A DNA stretch of 41,761 bases, taken from contig JANXRY010000015.1 in the NCBI GenBank assembly GCA_025356635.1, forward strand, positions 1 through 41,761. Reading direction: 5' to 3'. Each line of letters begins with the position of its first letter. Positions within the stretch are counted from its first letter, which is position 1. Origin of the DNA: Gammaproteobacteria bacterium. GTDB lineage: Bacteria; Pseudomonadota; Gammaproteobacteria; Xanthomonadales; Xanthomonadaceae. The translations under genes and the position numbers were made by a program. Positions 1 to 41,761 of the stretch are shown in pieces. The notes below the pieces were generated by a model that saw nothing but the letters and a program-made list of their open reading frames with translations, did not search any database and was not told the origin of the DNA.

Positions 1-96
1 GCCCGCACAAATTTCCTGCGCACACTGTCAAAGATCAATGGCTTGGCATACACCGCTCAAACCGATCCAAAGGGCCTTTCGCCCAACGGAGCCGCA
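1..96 (-). promoter_or_regulatory. rRNA operon leader (boxA/boxC antitermination region)
   Basis: Read leftward, this stretch resembles the transcribed leader of a bacterial rRNA operon. A boxA-like element TGATCTTTGACA lies at 37-26 (consensus close to TGCTCTTTAACA). About 17 bases further on, TTTGTGCGGGC at 11-1 matches the boxC region of enterobacterial rrn leaders in sequence and spacing. A short GC hairpin at 72-84 (GGGC/GCCC arms) precedes boxA where boxB would be expected. The 16S gene would begin beyond the left edge. The identification rests on motif order and spacing recalled from E. coli; no rRNA sequence is visible in the window. Confidence 0.72.
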
Positions 97-124
97 CATA
101 TACGGCCCAGACCAAGAAGGTCAA
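97..124 (-). promoter_or_regulatory. Probable rRNA (stringent-type) promoter
   Basis: On the minus strand TTGACC (124-119) is followed after 16 bases by TATATG (102-97), then a GC-rich discriminator TGCGGC. Strong hexamers with a short spacer and a GC-rich start region are typical of rRNA promoters under ppGpp/DksA control. It sits just downstream of the tyrS stop and directly upstream of the boxA/boxC leader, which supports the assignment. Confidence 0.6.
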
Positions 125-154
125 CACCTTGGTTGCACGAAAATTGAGGCAGTC

Positions 155-1381
155 TCAGGCTGAGACCAGCCGCACCCGCTGGAAGCTGCGTTTGCCGATC
201 TGGACCACACCCTCAAAGCCCGGCAGGAAGAGGCGCTGGGCGTCTTCGAAGACTTCGCCGTCGATCCGCACCGCACGCTCACCCAGCTTGCGGCTGGCTT
301 CGCCATTACTGGCGGCCAGGCCCGCCGTTTTTAGAAGCGCAGCGATGCGCAGGCCATCGGCGGGCACCGGAATCTCGGCCAACGGCAATACCGACAAATC
401 GCCCTGCCCGCTCACCGCCGCATGCCAACCGGCAACCGCGGTTTCCGCCGCCGCGGTATCGTGGAAGCGAGCGGTCAATTCGCGCGCCAGCCTTAGTTTG
501 AGATCGCGCGGATGCAGTTGCCCGGCCGCGATGTCGCGCTTGAGCGTGACCGTTTCTGCCAGCGATATTTCGAAACTCAGCAATTCGATCCAGCGCCACA
601 TCAGTTCGTCGCCGATCTTCATGGTCTTGGTGACGATGTCGATCGCCGGCTCATTGATGCCGATGTAATTGCCCAGCGATTTGCCCATCTTGTTGACGCC
701 GTCCAGGCCCTCGAGCAACGGCATGGTCAGCACGATCTGCGGCGGTTGGCCGTAATGCTCCTGTAGGCCGCGACCCATCAGCAGGTTGAATTTCTGATCC
801 GTGCCGCCGAGCTCGACGTCGGCCTTGAGCGCCACTGAATCGTAGCCCTGCACCAACGGATAGAGGAACTCGTGAATGGCGATGGGCTGCTGGCCGCCAT
901 AACGCTTGGCGAAGTCGTCGCGCTCGAGCATACGCGCCACCGTGTACTGGCCGGCCAGTCGGATCATGCCGGCGGCGTCGATCTTGTCGAACCATTCGGA
1001 ATTGAAGCGCAATTCGGTCTTGTCACGATCAAGTACCTTGAACACCTGCTCGGCGTAAGTCACCGCATTCGCGGCCACGTCTTCGCGGGTCAGTGGCTTG
1101 CGCGTGATGTTCTTGCCGGTCGGGTCGCCGATCATGCCAGTGAAGTCGCCGATCAGAAAGATCACCTGGTGCCCCAAGTCCTGGAACTGGCGCATCTTGT
1201 TGAGCAGCACGGTGTGACCGATATGCAGGTCGGGCGCGGTCGGGTCGAAACCGGCTTTCACACGCAAGGGTCGGCCGTCGCTCTTCATCGATGCGGCGAG
1301 GCGGGCTTCGAGCTCCTCGCGCTTGAGGATTTCCTCGGCGCCACGGCCGATCAGGTCGAGGGACTGCTGGATCTCTGTCAT
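155..1381 (-). CDS. tyrS: Tyrosine--tRNA ligase
   Basis: Class I aminoacyl-tRNA synthetase that charges tRNA-Tyr in the cytoplasm. The 408-residue product has the HIGH signature (residues 53-56, in DLHIGH), the KMSKS-type loop as KMGKS (231-235), and a C-terminal S4-like RNA-binding domain (about 345-408). The sequence around [13 protein letters not shown] is typical of the Haemophilus/Pseudomonas-type TyrS rather than the E. coli subtype. The ATG at 1381 is preferred because family members begin close to the IxxSLxLIGRGxxEIL segment; an in-frame ATG at 1408 would add nine residues. The gene diverges from the mepM-like gene and is followed by an rRNA promoter. Confidence 0.96.
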
Positions 1382-1450
1382 GGTTTCCGTGCGCTGCGAG
1401 TTAATCAAAAGTTAAGAAGAGCGGCGAAAAATCCCAACGGCCACAAGGGT

Positions 1451-1480
1451 TTGACGCACGTTACCCCCTCTAGGTATGGT
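1451..1480 (+). promoter_or_regulatory. Candidate sigma-70 promoter for the M23 peptidase gene
   Basis: TTGACG at 1451-1456 and TATGGT at 1475-1480 are separated by 18 bases, about 38 bases before the proposed TTG start at 1519. It lies in the tyrS/mepM divergent spacer, where a rightward promoter is required. Confidence 0.5.
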
Positions 1481-1518
1481 ACCGCGTCCTTTGGCCGGTT
1501 TGCCCTGCGGAGTCCGTT

Positions 1519-2826
1519 TTGAATCTACCCCCCCCGGAATCCGCGACCCCGCGCTGGACGCGTCAGCATTGGCTGTTGGCTGGCCTGTCGGCCTTGCTTG
1601 GCACCGCGCTTATTGCCATCGTGCCAGGCTTCGCCAACGCCATCCGGGTCTCGGCCGCCGAAACCCGGCCGGCCATGCTCTCGCTGGCGTTACCGCTTCC
1701 GCCCGTTTCTGCGGCAGACCAGTCCCGGCTCGGGATCGGTTGGCAGTTTGTCCGTGTCCACAGCGGCCAAACGCTCGGAGCCGTCTTCGGCCAGCTCGGG
1801 CTTTCGGCCACGTTGATGCAGCGCCTGCTCGACGCCAGCACGGCCAAAACTGCACTGATACGCTTGCATGAGGGCCAGGAACTGGCGTTCGAACTCGACG
1901 GCAAGGGCCAACTGCGGACGCTGCAGTTCGACCAAGGCGCTGAGCAGCGAGTGAGCCTGAGCGTGGAAGGCAGCGCCATCCACGAACGAATCGACACCCG
2001 CCCGGTCGAGCATCGGGTCGAGATCGCCGCGGGCACGATCAGCAGTTCCTTGTACGCCGATGGCGCCCGCGCCGGGCTGTCCAGCGGCGCCATCAACGAC
2101 ATGGCCAACATCTTCAAGTACGACATCGACTTCGTCGAAGACGTGCGCGATGGCGACACCTTCCAGGTCGTCTACGAAGAACTCTGGCGCGACGGCCAGC
2201 GGAGCGGATCGGGCGACATCATTGGCGCCACGTTCAACAACCGCGGCAAGCACTACACTGCGTTCCGCTTCGAACGCGGCGGCAAAACGGAATACTTCGA
2301 CGAGACCGGTCGGCCACTGAAGAAGGCGCTGATGCGCATCCCGATCGAATTCGCTCGCCTGAGCTCGACCTTCGGCATGCGCAACCATCCCGTTCTCGGC
2401 CGCATGCGCATGCACAAGGGCGTGGACTACGCTGCACCGACCGGCACGCCGATCATGGCGGCGGGCGACGGCCGGGTGAAATTCGTCGGCTGGAAGAACG
2501 GTTATGGCCGTTGCGTGGAAGTCGACCACGGCCAGGGCCGCTCGACCTTCTACGGGCACATGTCGGCCTGGGGCAAGGAAAAAATCGGTCAGCACGTCGA
2601 TCAGGGCAACGTGATTGGCTACGTCGGCATGACCGGCCTGGCCACCGGCCCGCACCTGCACTACGAATTCCGCGTCAACGGTACCCAGGTCAATCCGCTG
2701 ACCGTGACCATGCCCAAGCCCGAGCCGCTGGTTGGCGCCGAGTTCCTGCGTTTCCGTGCCACCACTGCGCCCGCCGTTGCAAAACTACTGCTGGCCGAGA
2801 AGAACATTCGCGTGGCCGTGCGCTAA
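1519..2826 (+). CDS. M23 family murein DD-endopeptidase (MepM/YebA-like)
   Basis: Zinc metallopeptidase expected to cut peptide cross-links of peptidoglycan in the periplasm. The 435-residue protein has one N-terminal membrane anchor (about 17-38), a LysM/OapA-like segment near 76-106, a middle Csd3-like region, and a C-terminal LytM/M23 domain. The zinc ligands are visible as HxxxD (H299, D303 in MHKGVD) and HxH (H379, H381 in HLHYEF), so the enzyme should be active. The start is a TTG at 1519 with GCGGAG (1507-1512) at suitable spacing; no in-frame ATG precedes the membrane segment. anmK begins 4 bases after its stop, so the two are an operon. The tyrS-peptidase-anmK order is, from memory, shared with Pseudomonas. 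Confidence 0.9.
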   Translation: MNLPPPESATPRWTRQHWLLAGLSALLGTALIAIVPGFANAIRVSAAETRPAMLSLALPLPPVSAADQSRLGIGWQFVRVHSGQTLGAVFGQLGLSATLMQRLLDASTAKTALIRLHEGQELAFELDGKGQLRTLQFDQGAEQRVSLSVEGSAIHERIDTRPVEHRVEIAAGTISSSLYADGARAGLSSGAINDMANIFKYDIDFVEDVRDGDTFQVVYEELWRDGQRSGSGDIIGATFNNRGKHYTAFRFERGGKTEYFDETGRPLKKALMRIPIEFARLSSTFGMRNHPVLGRMRMHKGVDYAAPTGTPIMAAGDGRVKFVGWKNGYGRCVEVDHGQGRSTFYGHMSAWGKEKIGQHVDQGNVIGYVGMTGLATGPHLHYEFRVNGTQVNPLTVTMPKPEPLVGAEFLRFRATTAPAVAKLLLAEKNIRVAVR

Positions 2827-2830
2827 GCGC

Positions 2831-3946
2831 ATGCCTGCCGATGCCCACGACGGGCTCTACATCGGATTGATTTCCGGCACCAGCGTTGATGGCATCGATG
2901 CGGCACTGGTCGAATTCGGCGCCACCCCCGTCCTGCATTTCGCGCGCACCTATCCGATGCCGGATGAGTTGGCGCATGAAGTATTGACGCTCTCGCAAGC
3001 GCACGGCAACGCCAGTCTCGATACTATTGGGCAGTTGGATACGCGCCTGGGCGAGGTTTTCGCCGACACTGCGCTGCGGCTACTCACCGATTCCGGCACT
3101 AGCGCCAATGCCGTGCGCGCACTGGGCTCGCACGGGCAAACCCTGCGCCATCGGCCTTCGGGCGCAGCGCCGTTCACGATGCAACTGGGCGATGCCAATA
3201 TCATCGCCGAACGCACCGGAGTTACCGCGGTCGCCGATTTCCGCCGTCGCGACGTTGCCGCCGGCGGGCAAGGCGCGCCGCTGGTTCCTGCTTTCCATGC
3301 GGCGGTTTTGCATGATGCTGGCGAAGACCGGGCCGTGCTCAATATCGGCGGCATCGCCAACGTCAGTCTGTTGCCTGCGCGTGGACCGATACGTGGCTTC
3401 GACACCGGCCCGGGCAATGGCCTGATGGACGCATGGTGCCGGCGTCATCGCGGCGAACGTTTCGATCGCGGCGGCGCCTTCGCCGCCGAAGGCCGCGTTG
3501 ATGTGGAGTTGCTCGCACGTTTTCTCGAAGATGATTTCCTGGCGCTGCCACCGCCCAAAAGCACCGGCCGCGATCATTACCACCTAGCTTGGCTGGACGA
3601 ACGGCTCGCGGGTCGATCGTTGCCTGCAACTGACGTGCAGGCGACTTTGCTGGCGTTCACGGCACGCTCGATCGCCGATGCGCTGCACGCCCATTTGCCA
3701 TCCTGCCGGCGCATGCTCGCCTGCGGCGGCGGTGTGCACAATCACACCTTGATGGTGGCGCTACAGGCCGAACTTCCCGGGGTCATGGTCGAATCGACGG
3801 CCGCCATGGGCATCGACCCCGACTTCATGGAAGCCATGGCCTTTGCCTGGCTGGCGCGGGAAACCCTGGCCGGGCGGCCCGGCAACTTGCCCGAAGTCAC
3901 CGGCGCGCGCGGGCTGAGAATTCTTGGTGCCATCTACCCCGCCTGA
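2831..3946 (+). CDS. anmK: Anhydro-N-acetylmuramic acid kinase
   Basis: AnmK phosphorylates and opens 1,6-anhydro-MurNAc released during murein turnover, giving MurNAc-6-phosphate for recycling. The 371-residue protein carries the N-terminal nucleotide-binding motif GLISGTSVDGID (12-23), DFRRRDVAAGGQGAP (136-150), NIGGIANVS (171-179) and DTGPGN (191-196), the last containing the predicted catalytic Asp. Length is normal for the family. The ATG at 2831 directly precedes the conserved N-terminus and lies 4 bases after the M23 peptidase stop, indicating translational coupling. AmpG, which imports anhydro-muropeptides, is encoded just downstream on the other strand. Confidence 0.95.
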   Translation: MPADAHDGLYIGLISGTSVDGIDAALVEFGATPVLHFARTYPMPDELAHEVLTLSQAHGNASLDTIGQLDTRLGEVFADTALRLLTDSGTSANAVRALGSHGQTLRHRPSGAAPFTMQLGDANIIAERTGVTAVADFRRRDVAAGGQGAPLVPAFHAAVLHDAGEDRAVLNIGGIANVSLLPARGPIRGFDTGPGNGLMDAWCRRHRGERFDRGGAFAAEGRVDVELLARFLEDDFLALPPPKSTGRDHYHLAWLDERLAGRSLPATDVQATLLAFTARSIADALHAHLPSCRRMLACGGGVHNHTLMVALQAELPGVMVESTAAMGIDPDFMEAMAFAWLARETLAGRPGNLPEVTGARGLRILGAIYPA

Positions 3947-3962
3947 ACGCCGGCATCGAATA

Positions 3963-4259
3963 TCAGCGTTTCTTTGGCGCTACACCCAGCGGCGACTGCT
4001 CGTAGGCGGGCGCATCGTCAGGCAGGCCAGAAAAGGCGTTCATCGCCGCCTCGAAAGCGCGCGTTTCTTCATCGCCCCAAGCGCCGGTCAGGCGCGCGAT
4101 ATCGCCCGGCACGGCTGGCGGCTCCGGTTCGACCAGCCCCAGCGCCTGCTTGACCAGGTGCAGGATGACGTCGTTCAGCGGCCAGCCGCGTTGCCGCGCC
4201 ATTTCCTTGATGCGCTCGGCTACGCGTTCGTCAATGTCGCGAAGCAGGAAATCGGCCAC
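3963..4259 (-). CDS. Small ribbon-helix-helix (Arc/CopG-like) protein
   Basis: 98-residue protein. Its first 45 residues (starting MADFLLRDIDERVAERIKEM) have the strand-helix-helix pattern of Arc/CopG/FitA-type DNA-binding proteins: alternating hydrophobics FLLRDI, then two amphipathic helices around a GWPLNDVI turn. The remaining half is acidic, Pro-rich and unassigned. Many such proteins are antitoxins, but no toxin gene adjoins it: anmK converges from one side and ampG lies upstream on the same strand, 61 bases away. It is probably read from the ampG transcript. DNA binding is inferred from the pattern only; no target is evident. Confidence 0.6.
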   Translation of the reverse strand: MADFLLRDIDERVAERIKEMARQRGWPLNDVILHLVKQALGLVEPEPPAVPGDIARLTGAWGDEETRAFEAAMNAFSGLPDDAPAYEQSPLGVAPKKR

Positions 4260-4320
4260 GGCTAGCCTCCTTGGCCTTGCAGCTTAAGCCGAGGCAGCAG
4301 CCAAAGGAACAGGGCAAGGC

Positions 4321-5856
4321 TCACGCCGCGGGCTCCGTGGTTCCCCGGGGTTCCTGACCACCATGGTTTTGGCGCATCAACCACAGGATCAGCAAGATCG
4401 CTGGCAACGCCACCGCGGCGGTGTACGCGAAGAATGCCTGGTATCCGATGGCGTCCACGATCCGCCCCCACTGGCTGGCGAGGCTCTTCGCAGGCAGGCT
4501 CCAGAGCGTTCCGAACAAGGCGTACTGAGTGGCGGTGTATTCCTTACTGGTGAGCGAGGACATGTAGGCGATGAAGGCAGTACCCGCAATGCCGTTGGCG
4601 ACGTTATCCAAGCTGATTGCCGCTGCCAGCCAAGCAATGCCGGGTGCGGTTTGACCGGCCAACGTCGCCAGATGACCGTAGAACAAATTGGCTGCGCTAA
4701 GCATCAGCACGCCCAAGAGCATTGCGCGCATGAAGCCGATCCGTCGCACCAGCCACCCGGCGTAGACAGCGCCGGTAAGCGTGAGGATTACACCGTAAAA
4801 CTTGGAAATGGCGGCGATCTGGTCGAGCGTGTAGCCCATGTCCAAGTAGAAAGTGTTCGCCGCCACGCCCATGGTCATGTAATTGAGACGGTAGGTGACG
4901 ATAAGCAGGAGCATCGGGATTGCGAGTCGCCAGCCATAACGGAGCACGATGTCGCGCATCGGCAGCACGACCGACACCACCAGTTTGTCGCGCGCGGCGC
5001 GCAGCGCGCCGACGCTAATGACTGCGAGCAAGACAAGCTCGATCGCACCAAAGGCTCCGAAGCTGGCATCGAGCGCGAGCGTGGAATCGCCCTTGTCCGC
5101 CAGTGGGCCGCGCAGCAACAGCCAGAGCAGAGCGGTCGCCAAGAAGGCAATCAGCAACGTCATCGGGCGCAGGCGTTCGGCGGTGGCCTGCACGAGCGCG
5201 CGATCGAGCGAAGCAGCCGAAGCAGCCCGGCGTTGCGGCTCGGCGATGCGCAATGTCGTTACGACACCTACCAGCAACAAGGCCGCGATCAGAAAATAAG
5301 CTTGCATCCATCCGGCGTGGCTGGCCGTGACCAATGCGCCCGCACCGCTGCACAGTAACGCCACCTGGTAGCCGACTTGGTATGCCGCCGACGAGGTGCC
5401 CTGCAGGCGTACATCCACGGATTCGATTCGATATGCGTCTACGGCGATGTCTTGCGTTGCGGAACAGAAAGCCGTGAATGTTGCCAGCCAGGCGACCCGT
5501 TCCGCATTTGAGCCTGGATCGCTGAACGCGAGCATCACCAGTCCGGCGAGGATTCCCAATTGGGAAAAAAGCATCCAACCACGACGCTGTCCGAACCTGC
5601 CCAGCACCGGCAGCGAGTAGCGGTCCACGATCGGGGACCAGGCGAACTTCAACGAGTACGCAAGGCCGACGAGACTGAACAATCCAATCGTCGATCTATC
5701 GATACCCGCGAGGCGCAGGCGTGCCGACAAGGTGGTCAGTACCATCGGAAACGGAAGCCCGGATGCGAATCCGAGCAGCAGCATCTCGCGCACGCCAGGA
5801 ATCGTGTAGTCGGAAAGGGAGGCGAAAAATCCTTTCTTTTCCGCTACCGCAGTCAT
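4321..5856 (-). CDS. ampG: AmpG-type muropeptide MFS permease
   Basis: Inner-membrane major facilitator predicted to import GlcNAc-anhydroMurNAc peptides from the periplasm for recycling. The 511-residue product is hydrophobic throughout with about 12-14 membrane segments and starts with the family-typical pattern MLLLGFASGLPF, followed by an early D-R rich cytoplasmic loop (SPIVDRYSLPVLGRFGQRRGW). The ATG at 5856 overlaps the upstream exonuclease stop as ATGA, a strong argument for this start over a longer in-frame extension that runs inside xth. Function is supported by the nearby anmK and murein endopeptidase genes. The C-terminus ends in a short soluble tail. Exact substrate is inferred from the family. 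Confidence 0.85.
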   Translation of the reverse strand: MTAVAEKKGFFASLSDYTIPGVREMLLLGFASGLPFPMVLTTLSARLRLAGIDRSTIGLFSLVGLAYSLKFAWSPIVDRYSLPVLGRFGQRRGWMLFSQLGILAGLVMLAFSDPGSNAERVAWLATFTAFCSATQDIAVDAYRIESVDVRLQGTSSAAYQVGYQVALLCSGAGALVTASHAGWMQAYFLIAALLLVGVVTTLRIAEPQRRAASAASLDRALVQATAERLRPMTLLIAFLATALLWLLLRGPLADKGDSTLALDASFGAFGAIELVLLAVISVGALRAARDKLVVSVVLPMRDIVLRYGWRLAIPMLLLIVTYRLNYMTMGVAANTFYLDMGYTLDQIAAISKFYGVILTLTGAVYAGWLVRRIGFMRAMLLGVLMLSAANLFYGHLATLAGQTAPGIAWLAAAISLDNVANGIAGTAFIAYMSSLTSKEYTATQYALFGTLWSLPAKSLASQWGRIVDAIGYQAFFAYTAAVALPAILLILWLMRQNHGGQEPRGTTEPAA

Positions 5857-6617
5857 TTGTATTCCACCAGGTACGGCGCGTGATCGGAAAAGCGTGGCTC
5901 GCCGGTGATCGCGCAGGCCTGTAGGCGATCGCGCAACGACGGCGTCACCAGCTGGTAGTCGATGCGCCAGCCGACGTCCTTCGCGCGGGCCGCGCCGCGC
6001 TGGCTCCACCAAGTGTAGTCCTGCCCTTCCGGTTTGAGTGTGCGGTAGCTGTCGATCCAGCCCTTCGCGCACAGGTCGTTCAGCCAGTCGCGCTCGACCG
6101 GCAAGCAACCGGAATTTTTCTGGTTGGAAGTCCAGTTCTTGATGTCGAGGTGCGAACGCACGATGTTCCAGTCACCACACAGAACGTAATCGCGACCGCT
6201 GGCCAGCCACTGCTGCAGAATCGGCGCGAGCCAGGCCATGACTTCGAACTTGAATGCCTGGCGCTCTTCGCCCGAGGAGCCGGACGGGATATAGAACGAC
6301 ACCACGCTGAGGTTGCCGAAACGCGCCTCGAGATAACGGCCCTCGTCGTCGAAAGGTGCCCAGCCGAGCTGGGTGCGCACCTCGTCGGGTTCGCGCCGCG
6401 AATAAATCGCCACGCCGCTGTAGCCTTTCTTGGTGCTCGCGTCCTTGAACCAGGCCTGGTAGCCATTGGGGCGAAACGCGGCATCGATCAGCTGATGCTC
6501 CTGCGCTTTGGTTTCCTGCAGACACAGTACATCGGCCTTCTGGTTGGCGAACCAGTCGAAGAAGCCCTTGCTGGCGGCCGAACGCAGGCCATTGGCATTG
6601 AAGCTGATGATGCGCAT
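5853..6617 (-). CDS. xth: Exodeoxyribonuclease III (Xth family, syntenic with crc)
   Basis: EEP-fold AP endonuclease/3'-5' exonuclease of 254 residues for base-excision repair. The catalytic set is intact: N7 (SFNANG), E35 (LQETK), Y109 region, D149/N151 (GDWN), D220 (WRIDYQ) and D245-H246 (FSDHAP). The ATG at 6617 gives the normal [13 protein letters not shown]-terminus; an upstream in-frame ATG would add 16 unrelated residues. It is divergent from pyrE, the position occupied in Pseudomonas by crc, a catalytically dead member of this family that controls carbon catabolite repression with Hfq. Here the catalytic residues are kept, so nuclease activity is expected. ampG follows with an ATGA overlap. 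Confidence 0.93.
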
Positions 6618-6684
6618 CCGGCGGACCATGGGCGGGAAGCGGCAAGCGTACCCGAATCCCGCCACTCCGGATTACCATAGACGC

Positions 6685-7332
6685 ATGCTGCCCTATCAAC
6701 GCCGATTCCTGGATCTTGCCCTGTCCCGGCGTGTCTTGCGTTTCGGCGAGTTCATGCTCAAGTCCGGGCGGGTGAGTCCCTACTTTTTCAATGCCGGCTT
6801 GTTCGACTCCGGTGCCGCGCTGGCAAGCCTGGGCGAATGCTACGCCGACAGCCTCGCGGCGAATGGCCTGGCCTTCGACATGCTGTTCGGACCGGCCTAC
6901 AAGGGCATCCCCTTGGCCACGACGCTGGCGATCACACTGGCCGCACGCGGTCGCGACGTGCCGGTGGCGTTCAACCGCAAGGAAGCCAAGGCGCATGGCG
7001 AGGGCGGCTTGCTGATCGGCGCGCCGATCGCCGGCCGGGTGCTGATCGTTGATGACGTCATCACCGCCGGTACCGCCATTCGCGAGTCGCTGGAGATCAT
7101 CCGTGCGGCGGGGGGAATTGCTTGCGGCGTGGCCATCGCACTGGACCGGCAAGAACGCGGGCAGGTGGGAGCACTTTCGGCCGCGCAGGAGGTAGCAAAG
7201 GATTTCGGCTTGCCTGTCATCGCCATCGCCGGGCTGGCCGACCTGCTGGCACTGGCCGATGAACGGCCGGAGCTGACTGCTCACAAATCCGAGCTGGTGG
7301 CGTATCGTGCGCGGTATGGCAGCTCGGCCTGA
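6685..7332 (+). CDS. pyrE: Orotate phosphoribosyltransferase
   Basis: Transfers the phosphoribosyl group of PRPP to orotate, giving OMP in pyrimidine synthesis. The 215-residue product has the conserved [15 protein letters not shown] segment (26-40), the mobile loop with [13 protein letters not shown] (96-108), and the PRPP-binding motif [13 protein letters not shown] (119-131). Length is normal. The ATG at 6685 precedes the family N-terminus. A TACCAT element ends only a few bases upstream and no Shine-Dalgarno sequence is evident, so a very short or absent 5' leader is possible. It is divergent from the exonuclease gene and followed 14 bases later by a DUF4124 gene. Confidence 0.95.
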
Positions 7333-7346
7333 TCAGGAAAATCGCC

Positions 7347-7994
7347 ATGAAAACCAGGACTCTCGTCGTTGCCTTGCTTGCTGCGGCCCTCACCACGAGC
7401 GCGTTCGCCCAAGACAGCGGGCCCAAGCTGTATCGCTGGGTGGACAAGGACGGCAAGGTGCATTTCGACGATGCCCTGCCCCCTGAGGCCGTTAATCAGG
7501 CGCGCGATGAGTTCAGCGTCACGAGCGGCAACAAGGTCGGCGCCGTGGCGCGCGCCCTGACCCCGGAAGAGCGCGCCAAACTGGCCGACGATCAGGCGGC
7601 GGCTGCGCGGGCGGCGACGGCGGCCAGCGAACAGGCGCGAATGGATGTCGTGATGCTTTCCAGTTATGAAACCGAGGGCGAACTGGTGCGCGCTTTCAAT
7701 GATCGCATCGGCCTGCTGAAGTCCTCGCTGCAATCGGCGATTATCGGCGTGCGCAGCCTGCGCAACAATCTCGTCGACCAGCTCGCCAGCGCTTCCGAGA
7801 CCGAACTCGATCATCGCAAAGTCATCAGCAAGCGTGCTGACCAGATCGCCGCACTGCACCGCGAACTGCTCAAGCAGGAAGCATTCCAGATCCAGCGCCA
7901 AGCGGAATACACCGCACTGAACGAAGAATTCAAGCAGGCACTCGCGCGCTACCGCGAACTGCGCAAGACGACCCCGGCAAGCACCGCTCGCTAG
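7347..7994 (+). CDS. Exported DUF4124 coiled-coil protein
   Basis: 215-residue protein with a clear signal peptide (cleavage likely after SAFA, residue 21) and an N-terminal DUF4124 domain (KLYRWVDKDGKVHFDD, about 27-42). Most of the rest is predicted alpha-helical coiled coil rich in Ala, Glu, Arg and Leu. DUF4124 proteins are common periplasmic proteins of gammaproteobacteria without an established biochemical role. AGGAAA just before the ATG at 7347 is a suitable ribosome binding site. It lies 14 bases after pyrE and may be co-transcribed. I cannot assign a function. Confidence 0.85.
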   Translation: MKTRTLVVALLAAALTTSAFAQDSGPKLYRWVDKDGKVHFDDALPPEAVNQARDEFSVTSGNKVGAVARALTPEERAKLADDQAAAARAATAASEQARMDVVMLSSYETEGELVRAFNDRIGLLKSSLQSAIIGVRSLRNNLVDQLASASETELDHRKVISKRADQIAALHRELLKQEAFQIQRQAEYTALNEEFKQALARYRELRKTTPASTAR

Positions 7995-8016
7995 GCGCGA
8001 TTACACGGCCGGCCGT

Positions 8017-10353
8017 TCAGAACGGCAACGACAGATTAGGCGCGATCGCCGTCAGTTGCGCACGGAAAGCTGCCTGGATTCGCGCCAGCGACTCGGCGTC
8101 CTTGGCATCGAAACGCATGACTAGCACTGGCGTCGTGTTGGAGGCGCGGACCAAGCCCCAGCCATCCGGCCAATCGGCGCGCAGCCCGTCGATGGTGGCG
8201 ATGCGGGCGCCATCGAACTTGGCCTTGGCCACGAATTCGGCAACCAGGCGATATTGCTCGCCTTCCTCGACCGGAACCTTGATCTCCGGCGTGGAAACGC
8301 CCTTGGGCAATTCGGCGAACAAGGCTTCGGGATCATCCGGCGACGCGGCCAGAATCTCCAGCAGGCGACAGGCCGCGTACAGGCCGTCGTCGAAACCGTA
8401 CCAACGCTCGCGGAAAAAGAAATGTCCGCTCATCTCGCCCGCCAGCTCGGCTTCGGTTTCCTTCATCTTGGCCTTGATCAGCGAATGCCCGGTCTTCCAC
8501 ATCAACGGGCTGCCGCCATGGCGCAGGATGTGCGTGGCCAGGTGACCGGTGCACTTGACGTCGTAGATCACGCAGGCACCAGGGTTGCGCTCGAGCACAT
8601 CGGTGGCGAACAGCATCAGCAGGCGATCGGGATAGATAATCTCGCCATGCTTGGTGACTACGCCAAGCCGGTCGCCATCGCCATCCAGCGCCAGGCCGAT
8701 ATCGGCGCCGACACGCTGCACCACGCGGATCAGGTCCTGCAGGTTCTCAGGCTCGCTCGGGTCGGGGTGGTGATGCGGGAAAGTGCCATCCACTTCGCAA
8801 TAGAGAGGCTCGACTTCGGCGCCGATCGCCACCAGCAACTCCGGTGCGATGCCGCCAGCAACACCGCTACCGCAATCGATAACGACCTTGAGCTTGCGTT
8901 CGATCTGGATGTCGCCGCTGATGCGCGAAATGTAATCGGCCTTGAGGTCACGCTGGGTCAGCAGGCCGGGTGCGTCGCTTCTCAGCAGGCGGTTCTCGGC
9001 GATGCGCGCGTACAGGTTCTGGATGGCTTCACCGGCCAGCGTTTCGCCGTCGACCACGATCTTGAAGCCGTTGTAATCGGGCGGGTTGTGGCTGCCGGTC
9101 ACCGAGACGCAACAGCCGGTGCGCAGATGGAATGCGGCGAAGTACGCCATCGGCGTCGGCGCTTCGCCGATGTCGATGACTTCGCGTCCGGCTTTACGCA
9201 AGCCTTCGATCAGTGCGCCAGACATCGCCGGCGACGATAGCCGGCCGTCGCGACAGACCGCAATCGTGCGCTGGCTGCGCTCCTGCATCAAACTGCCGAT
9301 CGCCTGGCCAATCAACCGGGCGACGTTGCTATCAAGCGTCACGCCGACCACGCCGCGAATATCGTAGGCGCGGAAGATGCTGCGATCGAGCCCGATCGCC
9401 GGGGCCGCCGGCCCTTCCGAGGTAACCTTAAGCGGTACCGCCTTGGTCGGGGCGACGATCAGGCCCGAGCTTTGCATCTGCGACAAGGTCAATTCTTCGG
9501 CCTGCGCCGCAGGTGCTGCCATCACGCGCCGCAGCACGCGCCGGTGGACGATCGGCGCCAGGCGCGGCCACCAGAACGGAGCGGCGGCGGCGGTAGCCAG
9601 CAGGGCGGCCAGGATCAATTCGCCCCAACCGCCCGCATGCAACATGCCCGGCTCCGCGGCTGGCGCTGCGGCGACGACCTTCAGCGAAGTCCCCGGAATA
9701 ACCTGGGCATGCGCTTCGGCCTGGAATTGCAGCTCTTCCTTGTTGCCGAATTCGGCAATGTCGTAGTTGCCCTGGCGGATCGCCAGATAGGCGTCGTCCG
9801 GCACCGAGCCCTTGACGACGTCATGCATGGCCGCCACCGGGAAATACGCATAGGCCAGTGCCAGTAAACGGCCGCCATCATAGATCGGTACCGCAACCGC
9901 AAGCCGCGGCCGCATGGCGTCCTTGACTACCGCCAGCGTTGCCTTTCGATTGAGGGCGGCGCGCTCGAGAAGGCCCAACTTGCCGTAGCCGAAAAACTTC
10001 GCATTGGCATAGCCGACCTCGAGATCAGGAGCATGCAGTTCGATGAACTCGGCACCGGCCAACTGTGTGCGGGCGATCCCTGTCGCGCCGTCCATGTCGT
10101 TGCGCTCCAACGCATCGATCAAGGCAAGCTGCTTGGCCAGGCCATTGGCCTGCTGCAACCGGGTCGCAAGCAAGGGCTGGAGTACGTCGGCAACATGGGC
10201 ACGGGCCTGGCCGGCCGTCATCGCCAGCCGCCGTGCCGAAAAAATGTCCCACGCCGCCCACAGCTGCCACGCCGAGCACAGCAGCAGCGCCAAGGCTACC
10301 CAGGCGCGCACCCCATTGGGCTTGAAAGACTTGATGTCCAATGAAAGTCTCAT
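8017..10353 (-). CDS. algC: Phosphomannomutase/phosphoglucomutase with N-terminal membrane-anchored domain
   Basis: Interconverts mannose-6-P/mannose-1-P and glucose-6-P/glucose-1-P for LPS and exopolysaccharide precursors. The catalytic half (about 325-778) has the phosphoserine loop TGSHNP (S421), the metal loop DGDGDR (557-562), the sugar-binding loop GEMSGH (639-644) and a C-terminal phosphate-binding loop (RASNTTPVL). The first half is unusual: a membrane segment (about 17-37), some 205 residues likely outside the membrane and resembling a sensor domain, then a second membrane segment (about 246-264). Pseudomonas AlgC can be annotated with a comparable extension. The last gene of coaC-coaB-dut-algC; dut ends 17 bases upstream of its ATG at 10353. 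Confidence 0.92.
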   Translation of the reverse strand: MRLSLDIKSFKPNGVRAWVALALLLCSAWQLWAAWDIFSARRLAMTAGQARAHVADVLQPLLATRLQQANGLAKQLALIDALERNDMDGATGIARTQLAGAEFIELHAPDLEVGYANAKFFGYGKLGLLERAALNRKATLAVVKDAMRPRLAVAVPIYDGGRLLALAYAYFPVAAMHDVVKGSVPDDAYLAIRQGNYDIAEFGNKEELQFQAEAHAQVIPGTSLKVVAAAPAAEPGMLHAGGWGELILAALLATAAAAPFWWPRLAPIVHRRVLRRVMAAPAAQAEELTLSQMQSSGLIVAPTKAVPLKVTSEGPAAPAIGLDRSIFRAYDIRGVVGVTLDSNVARLIGQAIGSLMQERSQRTIAVCRDGRLSSPAMSGALIEGLRKAGREVIDIGEAPTPMAYFAAFHLRTGCCVSVTGSHNPPDYNGFKIVVDGETLAGEAIQNLYARIAENRLLRSDAPGLLTQRDLKADYISRISGDIQIERKLKVVIDCGSGVAGGIAPELLVAIGAEVEPLYCEVDGTFPHHHPDPSEPENLQDLIRVVQRVGADIGLALDGDGDRLGVVTKHGEIIYPDRLLMLFATDVLERNPGACVIYDVKCTGHLATHILRHGGSPLMWKTGHSLIKAKMKETEAELAGEMSGHFFFRERWYGFDDGLYAACRLLEILAASPDDPEALFAELPKGVSTPEIKVPVEEGEQYRLVAEFVAKAKFDGARIATIDGLRADWPDGWGLVRASNTTPVLVMRFDAKDAESLARIQAAFRAQLTAIAPNLSLPF

Positions 10354-10370
10354 CCTGTCCTCGTCAAGAC

Positions 10371-10829
10371 TCAGCGCACGCCGGTGTGGCCGAAGCCACC
10401 TTCACCACGCGCACTTTGCACGAATTGCTCGACCTGCCGGAAGCGCGCGCGCGCCACCGGCAGGAACACCAGCTGGGCAATGCGGTCGCCCGGCTCGATC
10501 CGTTGCTGATTTTGCCCGCGATTCCAGACGCTGACCATCAGCGGGCCTTGGTAGTCGGCATCGATCAGGCCGACCAGGTTGCCCAGGACCAGGCCTTGTT
10601 TGTGGCCAAGCCCCGAGCGCGGCAGGATCACGGCGCACAAAACGGGATCACCAATGTGGATGGCCATGCCGGTCGGCACCAGTTGCGCCTCGCCCGGAGC
10701 CAGCTCCAGCGGCCCGTCGCAAAGCGCGCGCAGATCAATTCCGGCCGAGGCCGCGGTGGCGTAGTCCGGAAGCGGGAATTGCGTACCCAGGCGCGGGTCG
10801 AGCACGCGGAATGCGATTTCGCAGTTCAC
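10371..10829 (-). CDS. dut: dUTP diphosphatase
   Basis: Hydrolyses dUTP to dUMP and pyrophosphate, keeping uracil out of DNA and feeding dTMP synthesis. The 152-residue trimeric-type dUTPase shows all five motifs: ASAGIDLRA (27-35), PRSGLG (70-75), [10 protein letters not shown] (87-96, with the catalytic Asp), [10 protein letters not shown] (116-125) and the C-terminal [10 protein letters not shown] (141-150). The start is a GTG at 10829 overlapping the coaB stop as GTGA, indicating translational coupling; this gives the normal family N-terminus, whereas the upstream in-frame ATG lies inside coaB. Confidence 0.95.
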
Positions 10830-11494
10830 AGCTTGAGATCCAGCCGGTCGGCGACCAGCACGAGCAAAGCCCGCGCGACCTGCGACTTCGGGCCGAATGG
10901 AATTTCCTGGCGGGCATCGGCAGTGAACACGCTCAGGGCATTGTCGTCGCACTCGAAGCCCACACCGGGCTGCGAGACATCGTTGGCGGCAATCATGTCG
11001 AGCCGCTTCTCGCGCAGTTTTCCCAGCGCATAGCGTTCCAGATCGCCGGTTTCGGCGGCAAAGCCGACCACACAGCGCGGGCGTTCGGGATGGCCGGCTA
11101 CTTCCGCCAGGATGTCGGGCGTCTTCACCAGGACCAGGGTCAGGGTATCGCCGGTTTTCTTGATCTTCTGCGCCGCCGTGTGCTCGGGCATGTAATCGGC
11201 CACGGCAGCGGCGGCAACGAAGACATCCTGCCCGGGCAATTCAGCGAGCACCGCCGTGCGCATTTCCAAGGCGCGGCGAACGTCAATGCGGCGAACTCCC
11301 GCCGGCGTCGGCAACGCAACCGGGCCGGCGATGAGTGTCACTTGCGCGCCCATGGCAGCCGCTTCCGCCGCCAGCGCGAAACCCATCTTCCCGGAGCTGC
11401 GATTACCCAGGAAGCGAACCGGATCGATGTCTTCGAAGGTCGGGCCGGCGCTGACCAGCAGCCGCATCCCCGCGAGCCGGGCGTTATCAGTCAT
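10826..11494 (-). CDS. coaB: Phosphopantothenate--cysteine ligase (stand-alone CoaB)
   Basis: Second half of what is normally the bifunctional CoaBC (Dfp) protein: it joins 4'-phosphopantothenate and cysteine using CTP in coenzyme A synthesis. The 222-residue product has the Rossmann-like start [17 protein letters not shown] (12-28), NRSSGKMG (31-38), AAAAVADY (94-101) and KIKK (110-113), all typical of the synthetase. Its own ATG at 11494 overlaps the coaC stop as ATGA. The break falls exactly in the interdomain linker of bifunctional homologues, and both parts have natural-looking ends. Gene fission is favoured, but a single-base sequencing error is not excluded. Confidence 0.9.
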
Positions 11495-12030
11495 GCCGAC
11501 AGTGCCTGCACGATCTGGGTCGGTTCAAGCATCCGTCCTAGGCCGGTTTCACCGCAGGCCTGGTCGCCTTCGGCGGGGCCGAGAATGGCCGCGCCGCGCG
11601 AACGCAAGACGGTGACATTAGCCTGGGTGGCCGGATGCGCCCACATCACCCGGTTCATTGCCGGAACCAGCGCGAGCGGCGCTTCGCTGGCCAGGCACAA
11701 GGTGCAAAGCAGGTCGTCGGCCATGCCGTGCGCGAGCCGGGCCAGGCTGTTGGCGCTCGCGGGAGCGATGACGATGCGGGTCGCCCAGCGGGCGAGTTCG
11801 ATATGGCCCATGGCCGCCTCGGCGGAGTCATCCCAGAGCGAATCGCGCACCGGATTTCCGGACAATGCCTGAAGTGTGGTCATCGTGATGAAATGCTGCG
11901 CGCCTTCGGTCATCACCACCCGCACCTCGGCGCCGGCCTCGCGCAGGCGGCGAACCAGGTCGGCGGCTTTGTAGGCGGCGATGCCACCGGTGACGCCCAC
12001 GAGGATGCGCTGTCCCGCCAGTGCGGCCAT
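11491..12030 (-). CDS. coaC: Phosphopantothenoylcysteine decarboxylase (stand-alone CoaC)
   Basis: FMN flavoprotein that decarboxylates 4'-phosphopantothenoylcysteine to 4'-phosphopantetheine. The 179-residue HFCD-family protein has [12 protein letters not shown] (11-22), the active-site His in GHIELARW (H76), the PAMNRVMW motif (123-130) and the substrate clamp [11 protein letters not shown] (157-167) with C159. It stops nine residues after the clamp-proximal LEPTQ, where fused CoaBC proteins continue through a linker into CoaB. First gene of the coaC-coaB-dut-algC unit, divergent from radC. Confidence 0.92.
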
Positions 12031-12126
12031 GTCAGGAAATTCCCAGGCTCAGATCGGCCCCTAGCTTACCCGAAGCGGTCTCAATTCCCGATGCCGGCGA
12101 TCCCCGCCGGGGTCGATGCTGTTGCC

Positions 12127-12801
12127 ATGAGAATCCGCGACTGGCCCGATATTGAACGTCCCCGCGAGAAGCTGCTGGCACGCGGTGGCGGCGCATTAAG
12201 TGACGCCGAACTGCTGGCGATCTTCATCGGCTGCGGTCCGCGCGGGCAGACGGCGGTGGATGTGGGGCGCACGCTGCTGGCGCAAAACAACGGGCTGCGC
12301 GGCCTGCTTGACCGCCCGGCGGTGGAACTGGCGAAGCTACGCGGATTGGGTCCGGCGCGTGCCTGCGCCTTGGTCGCGGCGCTGGAGCTGGGCACACGGC
12401 ACTTGCAGCAGCAGCTTGAACGCGGCGATGCCTTCAGCGACCCGGACGGTGCCGGCCAATATCTATCCCGACGTCTGCGCCAACTCCCGCACGAAGTCTT
12501 CGCCTGCCTGTTCCTCGATACCCGGCATCGGCTGATCGCCTACGAGGAACTGTTTCGCGGCAGCCTCGACGGCGCCGAAGTGCATCCGCGCGAAGTGGCC
12601 AAGCGCTGTCTGGCGCACAACGCTGCCGCCGTGATCCTTGGTCATAACCACCCGAGTGGCAATCCCGAGCCCAGTGCCGCCGACCGAGCCGTCACTGCCC
12701 GGCTCAAGCAATCGCTGGCATTGCTGGATGTCCGCGTCCTGGATCACTTCGTCATCGGCGATGGCCCGCCCGTCTCCCTGGCCCGACGTGGCTGGCTCTA
12801 G
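12127..12801 (+). CDS. radC: RadC family JAB-domain protein
   Basis: 224-residue protein of the RadC/YsxA family. It has an N-terminal helix-hairpin-helix-like region (LRGLGPARACAL, 71-82) and a C-terminal JAMM/MPN-type metal motif HNHPSGNPEPSAAD (H173, H175, D186). The fold is that of a metalloprotease-like domain, but the cellular function of RadC is unsettled; the old repair role in E. coli was withdrawn. The ATG at 12127 matches the family start (MxIxDWPxxxRPREKLL); an ATG at 12091 would add 12 residues. It is divergent from coaC, a common placement in gammaproteobacteria. Confidence 0.92.
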   Translation: MRIRDWPDIERPREKLLARGGGALSDAELLAIFIGCGPRGQTAVDVGRTLLAQNNGLRGLLDRPAVELAKLRGLGPARACALVAALELGTRHLQQQLERGDAFSDPDGAGQYLSRRLRQLPHEVFACLFLDTRHRLIAYEELFRGSLDGAEVHPREVAKRCLAHNAAAVILGHNHPSGNPEPSAADRAVTARLKQSLALLDVRVLDHFVIGDGPPVSLARRGWL

Positions 12802-12826
12802 CGCAGCCGGCACGGATGGCTTGCGT

Positions 12827-12832
12827 ATACTC
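12827..12832 (+). promoter_or_regulatory. Candidate -10 box for the HD phosphohydrolase gene
   Basis: TATACT sits 17 bases before the GTG start at 12850 in the 48-base radC/HD gap. No convincing -35 is visible, so this is only a candidate. Confidence 0.35.
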
Positions 12833-12849
12833 GGGACTGGCCTTCCACC

Positions 12850-13896
12850 GTGAAGCGGGCGTCCGTGATCCTAGACGACCTCCAGCACTATCCGCCCGAT
12901 GCTATCGAACTGGCCTTGCCTGATGCGCCGTCGGCACGGCGTCTGCTCGAAGCCAGACTCCCGCAAACACTGTCCCGGCTGACGGACGTCGCCCAGCGCA
13001 TTGGCGCCGATTCCCGCGTTCTCGATGCGGTCGCGCTCGCCACCACCCGCTTGGGATGCCGGCATGGCAGCCTCGGCGCTGATTTCCACGCCTACCACAA
13101 CGAAAGGCATGTGCTGGAGCTGGCGGAGCGACGGTTGTTGCGCCTGATCGATACGCTCCTGCCTGCCACGCTGCCCGCGAGCGACCTTACTGCCCTGCTC
13201 CTGTTCGCGGCCTGCCACGACCTTCGCCAGCGCGAACCGCAGGATCCGCCCGGCCCGGTCGGCGGAAACGAGATGGCCAGCATCGCCGAGGCCCGACGCA
13301 TCCTGGTCTGTTGCGGCCTGGATTCCGGTGCGCACGCCGACCTGCCCGTCGTGCTGATGCTGATGATCGCCGGCAGCACCTTTGACGCGCGGCCCTTGCC
13401 TTCCGCCGATGCCCAGCCGGAGGACCTGCCCGTGCTGGCCGGCGGTGCCCTCGCCCGTGGCCTGGCATTGTGGCTGGACAGCGAATGGCCGCATTGGCGC
13501 CAGGAGCCCGCCGCGGTTCGTGGCGAGCGCTTGGCCCGGCTTGCCGCCGACCTCGACACTGGCAACGTCGGTGAAGAATTCACCCAGTTGTGCGATACCG
13601 CGCTGCGCCTTTGCCAGGAGCGCGAATCGCGGGCCGGCCGTCCTTTGGAGTCGCCAGACTCGGCCGACAGCTGCCTGGCTTTCCTGGGTCTTGGGCAGCA
13701 ACACTATTTCTTCGAGCTGCACCGGTTCTGTTCGCGCGAAGGCGAACGCGTTTTCGGCCCCGGCAAGCAGGCCAACGCGGCGCGCGTGCGTCAGACCACC
13801 GCCGCTTTGCAGGAGCGCTTCACGCAACAACCGCCCGCCAACGGGCAAGTGGTGATCTCGGCCTTCGCAGCGCTTGCCGGCATGGCGACCGCGTGA
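12850..13896 (+). CDS. Predicted HD-superfamily metal-dependent phosphohydrolase
   Basis: 348-residue protein of unknown substrate. The pattern YHNERHVLEL (H83, H87), then AACHDL (H123-D124) and GGNEMAS (N140-E141) resembles the predicted HD phosphohydrolases of the COG4339 type, where a YHxxxH motif, an HD pair and a downstream NExxS motif occur in this order. No signal peptide or membrane segment is visible. The start is a GTG at 12850. It lies between radC and argS on the same strand, with 48- and 49-base gaps, and is not obviously in an operon with either. The hydrolase assignment is from motifs; a nucleotide substrate is possible but not shown. Confidence 0.62.
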   Translation: MKRASVILDDLQHYPPDAIELALPDAPSARRLLEARLPQTLSRLTDVAQRIGADSRVLDAVALATTRLGCRHGSLGADFHAYHNERHVLELAERRLLRLIDTLLPATLPASDLTALLLFAACHDLRQREPQDPPGPVGGNEMASIAEARRILVCCGLDSGAHADLPVVLMLMIAGSTFDARPLPSADAQPEDLPVLAGGALARGLALWLDSEWPHWRQEPAAVRGERLARLAADLDTGNVGEEFTQLCDTALRLCQERESRAGRPLESPDSADSCLAFLGLGQQHYFFELHRFCSREGERVFGPGKQANAARVRQTTAALQERFTQQPPANGQVVISAFAALAGMATA

Positions 13897-13911
13897 CGGT
13901 TCGGGTCGCGC

Positions 13912-13917
13912 TACAAT
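13912..13917 (+). promoter_or_regulatory. Candidate -10 box for argS
   Basis: TACAAT lies in the 14-base string CGCTACAATGCGCG, which is repeated exactly upstream of speE (19788-19801). The argS start is 29 bases downstream. No good -35 is seen; the shared -10 plus GC-rich discriminator is the evidence. Confidence 0.4.
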
Positions 13918-13945
13918 GCGCGGCTGAATCCTTCGACTTTAGCCC

Positions 13946-15709
13946 GTGAAAGAACACCTGCGCGAACTGCTGGCCCAGGCCCTGCTCGACCTGCGTCGGC
14001 AAGGCCGACTGCCCCAAGACCTGGCCACTCCCGACTACGTGATCGAGCGCACCCGCTCGCGCGAGCACGGCGATTACGCCAGCAACCTTGCCTTGCTCCT
14101 GGCCAAACCGGCAGGAATGAAACCGCGCGAACTGGCCGAGGCACTGGTCGCGAACTTCGGCCAGTCCCAACATGTGTCCAAGGTCGATATCGCCGGGCCG
14201 GGTTTCATCAATTTCACCATCTCGCAGCCGTGCCGCCTGGCGACGATCCGGCGTGTGTTCGAATTGGGTGCCGATTACGGCCGCCAGCTCGAGGCCACGA
14301 AGGAATCGGTCACGGTCGAGTTCGTCTCGGCCAATCCCAACGGCCCCCTGCATGTCGGTCATGGCCGTGGCGCCGCCTATGGCGCATCAGTGGCGAATCT
14401 GCTCGAGGCCGCCGGCCACAAAGTCCAGCGCGAGTACTACGTCAACGATGCCGGCCGGCAGATGGACATTCTCGCGGTCAGCGTCTGGTTGCGCTATCAC
14501 GAGTTGGGCGGCATCAACGTGCGCTTCCCGGACAACGGTTACAAGGGCGACTACGTGGTCGAAATCGCCCGCTCCTTGCGTGGCAAGGAAGGCGACCGGC
14601 TGCGCCACTCCGCCATCGAGATCAGCGATGGTTTGACCGCCGATGAATCGCAGGGCGGTGACAAGGAAATCCACGTCGACATGCTGATCGCGCGTGCCAA
14701 GCAATTGCTTGGCGACGCCGACTACCGGGTGGTGTTCAAGGCGGGACTGGACTGGTGCCTGGCCGACATCCGCAACGACCTGGCCGGTTTCGGCGTCATC
14801 CACGACACCTTCTTCTCCGAGCGCTCGCTGGCTACTGATGGCTACGTGAAGCGGGCGATCGAAGGCCTGCGTGCGAACGGCCATTTGTTCGAACAGGACG
14901 GCGCCACCTGGTTCCGGGCCACCAGCTTTGGCGACGACAAGGACCGTGTGGTCGTGCGCGAAAACGGCGCGACCACCTACTTCGCCTCCGACCTGGGTTA
15001 TCTGCTGTCGAAATTCGAGCGTGGCTTCGGCCGGGCGCTGTACATTCTCGGCGCTGATCACCACGGCTACATTGCCCGAATGAAGGCGGCAGCGCAGGGC
15101 CTTGGCCTGGACCCGGAGCGGATCGAGATCCAGCTGGTGCAATTCGCCATCCTTTTCCGCGGTGCCGAGCGTGTGCAGATGTCCACCCGTGCCGGCAGCT
15201 TCGTCACCCTGCGCGAACTGCGCGAGGAAGTCGGCACCGACGCCGCGCGTTTTTTCTACGTAATGCGCAGCAACGACCAACACCTGGACTTCGACCTGGA
15301 ACTGGCCAAGAGCCACTCCAACGACAACCCGGTCTACTACATCCAGTACGCGCACGCGCGCATCGCCAGCCTGTTCCGCCAGCTCAAGGAAAAAAGCCTG
15401 AGCTACAACGACAGCGCCGCGCTGTCGGCGCGGCAGCGGCTGACCGACCCGCATGAGGACGCGTTGCTGGTGGAACTGATGCGCTTCCCCGAAGTGCTCG
15501 AGTCGGCGGCCGCGAGCCGGGGACCGCAAATCCTCGCCAACCACTTGCGTGAAACGGCAGCGGCATTCCATGCCTTCTATAACGCCCTGCCCATCCTCAC
15601 AGCCGAGGAAGAATTGCGCCACGCCCGCCTGGGCTTGTGCAAGGCCGTCGGCCAGGCACTCGCTAATGGCCTGGCGCTGTTGGGCGTGTCCGCACCGGAG
15701 AGCATGTGA
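13946..15709 (+). CDS. argS: Arginine--tRNA ligase
   Basis: Class I synthetase charging tRNA-Arg, 587 residues (E. coli about 577). An N-terminal Add-1 domain (1-about 110) is followed by the HIGH motif as PNGPLHVGHG (HVGH 136-139), the KMSKS-equivalent QMSTRAG (411-417), and an anticodon-binding domain with the conserved NPVYYIQYAHAR segment and a C-terminal family-typical helix bundle. The start is a GTG at 13946; no ATG fits the conserved N-terminus. The stop overlaps the start of the SPOR gene by one base (TGATG), so the two are translationally coupled. The argS-SPOR pair is also found, from memory, in Pseudomonas. Confidence 0.96.
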   Translation: MKEHLRELLAQALLDLRRQGRLPQDLATPDYVIERTRSREHGDYASNLALLLAKPAGMKPRELAEALVANFGQSQHVSKVDIAGPGFINFTISQPCRLATIRRVFELGADYGRQLEATKESVTVEFVSANPNGPLHVGHGRGAAYGASVANLLEAAGHKVQREYYVNDAGRQMDILAVSVWLRYHELGGINVRFPDNGYKGDYVVEIARSLRGKEGDRLRHSAIEISDGLTADESQGGDKEIHVDMLIARAKQLLGDADYRVVFKAGLDWCLADIRNDLAGFGVIHDTFFSERSLATDGYVKRAIEGLRANGHLFEQDGATWFRATSFGDDKDRVVVRENGATTYFASDLGYLLSKFERGFGRALYILGADHHGYIARMKAAAQGLGLDPERIEIQLVQFAILFRGAERVQMSTRAGSFVTLRELREEVGTDAARFFYVMRSNDQHLDFDLELAKSHSNDNPVYYIQYAHARIASLFRQLKEKSLSYNDSAALSARQRLTDPHEDALLVELMRFPEVLESAAASRGPQILANHLRETAAAFHAFYNALPILTAEEELRHARLGLCKAVGQALANGLALLGVSAPESM

Positions 15710-16362
15710 TGGCCAAGCGTCCCAAGACTCAGGCGCGCCGCAATGGTGGCCGTGGCTTTCCTGGCTGGGCCTGGTTGTTGGTCGGACTACTGCTCGGCGG
15801 GGTCGGTTTTACAGTGCTTTCGTTCCGCGAACATTGGTCCACGCCGGCGACACTGCTGCCGCAACCCGATCCTGATGCGCGTCCACCGGTGAGCAGCGAC
15901 GACAGCGTTCCCGTCGCCGGGCCGGTGGAAAAGCCCAAGCCGAAATTCGAGTTCTTCGACATGTTGCCAAAAAACGAATTCGTCATCCCCGATGCCGAAC
16001 TCGAGGCGCGCGCCCGGGCCGAAGCGGCACGCCGCGCGACGGCCACCAGCATGACGCCAACGCCGACCAATCCAGTGCCGGCTACCCCGACACCTTCCAG
16101 CGAGCCGGCGGCCGCCACGAACGTTGGCGAGCGTTACCTGATCCAGGCCGGTGCCTTTCGCGGCAACAGCGATGCCGAAGCGCTCAAGGCGCGCATCGCC
16201 CTGACCGGCGAAGTGGCACGGATCGAATCGGCCGACATCAATGGCGTCACCGTCTACCGGGTGCGCATGGGGCCGTATCCTGATGCCAGCGCCCTGGCTG
16301 CCGCCAAGCAGGCATTGGCCGCGCACGGCATCGACGGCGCGCAGGCGATCCGGGTCAAGTAG
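15709..16362 (+). CDS. SPOR domain membrane protein (FtsN-like)
   Basis: 217-residue protein with a short basic cytoplasmic N-terminus, one membrane anchor (about 19-38), a Pro/Thr/Ala-rich periplasmic linker (about 45-140) and a C-terminal SPOR domain (about 142-216; YLIQAGAF... VYRVRMGPYPD). SPOR domains bind glycan strands stripped of stem peptides at the division septum, so a role in cell division or septal wall remodelling is likely. The topology is that of FtsN, but no FtsN-specific essential segment can be recognised with certainty. The ATG at 15709 overlaps the argS stop; a GTG at 15706 is possible. Confidence 0.88.
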   Translation: MAKRPKTQARRNGGRGFPGWAWLLVGLLLGGVGFTVLSFREHWSTPATLLPQPDPDARPPVSSDDSVPVAGPVEKPKPKFEFFDMLPKNEFVIPDAELEARARAEAARRATATSMTPTPTNPVPATPTPSSEPAAATNVGERYLIQAGAFRGNSDAEALKARIALTGEVARIESADINGVTVYRVRMGPYPDASALAAAKQALAAHGIDGAQAIRVK

Positions 16363-16393
16363 GGCCTTGTTGCCAACCGCCACCCAGTTTTCC

Positions 16394-16984
16394 ATGGCCG
16401 GGCTATTGCTCGGTTGGCTGCTGTTGGGAATCATCATGTTGCGTGCCCGACTGGGCCAAGCGTCAGGCGGAACCACGCAGAAACTCGACTTCGGTTCGTG
16501 GTTTGGGCTGGGCCTGCAAGGCCTCGGCTTCGGACTCGCCTGGGGTTGGAGTGGCCGCGGCGATGTTGGCCTGGTTTCGTCGCTGCCGACGTCAGCGCAG
16601 TGGCTGCTCGCTCTGCTCCTGACAGCACTGGCGGTGGCATCGGCCCTGTTTGCCGGCGCTGCCGTTCGCGAACTCGGCAAGCAGTGGAGCCTGACCGCCC
16701 GGGTGCTGGAAGGCCATGAACTGGTCACCAGCGGGCCGTTTCGGCGGGTCCGCCATCCGATCTACAGTGCCTTGCTTGGCTTGCTGGTCGCCACCGCACT
16801 GGTGCGCAGTTCGCTGCCGCTGTGTTTGCTGGCCATCGCGATCTATGTACTCGGCACCCACCTTCGCGCGGCGCGCGAGGAGCGCTTGCTGTCGACGATG
16901 TTCGGCGCCCGCTACGAGGCCTATGCGCGACGCGTGCCACGCCTGCTGCCACGCATCAGCCCGGCGCCTAGCCCCGGCGCTTGA
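16394..16984 (+). CDS. Isoprenylcysteine methyltransferase-like membrane methyltransferase
   Basis: 196-residue polytopic membrane protein with about five hydrophobic segments. The C-terminal part has the ICMT/PEMT-type SAM-binding pattern: TSGPFRRVRHPIYSALLG (the RHPxY motif), then EERLLSTMFGARYEAYARRVPR with the conserved acidic pair. Members methylate isoprenylcysteine or lipid-like acceptors in eukaryotes; the bacterial substrate is unknown. The start is uncertain: ATG 16394 lacks a ribosome binding site, whereas TTG 16370 follows AGGG at good spacing. Its end overlaps the convergent dehydrogenase gene by 17 bases. It may be co-transcribed with argS and the SPOR gene. Confidence 0.78.
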   Translation: MAGLLLGWLLLGIIMLRARLGQASGGTTQKLDFGSWFGLGLQGLGFGLAWGWSGRGDVGLVSSLPTSAQWLLALLLTALAVASALFAGAAVRELGKQWSLTARVLEGHELVTSGPFRRVRHPIYSALLGLLVATALVRSSLPLCLLAIAIYVLGTHLRAAREERLLSTMFGARYEAYARRVPRLLPRISPAPSPGA

Positions 16985-17822
16985 GCGTGATCAGCGCCGA
17001 AGTGTCGGCGTCGCCCAGTCCGCGTTCGACCAGTTCGGCGTAGTCGGACAATGACTGCTCGATCACAGTGGCGTTGACGCCGACAGCGCGAGCCATCTCA
17101 CGCACGATGCGCAGATCCTTGAGCAGGTGCGCGCATTTGAAGCCCGGGGTAAATTCGCTGCGCAGCATGGTCGCGCCGCGCTTGTCGAGGAACCAGTTGG
17201 CGGCAGCGCCCGACATCAGCGTCGGCAAAAGCTTGTCTGGATCGAGGCCGAGTTTTTCACCCAACGCCAGGCCTTCGCAGACCGCTTGGTTGATCCCCGC
17301 CACCAATACCTGATTCACCGCCTTGGTGGCCTGGCCGGCGCCGGATGCACCCATGTGGGTGATGCGCGCGGCGTAGGCTTCCAGCGCCGTTCGCGCTTTC
17401 TCAAGCTCATCGGCAGCGCCGCCGACCATCACCGACAACTTGCCGTTCTTCGCGCCTTCGACACCCCCGGACACCGGCGCGTCGAGGAAGCCGATGCCAT
17501 GTGCGGCCAAGCGCTCGCACGCCGCGCGAGCGGTATCGACCGAGACGGTGGAATGATCGACGACCACGCTACCCGGCATTAGCACGGTGGACAGCCCGCC
17601 GACGTTGTCGAGCACGTCGGCATCCATCGGCACGCACAGCATGACGACATCGCAATCGGCGAAGGCCGCGGCCGATGCCGCGGCGCGCAGGCCGCGTTCT
17701 TCGGCGAATGCCCTCGCCTTGGCCAGCGTGCGATTGCCGACCACCGCGAGCAGGCCCTTGCCGTGCAGGTGCCCGGCCATGGAGTGGCCCATGGCGCCCA
17801 AACCAATAAACCCCAGCTTCAT
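16968..17822 (-). CDS. NAD(P)-dependent beta-hydroxyacid dehydrogenase (3-hydroxyisobutyrate dehydrogenase family)
   Basis: 284-residue soluble oxidoreductase of the HIBADH/GarR/glyoxylate reductase family. It has the N-terminal dinucleotide motif GFIGLGAMG (4-12), the substrate motif FLDAPVSGGVEGA, and the catalytic Lys in GQATKAVNQ. The cofactor loop contains NRTLAKA, whose Arg after the second strand favours NADP(H), an inference. Substrate could be 3-hydroxyisobutyrate, tartronate semialdehyde or succinic semialdehyde; sequence alone does not decide. It starts 10 bases after the speA stop, so the two are probably co-transcribed. Its 3' end overlaps the convergent methyltransferase gene. 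Confidence 0.87.
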   Translation of the reverse strand: MKLGFIGLGAMGHSMAGHLHGKGLLAVVGNRTLAKARAFAEERGLRAAASAAAFADCDVVMLCVPMDADVLDNVGGLSTVLMPGSVVVDHSTVSVDTARAACERLAAHGIGFLDAPVSGGVEGAKNGKLSVMVGGAADELEKARTALEAYAARITHMGASGAGQATKAVNQVLVAGINQAVCEGLALGEKLGLDPDKLLPTLMSGAAANWFLDKRGATMLRSEFTPGFKCAHLLKDLRIVREMARAVGVNATVIEQSLSDYAELVERGLGDADTSALITLKRRG

Positions 17823-17832
17823 ATCAACGTGC

Positions 17833-19725
17833 TCATTCGCTGGCGCTCTCGTGCAAGTAAGGGTAGCCGGTGAGTCCGGCCTCCAGCGCCGCCAGCAAGG
17901 CCGCCGATTCGTCGGCGCCGAAGCCGGCGGCCGCGACCTTGGCCCGGTAGGCCGCGCGCACGTCGTCGAGCGCGTAGCCGACGTAGTCGAGCATCACGTC
18001 GGTGGTGTCGCCACGGCGCTGACGCAGGAAGGTGTAGCTGCCGTCGGCGTTCATGCGCACGTTGGCGGTGTCGGTATCGCCGAACAGGTTGTGGATGTCG
18101 CCAAGCGTTTCCTGGTAGGCGCCGACCAGGAAGATCCCGAGCCGGTAGCTTTCGCCGGGCTTGGGCGAATGCAGGGCCAGAGACGTACCCAAGGATTCCG
18201 CTTCAACATAGTGGTCGATGCGGCCGTCGGAATCGCAGGTCAGGTCGGCGATCACGCCGCGGCGATCGGGCTCTTCGTCGAGCCGGGCGATCGGCACGAT
18301 CGGGAACACTTGGTCGATCGCCCAGACGTCGGGCACGGTTTCGAATACGGAGAAGTTGACGAAGTATTTGTCGACCAGGCGCTCATCGAGCTCGTCGAGC
18401 GCATCGCGATGGCTTTTTTCGGCGCCGTTCAAGCGCGAGCGGACGCCGTGGGCGATGGCATAAAACAGATCGTCCAGTTGCGCCCGCTGCGCCAGGCTCA
18501 GCTGGCCCATCGCATAGAGCGCGTGGCCTTCGGACCAGGCGTGCTGCGCCTCCAGGTACAACTCCAACGCCGGGCGGTCCTCGAGATCGGCGTGGGTCCC
18601 GCGCAGATGCCGCAATACCGCCGGCTCGTTCGCGGCCGGCGGCGGCACCCTGCCCGCAGGCGCGCGCTCGACCTCGGACACGTTCACCACGGTCACCGCG
18701 TGGTGCGCGGTCATCGCCCGGCCGGCTTCGGTAATCATCATCGGCGGCGCCAGTCCATGCTCGGCGCAGGCTTCAGCCAGGGGCTGCACCAGCGTATGCG
18801 CGAACTGCTCGAGGCCATAGTTGACCGAGCAGAATCCGCGCGAGCGCGTGCCTTCGTAGTCCACGCCCAGGCCGCCACCGGAATCCATGTAACGGATGCC
18901 GCAGCCGAGCTGGGACAGTTCGACGAAGTAACGCACCGCCTCGCGCATGCCGTTGGCGATGTCGCGGACGTTGGAGATCTGCGAGCCCATGTGGAAGTGC
19001 AGCAGCTGCAAGGCGTCGAGCATGCCGGCGGCCTTGAGCTGTTCGACCAGGTCGAGCACCTGGCGCGGCGACAGCCCGAACTTGGCCTTGTCGCCGCCGC
19101 TGTTCTGCCACTTGCCGGCGCCGAGCGTCGCCAGGCGCATGCGCACTCCGAGGCCCGGCTTCACGCCGAGGGCTTTCGCCTCTTCGACGACCAGGGCGAG
19201 CTCGGAGGGCTTTTCCACCACGATGAAAGTGTTCAGGCCGAGCTTGCGACCGACCAGGGCCAGGCGGATGAATTCGCGATCCTTGTAGCCATTGCAGATC
19301 ACGATCGATCCGGGTTTGGCGAGACCAAGCACCGCCATCAATTCCGGCTTCGAACCGGCTTCCAGGCCGAAGCCCTCGCCGCCTTGCGCGGCCAGTTCGC
19401 CGGCCACGCCGTAGTGCTGGTTGACCTTGATCGGATACACCGCAGTGTAGCCGCCGGCGTAGTCGAGTTCCTTCATGGCGCCGGCGAACGCCGCCTGCAG
19501 CTTGCGCAGGCGATCGCCGAGGATGTCGGAAAAACGCAGCAGCAGCGGCAGTTTCAGTCCCGCCTCGGCGGCGTGGTCGAGGATCTCCGGCAAAGGCAGC
19601 ACCGGCCCGCCAGCGCCGTGCGGCAAGGCGCACATGCGGCCTTGCGAGTCCACGTCGAAGTAGCCGTCCGCCCAGTACGGAATCGAGTAGGTGTGGCGGG
19701 CGCGGTCGAGCGTCCAGGCGGACAT
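17833..19725 (-). CDS. speA: Biosynthetic arginine decarboxylase
   Basis: PLP enzyme (fold III) converting arginine to agmatine, the first step of putrescine synthesis by the agmatine route. The 630-residue product is typical for SpeA (E. coli 658). The PLP lysine lies in YPIKVNQ (K100), and the Cys of the partner-subunit active site in DLTCDSDG. GLEAGSKPEL and the glycine-rich phosphate site MDSGGGLGVDYEG are also present. The ATG at 19725 is favoured because AGGA lies 9 bases upstream; the ATG at 19734 is too close to it. Divergent from speE. No agmatinase, agmatine deiminase or N-carbamoylputrescine amidase gene is in the window. Confidence 0.95.
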   Translation of the reverse strand: MSAWTLDRARHTYSIPYWADGYFDVDSQGRMCALPHGAGGPVLPLPEILDHAAEAGLKLPLLLRFSDILGDRLRKLQAAFAGAMKELDYAGGYTAVYPIKVNQHYGVAGELAAQGGEGFGLEAGSKPELMAVLGLAKPGSIVICNGYKDREFIRLALVGRKLGLNTFIVVEKPSELALVVEEAKALGVKPGLGVRMRLATLGAGKWQNSGGDKAKFGLSPRQVLDLVEQLKAAGMLDALQLLHFHMGSQISNVRDIANGMREAVRYFVELSQLGCGIRYMDSGGGLGVDYEGTRSRGFCSVNYGLEQFAHTLVQPLAEACAEHGLAPPMMITEAGRAMTAHHAVTVVNVSEVERAPAGRVPPPAANEPAVLRHLRGTHADLEDRPALELYLEAQHAWSEGHALYAMGQLSLAQRAQLDDLFYAIAHGVRSRLNGAEKSHRDALDELDERLVDKYFVNFSVFETVPDVWAIDQVFPIVPIARLDEEPDRRGVIADLTCDSDGRIDHYVEAESLGTSLALHSPKPGESYRLGIFLVGAYQETLGDIHNLFGDTDTANVRMNADGSYTFLRQRRGDTTDVMLDYVGYALDDVRAAYRAKVAAAGFGADESAALLAALEAGLTGYPYLHESASE

Positions 19726-19759
19726 CGGCAGCATTCCTGTCGGCAGGCGGAGGGCGCGT

Positions 19760-19795
19760 ATTGTAACCCCCGCCGCCGACGTGTTTCGCTACAAT
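19760..19795. promoter_or_regulatory. Back-to-back -10 boxes in the speA/speE spacer
   Basis: The minus strand has TACAAT at 19765-19760, facing speA, and the plus strand has TACAAT at 19790-19795, facing speE. They are about 25 bases apart, so the two promoters must overlap and may compete. No clear -35 elements are visible. Confidence 0.45.
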
Positions 19796-19831
19796 GCGCG
19801 CCCCTGCCGCCGACGCCTTGCGAGCCCGCCC

Positions 19832-20686
19832 ATGTCCCCGAGCACCTGGCTGCACGAGAACTTCGAACACACCGGCTCGGCCTTCGGCGTGCGCATCGTC
19901 CGCAAGCTCGAGGAAGTGCAGTCGCCATTCCAGAAGATCGAAATGTACGAGAGCACCGACTGGGGCAACGTCATGCTGATCGACGGCGCCATGATGGTGA
20001 CCACGCGCGACAATTTCTTCTACCACGAGATGATGGCGCACGCGCCGCTGTTCACTCACCCCAACCCCCGCAACGTGGTGATCATCGGCGGCGGCGATTG
20101 CGGCACCCTGCGCGAAGTGCTGCGCCATCCCGGCGTGCAAACCGCGGTGCAGTGCGACATCGACGAGCAGGTCACGCGCCTGTCCGAGAAGTATTTCCCG
20201 GAATTGTGCGAGTCCAACAGCGACCGGCGCGCCACCGTGATGTTCGACGACGGCATCGCCTACATGGCCAACGCGGCTCCCGAGAGCATCGACGTGATCA
20301 TCGTCGATTCGACCGATCCGGTCGGCCCGGCCGAGGGTCTGTTCAACCGCGCCTTCTACGAAAACTGTTTGAAAGCGCTACGCCCGGATGGCCTTCTCGT
20401 ACAACAGAGCGAATCGCCGTTGGCGCTGATGCATTTGATCCTGGACATGCGCCGCGCCATGCGCGCCGCCGGCTTCAAGGACTTCCGCCTGCTGCCGTTC
20501 CCGCAGCCCTGTTATCCGACCGGTTGGTGGAGCTGCCTGATCGCCTCCAATCGATCGCGCGACCTCACGCAGTTCCGCAAGGCCGATGCGGCGGCGAAGT
20601 CCTTCGCGACGAACTACTACACCGCCGACGTGCACCAGGGCGCGCTGGCCTTGCCGCCCTTCGTGGCCAAGGCGTTGGCCGACTGA
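19832..20686 (+). CDS. speE: Polyamine aminopropyltransferase (spermidine synthase)
   Basis: Transfers an aminopropyl group from decarboxylated SAM to putrescine, giving spermidine and methylthioadenosine. The 284-residue protein has the N-terminal beta region with QSPFQKIEMYES (30-41), the nucleotide motif IIGGGDCGTLREV (84-96) and the catalytic DSTDPVGP (D159). In the glycine-rich motif a Cys follows GGGD where many homologues have Gly. The ATG at 19832 gives the standard N-terminus. Divergent from speA, placing two polyamine steps side by side. No SAM decarboxylase gene is in the window. Confidence 0.95.
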   Translation: MSPSTWLHENFEHTGSAFGVRIVRKLEEVQSPFQKIEMYESTDWGNVMLIDGAMMVTTRDNFFYHEMMAHAPLFTHPNPRNVVIIGGGDCGTLREVLRHPGVQTAVQCDIDEQVTRLSEKYFPELCESNSDRRATVMFDDGIAYMANAAPESIDVIIVDSTDPVGPAEGLFNRAFYENCLKALRPDGLLVQQSESPLALMHLILDMRRAMRAAGFKDFRLLPFPQPCYPTGWWSCLIASNRSRDLTQFRKADAAAKSFATNYYTADVHQGALALPPFVAKALAD

Positions 20687-20735
20687 GCGGCGCGCTTAAG
20701 CGTTCCCATAGCCCGAGGCTTTTGTAGGCCGCAGA

Positions 20736-22378
<1,643 letters not shown>

Positions 22379-22394
22379 GCGCAGGGCTTTACTC

Positions 22395-23915
22395 ATGTCT
22401 CTGGCGTTGGCGCACAGCCGCGCCCGGGTCGGCGTGCACGCGCCGGCGGTCCGGGTGGAGGTCTACCTGTCGGGCGGATTGCCGGCACTGAATATGGTCG
22501 GATTGCCAGAAGCCGCAGTGCGCGAAAGCCGCGACCGCGTGCGGGCCGCCATCCAGTGCGCGCAGTTCGAATTCCCGGCGCGGCGTATTACCGTCAACCT
22601 CGCGCCAGCCGATCTTCCGAAAGACGGCGGTCGCTTCGACCTGCCGATCGCCCTCGGCATCCTCGCCGCCAACGGCGTGATCGAACCTACCGCGCTGTCC
22701 GAGATCGAGTTCATTGGTGAACTCGCGCTCACCGGCGAATTGCGTGCGGTCGATGGTGTATTGCCTGCGGCATTGGCGGCAGCGAGCGCCGGCCACAGCC
22801 TGATCGTTCCCGCCGGCAACGGCGCCGAGGCGGCGTTGGCGGGCAAGGGCCGCGCCTACACGGCGCGCACTTTGCTGGAAGTAGTGGCGCATCTCAACGG
22901 CGAGAAAACCCTGCCCTGCGCCGTCGCCGATCTTGTTGCCCGCACCGACCCGGGCCATCCGGACCTGGCCGACGTACGTGGCCAGATCCAGGCGCGGCGT
23001 GCGCTGGAAATCGCCGCCGCCGGCAACCACCACCTAATTTTCATCGGCCCGCCAGGCGGAGGAAAAACCTTGTTGGCAGCCCGCCTGCCCGGCCTGTTGC
23101 CCGATCTCGACGAACAAGAAGCCATGGAGGCCGCGTTGGTCGCGTCGGCCTGCGGCCACGCCCTGGATCCGGCGCAATGGCGGCAACGCCGATTTCGCGC
23201 GCCGCACCATACCGCCAGCGCCGCGGCGCTGGTCGGAGGTGGTTCGCGGCCGCGCCCCGGTGAAATTTCCCTGGCCCACCATGGCGTGCTGTTTCTCGAT
23301 GAACTCGCCGAGTGGAGTCGGCGAACGCTTGATGGTCTGCGCGAGCCGCTGGAGTCGGGCGTGGTCACGATCTCGCGCGCGGCCCATGTCGAAGAATTTC
23401 CGGCCCGTTTCCAACTGGTCGCGGCGATGAATCCCTGCCCCTGCGGTTGGGCCGGCGATCCGTCTGGTCGTTGTCGCTGCCCGGGCGAAGTGGTGGCGCG
23501 TTATCGCGCGCGCCTGTCCGGGCCACTGCTTGACCGCATCGACTTGCACGTGGCGGTACCGCGCCTGGCCGCGCACGAGATCCGCAGCGACGCGGTTCGC
23601 GGCGAGAGCACCGCCATTGTGCGCGCGCGCGTCCTGGCGGCTCGCGAGCGCCAGCACCAGCGCGCCGGGAAGTGCAATGCCCGGCTCAGTTCGGCGGAAG
23701 CCGAGCGCGATTGCGGGTTATCACCACGCGACAGCAATCTGCTCGAACGCGCGATGCACACCTTGCAGCTTTCGGCACGGGCCGCACACCGCATCCTGCG
23801 GGTGGCGCGCACCATCGCCGATATCGAAGGAGCCAATGGCATCGCCACCCCGCACTTGAGCGAAGCCATCGGCTACCGGCAGCTCGATCGCGGCGTGATT
23901 CGCGACGCCGCCTGA
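22395..23915 (+). CDS. comM: ComM/YifB-type MCM-like AAA+ ATPase
   Basis: 506-residue Mg-chelatase-like AAA+ protein. ComM is a hexameric branch-migration helicase that extends heteroduplex during natural transformation. An N-terminal Lon-protease-like domain (1-about 175) is followed by Walker A GPPGGGKT (218-225), Walker B VLFLDEL (298-304) and a four-Cys zinc motif in NPCPCGWAGDPSGRCRC. The Walker A has GGGKT where GTGKT is usual, a conservative change. The ATG at 22395 gives the family start MSLALAHSRA. ComM is widespread and its presence alone does not prove competence. Its end lies 9 bases from the convergent dehydrogenase gene. Confidence 0.94.
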   Translation: MSLALAHSRARVGVHAPAVRVEVYLSGGLPALNMVGLPEAAVRESRDRVRAAIQCAQFEFPARRITVNLAPADLPKDGGRFDLPIALGILAANGVIEPTALSEIEFIGELALTGELRAVDGVLPAALAAASAGHSLIVPAGNGAEAALAGKGRAYTARTLLEVVAHLNGEKTLPCAVADLVARTDPGHPDLADVRGQIQARRALEIAAAGNHHLIFIGPPGGGKTLLAARLPGLLPDLDEQEAMEAALVASACGHALDPAQWRQRRFRAPHHTASAAALVGGGSRPRPGEISLAHHGVLFLDELAEWSRRTLDGLREPLESGVVTISRAAHVEEFPARFQLVAAMNPCPCGWAGDPSGRCRCPGEVVARYRARLSGPLLDRIDLHVAVPRLAAHEIRSDAVRGESTAIVRARVLAARERQHQRAGKCNARLSSAEAERDCGLSPRDSNLLERAMHTLQLSARAAHRILRVARTIADIEGANGIATPHLSEAIGYRQLDRGVIRDAA

Positions 23916-23924
23916 CGGTGTCTT

Positions 23925-25094
23925 TCAGCGCACCGCTTTGCCAAGCGGGTCGAATTCGATGTTAGCGGCGCTATCACTGCGCCGGCCGAATCCGCAGACG
24001 GCGATCGCGCCCGTGCTGATGCCATCGAGCTCGAACAGACGCTCGGCGCAATCGTCGTTGATCGCGGCGGTGACGAACGCCCCGTAGCCCAGCTCGGTCG
24101 CCGCCAGCTGGAAGTTCTGCGACAAATGCCCGGCATCGAGCAGGATCACACGCCAGGCCTTGGCGTGTTGCCGGTATTTCCAGAATGTGCGCTGGAAGCG
24201 AGCGGCCATCAGCACCAGCACCGGCGCGTTGGCGAACCAGGACTGGCCCGCGACGAGTTCGCCCGCCAGCGGCGCGATCGCGTCCTCCTCCAGCAATCGC
24301 AGCGGCACCAGCGCATGCGCGACCCCGTGGTAGTGGTAGAGGCCGGGCGCGAGCCCGTCGACATCCTGCACGAGGACGAAGGCTTCGACCGGATGCAAGC
24401 CGCCGCCCGACGGGCTGTTCTTCTTGAGTGCCACGACATCGGGAGCGACTGTCTGCGTGGCCTGCGCGCCGAAGACCCGATGCAGGATGGTGCTGGCATC
24501 GGCCAACGGCAGCGGATGCGAGCGATCGAAATTGCGGCAGGTACTACGCGTTTCCAACAATGCGCCGAGCGCGGAGCGCCCCGGCATCGGCAAGGCCTGC
24601 CAACTCGTGCGAGGCCGCAGCTCAGGCGCTTCCGGCGGTGGCGGGCCATGCGTGCCGATCATCTCTTTCCAGGAACGGCCACCATCGCGACTTTCGTCCG
24701 CTTCGACGTCAACGTCGCGCCAGCTTCCGAATACTTGCGCGAGTGCCGCCGGTCCCCACCATGCAGTTTCGCGCAAGGCTTGTTCGCGGGCGCGCAGCGG
24801 CTGGTGTTCGGCATGGTCGCCGATCAGCAGCCCGGCATCGACCAGCCGGTCGATGCGTGCCTCGCCGAACAGTGCCGCCAGTTCCGCGCGTGGCCGGGCC
24901 TGCCCGGGAGTGACAACCTCGAACACCGGGATGTCCGCCGCCTCCAGTACTACCTCCCTGCCCAGGTGCGGGGCCAGTGCCACCCATTCGTCGTGTCGGA
25001 CAACCCCGGCGCCGCCGCCAAGAAGGTCCGCGAGGGAAAACTCCGGCCGCACGCGACGCTGCAGGAACAAAAAGCCAGGTCTGATCAAATTCAT
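23925..25094 (-). CDS. SagB-related peptide maturation dehydrogenase (FMN nitroreductase fold)
   Basis: 389-residue protein. An N-terminal region of about 160 residues with no clear enzyme motif precedes a nitroreductase/SagB-type domain (about 172-389): TRSTCRNFD (182-190) for FMN phosphate binding, SPSGGGLHPVEAF (227-239), GLYHYH (251-256) and a C-terminal GYGAFVTAA. SagB enzymes oxidise azolines to azoles in thiazole/oxazole-modified peptides. This variant resembles what I recall as the family 'putative peptide maturation dehydrogenase' (TIGR04511), defined by neighbourhood rather than experiment. It diverges from two precursor-peptide genes. No YcaO cyclodehydratase is nearby, so the substrate chemistry is unclear. 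ATG 25094 is the first Met before the conserved start. Confidence 0.8.
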   Translation of the reverse strand: MNLIRPGFLFLQRRVRPEFSLADLLGGGAGVVRHDEWVALAPHLGREVVLEAADIPVFEVVTPGQARPRAELAALFGEARIDRLVDAGLLIGDHAEHQPLRAREQALRETAWWGPAALAQVFGSWRDVDVEADESRDGGRSWKEMIGTHGPPPPEAPELRPRTSWQALPMPGRSALGALLETRSTCRNFDRSHPLPLADASTILHRVFGAQATQTVAPDVVALKKNSPSGGGLHPVEAFVLVQDVDGLAPGLYHYHGVAHALVPLRLLEEDAIAPLAGELVAGQSWFANAPVLVLMAARFQRTFWKYRQHAKAWRVILLDAGHLSQNFQLAATELGYGAFVTAAINDDCAERLFELDGISTGAIAVCGFGRRSDSAANIEFDPLGKAVR

Positions 25095-25151
25095 GGGTAG
25101 GCCAAACTCAGGACGTTGCGATGATCTTGCCACAGGCCGTGGTGTGCGCTG

Positions 25152-25180
25152 TTGCAGACCTGCGGCGCAACCGCTAGCCT
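25152..25180 (+). promoter_or_regulatory. Candidate promoter of the precursor-peptide genes
   Basis: TTGCAG (25152-25157) and TAGCCT (25175-25180) with a 17-base spacer lie in the 121-base gap between the divergent dehydrogenase and first precursor. They would give a leader of about 30 bases ending in the ribosome binding site AGGGGA before ATG 25216. Confidence 0.4.
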
Positions 25181-25215
25181 GATCCGGCCCCAGCAAGGGG
25201 CATCAGGGGAACACC

Positions 25216-25494
25216 ATGGCCAGCAATTTTTCATCCGAATTTGCCGACAAGCTGCTCGACAAGTTGTCCAACAATGACGCATTTCGCGCCAGCTTCGAGA
25301 AGAATCCGCGGGCAGCGCTCAAGGATCTGGGCTATGAAACGCCTGCCGCCGATCGCGACGTGCGCGGCGCCGATCCGGTGTTGTGCACGTACAGCGCAAA
25401 GCCGCTGGCGAGCAAGGAAAAAATCCGGGCGGCGCGCGGCGACCTGCGTATGGAGTTGACGACAGCGCCGTTCCGTTTTTCTTTGTCGGCCTAG
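25216..25494 (+). CDS. RiPP-like precursor peptide A (NHLP-related leader)
   Basis: 92-residue peptide. Residues about 7-42 (FADKLLDKLSNNDAFR, then NPRAALKDLGY) match the nitrile-hydratase-alpha-like leader pattern of NHLP-type precursors. The C-terminal part contains DPVLC (C57), SAKPLASKE (60-68), IRAAR (70-74) and TAPFRFSLS (83-91), nearly all shared with peptide B. It lacks the classic double-Gly leader end. I recall such peptides as family TIGR04509, a computationally defined modified peptide. Strong AGGGGA ribosome binding site before ATG 25216. Divergent from the SagB-like dehydrogenase; peptide B follows 123 bases later. Modified residues, cleavage site and export route cannot be read from the sequence. 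Confidence 0.78.
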   Translation: MASNFSSEFADKLLDKLSNNDAFRASFEKNPRAALKDLGYETPAADRDVRGADPVLCTYSAKPLASKEKIRAARGDLRMELTTAPFRFSLSA

Positions 25495-25585
25495 AGTTAT
25501 TTCAATGTCTATTGGCCACGATATCCACACCTAGTGCACGTGCCTCATGCTTATTACAATGAGCCTACGAACGGGGCTAGTCTGC

Positions 25586-25607
25586 CCTTCGGCAACGTTG
25601 CCGAAGG
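25586..25607. promoter_or_regulatory. Perfect 22-bp palindrome over the ribosome binding site of precursor B
   Basis: CCTTCGGCAAC is followed directly by its exact reverse complement GTTGCCGAAGG. In RNA it can form a 9-bp stem with a 4-base loop. Its right arm ends in AAGG, the start of the Shine-Dalgarno AAGGAGA (25604-25610) for ATG 25618. It could hide the ribosome binding site in mRNA or be an operator for a dimeric regulator. No T-run follows, so it is not an intrinsic terminator. Confidence 0.7.
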
Positions 25608-25617
25608 AGAGGGTTCA

Positions 25618-25980
25618 ATGACTGTGTCTTTTGAATCTCGAGAGCTTGGCGATTTGCAAGAACTGCACTTAACTGAGCAAGCACAAACAACTGGCAAGCA
25701 ATTCTCAACCGTTGTCGCAGAACGCTTGCTTGACCTATTGTCTACCGATGATGCGTTTCGTTCTTTGTTCGAACGTGATCCTCGCGCAGCGCTTCAGCAA
25801 ATCGGACATGCGACACCCGCAGTGGACTGTGGAATAAAAGGCGTAGACCCAGTGATATGCGTCTCCAGTGCGAAACCGCTAGCGAGCAAGGAACAGATCC
25901 GGGCGGCACGAAGCGAACTGCATTCGCAGCTCACCTCGGCGCCGTTCAAGTTCGCCCTCTCGGGTCTGGCGTCAGGCTGA
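25618..25980 (+). CDS. RiPP-like precursor peptide B (NHLP-related leader)
   Basis: 120-residue paralogue of precursor A with about 25 extra N-terminal residues. The leader block (ERLLDLLSTDDAFR, DPRAAL) and core block (DPVIC with C81, SAKPLASKE 84-92, IRAAR 94-98, TSAPFKFALS 106-115) align with peptide A without gaps from the leader on. It has a second Cys (C71) absent from A. ATG 25618 is chosen because AAGGAGA lies 7 bases upstream; an in-frame GTG at 25534 has no ribosome binding site. The first 250 bases are clearly lower in GC than the conserved 3' part, suggesting a mosaic gene. Its end overlaps the convergent cyclase gene by 9 bases. Confidence 0.78.
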   Translation: MTVSFESRELGDLQELHLTEQAQTTGKQFSTVVAERLLDLLSTDDAFRSLFERDPRAALQQIGHATPAVDCGIKGVDPVICVSSAKPLASKEQIRAARSELHSQLTSAPFKFALSGLASG

Positions 25981-28611
25981 AGGCAGCGCTCTTCGCACCG
26001 AGTCCACCCTGGGTGCGACGAAGGGAATCTTCTCGGCGTTTGGCCAAGCGGCGAGGAACGCATCCAGCTTTTCCCGGGCCAGCTTCGGCTGGCCCAGTTT
26101 TATCTCAATCTCCGCAGAACTGAGCAGGGCCAGGTTGCTCTCGACGATATTGGCGGCGGACCACATGTCCCAGCTATTCCATTCAGCGTAGGCGCGGCCA
26201 CGTTCTCGGGTGAGCCATTGAGCTTCTGCCAGGGCGCCCGGAAGATCGCCGGCCTGTTGCTTGGCCCTCATCAGCAGGGCATGGCTGAAATACAGTTCCG
26301 TGCCGTCGTTTCCCGCGGTGAGCAGCACGATCGCCTGCTTGGGCTGGTGCTGGGCCATGGCCAGCTCGGCCTGCACCAGGGTCGCCATGCTGATCTTCGA
26401 CGCATCGCCACCCGATCGCGCCAGCCCTTGGGCTTTCGCAAGCGCTGACTTGGCGGTCGCGAGATCGCCGTTGCGCGCCGCGAGCCAGCCGCCGGCGAGC
26501 ACCGGGAAGACGGCGGCGTCCTGCTCCAGAGCGTCTTCCGACGAGAGGTGCCGTGTCTGTTCGTAGACGAAGCCGCGCCACTGCTCGGCCGACAAGCGGC
26601 CCTGGTAGTTTTCCAAGACGAGCTGCGACCCATGTATCGCCACCGCCTGGTAGGGCGATACCGATTCCGCCAACTTCTTCAACGCCTCCAGTGAGTCCGT
26701 CGCCTCGTCCCACCGACCTTGGTCGACCATTAGTACCGGGTCATCCGTGCGCATATGCAAGTCAAGCCCACCCGCAAGGCCGTTTCGCGTCTGCGAGGTC
26801 AACAAGCGCCTCGCATCGGCAAAATTCCTTTGGGCTGCATAGGTTTCGGCATACTCGAGTTTCTCACCTGCCACGCCCAGAGCCTCGCTTTGCTGAAAGG
26901 CGGCGCGGGCCTCGTCGTAGCGATTGAGCGCCAGCAGGATCGCGCCCTGCAGGTAGTAGGCATTGCCGCTGGAAGGGTTCTTCGGTGAGAGCGCGGGTGC
27001 TAGAAATGACAGGGCATCGGCATAGGCATGATTATCAAGAGCGGCCTGCGAATAGCCGTTGTAAGCCGGAAAGGAATCGGGATACACCGAGGCCCAGACC
27101 TTGTACTTGGCCAGCAAGGGCTGGATCGGGCCGAACCGGGCGATGAACGCATCCAGTTGCAAAGCCTCGCGCTGGGTCATGCGTGTACTGTTTTCTTTGG
27201 CCTGGAGCGCCAGCCGCCTGGCTTCGGCCAAGTCGTCGTTCCTCGCTCGTACGCGTGCCATGCCCAGCTGCGCCATGGCGAACTTCGGATCCAGGGCCAA
27301 CGCCTGCTGGTAAAGCGCCAGCGCCTCGGTATCACGACTTTGGGCATAGGCGGTCACCGCCAGCGAGTAGGCGCGCAGCGCATCGAGGTTGGCGGTGGTG
27401 ACCTCGGCCAGCGGTTGCCCGCTGGACTGGATGGCTGGCAGGGATTCGCCCAGTCGTTCGCGCAGACGGCCATTGACGGTATCGAGTGATGCCAGAACCG
27501 AATCAGCGCCATGACCCTCGGCCGATTCGGCAAAAACGGTGGTCTGGCTGTTCGGGTCGACGACTTCCAAGCTGACCCGCAAACGCCCGCCGACTTCGGC
27601 CACAGTCGGCAGCAGCAACGCCCGGGCCCCTTCGCGCAAGGCGATCTCGCTGCCGATCGCCCGATCGATAGCCGTGTGCTCGCTGCGACCCATGCGCTGG
27701 AGCGCTGCCTGCATCTTGAGGTCGGAAATGACATTGACGAAGCGCGATTGCTCCAGGTCCACGCGCAGCGCGGTCTGCACCGATTCTTCGAAACGCGGGT
27801 CGTCGGTGAAGTTGCTGACATCGCCGAGCACGACCCAGTCGCGGGCATGGAAAGCCAGTGCCTGAGGGCTGCTGAAAGTACCGTAAAGATAGAAGCCAGC
27901 GACCACGAAAAATGCCAGCAACTCCGCCGCGATTACCGGTGGCCGCTTCCACAAGGGCAGCTCGCGCCAGGCCTTTATGCCGGAAGGTGGCAACGCCAAG
28001 GGTGCCAGTCCCGCCTCACCGACTTCGTGCACCAGCATCGCAGCGGGCACACCCTTGAAGCGGTAGCGGCCATGGACCAGCCAGCGCAACCGTCCGGCAC
28101 GCTCGCCCAGCTCGGACTGCGCGCGCTGGGCCAGGCTCTGGGCCATGCTCGTCATCAGGATTTGCCCAGGCAACGCCAAGGCCATCAATCGCGCCGCCAC
28201 AGGTTTGGCCAAGCCTTCGACTTCCAGCGGCTTGGCGCCCAGCGCGACCGCTGCAGTCGGATTGGTCCAGGCCATCAGCTCGCCGACATGGATGCCAATG
28301 CGCGCGCGCAAGGACAAGTTTTCGCTCCGTTCGACCTGACGCAGGATCTGTTGGTAGCGAAGGGCGAAATCCACGGCCTGGATGGGTCGTTCGAACAGCA
28401 CCAGCAGGCCGTCGGCCTTGTCGATCAAGCGACCGCCGGTGAACTCGATCAGGTCGCGGATCCGCAAGTCCAGATTCTGTAGCAGCTGTGCGGCCTCGGC
28501 ATCGCCCATGCGCTCGACCAGGGCGGTCGAGTTGGCGAGATCGGCCAGCAGCACCGCCCGCAAAAGCGGGGTGAGTGTCCGGCCAGCAACATCGGAGCTG
28601 GGAATGGCCAT
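25972..28611 (-). CDS. Class III nucleotide cyclase-like / TM / TPR protein of a peptide modification system
   Basis: 879-residue membrane protein. A cytoplasmic class III cyclase-like domain (about 14-200) has both metal aspartates (D24 in LLADLANST; D67 in DKADG), K65, RIGIHVGEL (104-112), R141 in AARL, and the terminal motif YRFKGVPAAMLVHEV. The Asn that normally precedes the Arg by four positions is Pro (P137). One membrane segment (about 225-243) leads to a TolB-like segment (LGDVSNFTDDPRFEES, 262-277) and then some 500 residues of TPR-type repeats, probably periplasmic. I recall this architecture as TIGR04510, 'putative peptide modification system cyclase'. Cyclase activity is unproven. 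ATG 28611 is the first Met before the conserved domain; 79 bases separate it from the upstream GGDEF gene. Confidence 0.8.
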   Translation of the reverse strand: MAIPSSDVAGRTLTPLLRAVLLADLANSTALVERMGDAEAAQLLQNLDLRIRDLIEFTGGRLIDKADGLLVLFERPIQAVDFALRYQQILRQVERSENLSLRARIGIHVGELMAWTNPTAAVALGAKPLEVEGLAKPVAARLMALALPGQILMTSMAQSLAQRAQSELGERAGRLRWLVHGRYRFKGVPAAMLVHEVGEAGLAPLALPPSGIKAWRELPLWKRPPVIAAELLAFFVVAGFYLYGTFSSPQALAFHARDWVVLGDVSNFTDDPRFEESVQTALRVDLEQSRFVNVISDLKMQAALQRMGRSEHTAIDRAIGSEIALREGARALLLPTVAEVGGRLRVSLEVVDPNSQTTVFAESAEGHGADSVLASLDTVNGRLRERLGESLPAIQSSGQPLAEVTTANLDALRAYSLAVTAYAQSRDTEALALYQQALALDPKFAMAQLGMARVRARNDDLAEARRLALQAKENSTRMTQREALQLDAFIARFGPIQPLLAKYKVWASVYPDSFPAYNGYSQAALDNHAYADALSFLAPALSPKNPSSGNAYYLQGAILLALNRYDEARAAFQQSEALGVAGEKLEYAETYAAQRNFADARRLLTSQTRNGLAGGLDLHMRTDDPVLMVDQGRWDEATDSLEALKKLAESVSPYQAVAIHGSQLVLENYQGRLSAEQWRGFVYEQTRHLSSEDALEQDAAVFPVLAGGWLAARNGDLATAKSALAKAQGLARSGGDASKISMATLVQAELAMAQHQPKQAIVLLTAGNDGTELYFSHALLMRAKQQAGDLPGALAEAQWLTRERGRAYAEWNSWDMWSAANIVESNLALLSSAEIEIKLGQPKLAREKLDAFLAAWPNAEKIPFVAPRVDSVRRALPSA

Positions 28612-28690
28612 CAGTGAACCGAGAGGAAAAAGCCGTGGGTTGTTACTGAGAACGCGACCGGCCCCACTGACCGGCCACTGCCCTGGCGGA

Positions 28691-29704
28691 TCAGGAGGCC
28701 AACCGCCAGCGATCACCACCCGCCCGCTTGGCCTCATAGAGCGAGGCATCGGCCAGGCTGTACCAGGTCGACCAGCCGCCCGGGTCTGTACAGAACGTAC
28801 CGCCAATGCTGATGGTCAGCTGTTTATGCAGCAGGCTGGGCAGGCGCATCGAACGGACCGCGGCCATCAGGCCCAGCGCCCGGTTGGCCAAATCGCCTTC
28901 GTCGGCCACCCGCAATACCAAGGCAAACTCGTCGCCGCCCAAGCGGCAAGGCAGGTCCATAGGGCCAGCATGGCGACGCAACTCGTCGGCGACTGCACGC
29001 AGGGCGGAATCGCCGGCGAGATGACCGCTGATGTCGTTGATGCGCTTGAAATGATCGATATCCACCAGTAGCACGGCCAAGTGTTCGCCGGCGAGTGGGT
29101 AGCGGATCAATTCATCGAGAAACCGGTACAGGCCTCGGCGATTGGACAGGCCGGTCAGATCATCCGAGCGCACCAACTGCTGGGCTACCGACAATTCGCT
29201 GCGCGTCTGGCGCAGGGTGTCGAGGGTTTGCATCAAGTCTTCATTGCGGCGTTTCAGGCTGAGTACCAACTGATGCTCGCCCGCTACCAAGTAGGCAAAG
29301 CTGCGCTGCATGAACTGCGCGGCCAGCACCGGATCGCTGTGCAATAGCGTTTGGAACGCCGGTCTGGTGATTTCACAGAGCGCTCCGGCTGACTCGACCA
29401 CGGCACTGGCGTAGCGCTGGTGCTGGCCGATGAAGACCGCCAGCTCCCCGAAATACTGACCCGGGCCAAGCACTTTGTCGCTTTGCCCGTCATCGAAGGT
29501 GAGCCGGACTTCGCCCACCTCGATCAAGTACATGCTCTGACCCGCATCGCCACGCAAGAACAGGTGCTCGCCAGGCAAGCTGGCGCGGACGACGCCCACG
29601 GCAACCAAAGCCTCGCGCTCCGCCGGCGTCAGCTCGGTGGGGGAGCGAATGACGAGATCGCCGCTTTCACTGACTCGGTGATCGGTATTAGGCACGGCAT
29701 CCAC
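28691..29704 (-). CDS. Cyclic nucleotide-binding domain-GGDEF diguanylate cyclase
   Basis: 337-residue cytoplasmic protein. The N-terminal CAP_ED domain (about 22-140) has the phosphate-binding cassette FGELA (85-89) and the downstream Arg of QRYAS (R98), so it should bind a cyclic nucleotide or similar ligand. A coiled-coil linker (about 145-178) leads to a GGDEF domain (about 180-335) with DDLTGLSNRR and an intact RLGGDEF (254-260), predicted to make c-di-GMP. The inhibitory RxxD site before GGDEF is missing (GPMD instead). The start is a GTG at 29704. It precedes the cyclase/TPR gene on the same strand, which suggests a cyclic-nucleotide to c-di-GMP relay. Confidence 0.88.
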   Translation of the reverse strand: MDAVPNTDHRVSESGDLVIRSPTELTPAEREALVAVGVVRASLPGEHLFLRGDAGQSMYLIEVGEVRLTFDDGQSDKVLGPGQYFGELAVFIGQHQRYASAVVESAGALCEITRPAFQTLLHSDPVLAAQFMQRSFAYLVAGEHQLVLSLKRRNEDLMQTLDTLRQTRSELSVAQQLVRSDDLTGLSNRRGLYRFLDELIRYPLAGEHLAVLLVDIDHFKRINDISGHLAGDSALRAVADELRRHAGPMDLPCRLGGDEFALVLRVADEGDLANRALGLMAAVRSMRLPSLLHKQLTISIGGTFCTDPGGWSTWYSLADASLYEAKRAGGDRWRLAS

Positions 29705-29713
29705 ACGGGGCGA

Positions 29714-29754
29714 GGGACAGGCTGGGTGAGGAGTTTACACCCGCCCGCCTGCCC
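29714..29754. repeat. Strong inverted repeat between aceA and the GGDEF gene
   Basis: Outer arms GGGACAGGC (29714-29722) and GCCTGCCC (29747-29754) enclose a second pair GGGTG (29724-29728) and CACCC (29738-29742). In the leftward transcript it lies between the aceA stop and the GGDEF start and could end or attenuate readthrough, but no T-run follows in that direction. A run of six T (29762-29767) follows on the plus strand, where no gene needs it. Confidence 0.4.
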
Positions 29755-29784
29755 ATACCCGTTTTTTGTGATCCGATTCTCAGT

Positions 29785-31086
29785 TCAGGCCGCGCGTACC
29801 TCGTCTCCGTGGAACTGTTCTTCCTCGGTTGAACCCTTCAGGGCCACCGTCGAGGACTGGCCATTCTGGATCGCCTGGGTGACGGCATCGAAGTAGCCAG
29901 TGCCCACTTCACGCTGGTGCTTGACTGCGGTGAAGCCACGATCGGCGGCGGCGAATTCGGATTCCTGCAACTCCACGAACGCGCTCATCTGCCGGCGCGC
30001 ATAGCCGTGCGCAAGATTGAACATCGAATAATTGAGCGCATGGAAGCCGGCCAGGGTGATGAACTGGAACTTGTAGCCCATCGCCGCCAGTTCGATCTGG
30101 AAGCGGGCGATGGTGGCGTCGTCGAGGTTCTTCTTCCAGTTGAAGCTCGGCGAGCAGTTGTAGGCCAGCATTTTGCCCGGGTACTTGGCGTGGATCGCCT
30201 CAGCGAACTTGCGCGCGAAGGCGAGGTCGGGCTTGCCGGTTTCGCACCAGACCAGGTCGGCGTACGGCGCGTAGGCCAAGCCGCGCGAGATCGCCTGGTC
30301 GGCGCCGGCCCGGGTCTTGTAGAAGCCTTCGACGGTGCGTTCGCCGGTGCAGAACGGTTGGTCGTTCGGGTCGACATCCGACGTCAGCAAGTCGGCGGCC
30401 TCGGCGTCGGTGCGCGCGACCAGCAGGGTTGGCACGCCACAGACGTCGGCTGCTAGGCGCGCGGCCGCCAGTTTTTCCACTGCCTCGCGGGTCGGCACCA
30501 GCACTTTGCCGCCCATGTGGCCGCACTTCTTGACGCTAGCAAGCTGGTCTTCGAAGTGCACGCCAGCCGCGCCGGCTTCGATCATCGCTTTCATCAGTTC
30601 GAAGGCATTGAGCACGCCGCCGAAACCAGCCTCGGCATCGGCGACAATCGGCTGCAGGAAGTCGATGTCGCCGCCGCCCTCGGCCTGCTGGATCTGATCG
30701 GCACGCAGCAAGGTGTTGTTGATGCGCTTGACCACCAGCGGCACCGAATTGGCCGGGTACAGAGACTGATCGGGATACATTTCGCCGGCGACATTGGCGT
30801 CGGCGGCCACTTGCCAACCAGAAAGATAAATTGCCTTCAAGCCAGCCTTGACCTGCTGCATCGCCTGATTGCCGGTCATCGCGCCGAGCGCATTGACGAA
30901 GGGTTTTTCGTGCAACGATTTCCATAATTTGCTGGCGCCGAGGCGAGCCAACGAATGCTCGACGACGACGGTGCCGCACAAGCGCACCACTTCCTCGGCA
31001 CTGTAAGGACGGACGATGCCGGCCCAGCGCGGGTTGTTGCTCCAGTCAAGGCGGAGTTGTTCGGCGGATGGCAACTTGCTGGTCAT
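29785..31086 (-). CDS. aceA: Isocitrate lyase
   Basis: Cleaves isocitrate to glyoxylate and succinate, the first glyoxylate-shunt step used on acetate or fatty acids. The 433-residue protein is typical for the E. coli-like class. The catalytic signature KKCGHMGG (186-193, C188) is intact, as are [10 protein letters not shown] (89-98), VHFEDQLAS and [10 protein letters not shown]. It follows aceB with a 15-base gap on the same strand, so both belong to one operon. aceK, encoding isocitrate dehydrogenase kinase/phosphatase, is not in the window. Confidence 0.97.
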
Positions 31087-31101
31087 GGTGGTGTCCTCGG
31101 G

Positions 31102-32718
31102 TCAGGGAAGTAGCGGGTAGGCGGATAGCGTCAGGAACTCGGCGAGTTCATCGGCATGGGTGAGAGCATCAAGCAGCACAATGGCATCATCGATGCGTGC
31201 GGCGCCCGGCAGTTTCATCCGGTCGGCGAGTTTGGAAGGCAACGCCAGCAAGGCGCGATCGAACAAGGTGAAATCCACCGGCGTGCCGTCGTCGAGGTAC
31301 AGGTTTCCGTGATGTAGCCACTGCCAGAGTTGCGTGCGGGAAATCTCCGCTGTGGCCGCGTCTTCCATCAGCCAATGGATCGGCACGCAACCCTGGCCGT
31401 CGAGCCAGGCGGCCAGGTAACGCACGCAGACTTCGACATTGCCATCGAAGCCGGCGCGAGTGATGGTGCCGATGCATGGCGCAATCAGTTGGTCGCGCGA
31501 CACCACAACATCCTCGCGTAGGCGATCAAGCTGGTTCGCCCCGGGCATGCCGGCATCGAAGATTTCACGGGCGACCGGGATCAAGGCCGGATGCGCCACC
31601 CAAGTGCCGTCGTGGCCGGCACCGACTTCGCGGCGCTTGTCGGCGCGCACACGCTCGAGCGCGCGTTCGTTGGCCTCGGCATCGCCGCTGATCGGGATTT
31701 GCGCCGCCATGCCACCCATCGCCAGCGCGCCGCGCCGGTGGCAGGTCAGGATGAGCAGATCCGAATACGCTTTCAGGAACGGCTGCAGCATCGTCACTTG
31801 GCCGCGCTCGGGCAAGACTTTGTCGCGATGCTTCCGAAACATCTTGAGGTAGGAAAAAATATAATCCCAGCGCCCACAGTTCAGACCCACGATGCGGCCG
31901 CGCAGCGCATGCAGGATCTCGTGCATTTCGAATGCCGCTGGCAGCGTCTCGATCAGCACGGTCACTTTCATCGTGCCGATCGGCAGTCCGAGACGCACTT
32001 CCAGGAAGGCAAGCACTTCATCCCAGAGCGCGGCTTCTTCCATCGACTGCAACTTGGGCAAGTAGAAATACGGTCCGCGATCCTGTGCGTGCAGCGCCGC
32101 CGCGTTGTGGAAGGCGAAAAGGCCCAGGTCAAACAGCGATCCGGACATCGACGCGCCGCCAATGCGCACGTGTTTTTCGTCCAGGTGCCAACCGCGAGGC
32201 CGCACCATCAACACCGCGAGATTGTCGCGATTGAGCACGTAGTGCTTGCTGCCGTCGGGCGCCATCCAGTCGAGCGTGCCAGCGACTGCCTTGCGCAATG
32301 CGCGCTGGCCGGTGAGCAGGTTGTCCCAGGTCGGCGCGGTCGAATCCTCAAAATCGGCCATGTAGCAGTTCGCGCCGGAGTTAAGCGCGTTGATGACCAT
32401 TTTCGGATCGGTCGGCCCGGTGATCTCGACCCGACGATCGAGCAGGGCTTCCGGAATCTCGGCGACACGCCAATCGCTTTCACGAATCGCGCATGTATCA
32501 GTGCGGAAATCGGGGAGTTCGCCCGCATCGAAGCGCGCCTGGCGCTTCTGGCGTTCGCTCAACCGGGTCTGCCGCGCAGCCTCGAACCGCCGATGCAGCG
32601 CAAGCAGCAGCTCACGGGCGAGCGGAGGCAGAAGTTCGCCCTGCCCTGGGAAACGTGGGCCCAGCAGCTCGAGATCCTCCGGGGCAGGTGCGAGGGATTT
32701 TTGGGCGTTGGCAGTCAT
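31102..32718 (-). CDS. aceB: Malate synthase A
   Basis: Condenses glyoxylate with acetyl-CoA to malate, the second glyoxylate-shunt step. The 538-residue length and the signature GRIVGLNCGRWDYIFSYL identify the AceB type rather than the longer GlcB type. TILIET-like VTVLIETLPAAFEMHEIL and the C-terminal MEDAATAEISRTQLWQWL are also conserved. First gene of the aceB-aceA operon, divergent from a LysR-type regulator across a 121-base AT-rich spacer. Confidence 0.97.
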   Translation of the reverse strand: MTANAQKSLAPAPEDLELLGPRFPGQGELLPPLARELLLALHRRFEAARQTRLSERQKRQARFDAGELPDFRTDTCAIRESDWRVAEIPEALLDRRVEITGPTDPKMVINALNSGANCYMADFEDSTAPTWDNLLTGQRALRKAVAGTLDWMAPDGSKHYVLNRDNLAVLMVRPRGWHLDEKHVRIGGASMSGSLFDLGLFAFHNAAALHAQDRGPYFYLPKLQSMEEAALWDEVLAFLEVRLGLPIGTMKVTVLIETLPAAFEMHEILHALRGRIVGLNCGRWDYIFSYLKMFRKHRDKVLPERGQVTMLQPFLKAYSDLLILTCHRRGALAMGGMAAQIPISGDAEANERALERVRADKRREVGAGHDGTWVAHPALIPVAREIFDAGMPGANQLDRLREDVVVSRDQLIAPCIGTITRAGFDGNVEVCVRYLAAWLDGQGCVPIHWLMEDAATAEISRTQLWQWLHHGNLYLDDGTPVDFTLFDRALLALPSKLADRMKLPGAARIDDAIVLLDALTHADELAEFLTLSAYPLLP

Positions 32719-32743
32719 GGCCCGACCATAGGCTGCCCCGCTT

Positions 32744-32789
32744 TATTTGACAAAGTAAATATTTAAATAGACTTCATTAACATATGTTA
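32744..32789. promoter_or_regulatory. AT-rich aceB/LysR spacer with palindromic candidate operators
   Basis: The 121-base divergent spacer is strikingly AT-rich for this window. It holds TATTT-N8-AAATA (32744-32761), which has the T-N11-A form of LysR sites, and the perfect 12-bp palindrome TAACATATGTTA (32778-32789). A LysR regulator encoded next door is the natural candidate ligand. Promoters for both directions must lie here, but I cannot fix their hexamers. Confidence 0.45.
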
Positions 32790-32839
32790 TAAATAATTGA
32801 ATCAACCGCTTGGCCTAGAGCCTTACTTCTAATTCCACC

Positions 32840-33805
32840 ATGCCAAAGAAGTCCGCCACGCAGCGCTTCTACTACAAGGGCGACCGGCTCAAACCGCTTC
32901 GCGCCTTCTGCCAGGCGGCGCGCCTGGGCTCGGTTTCCCGGGCGGCTGAGGCCCTGTTCCTCAGCCAGCCTGCGGTCACCCTGCAATTGCAGGCTCTGGA
33001 GCGGGACATTGGCAGCCGGCTGTTCGAACGAATCGGCAGGCGCCTGAGCCTGACCCGTGAAGGGGCTGTCCTGTATGAGCTGGCCCGTCCCCTGGTCGAT
33101 GGCCTGGACGGCCTGGAGGGCGAGTTCCGCAGTCGGCTCAAGGGGCTGGCCGGGGGTGAGCTGCACGTCGCCGCCGGCAGTTCCACCATCCTCTACCTGC
33201 TGCCGCCGCTGGTGCAGGCGTTCAAAAATGCCCACCCGGATATCCAGCTGGTGCTGCACAACGTCACCGGCCAGGACGGCCTTGGCCTGCTGCGCTCGGA
33301 TGCCGTGGACCTGGCCGTGGGCTCGATGCTTGAGGTGCCCAGCGACATCAGCTACGCGCCGGTCTATTCCTTCGATCCAATGCTGATCATGGCCAAGGGC
33401 CATCCGCTGGCCGCAAAAAATCCGCTACGCCTGGAGGATCTCTCGCCGCATGGGCTGATCCTTCCACCAAAGCGGCTCACCACCTGGCGCCTGGTCGATC
33501 TGGTCTTTCAGCAGCGCCGCGTACCCTATACGGTCGCGCTCGAAGTCGGCGGCTGGGAAGTGATCAAGCAATACGTAGCGATGGGCCTCGGCATTTCGAT
33601 CGTCACCGGCATCTGCCTGACCGAGGCCGATCGCAACAAACTCGAGGCGCGCAACCTGCGCGAATATTTCCCGCCGCGCAGTTATGGCGTGGTGGTGCGC
33701 AAGGGAAAATTCCTGTCGCCACAGGCGCGCGCGTTCGCCGACCTGGTCAAGCCTGGTGTCTTCGAGCGCCAAGGCTATTTCGAATCCGGCCATTCCGACC
33801 GCTGA
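32840..33805 (+). CDS. LysR-family transcriptional regulator (probable glyoxylate-shunt regulator)
   Basis: 321-residue regulator with an N-terminal winged helix-turn-helix (about 16-76; FCQAARLGSVSRAAEALFLSQ region) and a C-terminal periplasmic-binding-like effector domain (about 105-300) of CysB-like type (LHVAAGSSTILYLLPPLV). The effector is unknown. The DNA-binding helix is well preserved: SQPAVTLQLQALE. Divergence from aceB-aceA suggests it controls the glyoxylate shunt and itself. No clear ribosome binding site precedes ATG 32840. The next gene, a leftward acyltransferase, ends 6 bases after its stop. Confidence 0.9.
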   Translation: MPKKSATQRFYYKGDRLKPLRAFCQAARLGSVSRAAEALFLSQPAVTLQLQALERDIGSRLFERIGRRLSLTREGAVLYELARPLVDGLDGLEGEFRSRLKGLAGGELHVAAGSSTILYLLPPLVQAFKNAHPDIQLVLHNVTGQDGLGLLRSDAVDLAVGSMLEVPSDISYAPVYSFDPMLIMAKGHPLAAKNPLRLEDLSPHGLILPPKRLTTWRLVDLVFQQRRVPYTVALEVGGWEVIKQYVAMGLGISIVTGICLTEADRNKLEARNLREYFPPRSYGVVVRKGKFLSPQARAFADLVKPGVFERQGYFESGHSDR

Positions 33806-33811
33806 AACGAT

Positions 33812-34402
33812 TCACACGCCGCGATTGCGGCCACGGTAGGGCGCGAGCAGAGCGCGCAGGCGCGCCATGTCGGCCGTTATATCGTCGCTCAGTTCAACGA
33901 CCGGGCCGAGCCCGAAAGTACGATTCGGATAATGGAACCAGGCGCAGAGCACCGGCACTTGGGCGCGTCGGGCGATGCGCCAGAAACCGGGCTTCCATTT
34001 CTCGACCGCGCGCCGCGTCCCTTCCGGCGCGATCACGAACCACATTTTCTCGCTGCTGCGCATGCGTTCGACCACTTGCTCGACCACGCCACCCGGGGCG
34101 CTGCGATTAACCGGCAATCCGCCGAAGCGACGCAGCAACCACCCGACCGGCCCCCAGAACGCTTCCTGCTTACCCATGAACACCACGTCGACGCCGACCG
34201 CGACTTTCACCGCCAATCCCCAGACCACATCCCAGGCCGACGAATGCGGCGCGACGATCATCACCACCTTCGGCAAATCGGGCCAGTCGCCAACGATCTT
34301 CCAACCGCCCAGGCGCAACACCGTGCGACCGATCCAGCGGGTGAATGCATTGCCGCCGCTGCGCGGGACGTTGGCCGGCAAGGGCGGAAGCCGCGCCGTC
34401 AT
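33812..34402 (-). CDS. PlsC-like lysophospholipid/acyl acyltransferase family protein
   Basis: 196-residue protein with the acyltransferase motifs HSSAWD (HxxxxD) and APEGTR, separated by the normal distance, and a hydrophobic patch around VVWGLAVKVAVGVDVVFM. Such proteins acylate lysophosphatidic acid or other lipid acceptors at the inner membrane. It is shorter than canonical PlsC (about 240) and lacks a long N-terminal membrane segment, so the acceptor is uncertain. ATG 34402 overlaps the arfB stop as ATGA; an ATG at 34417 would add five residues. Confidence 0.85.
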   Translation of the reverse strand: MTARLPPLPANVPRSGGNAFTRWIGRTVLRLGGWKIVGDWPDLPKVVMIVAPHSSAWDVVWGLAVKVAVGVDVVFMGKQEAFWGPVGWLLRRFGGLPVNRSAPGGVVEQVVERMRSSEKMWFVIAPEGTRRAVEKWKPGFWRIARRAQVPVLCAWFHYPNRTFGLGPVVELSDDITADMARLRALLAPYRGRNRGV

Positions 34403-34824
34403 CCGTCGTGGCTCCATTGTTTGCCGCGTTGCTGTTTGACACCGGCACGAACTTTTTTCCCGACCAGGCGCCGTTCTTTCGATGCCCGCGTCGGCCGCGT
34501 GGCCACGCGCGGTTTGGGGGGCACCAGCACCGCATGGATCATCGCGGCGAGGCGCTCACGCGCATCGTCGCGATTGCGTTCCTGGGTACGGAAACGCTGC
34601 GCGCTGATCACGATCATGCCAGCGGCGGTGATACGCCGGTCGCGCCGGGCCAACAAGCGTAGCCGCACCGGCTCGCTAAGCGAGGGCGAATGGGCCGCAT
34701 CAAAGCGCAGCTCGACCGCCGTCGCCACCTTGTTGACGTTCTGCCCGCCCGGGCCGGTCGAGCGCACGAAGCGTTCGATCAACTCGTCGTCGGGAATAGC
34801 GATGTCGGAACCAATGGCGAGCAT
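34399..34824 (-). CDS. arfB: Alternative ribosome-rescue factor B (peptidyl-tRNA hydrolase ArfB/YaeJ)
   Basis: 141-residue release-factor homologue that frees ribosomes stalled without a stop codon. The catalytic GGQ is in STGPGGQNVNKVATAVELRF, and the basic C-terminal tail (RASKERRLVGKKVRAGVKQQR) would enter the mRNA channel. ATG 34824 aligns exactly with the start of E. coli YaeJ (MLAIGSDIAIPDDEL); ATG 34845 is possible. It overlaps the downstream acyltransferase gene by 4 bases. Confidence 0.93.
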   Translation of the reverse strand: MLAIGSDIAIPDDELIERFVRSTGPGGQNVNKVATAVELRFDAAHSPSLSEPVRLRLLARRDRRITAAGMIVISAQRFRTQERNRDDARERLAAMIHAVLVPPKPRVATRPTRASKERRLVGKKVRAGVKQQRGKQWSHDG

Positions 34825-34940
34825 GCGCAGTGAAACCCGGAGCATTGCCCGACATCTTAGCAAGATGGCGACTTCAAGAACGACAGGGGCTGCGTGGGCC
34901 GACAAAATCCTGCAACACGATGCCAGCGTGGGCCATTTGG

Positions 34941-35014
34941 TTGCATGCAAATCAGGTAAATTTCCGTGTGTCACAAGTCATTCCCACCTCATGCACATGT
35001 TTTACATTCGTAAA
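34941..35014. promoter_or_regulatory. Palindrome-rich upstream region of the small secreted protein gene
   Basis: The 258-base gap between arfB and the gene at 35083 drops in GC content and holds a perfect palindrome TTGCATGCAA (34941-34950) and the inverted repeat TTTAC-N4-GTAAA (35001-35014). These are candidate regulator sites. No promoter hexamers stand out. I see no RNA gene in the gap. Confidence 0.3.
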
Positions 35015-35082
35015 TGGCGAACCATGCAGCCACGGAAACAGGCGACAACACGTTGCCTGCCGTGACCCCAAGGAGATGCATC

Positions 35083-35394
35083 ATGAATTTCAAGCCCGTC
35101 GTCGCGTTTGCCCTGCTGGCCGCCAGCGGCGCGACGCTTGCCAACCCCGTCTTGCCGGCTGTCGCGGTGCACGCGGATCCGGCAAACCAGCTCACCATCG
35201 CCTGCGCCGCGCCCAACCTGCCGAGTCGCGCTGAAGTGGTCAGCTTGCTCAATATCAACGACACCACCCAGGCCACCCGACTGCGTAACAAGCTGATGAT
35301 CGCTGCGAGCGATGCCTGCTCGGCCGGTGCATCGAAGATTGTTGTTTTGCGCGGCGCCAATGGCCAGTCGTTGACCTGGAAATCGGCGCAGTAA
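35083..35394 (+). CDS. Small exported protein of unknown function
   Basis: 103-residue protein with a signal peptide (MNFKPVVAFALLAASGATLA, likely cleaved after residue 20-21). The mature part of about 82 residues has two Cys (in TIACAAPN and SDACSAGA) that could form a disulfide, and an Asn/Asp-rich turn LLNINDTTQATRLRNKLM. AGGAG at 35071-35075 lies 7 bases before ATG 35083, a strong ribosome binding site. I recognise no family. It is monocistronic between arfB and tatD. Confidence 0.72.
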   Translation: MNFKPVVAFALLAASGATLANPVLPAVAVHADPANQLTIACAAPNLPSRAEVVSLLNINDTTQATRLRNKLMIAASDACSAGASKIVVLRGANGQSLTWKSAQ

Positions 35395-35415
35395 CGAATC
35401 TCCGGCGTTGCCAGA

Positions 35416-36222
35416 TCAGCGCCCGGACAAGCCAAAGAACCGCCGCGCCGCCTTCGTGGAGGTCGCGGCGGTTGTTTCGACACACTCACCGCGGTCGCGC
35501 GCCAGTTCCTCGGCGATATGCCGCAGGTACATCGGTTCATTGCGTCGGTGCGAAGGCGCCGGCTTGACCGTACGCGGCAGCAGATAGGGCGCGTCGGTCT
35601 CGATCATCAAGCGGTCGGACGGGATGTCCTTGACGAATTCGCGCAGGTGCTGGCCGCGACGTTCGTCGCAAAGCCAGCCAGTGATGCCGATGTAGTAACC
35701 GGCATCGAGGCATTCAAAGCATTCTTCGCGGGTGCCGGTGAAGCAATGCACGACCGCCGGGCCGATCCGGCCAGCGAAGTGCTTCAGGATCGCCAGAAAA
35801 TCGGCGTGCGCGTCACGCTGGTGCAGGAACAAGGGCTTGCCAGTATCCACGGCGATCTGCAATTGCCGCTCAAACGCACGCCGTTGCGCAATGCGCGACG
35901 ACAAGTCGCGGAAATAGTCCAGGCCGCATTCGCCGACGGCAATTATTTCCGGCGCACGATGCAATTCGCGCAACTCGGCATCGGCCTCATCGGTGTATTC
36001 GATCGCGTGGTGCGGATGCACGCCCGCCGTGGCGTACAGCAGGCCCGGATGCGTGCGCGCGATTGCCAACGCCTGCCGCGAACCCTCGCCGCTGGCGCCA
36101 GTGACGACCATCTGCACAATGCCCGCCGCCCGTGCCCGGACTAGCACGGCATCAAGGTCATGGGCGAAGCTTTCGTGGCCCAGGTTGGCGCCGATGTCGA
36201 TGAGTTCGAGCGGGAGTTCCAT
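35416..36222 (-). CDS. tatD: TatD-family 3'-5' exonuclease/DNase
   Basis: 268-residue TIM-barrel metal-dependent hydrolase. It matches E. coli TatD itself more than YcfH/YjjV: DIGANLGHESFAHD at the start, GVHPHH, IAVGECGLDYFRD, HCFTGTREE, GITGWLCDERRG, ETDAPYLLPR and RRNEP. TatD is a Mg-dependent 3'-5' exonuclease linked to repair of oxidative damage; it is not needed for Tat export. Divergent from hrpB with only 42 bases between starts. TAGAAT sits 7 bases before its ATG, hinting at a leaderless transcript. Confidence 0.94.
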   Translation of the reverse strand: MELPLELIDIGANLGHESFAHDLDAVLVRARAAGIVQMVVTGASGEGSRQALAIARTHPGLLYATAGVHPHHAIEYTDEADAELRELHRAPEIIAVGECGLDYFRDLSSRIAQRRAFERQLQIAVDTGKPLFLHQRDAHADFLAILKHFAGRIGPAVVHCFTGTREECFECLDAGYYIGITGWLCDERRGQHLREFVKDIPSDRLMIETDAPYLLPRTVKPAPSHRRNEPMYLRHIAEELARDRGECVETTAATSTKAARRFFGLSGR

Positions 36223-36264
36223 GCGCGAATTCTAGCCGAGCCGGCGAACGCTTAGACTGTGTGG

Positions 36265-38769
36265 GTGAACCCGCCCGATTTTCCGATCACTGGACTGTTG
36301 CCGCAGATCCTGGCAGCGCTCGTCGCGCATCCCAGGCTCGTGCTGGAAGCGCCGCCAGGCGCCGGCAAGACCACCCAGGTGCCACTGGCGTTACTCGCAG
36401 CCTCCTGGCGTGGCGATGGCAAACTGTTGATGCTGGAACCGCGCCGGGTTGCGGCACGCGCGGCGGCCGGTTTCATGGCGCAACAGCTCGGCGAAGCCGT
36501 CGGCGAAACCGTCGGCTATCGCATCCGTTTCGAGAACAAGGTGTCGGCACGCACCCGCATCGAGGTGGTTACCGAAGGCATCCTGACCCGGATGATCCAG
36601 GACGATCCGACGCTCGACTGCGTGGCGGCGATTTTATTCGACGAATTCCACGAACGACACCTGGCCGGCGATCTTGGCTTGGCGCTGGCGCTGGATGTGC
36701 AAGCGCAATTACGCCCGGACCTGCGCATCGTGGTGATGTCGGCGACGCTCGATGGCGAAAGATTGGCGAATTTCCTCGACGCACCGCGGCTGAGTTCAGC
36801 CGGTCGCAGTTATTCGGTACCCGTTGCGCATGTTGCGGCACGACGCGACGAAGCAGTTCCGTTTCAACTCAAGCGCTGCGTCGGCGAGGCCTTGAAAAAA
36901 CATCCCGGCGATGTGCTGGTGTTCCTGCCTGGGCAGCGCGAAATCGCCGACGCCGAACGCCAGCTCGCAGAACTGCCAGCAAACGAGATTGCGGTCATAG
37001 CCCTGCATGGCGAACTTCCGATTGAACGCCAGAGCGAAGCGCTGTCGCCCGACCCGCAAGGCCGCCGGCGCGTGGTGTTGGCCACGAATGTTGCCGAATC
37101 CTCGGTCACCTTGCCCGGCGTGCGCGTAGTGATCGATGTCGGTCTCGCACGGGAGCCACGCTTCGACCCGAGCAGCGGTTTTTCGCGCCTGGAAACCGTG
37201 GCGATATCGCAAGCCTCGGCCGACCAGCGCAGCGGTCGCGCTGGCCGCGTTGCCGATGGCTGGGCTTACCGCTTGTGGCCGGAATCGCAACGTCTCGAGC
37301 CGACGCGCACACCGGAAATCGCACATAGCGAACTTTCTTCATTGCGGCTCGAATTCGCTGCTTGGGGCAGTGCCGAGTTGCGCTTCCTGGATGCCCCGCC
37401 CAGTGGCGCTTTCGCCGCAGCCGAGGATTTGCTGGTGCGTCTTGGCGCACTCGACGAAGACAAGCGCATCACTGCGTTCGGCAAGAGAATGCTCGCACTC
37501 GGCACCCATCCACGGCTGGCGGCGATGTTGCTCTCGGCCAGCAACGACAGCGAAAGCGCATTGGCTGCGGATCTGGCCGCGCTGGTCGAAGCCCGTGACC
37601 CGTTGAAGGGTCCGCGCCGCGATGACTGGGCCACGCGCTGGCAGGCGCTGTCGGCATTCCGGCAGGGTCGCGCTCCGAATGACGCCAGCCGTGGCGCGCT
37701 CGCTGCGATTGACCAGGCGGCAAAGCAATGGCGACGAAGGATCCGTTGCGACGTCGCGCCATCGTCCTCAGTTCCCGCGCATTTACTCGGCGACCTGTTG
37801 CTGCATGCGTTTCCGGAACGCATCGCCCGCCAGCATCCGACCGATCCGCGCCGCTACCAGCTGGCCAACGGCCGAATGGCGCGCCTGCTCGACGACAGCG
37901 CCCTGTATGGCGAGCCGTGGATCGTCGCAACCGAGTTACGCTTTGAAGCCAAGGATTCGCTGGTCTTGCGCGCTGCGCCGCTCGATGAAACCCGACTGGA
38001 GCGCGACTTCCCCGAGCGCTTCGTCGAACGCGATTTCGTACGTTGGGACGGCGAAACGCGCGCGCTGATATCGCGACGCGAGAAACGCTTCGACAAAATC
38101 GTGCTGTCGAGCAAACCCGCTGGCCGCCCCGACCCCGCGTTGTCCGCACAGGCCTTGTGCGCTGCCGTCGTGGAACTGGGCCTCGATGCCTTGCCCTGGA
38201 CCGAGCCATTGCAACAGTTCCGTGCTCGCGTGCGCTGCCTGCACGAATGGCTCCCGGATCTCGGCCTGCCGGATTTTTCCAAGGCCGCACTGCTGGCCAC
38301 GATCGAGCATTGGCTCAGGCCCGCATTCATGGGCAAGACCCGGCTCGATGCACTCAGCGAACAAGAACTAGGCGAAGCGCTGCGTTCGAAAATCGACTGG
38401 GGCATGCGGCAGAAACTCGACCAACTCGCGCCGTCACACATCACTGTGCCTTCGGGAATGAATCGCAGCATCGCCTACACGATCGACGATCACAGCCACG
38501 CCGCCGCGCCGGTGCTGGCAGTGAAATTACAAGAATTGTTCGGTCTTGCCGACACTCCGCGCATCGCCGATGGCCGCGTGCCGGTGTTGTTGCATCTGCT
38601 TTCGCCGGGCGGCAAGCCGCTACAGGTGACCCAGGATCTGCGCGGCTTCTGGGAGCGAACCTACCCGGAAGTGAAAAAGGAAATGAAAGGCCGTTACCCG
38701 CGCCATCCGTGGCCTGACGATCCCTGGACCGCCACCGCCACCCACAGGGCGAAGCCGCGCGGCACGTGA
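36265..38769 (+). CDS. hrpB: ATP-dependent RNA helicase HrpB
   Basis: 834-residue DExH-box helicase. Walker A is APPGAGKTT (29-37), motif II is DEFH (126-129), motif III SAT in VVMSATLDG, and motif VI QRSGRAGR. A helicase-associated domain and the HrpB-specific C-terminal domain (ending near WPDDPWTATATHR) follow. Cellular role of HrpB is not firmly known. The start is a GTG: 36265 aligns with the E. coli N-terminus, 36259 would add two residues. A TAGACT element at 36253-36258 ends just before it, so the mRNA may be leaderless. Confidence 0.93.
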   Translation: MNPPDFPITGLLPQILAALVAHPRLVLEAPPGAGKTTQVPLALLAASWRGDGKLLMLEPRRVAARAAAGFMAQQLGEAVGETVGYRIRFENKVSARTRIEVVTEGILTRMIQDDPTLDCVAAILFDEFHERHLAGDLGLALALDVQAQLRPDLRIVVMSATLDGERLANFLDAPRLSSAGRSYSVPVAHVAARRDEAVPFQLKRCVGEALKKHPGDVLVFLPGQREIADAERQLAELPANEIAVIALHGELPIERQSEALSPDPQGRRRVVLATNVAESSVTLPGVRVVIDVGLAREPRFDPSSGFSRLETVAISQASADQRSGRAGRVADGWAYRLWPESQRLEPTRTPEIAHSELSSLRLEFAAWGSAELRFLDAPPSGAFAAAEDLLVRLGALDEDKRITAFGKRMLALGTHPRLAAMLLSASNDSESALAADLAALVEARDPLKGPRRDDWATRWQALSAFRQGRAPNDASRGALAAIDQAAKQWRRRIRCDVAPSSSVPAHLLGDLLLHAFPERIARQHPTDPRRYQLANGRMARLLDDSALYGEPWIVATELRFEAKDSLVLRAAPLDETRLERDFPERFVERDFVRWDGETRALISRREKRFDKIVLSSKPAGRPDPALSAQALCAAVVELGLDALPWTEPLQQFRARVRCLHEWLPDLGLPDFSKAALLATIEHWLRPAFMGKTRLDALSEQELGEALRSKIDWGMRQKLDQLAPSHITVPSGMNRSIAYTIDDHSHAAAPVLAVKLQELFGLADTPRIADGRVPVLLHLLSPGGKPLQVTQDLRGFWERTYPEVKKEMKGRYPRHPWPDDPWTATATHRAKPRGT

Positions 38770-38785
38770 GCGGTGGCGCCGATCG

Positions 38786-40369
38786 TCAATCGTAGGGCCA
38801 GACTTCAAGTCCATGGATGGCGTTGCGGATATCCATGGTGATATTCACCGACTTGATCGGGGCTGATGCCCGCAAGTCGATCGCCGTGATGGTCGAGGGC
38901 GATGAGCCGCAGAAAACAATCCCCTCTGCCTGGACACAGAGTCCACGACCGAAGCCCTGCCGGGCCAGTCGATCATCGCCCAAATCACCATTGACCAGCG
39001 CTTCTTCCGGGTACCGGGGTATGGCTACGGATGCAAACTCGTCGCCCTTCTGGAAGACCACCAGCTCGCCTACGGTGTCCTGATAGAGAATGCCGCCGTC
39101 TCCGTAGGGAAGCGCGTTGTGGGTGCCCAACGGGATCGGGCAGTATCGGTGGACGACGCCCTTGTTCAGGCGCAACACGAAGGGCAGTTGCCGGGCACTG
39201 GCGAAAATGCCGGTGTCGTCCTGGTAGACATTGTTCAAATGCAGGGTGTTGGCCGGCTCCGGCCCCGTCTGCCGAGGGTCGAACAAGCTGACAATCATCC
39301 GACCCGATTCCTGGCGAAGGCGCCAGCCCTTGTCGAAAACCTGCTCGCTCAGATCGAACCGAAGGATGCTATCGAAGCCGGTGGACGTTACGAGAAGATG
39401 CTCTTCGAACCGGACGATCTCGTGCGCATGCTTGAGGTAGGGAGAGCGGAACGAGGCAATGACATTGAATTTCTGGTCGAAACAATACAATTCATCGCTG
39501 GCGGCGATGTAAATCTTGTCATTGTGCAATGCGATCCCGCGCAGGCCGCGATCCCAGCCACGCCCCGACCAATCGATATCACAGTTGTTCCAATCGACCA
39601 CTTGGTCAACCTTTCCGCTTGCCATGTCGACCAGATAGACGCCGCCATGGCTTTGATTCTTGTGCGCGCCACGCACCACCGAGGTGGCAATGACTGTCGG
39701 CAGGGCAGCATCGAGGCGAGCCCGGGGTCTATTCCCGGCATTGGCCGCAAGTTGTTTGTTCCTGGATTCGAAATTGCGACTGCAGATCGAGGGCTTGTTG
39801 TTTTCGGGCGGCAGATAATCGACGATCAAGTGCACCCGTGCGGCATCGCCGCCATTGACCACCGAGTGCTGAACCCGGTTGTTGACCTCGTAGAGTTTGC
39901 CCGCCTCCAGCACCACCCGCTCCCCGGTCACCCGGAAGTCAACTTGCGGATTGGAGACGATGGGAACATGCAAGCGATGCGTCGCCATCAGGATCAGGGA
40001 AGCGTCGGTGTGCGGTGTGATTTCGCACCCGGGTTGCATGCGCGCGAGTTGTACGCGGGTCACGACCCCTCCCGCAGGAAAATGCGCGATGACCTGTGCC
40101 ACCAAGGGATCGATCAGCTCATGAAGAAGGTCCCAACCGGCGCCACGAGGAACATCGGCAGCGCTGATCGGCCCTTTTTCTATCAACGGCTCGAAATCCA
40201 CACTGGCCAGCGAGAGTAGAAAGATGGAGTTGGTGTCTCGATCGCCGGCTATCTTTTTTTGCATCACCTGGTCGGAAAGCCACAATTCCTCGGGAAGCTC
40301 CGGCAGCCTCTCAACGAGCGCACCGATATCCATTTCCGCCAGCAGACGACAGCGTTCGGTAATCCACAC
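38786..40369 (-). CDS. Aspartyl/asparaginyl beta-hydroxylase domain fused to a beta-propeller-like domain
   Basis: 527-residue two-domain protein. The N-terminal part (about 45-190) is an AspH-type Fe(II)/2-oxoglutarate dioxygenase: HTD (H120, D122) and H168 in VQHSV are the iron ligands, and R178 in ARVHLIVDY should bind 2-oxoglutarate. A linker rich in Asn/Arg/Ala leads to about 310 residues (215-527) with repeating blocks such as GGVYLVDMASGKV, NDKIYIAASDELYCFD and GGILYQDTVGELVVF, consistent with a beta-propeller. No signal peptide. The start is uncertain: GTG 40369, or ATG 40333 twelve codons in. Substrate is unknown; the propeller may present it. GC content is lower than in flanking genes. 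Confidence 0.78.
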   Translation of the reverse strand: MWITERCRLLAEMDIGALVERLPELPEELWLSDQVMQKKIAGDRDTNSIFLLSLASVDFEPLIEKGPISAADVPRGAGWDLLHELIDPLVAQVIAHFPAGGVVTRVQLARMQPGCEITPHTDASLILMATHRLHVPIVSNPQVDFRVTGERVVLEAGKLYEVNNRVQHSVVNGGDAARVHLIVDYLPPENNKPSICSRNFESRNKQLAANAGNRPRARLDAALPTVIATSVVRGAHKNQSHGGVYLVDMASGKVDQVVDWNNCDIDWSGRGWDRGLRGIALHNDKIYIAASDELYCFDQKFNVIASFRSPYLKHAHEIVRFEEHLLVTSTGFDSILRFDLSEQVFDKGWRLRQESGRMIVSLFDPRQTGPEPANTLHLNNVYQDDTGIFASARQLPFVLRLNKGVVHRYCPIPLGTHNALPYGDGGILYQDTVGELVVFQKGDEFASVAIPRYPEEALVNGDLGDDRLARQGFGRGLCVQAEGIVFCGSSPSTITAIDLRASAPIKSVNITMDIRNAIHGLEVWPYD

Positions 40370-40377
40370 AGCTACAC

Positions 40378-41761
40378 CTACCTTCCTTTCGCTGCTTGCG
40401 CGTCGAGCCAGGCGTCCATGCGGGTTTCGAGCACCGACAGCGGCAGGGCGCCGGCGCCGAGCAATTCGTCGTGGAAAGCACGAATATCGAAACGATCGCC
40501 GAGCCGCGCCTGCGCTTTTGCGCGCAGTTCGCTGATCTTCATCTGGCCGATCTTGTAGGCAAGCGCCTGGCCGGGCGTGCCCAGGTAGCGATCGATTTCG
40601 TTGGTGATGTCGTGTTCGGATTTGGGCGCATTGGCGATGAAGTAATCGATCGCCTGTTGCCGGCTCATGCCCTGGCTATGCATGCCGGTATCGACGACCA
40701 GGCGCACGGCGCGCCACATTTCGTAGCTCAGCTGGCCCATGCGGTCGTAGGGATCGGAATACAAACCCATGTCGTAACCGAGTTGCTCGGAATACAAGGC
40801 CCAGCCTTCGACATAGGCAGTGAAGCCGGCCTGGCGACGAAACATCGGCTGCTCGGGCAATTCGTTGGCAATGGAAATTTGCAGATGATGGCCGGGCACG
40901 GACTCATGCAAGGTCAGCGGCAGCATTTCCCAGATCAGCCGGGTTTCCGGCTTGTACAGATTCACGTAGTAACTGCCGGCACGACGACCATCGACAGAGC
41001 CGGCGTTGTAGTACGCCGTGGTGGTGTCGGGCGCGAGCGCGTCGGGGATTGGTGTGACGCCGTAGGGCGCGCGCGGCAACGTGCCAAACACGCGCGTCAA
41101 CTCGGGATCGATGCGCTTGGCCAACGCCCGATAGGCAGTCAGCAAGGTGGTGCCGTCGTTGTAGTGAAACTTGGGATCGTTGCGCAAGTAGGCGAAGAAC
41201 GCCGGCAGATCGCCCTGGAAACCGACTTCAACGCGGATTTTCTCCATCTGCTCGTGGATTCGCGCGACTTCCTTCAAACCGATCTGATGGATCTGGTCGG
41301 CGCTCAGATCGGTGGTGGTGTAAACGTGCGCGAGGTAATCGTAATAGGCCTTGCCATCGGGTAGATCGCCGGCAGCAACGCTGCTGCGGCAATGCGGCAG
41401 ATATTCTTTATTGAAGAAGGCCTGGAAGCGCTTGAGCGCCGGTAACACGACTTCGGCCACGGCGGCCTTGGCTTCGGCGCGCAAACGCGCTTGCTCATTG
41501 GCAGGCACGTTGGCCGACATGCTCGCGAACGGGCCGTAGTACGAACTCTGCTCCGGCGTCGCCACGATCTGCGTCGCGATCTGCGCGGGCACGCGATCCA
41601 TGATCGCTTTCGGTGGCGTCCAGCCGCTGTTCATGCCGGCGCGCATCAGTGCGATGTTCTGGTCCATGTAGCTGCCATAGCCGCGCAAGCGCGCAAGCCA
41701 GTCGGCGTAGTCCTTGGTTTTCTCGAAACGCAGCGACTGCAACATCTGGTCGGCGATATCG
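40378..41761 (-). CDS. DUF885 family peptidase-like protein (5' end cut by window edge)
   Basis: The last 460 or so residues of a DUF885 protein; the reading frame is open to the right edge, so the N-terminus with a probable export signal is missing (family members are near 600 residues). The gluzincin-like metal motif LHESVPGHHLQ (encoded around 40885-40908) and downstream YVEGWALYSEQLG, with the presumed third ligand Glu, support a zinc metallopeptidase fold. Other landmarks are the RxGSYYVNLY segment and PGQALAYKIGQ near the end. Substrate is unknown. The dioxygenase-propeller gene starts 9 bases after its stop, so they may be co-transcribed. Confidence 0.88.
   Translation of the reverse strand, partial: DIADQMLQSLRFEKTKDYADWLARLRGYGSYMDQNIALMRAGMNSGWTPPKAIMDRVPAQIATQIVATPEQSSYYGPFASMSANVPANEQARLRAEAKAAVAEVVLPALKRFQAFFNKEYLPHCRSSVAAGDLPDGKAYYDYLAHVYTTTDLSADQIHQIGLKEVARIHEQMEKIRVEVGFQGDLPAFFAYLRNDPKFHYNDGTTLLTAYRALAKRIDPELTRVFGTLPRAPYGVTPIPDALAPDTTTAYYNAGSVDGRRAGSYYVNLYKPETRLIWEMLPLTLHESVPGHHLQISIANELPEQPMFRRQAGFTAYVEGWALYSEQLGYDMGLYSDPYDRMGQLSYEMWRAVRLVVDTGMHSQGMSRQQAIDYFIANAPKSEHDITNEIDRYLGTPGQALAYKIGQMKISELRAKAQARLGDRFDIRAFHDELLGAGALPLSVLETRMDAWLDAQAAKGR

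What the first reader, a model, noticed from the sequence alone, without database searches (positions are those of the whole stretch)
23925..29704. Compact RiPP-like cassette with a cyclase/TPR protein and no known cyclodehydratase
Seen: a SagB-related dehydrogenase gene diverges from two precursor-like small genes, and a cyclase/TM/TPR gene plus a CNB-GGDEF gene converge on them. Known: SagB enzymes oxidise azolines made by YcaO proteins; NHLP-type leaders mark RiPP precursors. From memory, the three protein types match computationally proposed families (TIGR04509/04510/04511) that, as far as I know, lack experimental characterisation. Inference: this is a self-contained peptide modification system whose chemistry must differ from classical TOMMs, because no YcaO, LanM, radical SAM or protease/transporter gene is present.
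Basis: partly seen in the sequence, partly recalled or inferred. Interest (0 to 1): 0.92.

Follow-up and report, generated by a model that had tools for sequence, protein, structure and literature searches.

The report
Swappable peptide–receptor cassette controlling cyclic GMP
Next to a bacterial signalling pathway already known to make cyclic GMP sits a small peptide gene and an enzyme gene that change together with the receptor part of the cyclic-GMP-making protein from strain to strain, which suggests that these bacteria listen to their own modified peptide much as animal cells listen to peptide hormones.

Summary
The reading changes. The TIGR04510 'cyclase' belongs to the family of Xanthomonas campestris XC_0250, a proven guanylate cyclase, and the CNB-GGDEF gene to that of XC_0249, its proven cGMP-activated diguanylate cyclase (PMC3770947). 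Published critical residues sit at the published positions in relatives and nearly all are kept here. TIGR04510 and TIGR04511 co-occur in 81 of 83 genomes holding either. New result: the peptide tail diversifies with the dehydrogenase and with the TPR part of the cyclase, hardly with the cyclase catalytic domain, CNB or GGDEF. Close relatives carry unrelated versions of this module between similar flanks, as in staphylococcal agr. Best model: a modified peptide is the ligand of a TPR-type receptor guanylate cyclase that drives cGMP and then c-di-GMP. Peptide modification, export and binding are inferred, not shown; the TPR domain is predicted periplasmic, yet no exporter was found in the cassette.

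The parts
23925..25094 (-). SagB-related FMN-type dehydrogenase (TIGR04511) with an N-terminal sheet-plus-helices domain also covered by the ThcOx and BmdC matches
25095..25215 (.). divergent intergenic region between dehydrogenase and first peptide
   Evidence: sequence; no promoter tested
25216..25494 (+). NHLP-related precursor-like peptide 1, 92 aa
   Evidence: TIGR04509 74.5 bits; AGGGGA upstream of ATG
25618..25980 (+). NHLP-related precursor-like peptide 2, 120 aa (longest ORF from 25534)
   Evidence: TIGR04509 84.6 bits; AAGGAG upstream of ATG 25618
25972..28611 (-). class III guanylate cyclase domain - one TM helix - middle domain (TolB-N-like by my recognition, no call names it) - TPR superhelix (TIGR04510, XC_0250 family)
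   Evidence: 880.7 bits; residues D41, D71, L73, A150, A161 kept, L157 to M; TM; AF2 pLDDT 82
28691..29704 (-). cNMP-binding + GGDEF diguanylate cyclase (XC_0249 family), about 80 bp upstream of the cyclase
   Evidence: F73, E90, H98, E146 and the GGDEF motif kept, N145 to G; relative L057 aligns over all 129 residues of PDB 5h5o

Best explanation
A four-gene signalling cassette. Shown by published work on X. campestris relatives: the cyclase makes cGMP and the CNB-GGDEF protein, activated by cGMP, makes c-di-GMP, and both are needed for normal biofilm. Inferred here: the TPR half of the cyclase, predicted on the outer side of the inner membrane, is the receptor; its ligand is the C-terminal part of the small peptide, which the SagB-like flavoenzyme recognises by its conserved leader and oxidises; ligand binding sets cGMP output. 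The receptor part, the peptide and the enzyme are exchanged between strains as one specificity module, so different strains have different 'dialects' joined to the same output.
Against: The TPR domain is predicted periplasmic (a hydrophobic 19-mer over threshold at the expected place in 113 of 114, more K/R on the cyclase side in 114 of 114), but the profile-matched part of the peptide has no signal-like segment (0 of 114), the cassette has no exporter and the window's genome no C39 peptidase. Co-variation could come from co-inheritance of a linked tract. With the dehydrogenase also held constant the tail-TPR partial correlation drops to 0.24 (0.20 within clusters), and with the leader held too to 0.18 (0.10 within clusters). 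The split into two sets is not clean: over all loci the dehydrogenase also correlates with the cyclase domain (0.44-0.51) and CNB (0.45-0.49), and TPR with CNB (0.43); tail-CNB reaches 0 of 2000 plain permutations and 7 of 2000 within clusters, tail-middle domain 6 and 0 of 2000, tail-cyclase domain 6 and 556 of 2000. The 22 pairs are not independent. The likeness to NprR and Rap may be the common TPR superhelix only. One genome (G278, L071) keeps cyclase and CNB-GGDEF without peptide or dehydrogenase. Expression of the cyclase domain alone restored biofilm in an XC_0250 mutant (PMC3770947), so the receptor part is not essential for output there.
Confidence: 0.58

Rival explanations
1. Linked-tract rival: the region is a recombination island under diversifying pressure (phage, competitors or kin discrimination), with the peptide a toxin or surface determinant and the TPR part its immunity or recognition partner; cGMP is a response to damage, not to a self signal.
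For: Allele replacement between conserved flanks; alleles nearer across genus-like clusters (TPR 43 of 96 loci, cyclase domain 5 of 96); weak likeness of the CNB and cyclase domains to Pycsar models (27.7 and 19.9 bits).
Against: No toxin or immunity family among the hits of the cassette's proteins; output residues conserved in 114 of 114 loci; published loss of XC_0250 or XC_0249 gives reduced biofilm and virulence, with no self-killing reported in the parts read.
Confidence: 0.15
2. Intracellular-sensor rival: peptide and flavoenzyme form a cytoplasmic redox or carbon-status sensor (the cassette lies near the glyoxylate shunt genes) that contacts the cyclase directly; nothing is exported.
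For: No exporter in the cassette, no C39 peptidase in the window's genome, no signal-like segment in the matched part of the peptides; isocitrate lyase and malate synthase each within the fetched stretch in 139 of 161 loci (families confirmed for the window); flavoenzyme; the dehydrogenase does correlate with the cyclase domain over all loci (0.44-0.51).
Against: The peptide tail hardly co-varies with the cytoplasmic cyclase domain, CNB or GGDEF but does with the TPR part beyond the TM helix; such a sensor gives no reason for allele exchange.
Confidence: 0.16
3. One reading: a RiPP natural-product pathway in which the cyclase and CNB-GGDEF are only regulators of peptide production.
For: TIGR04509 annotation, SagB-like enzyme, variable peptide tails.
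Against: No further tailoring, cleavage or export gene in the window's cassette (neighbours in other loci were not classified beyond the probes); the TPR part diversifies with the tail, which a regulator of production has no need to do.
Confidence: 0.09

Closest known systems
XC_0250 / XC_0249 cGMP to c-di-GMP pathway of Xanthomonas campestris (PMC3770947; parts 1, 2 and 4 of 4 read)
   Same: Linked genes, domain architecture, and the tested catalytic and cGMP-binding residues.
   Different: The paper calls the TPR-bearing domain uncharacterised, and its main text has no occurrence of 'peptide', 'dehydrogenase' or 'nitroreductase' (term search; Figure 1A and the supplement could not be seen). 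A 2019 review still calls that domain of uncharacterised function (PMC8042644, passages).
NCBIfam trio TIGR04509/TIGR04510/TIGR04511 (annotation names only)
   Same: All three over cut-off here.
   Different: The model names a 'putative peptide modification system cyclase'; the CNB-GGDEF partner and the cGMP function are not part of the descriptions shown.
Staphylococcal agr (PMC10482373, passages)
   Same: A hypervariable stretch incorporating the peptide gene gives the groups; that it covers parts of the modifying enzyme and of the receptor's sensor half is recalled.
   Different: agr uses a histidine kinase and thiolactone peptides; here a receptor guanylate cyclase, a SagB-like flavoenzyme and an NHLP-type precursor, and secretion is not shown.
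Os1348-Os1351 cluster of Pseudomonas sp. Os17 (PMC7726476, passages)
   Same: Nitrile-hydratase-related small protein with a predicted SagB-type dehydrogenase.
   Different: Has predicted peptidase and nearby transporter genes and is linked to antibiotic activity; 'adenylate cyclase' does not occur in the text.
TPR pheromone receptors NprR and Rap (matches; their RRNPP family name is recalled)
   Same: TPR superhelix that reads a peptide.
   Different: Cytoplasmic, unmodified peptide, no cyclase (recalled); the likeness found is of fold only.

Membership tests
XC_0250/XC_0249 cGMP relay | class III cyclase with D41, D71, L73, A150, L157, A161 plus TPR domain | tested here: met
   window keeps five of six, L157 is M (M in 15 of 114 loci); TPR
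XC_0250/XC_0249 cGMP relay | CNB pocket F73, E90, H98, N145, E146 and intact GGDEF | tested here: met
   four of five in the window, N145 is G (G in 9 of 114); GGDEF 114 of 114
XC_0250/XC_0249 cGMP relay | enzyme activity | not testable with these tools
   needs purified protein
TIGR04509/10/11 cassette | all three families over cut-off and adjacent | tested here: met
   for the window; TIGR04510 with TIGR04511 in 81 of 83 genomes holding either
NHLP-leader TOMM precursors (PMC2887384, abstract and outline read) | Gly-Gly cleavage motif | tested here: not met
   no GG in either window peptide (sequence)
NHLP-leader TOMM precursors | linked ABC transporter | tested here: not met
   none among the cassette's proteins; no C39 peptidase in the genome; other transporter types not searched
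TOMM / azole peptides | YcaO cyclodehydratase | tested here: not met
   own genome 97.4% complete
TOMM / azole peptides | SagB-type FMN dehydrogenase | tested here: met
   TIGR03605 120 bits, cut-off 78.4; fold
agr-like polymorphic peptide signalling | co-variation of enzyme, peptide and sensor domain with conserved output | tested here: met
   the separation is clear for the peptide tail, less so for the dehydrogenase
agr-like polymorphic peptide signalling | peptide is secreted and activates its own receptor | not testable with these tools
   no sequence evidence for export
Pycsar anti-phage system | pyrimidine cyclase plus cNMP-gated toxic effector | tested here: inconclusive
   weak domain-level hits only; the CNB domain here is fused to GGDEF

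The most novel reading that the evidence does not exclude
A bacterial peptide-gated receptor guanylate cyclase: an enzymatically modified self-peptide, its flavoenzyme and the receptor ectodomain form an exchangeable 'dialect' module, shared across genera, plugged into a conserved cGMP to c-di-GMP output that controls biofilm and, in plant pathogens, virulence.
Probability: 0.5. Interest if true: 0.93.

Novelty: new variant of a known kind. Interest (0 to 1): 0.82.

Why it matters
cGMP signalling in bacteria has few known inputs, and the TPR domain of XC_0250 was still called uncharacterised in the 2019 review passages seen. The co-diversification names a candidate ligand, a candidate modifying enzyme and the stretch likely to set specificity, so the input can be tested directly. 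It also joins two bodies of work (computational RiPP families and cGMP control of biofilm) that describe the same locus without reference to each other in what I read. It would be, as far as I recall, the first RiPP-like peptide receptor of the guanylate cyclase type in bacteria; that is from recall plus the searches, not an exhaustive search.

Tried and rejected
Peptide cyclase reading of TIGR04510: rejected, the domain is a nucleotide cyclase. Anti-phage reading: PADLOC hits weak. Cys-based azole chemistry for the peptides: 20 of 158 motif-bearing peptides (164 distinct in all, 6 without the motif) have no Cys, so a Cys product is not general; chemistry left open. Break points were inflated by BLAST extension through the dehydrogenase (seen) and were replaced by windowed identities; the raw BLAST ends carry the same caution. 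The CNB-GGDEF profile picked up shadow ORFs; one search required both domains. Loci L106-L108 are not family members and were dropped. For co-variation 161 loci shrank to 150 (exactly one full cyclase; L187, L142 and tandem copies dropped), 130 (all six genes), 114 (nonredundant). Residue numbers run one low; one search is right. One search lists L040, L098 and L105 as lacking genes; these are artefacts of ORF choice, contig end and orientation. Of the eight loci it lists without CNB-GGDEF, L083 is the second of two tandem copies (CNB-GGDEF lies before the first) and L095 a tandem copy near a contig end. No exporter search was made beyond the C39 peptidase. An RRE (leader-binding) domain in the dehydrogenase N-terminus was looked for only through whole-model matches; no row is titled RRE.

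Full report
What is there. NCBIfam gives TIGR04511 (dehydrogenase), TIGR04509 twice (peptides) and TIGR04510 (cyclase), all well over cut-off; Pfam gives cNMP_binding and GGDEF for the fifth. The genome (G000, 2.5 Mb, 126 contigs, 97.4% complete) has no YcaO, no C39 peptidase and no other TIGR04509 peptide. The window's family also holds Xanthomonas: G262, of that family, has a contig of the same length as one of Xanthomonas sp. Leaf131 and a cyclase 100% identical to its. The window's own species name was not obtained.

The cassette has four gene types, not three. Of 157 loci with a full cyclase, 149 have the CNB-GGDEF gene directly upstream (median gap 31 bp) and 153 have a convergent peptide gene, whose 3' end overlaps the cyclase in 79 of 153. 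In an order sample of 299 genomes TIGR04510 and TIGR04511 pass cut-off in 82 each and together in 81; one genome has the cyclase only (G278), one the dehydrogenase with a cyclase cut by a contig end (G261). In a phylum sample TIGR04511 passes cut-off in 8 of 398 genomes, all 8 in this order. Isocitrate lyase, malate synthase and a LysR gene lie in the same fetched stretch in 139, 139 and 137 of 161 loci (window families).

The output half is a known pathway. PMC3770947 shows that XC_0250 (886 aa, cyclase plus TPR) makes cGMP and needs D41, D71, L73, A150, L157 and A161, and that the CNB domain of XC_0249 binds cGMP through F73, E90, H98, N145 and E146 and thereby raises diguanylate cyclase activity; mutants of either have reduced biofilm and virulence. 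X. campestris itself was not among the 80 named loci, so identity rests on this: the six cyclase residues sit at exactly these numbers in an 886-aa relative (L035) and the five CNB residues at theirs in L057, and L057 matches PDB 5h5o, a 129-residue domain of a 'diguanylate cyclase', over its whole length at near identity (that 5h5o is XC_0249 is recalled). Across 114 nonredundant loci D41, D71, A150, F73, E90, H98, E146 and GGDEF are invariant. The window has M for L157 and G for N145.

The input half is polymorphic. Proteins of 114 loci with all parts were compared, with aceA and aceB as background. Mean identities: cyclase domain 0.71, CNB 0.61, GGDEF 0.59, middle domain 0.59, dehydrogenase 0.40 (N) and 0.56 (C), TPR 0.31, peptide leader 0.36, peptide tail 0.22. 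Partial rank correlations are 0.57-0.81 among cyclase domain, TM, CNB and GGDEF, and 0.40-0.81 among TPR, dehydrogenase and peptide; the peptide tail has 0.10-0.19 with the first set. The two sets are not wholly apart: dehydrogenase with cyclase domain is 0.44-0.51 and with CNB 0.45-0.49, dehydrogenase with middle domain 0.57-0.61, TPR with CNB 0.43. Permutations at or above the observed value, of 2000: tail-TPR 0, tail-dehydrogenase 0, tail-CNB 0, tail-middle domain 6, tail-cyclase domain 6; permuting within genus-like clusters: tail-TPR 0, tail-dehydrogenase C part 0, tail-middle domain 0, tail-CNB 7, tail-cyclase domain 556. In the 778 same-cluster pairs the tail has 0.54 with TPR, 0.53-0.58 with dehydrogenase, 0.41 with the middle domain, and -0.10 to -0.01 with cyclase domain, TM, CNB and GGDEF.

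The change along the cyclase is abrupt. In 100-residue windows the correlation with the tail is 0.06-0.14 for windows ending by residue 417, 0.29 for 368-467, 0.41-0.45 from 418 to 617, then 0.29-0.37. The strongest part is, within the TPR region, the one furthest in DNA from the peptide gene, which simple linkage does not predict; the last part, which can overlap the peptide gene, is not the strongest.

Whole alleles are exchanged. Of 145 locus pairs with aceA/B distance under 0.06, 104 have TPR identity under 70%; medians in these are aceB 95, aceA 97, GGDEF 95, CNB 95, cyclase 95, TM 70, middle domain 52, TPR 30, leader 35, tail 25, dehydrogenase 38 and 54 percent. None of 76 pairs with TPR over 65% has a tail under 50%. 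Of 97 such pairs with TPR under 50%, 79 have conserved DNA past the dehydrogenase; median DNA identity there is 0.89 before the cyclase, 0.34 inside and 0.90 beyond. The left break varies: 5th to 95th percentile residue 18 to 279, median 173. In several Xanthomonas pairs it is at residue 235-248, in the TM helix; in pairs of the cluster that includes Stenotrophomonas it can lie at the start of the cyclase gene. The right break is a median 271 bp past the dehydrogenase. Two loci both titled X. arboricola (L113, L152) differ in this way over about 3.3 kb. With TPR identity of 60% as a limit there are 78 alleles among 114 loci; median tail identity is 0.88 within alleles (82 pairs) and 0.26 between alleles of one cluster (698 pairs). 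The nearest other-allele relative lies in another genus-like cluster in 43 of 96 loci for TPR, 51 for tail, 40-41 for dehydrogenase, 36 for the middle domain, but 5 for cyclase domain, 7 for CNB, 4 for GGDEF, 0 for aceA and 7 for aceB.

Ligand or substrate? In 22 pairs with dehydrogenase at least 88% identical, tail identity follows TPR identity (rho 0.82), not cyclase domain (0.19). In L138/L148 the first 43 aligned peptide residues are the same and the dehydrogenases 99% identical, while tail and TPR diverge. This fits a leader read by the enzyme and a tail read by the TPR domain. Over all loci, tail-TPR given background and dehydrogenase is 0.24 and tail-dehydrogenase given TPR 0.15; within clusters 0.20 and 0.18, so the two effects are hard to separate in general.

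What is weak. Peptide modification, export and binding have not been shown. No exporter is known. The cyclase domain alone restores biofilm in an X. campestris XC_0250 mutant (PMC3770947). Exceptions exist: G278/L071 lacks peptide and dehydrogenase; L117 matches only the first 56 residues of the dehydrogenase; in L187 cyclase, peptide and dehydrogenase are all in pieces while CNB-GGDEF is intact. Eight loci are listed without CNB-GGDEF, of which L083 and L095 are explained by tandem copies or a contig end.

Literature. Searches for the family names gave no paper on the trio (none; one paper, on graspetides, PMC8939145, passages read, which mentions SagB-like enzymes beside ATP-grasp ligases). 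A search for XC_0250 or XC_0249 gave six papers, of which two were looked into. Searches joining cGMP, Xanthomonas, SagB, NHLP, RiPP and nitroreductase terms gave, in the rows listed (8 of 8, 14 of 14, 15 of 29, 12 of 638), no title or abstract that links the peptide or dehydrogenase with this pathway. The library lacks most subscription papers and all preprints.

Noticed in passing
L187 (Xanthomonas phaseoli pv. phaseoli ATCC 49119) and L117 (X. vasicola NCPPB 2417): The cassette is decaying: in L187 cyclase, peptide and dehydrogenase are all in pieces while CNB-GGDEF is intact; in L117 only the first 56 residues of the dehydrogenase match.
   Followed up: partly
L060 11435-13360, L061 11666-13591: A second TIGR04510-like ORF without the cyclase domain follows the dehydrogenase (profile positions 206/208-810): a receptor half without output, possibly a decoy or relic of a replaced allele.
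   Followed up: no
L080, L083, L090, L095: Tandem copies of cyclase-peptide(-dehydrogenase); L080, L083 and L090 have a CNB-GGDEF gene next to the outer copy only.
   Followed up: no
L105 4723-6794: Five near-identical tandem peptide copies on the other side of the dehydrogenase.
   Followed up: no
L069, L076, L077, L101, L102, L104: In these six loci the dehydrogenase is inverted; their peptides end in patterns such as FCR, VFRR, VFMV or VFTI. Several of the dehydrogenases score only about 300 bits against TIGR04511.
   Followed up: partly
L178: A record titled Bacillus subtilis SK7B5 carries the cassette; most likely a mislabelled or contaminated assembly.
   Followed up: no
window 22109-23915: UbiK and YifB genes flank the dehydrogenase side; YifB is in the fetched stretch in 68 of 161 loci.
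   Followed up: no
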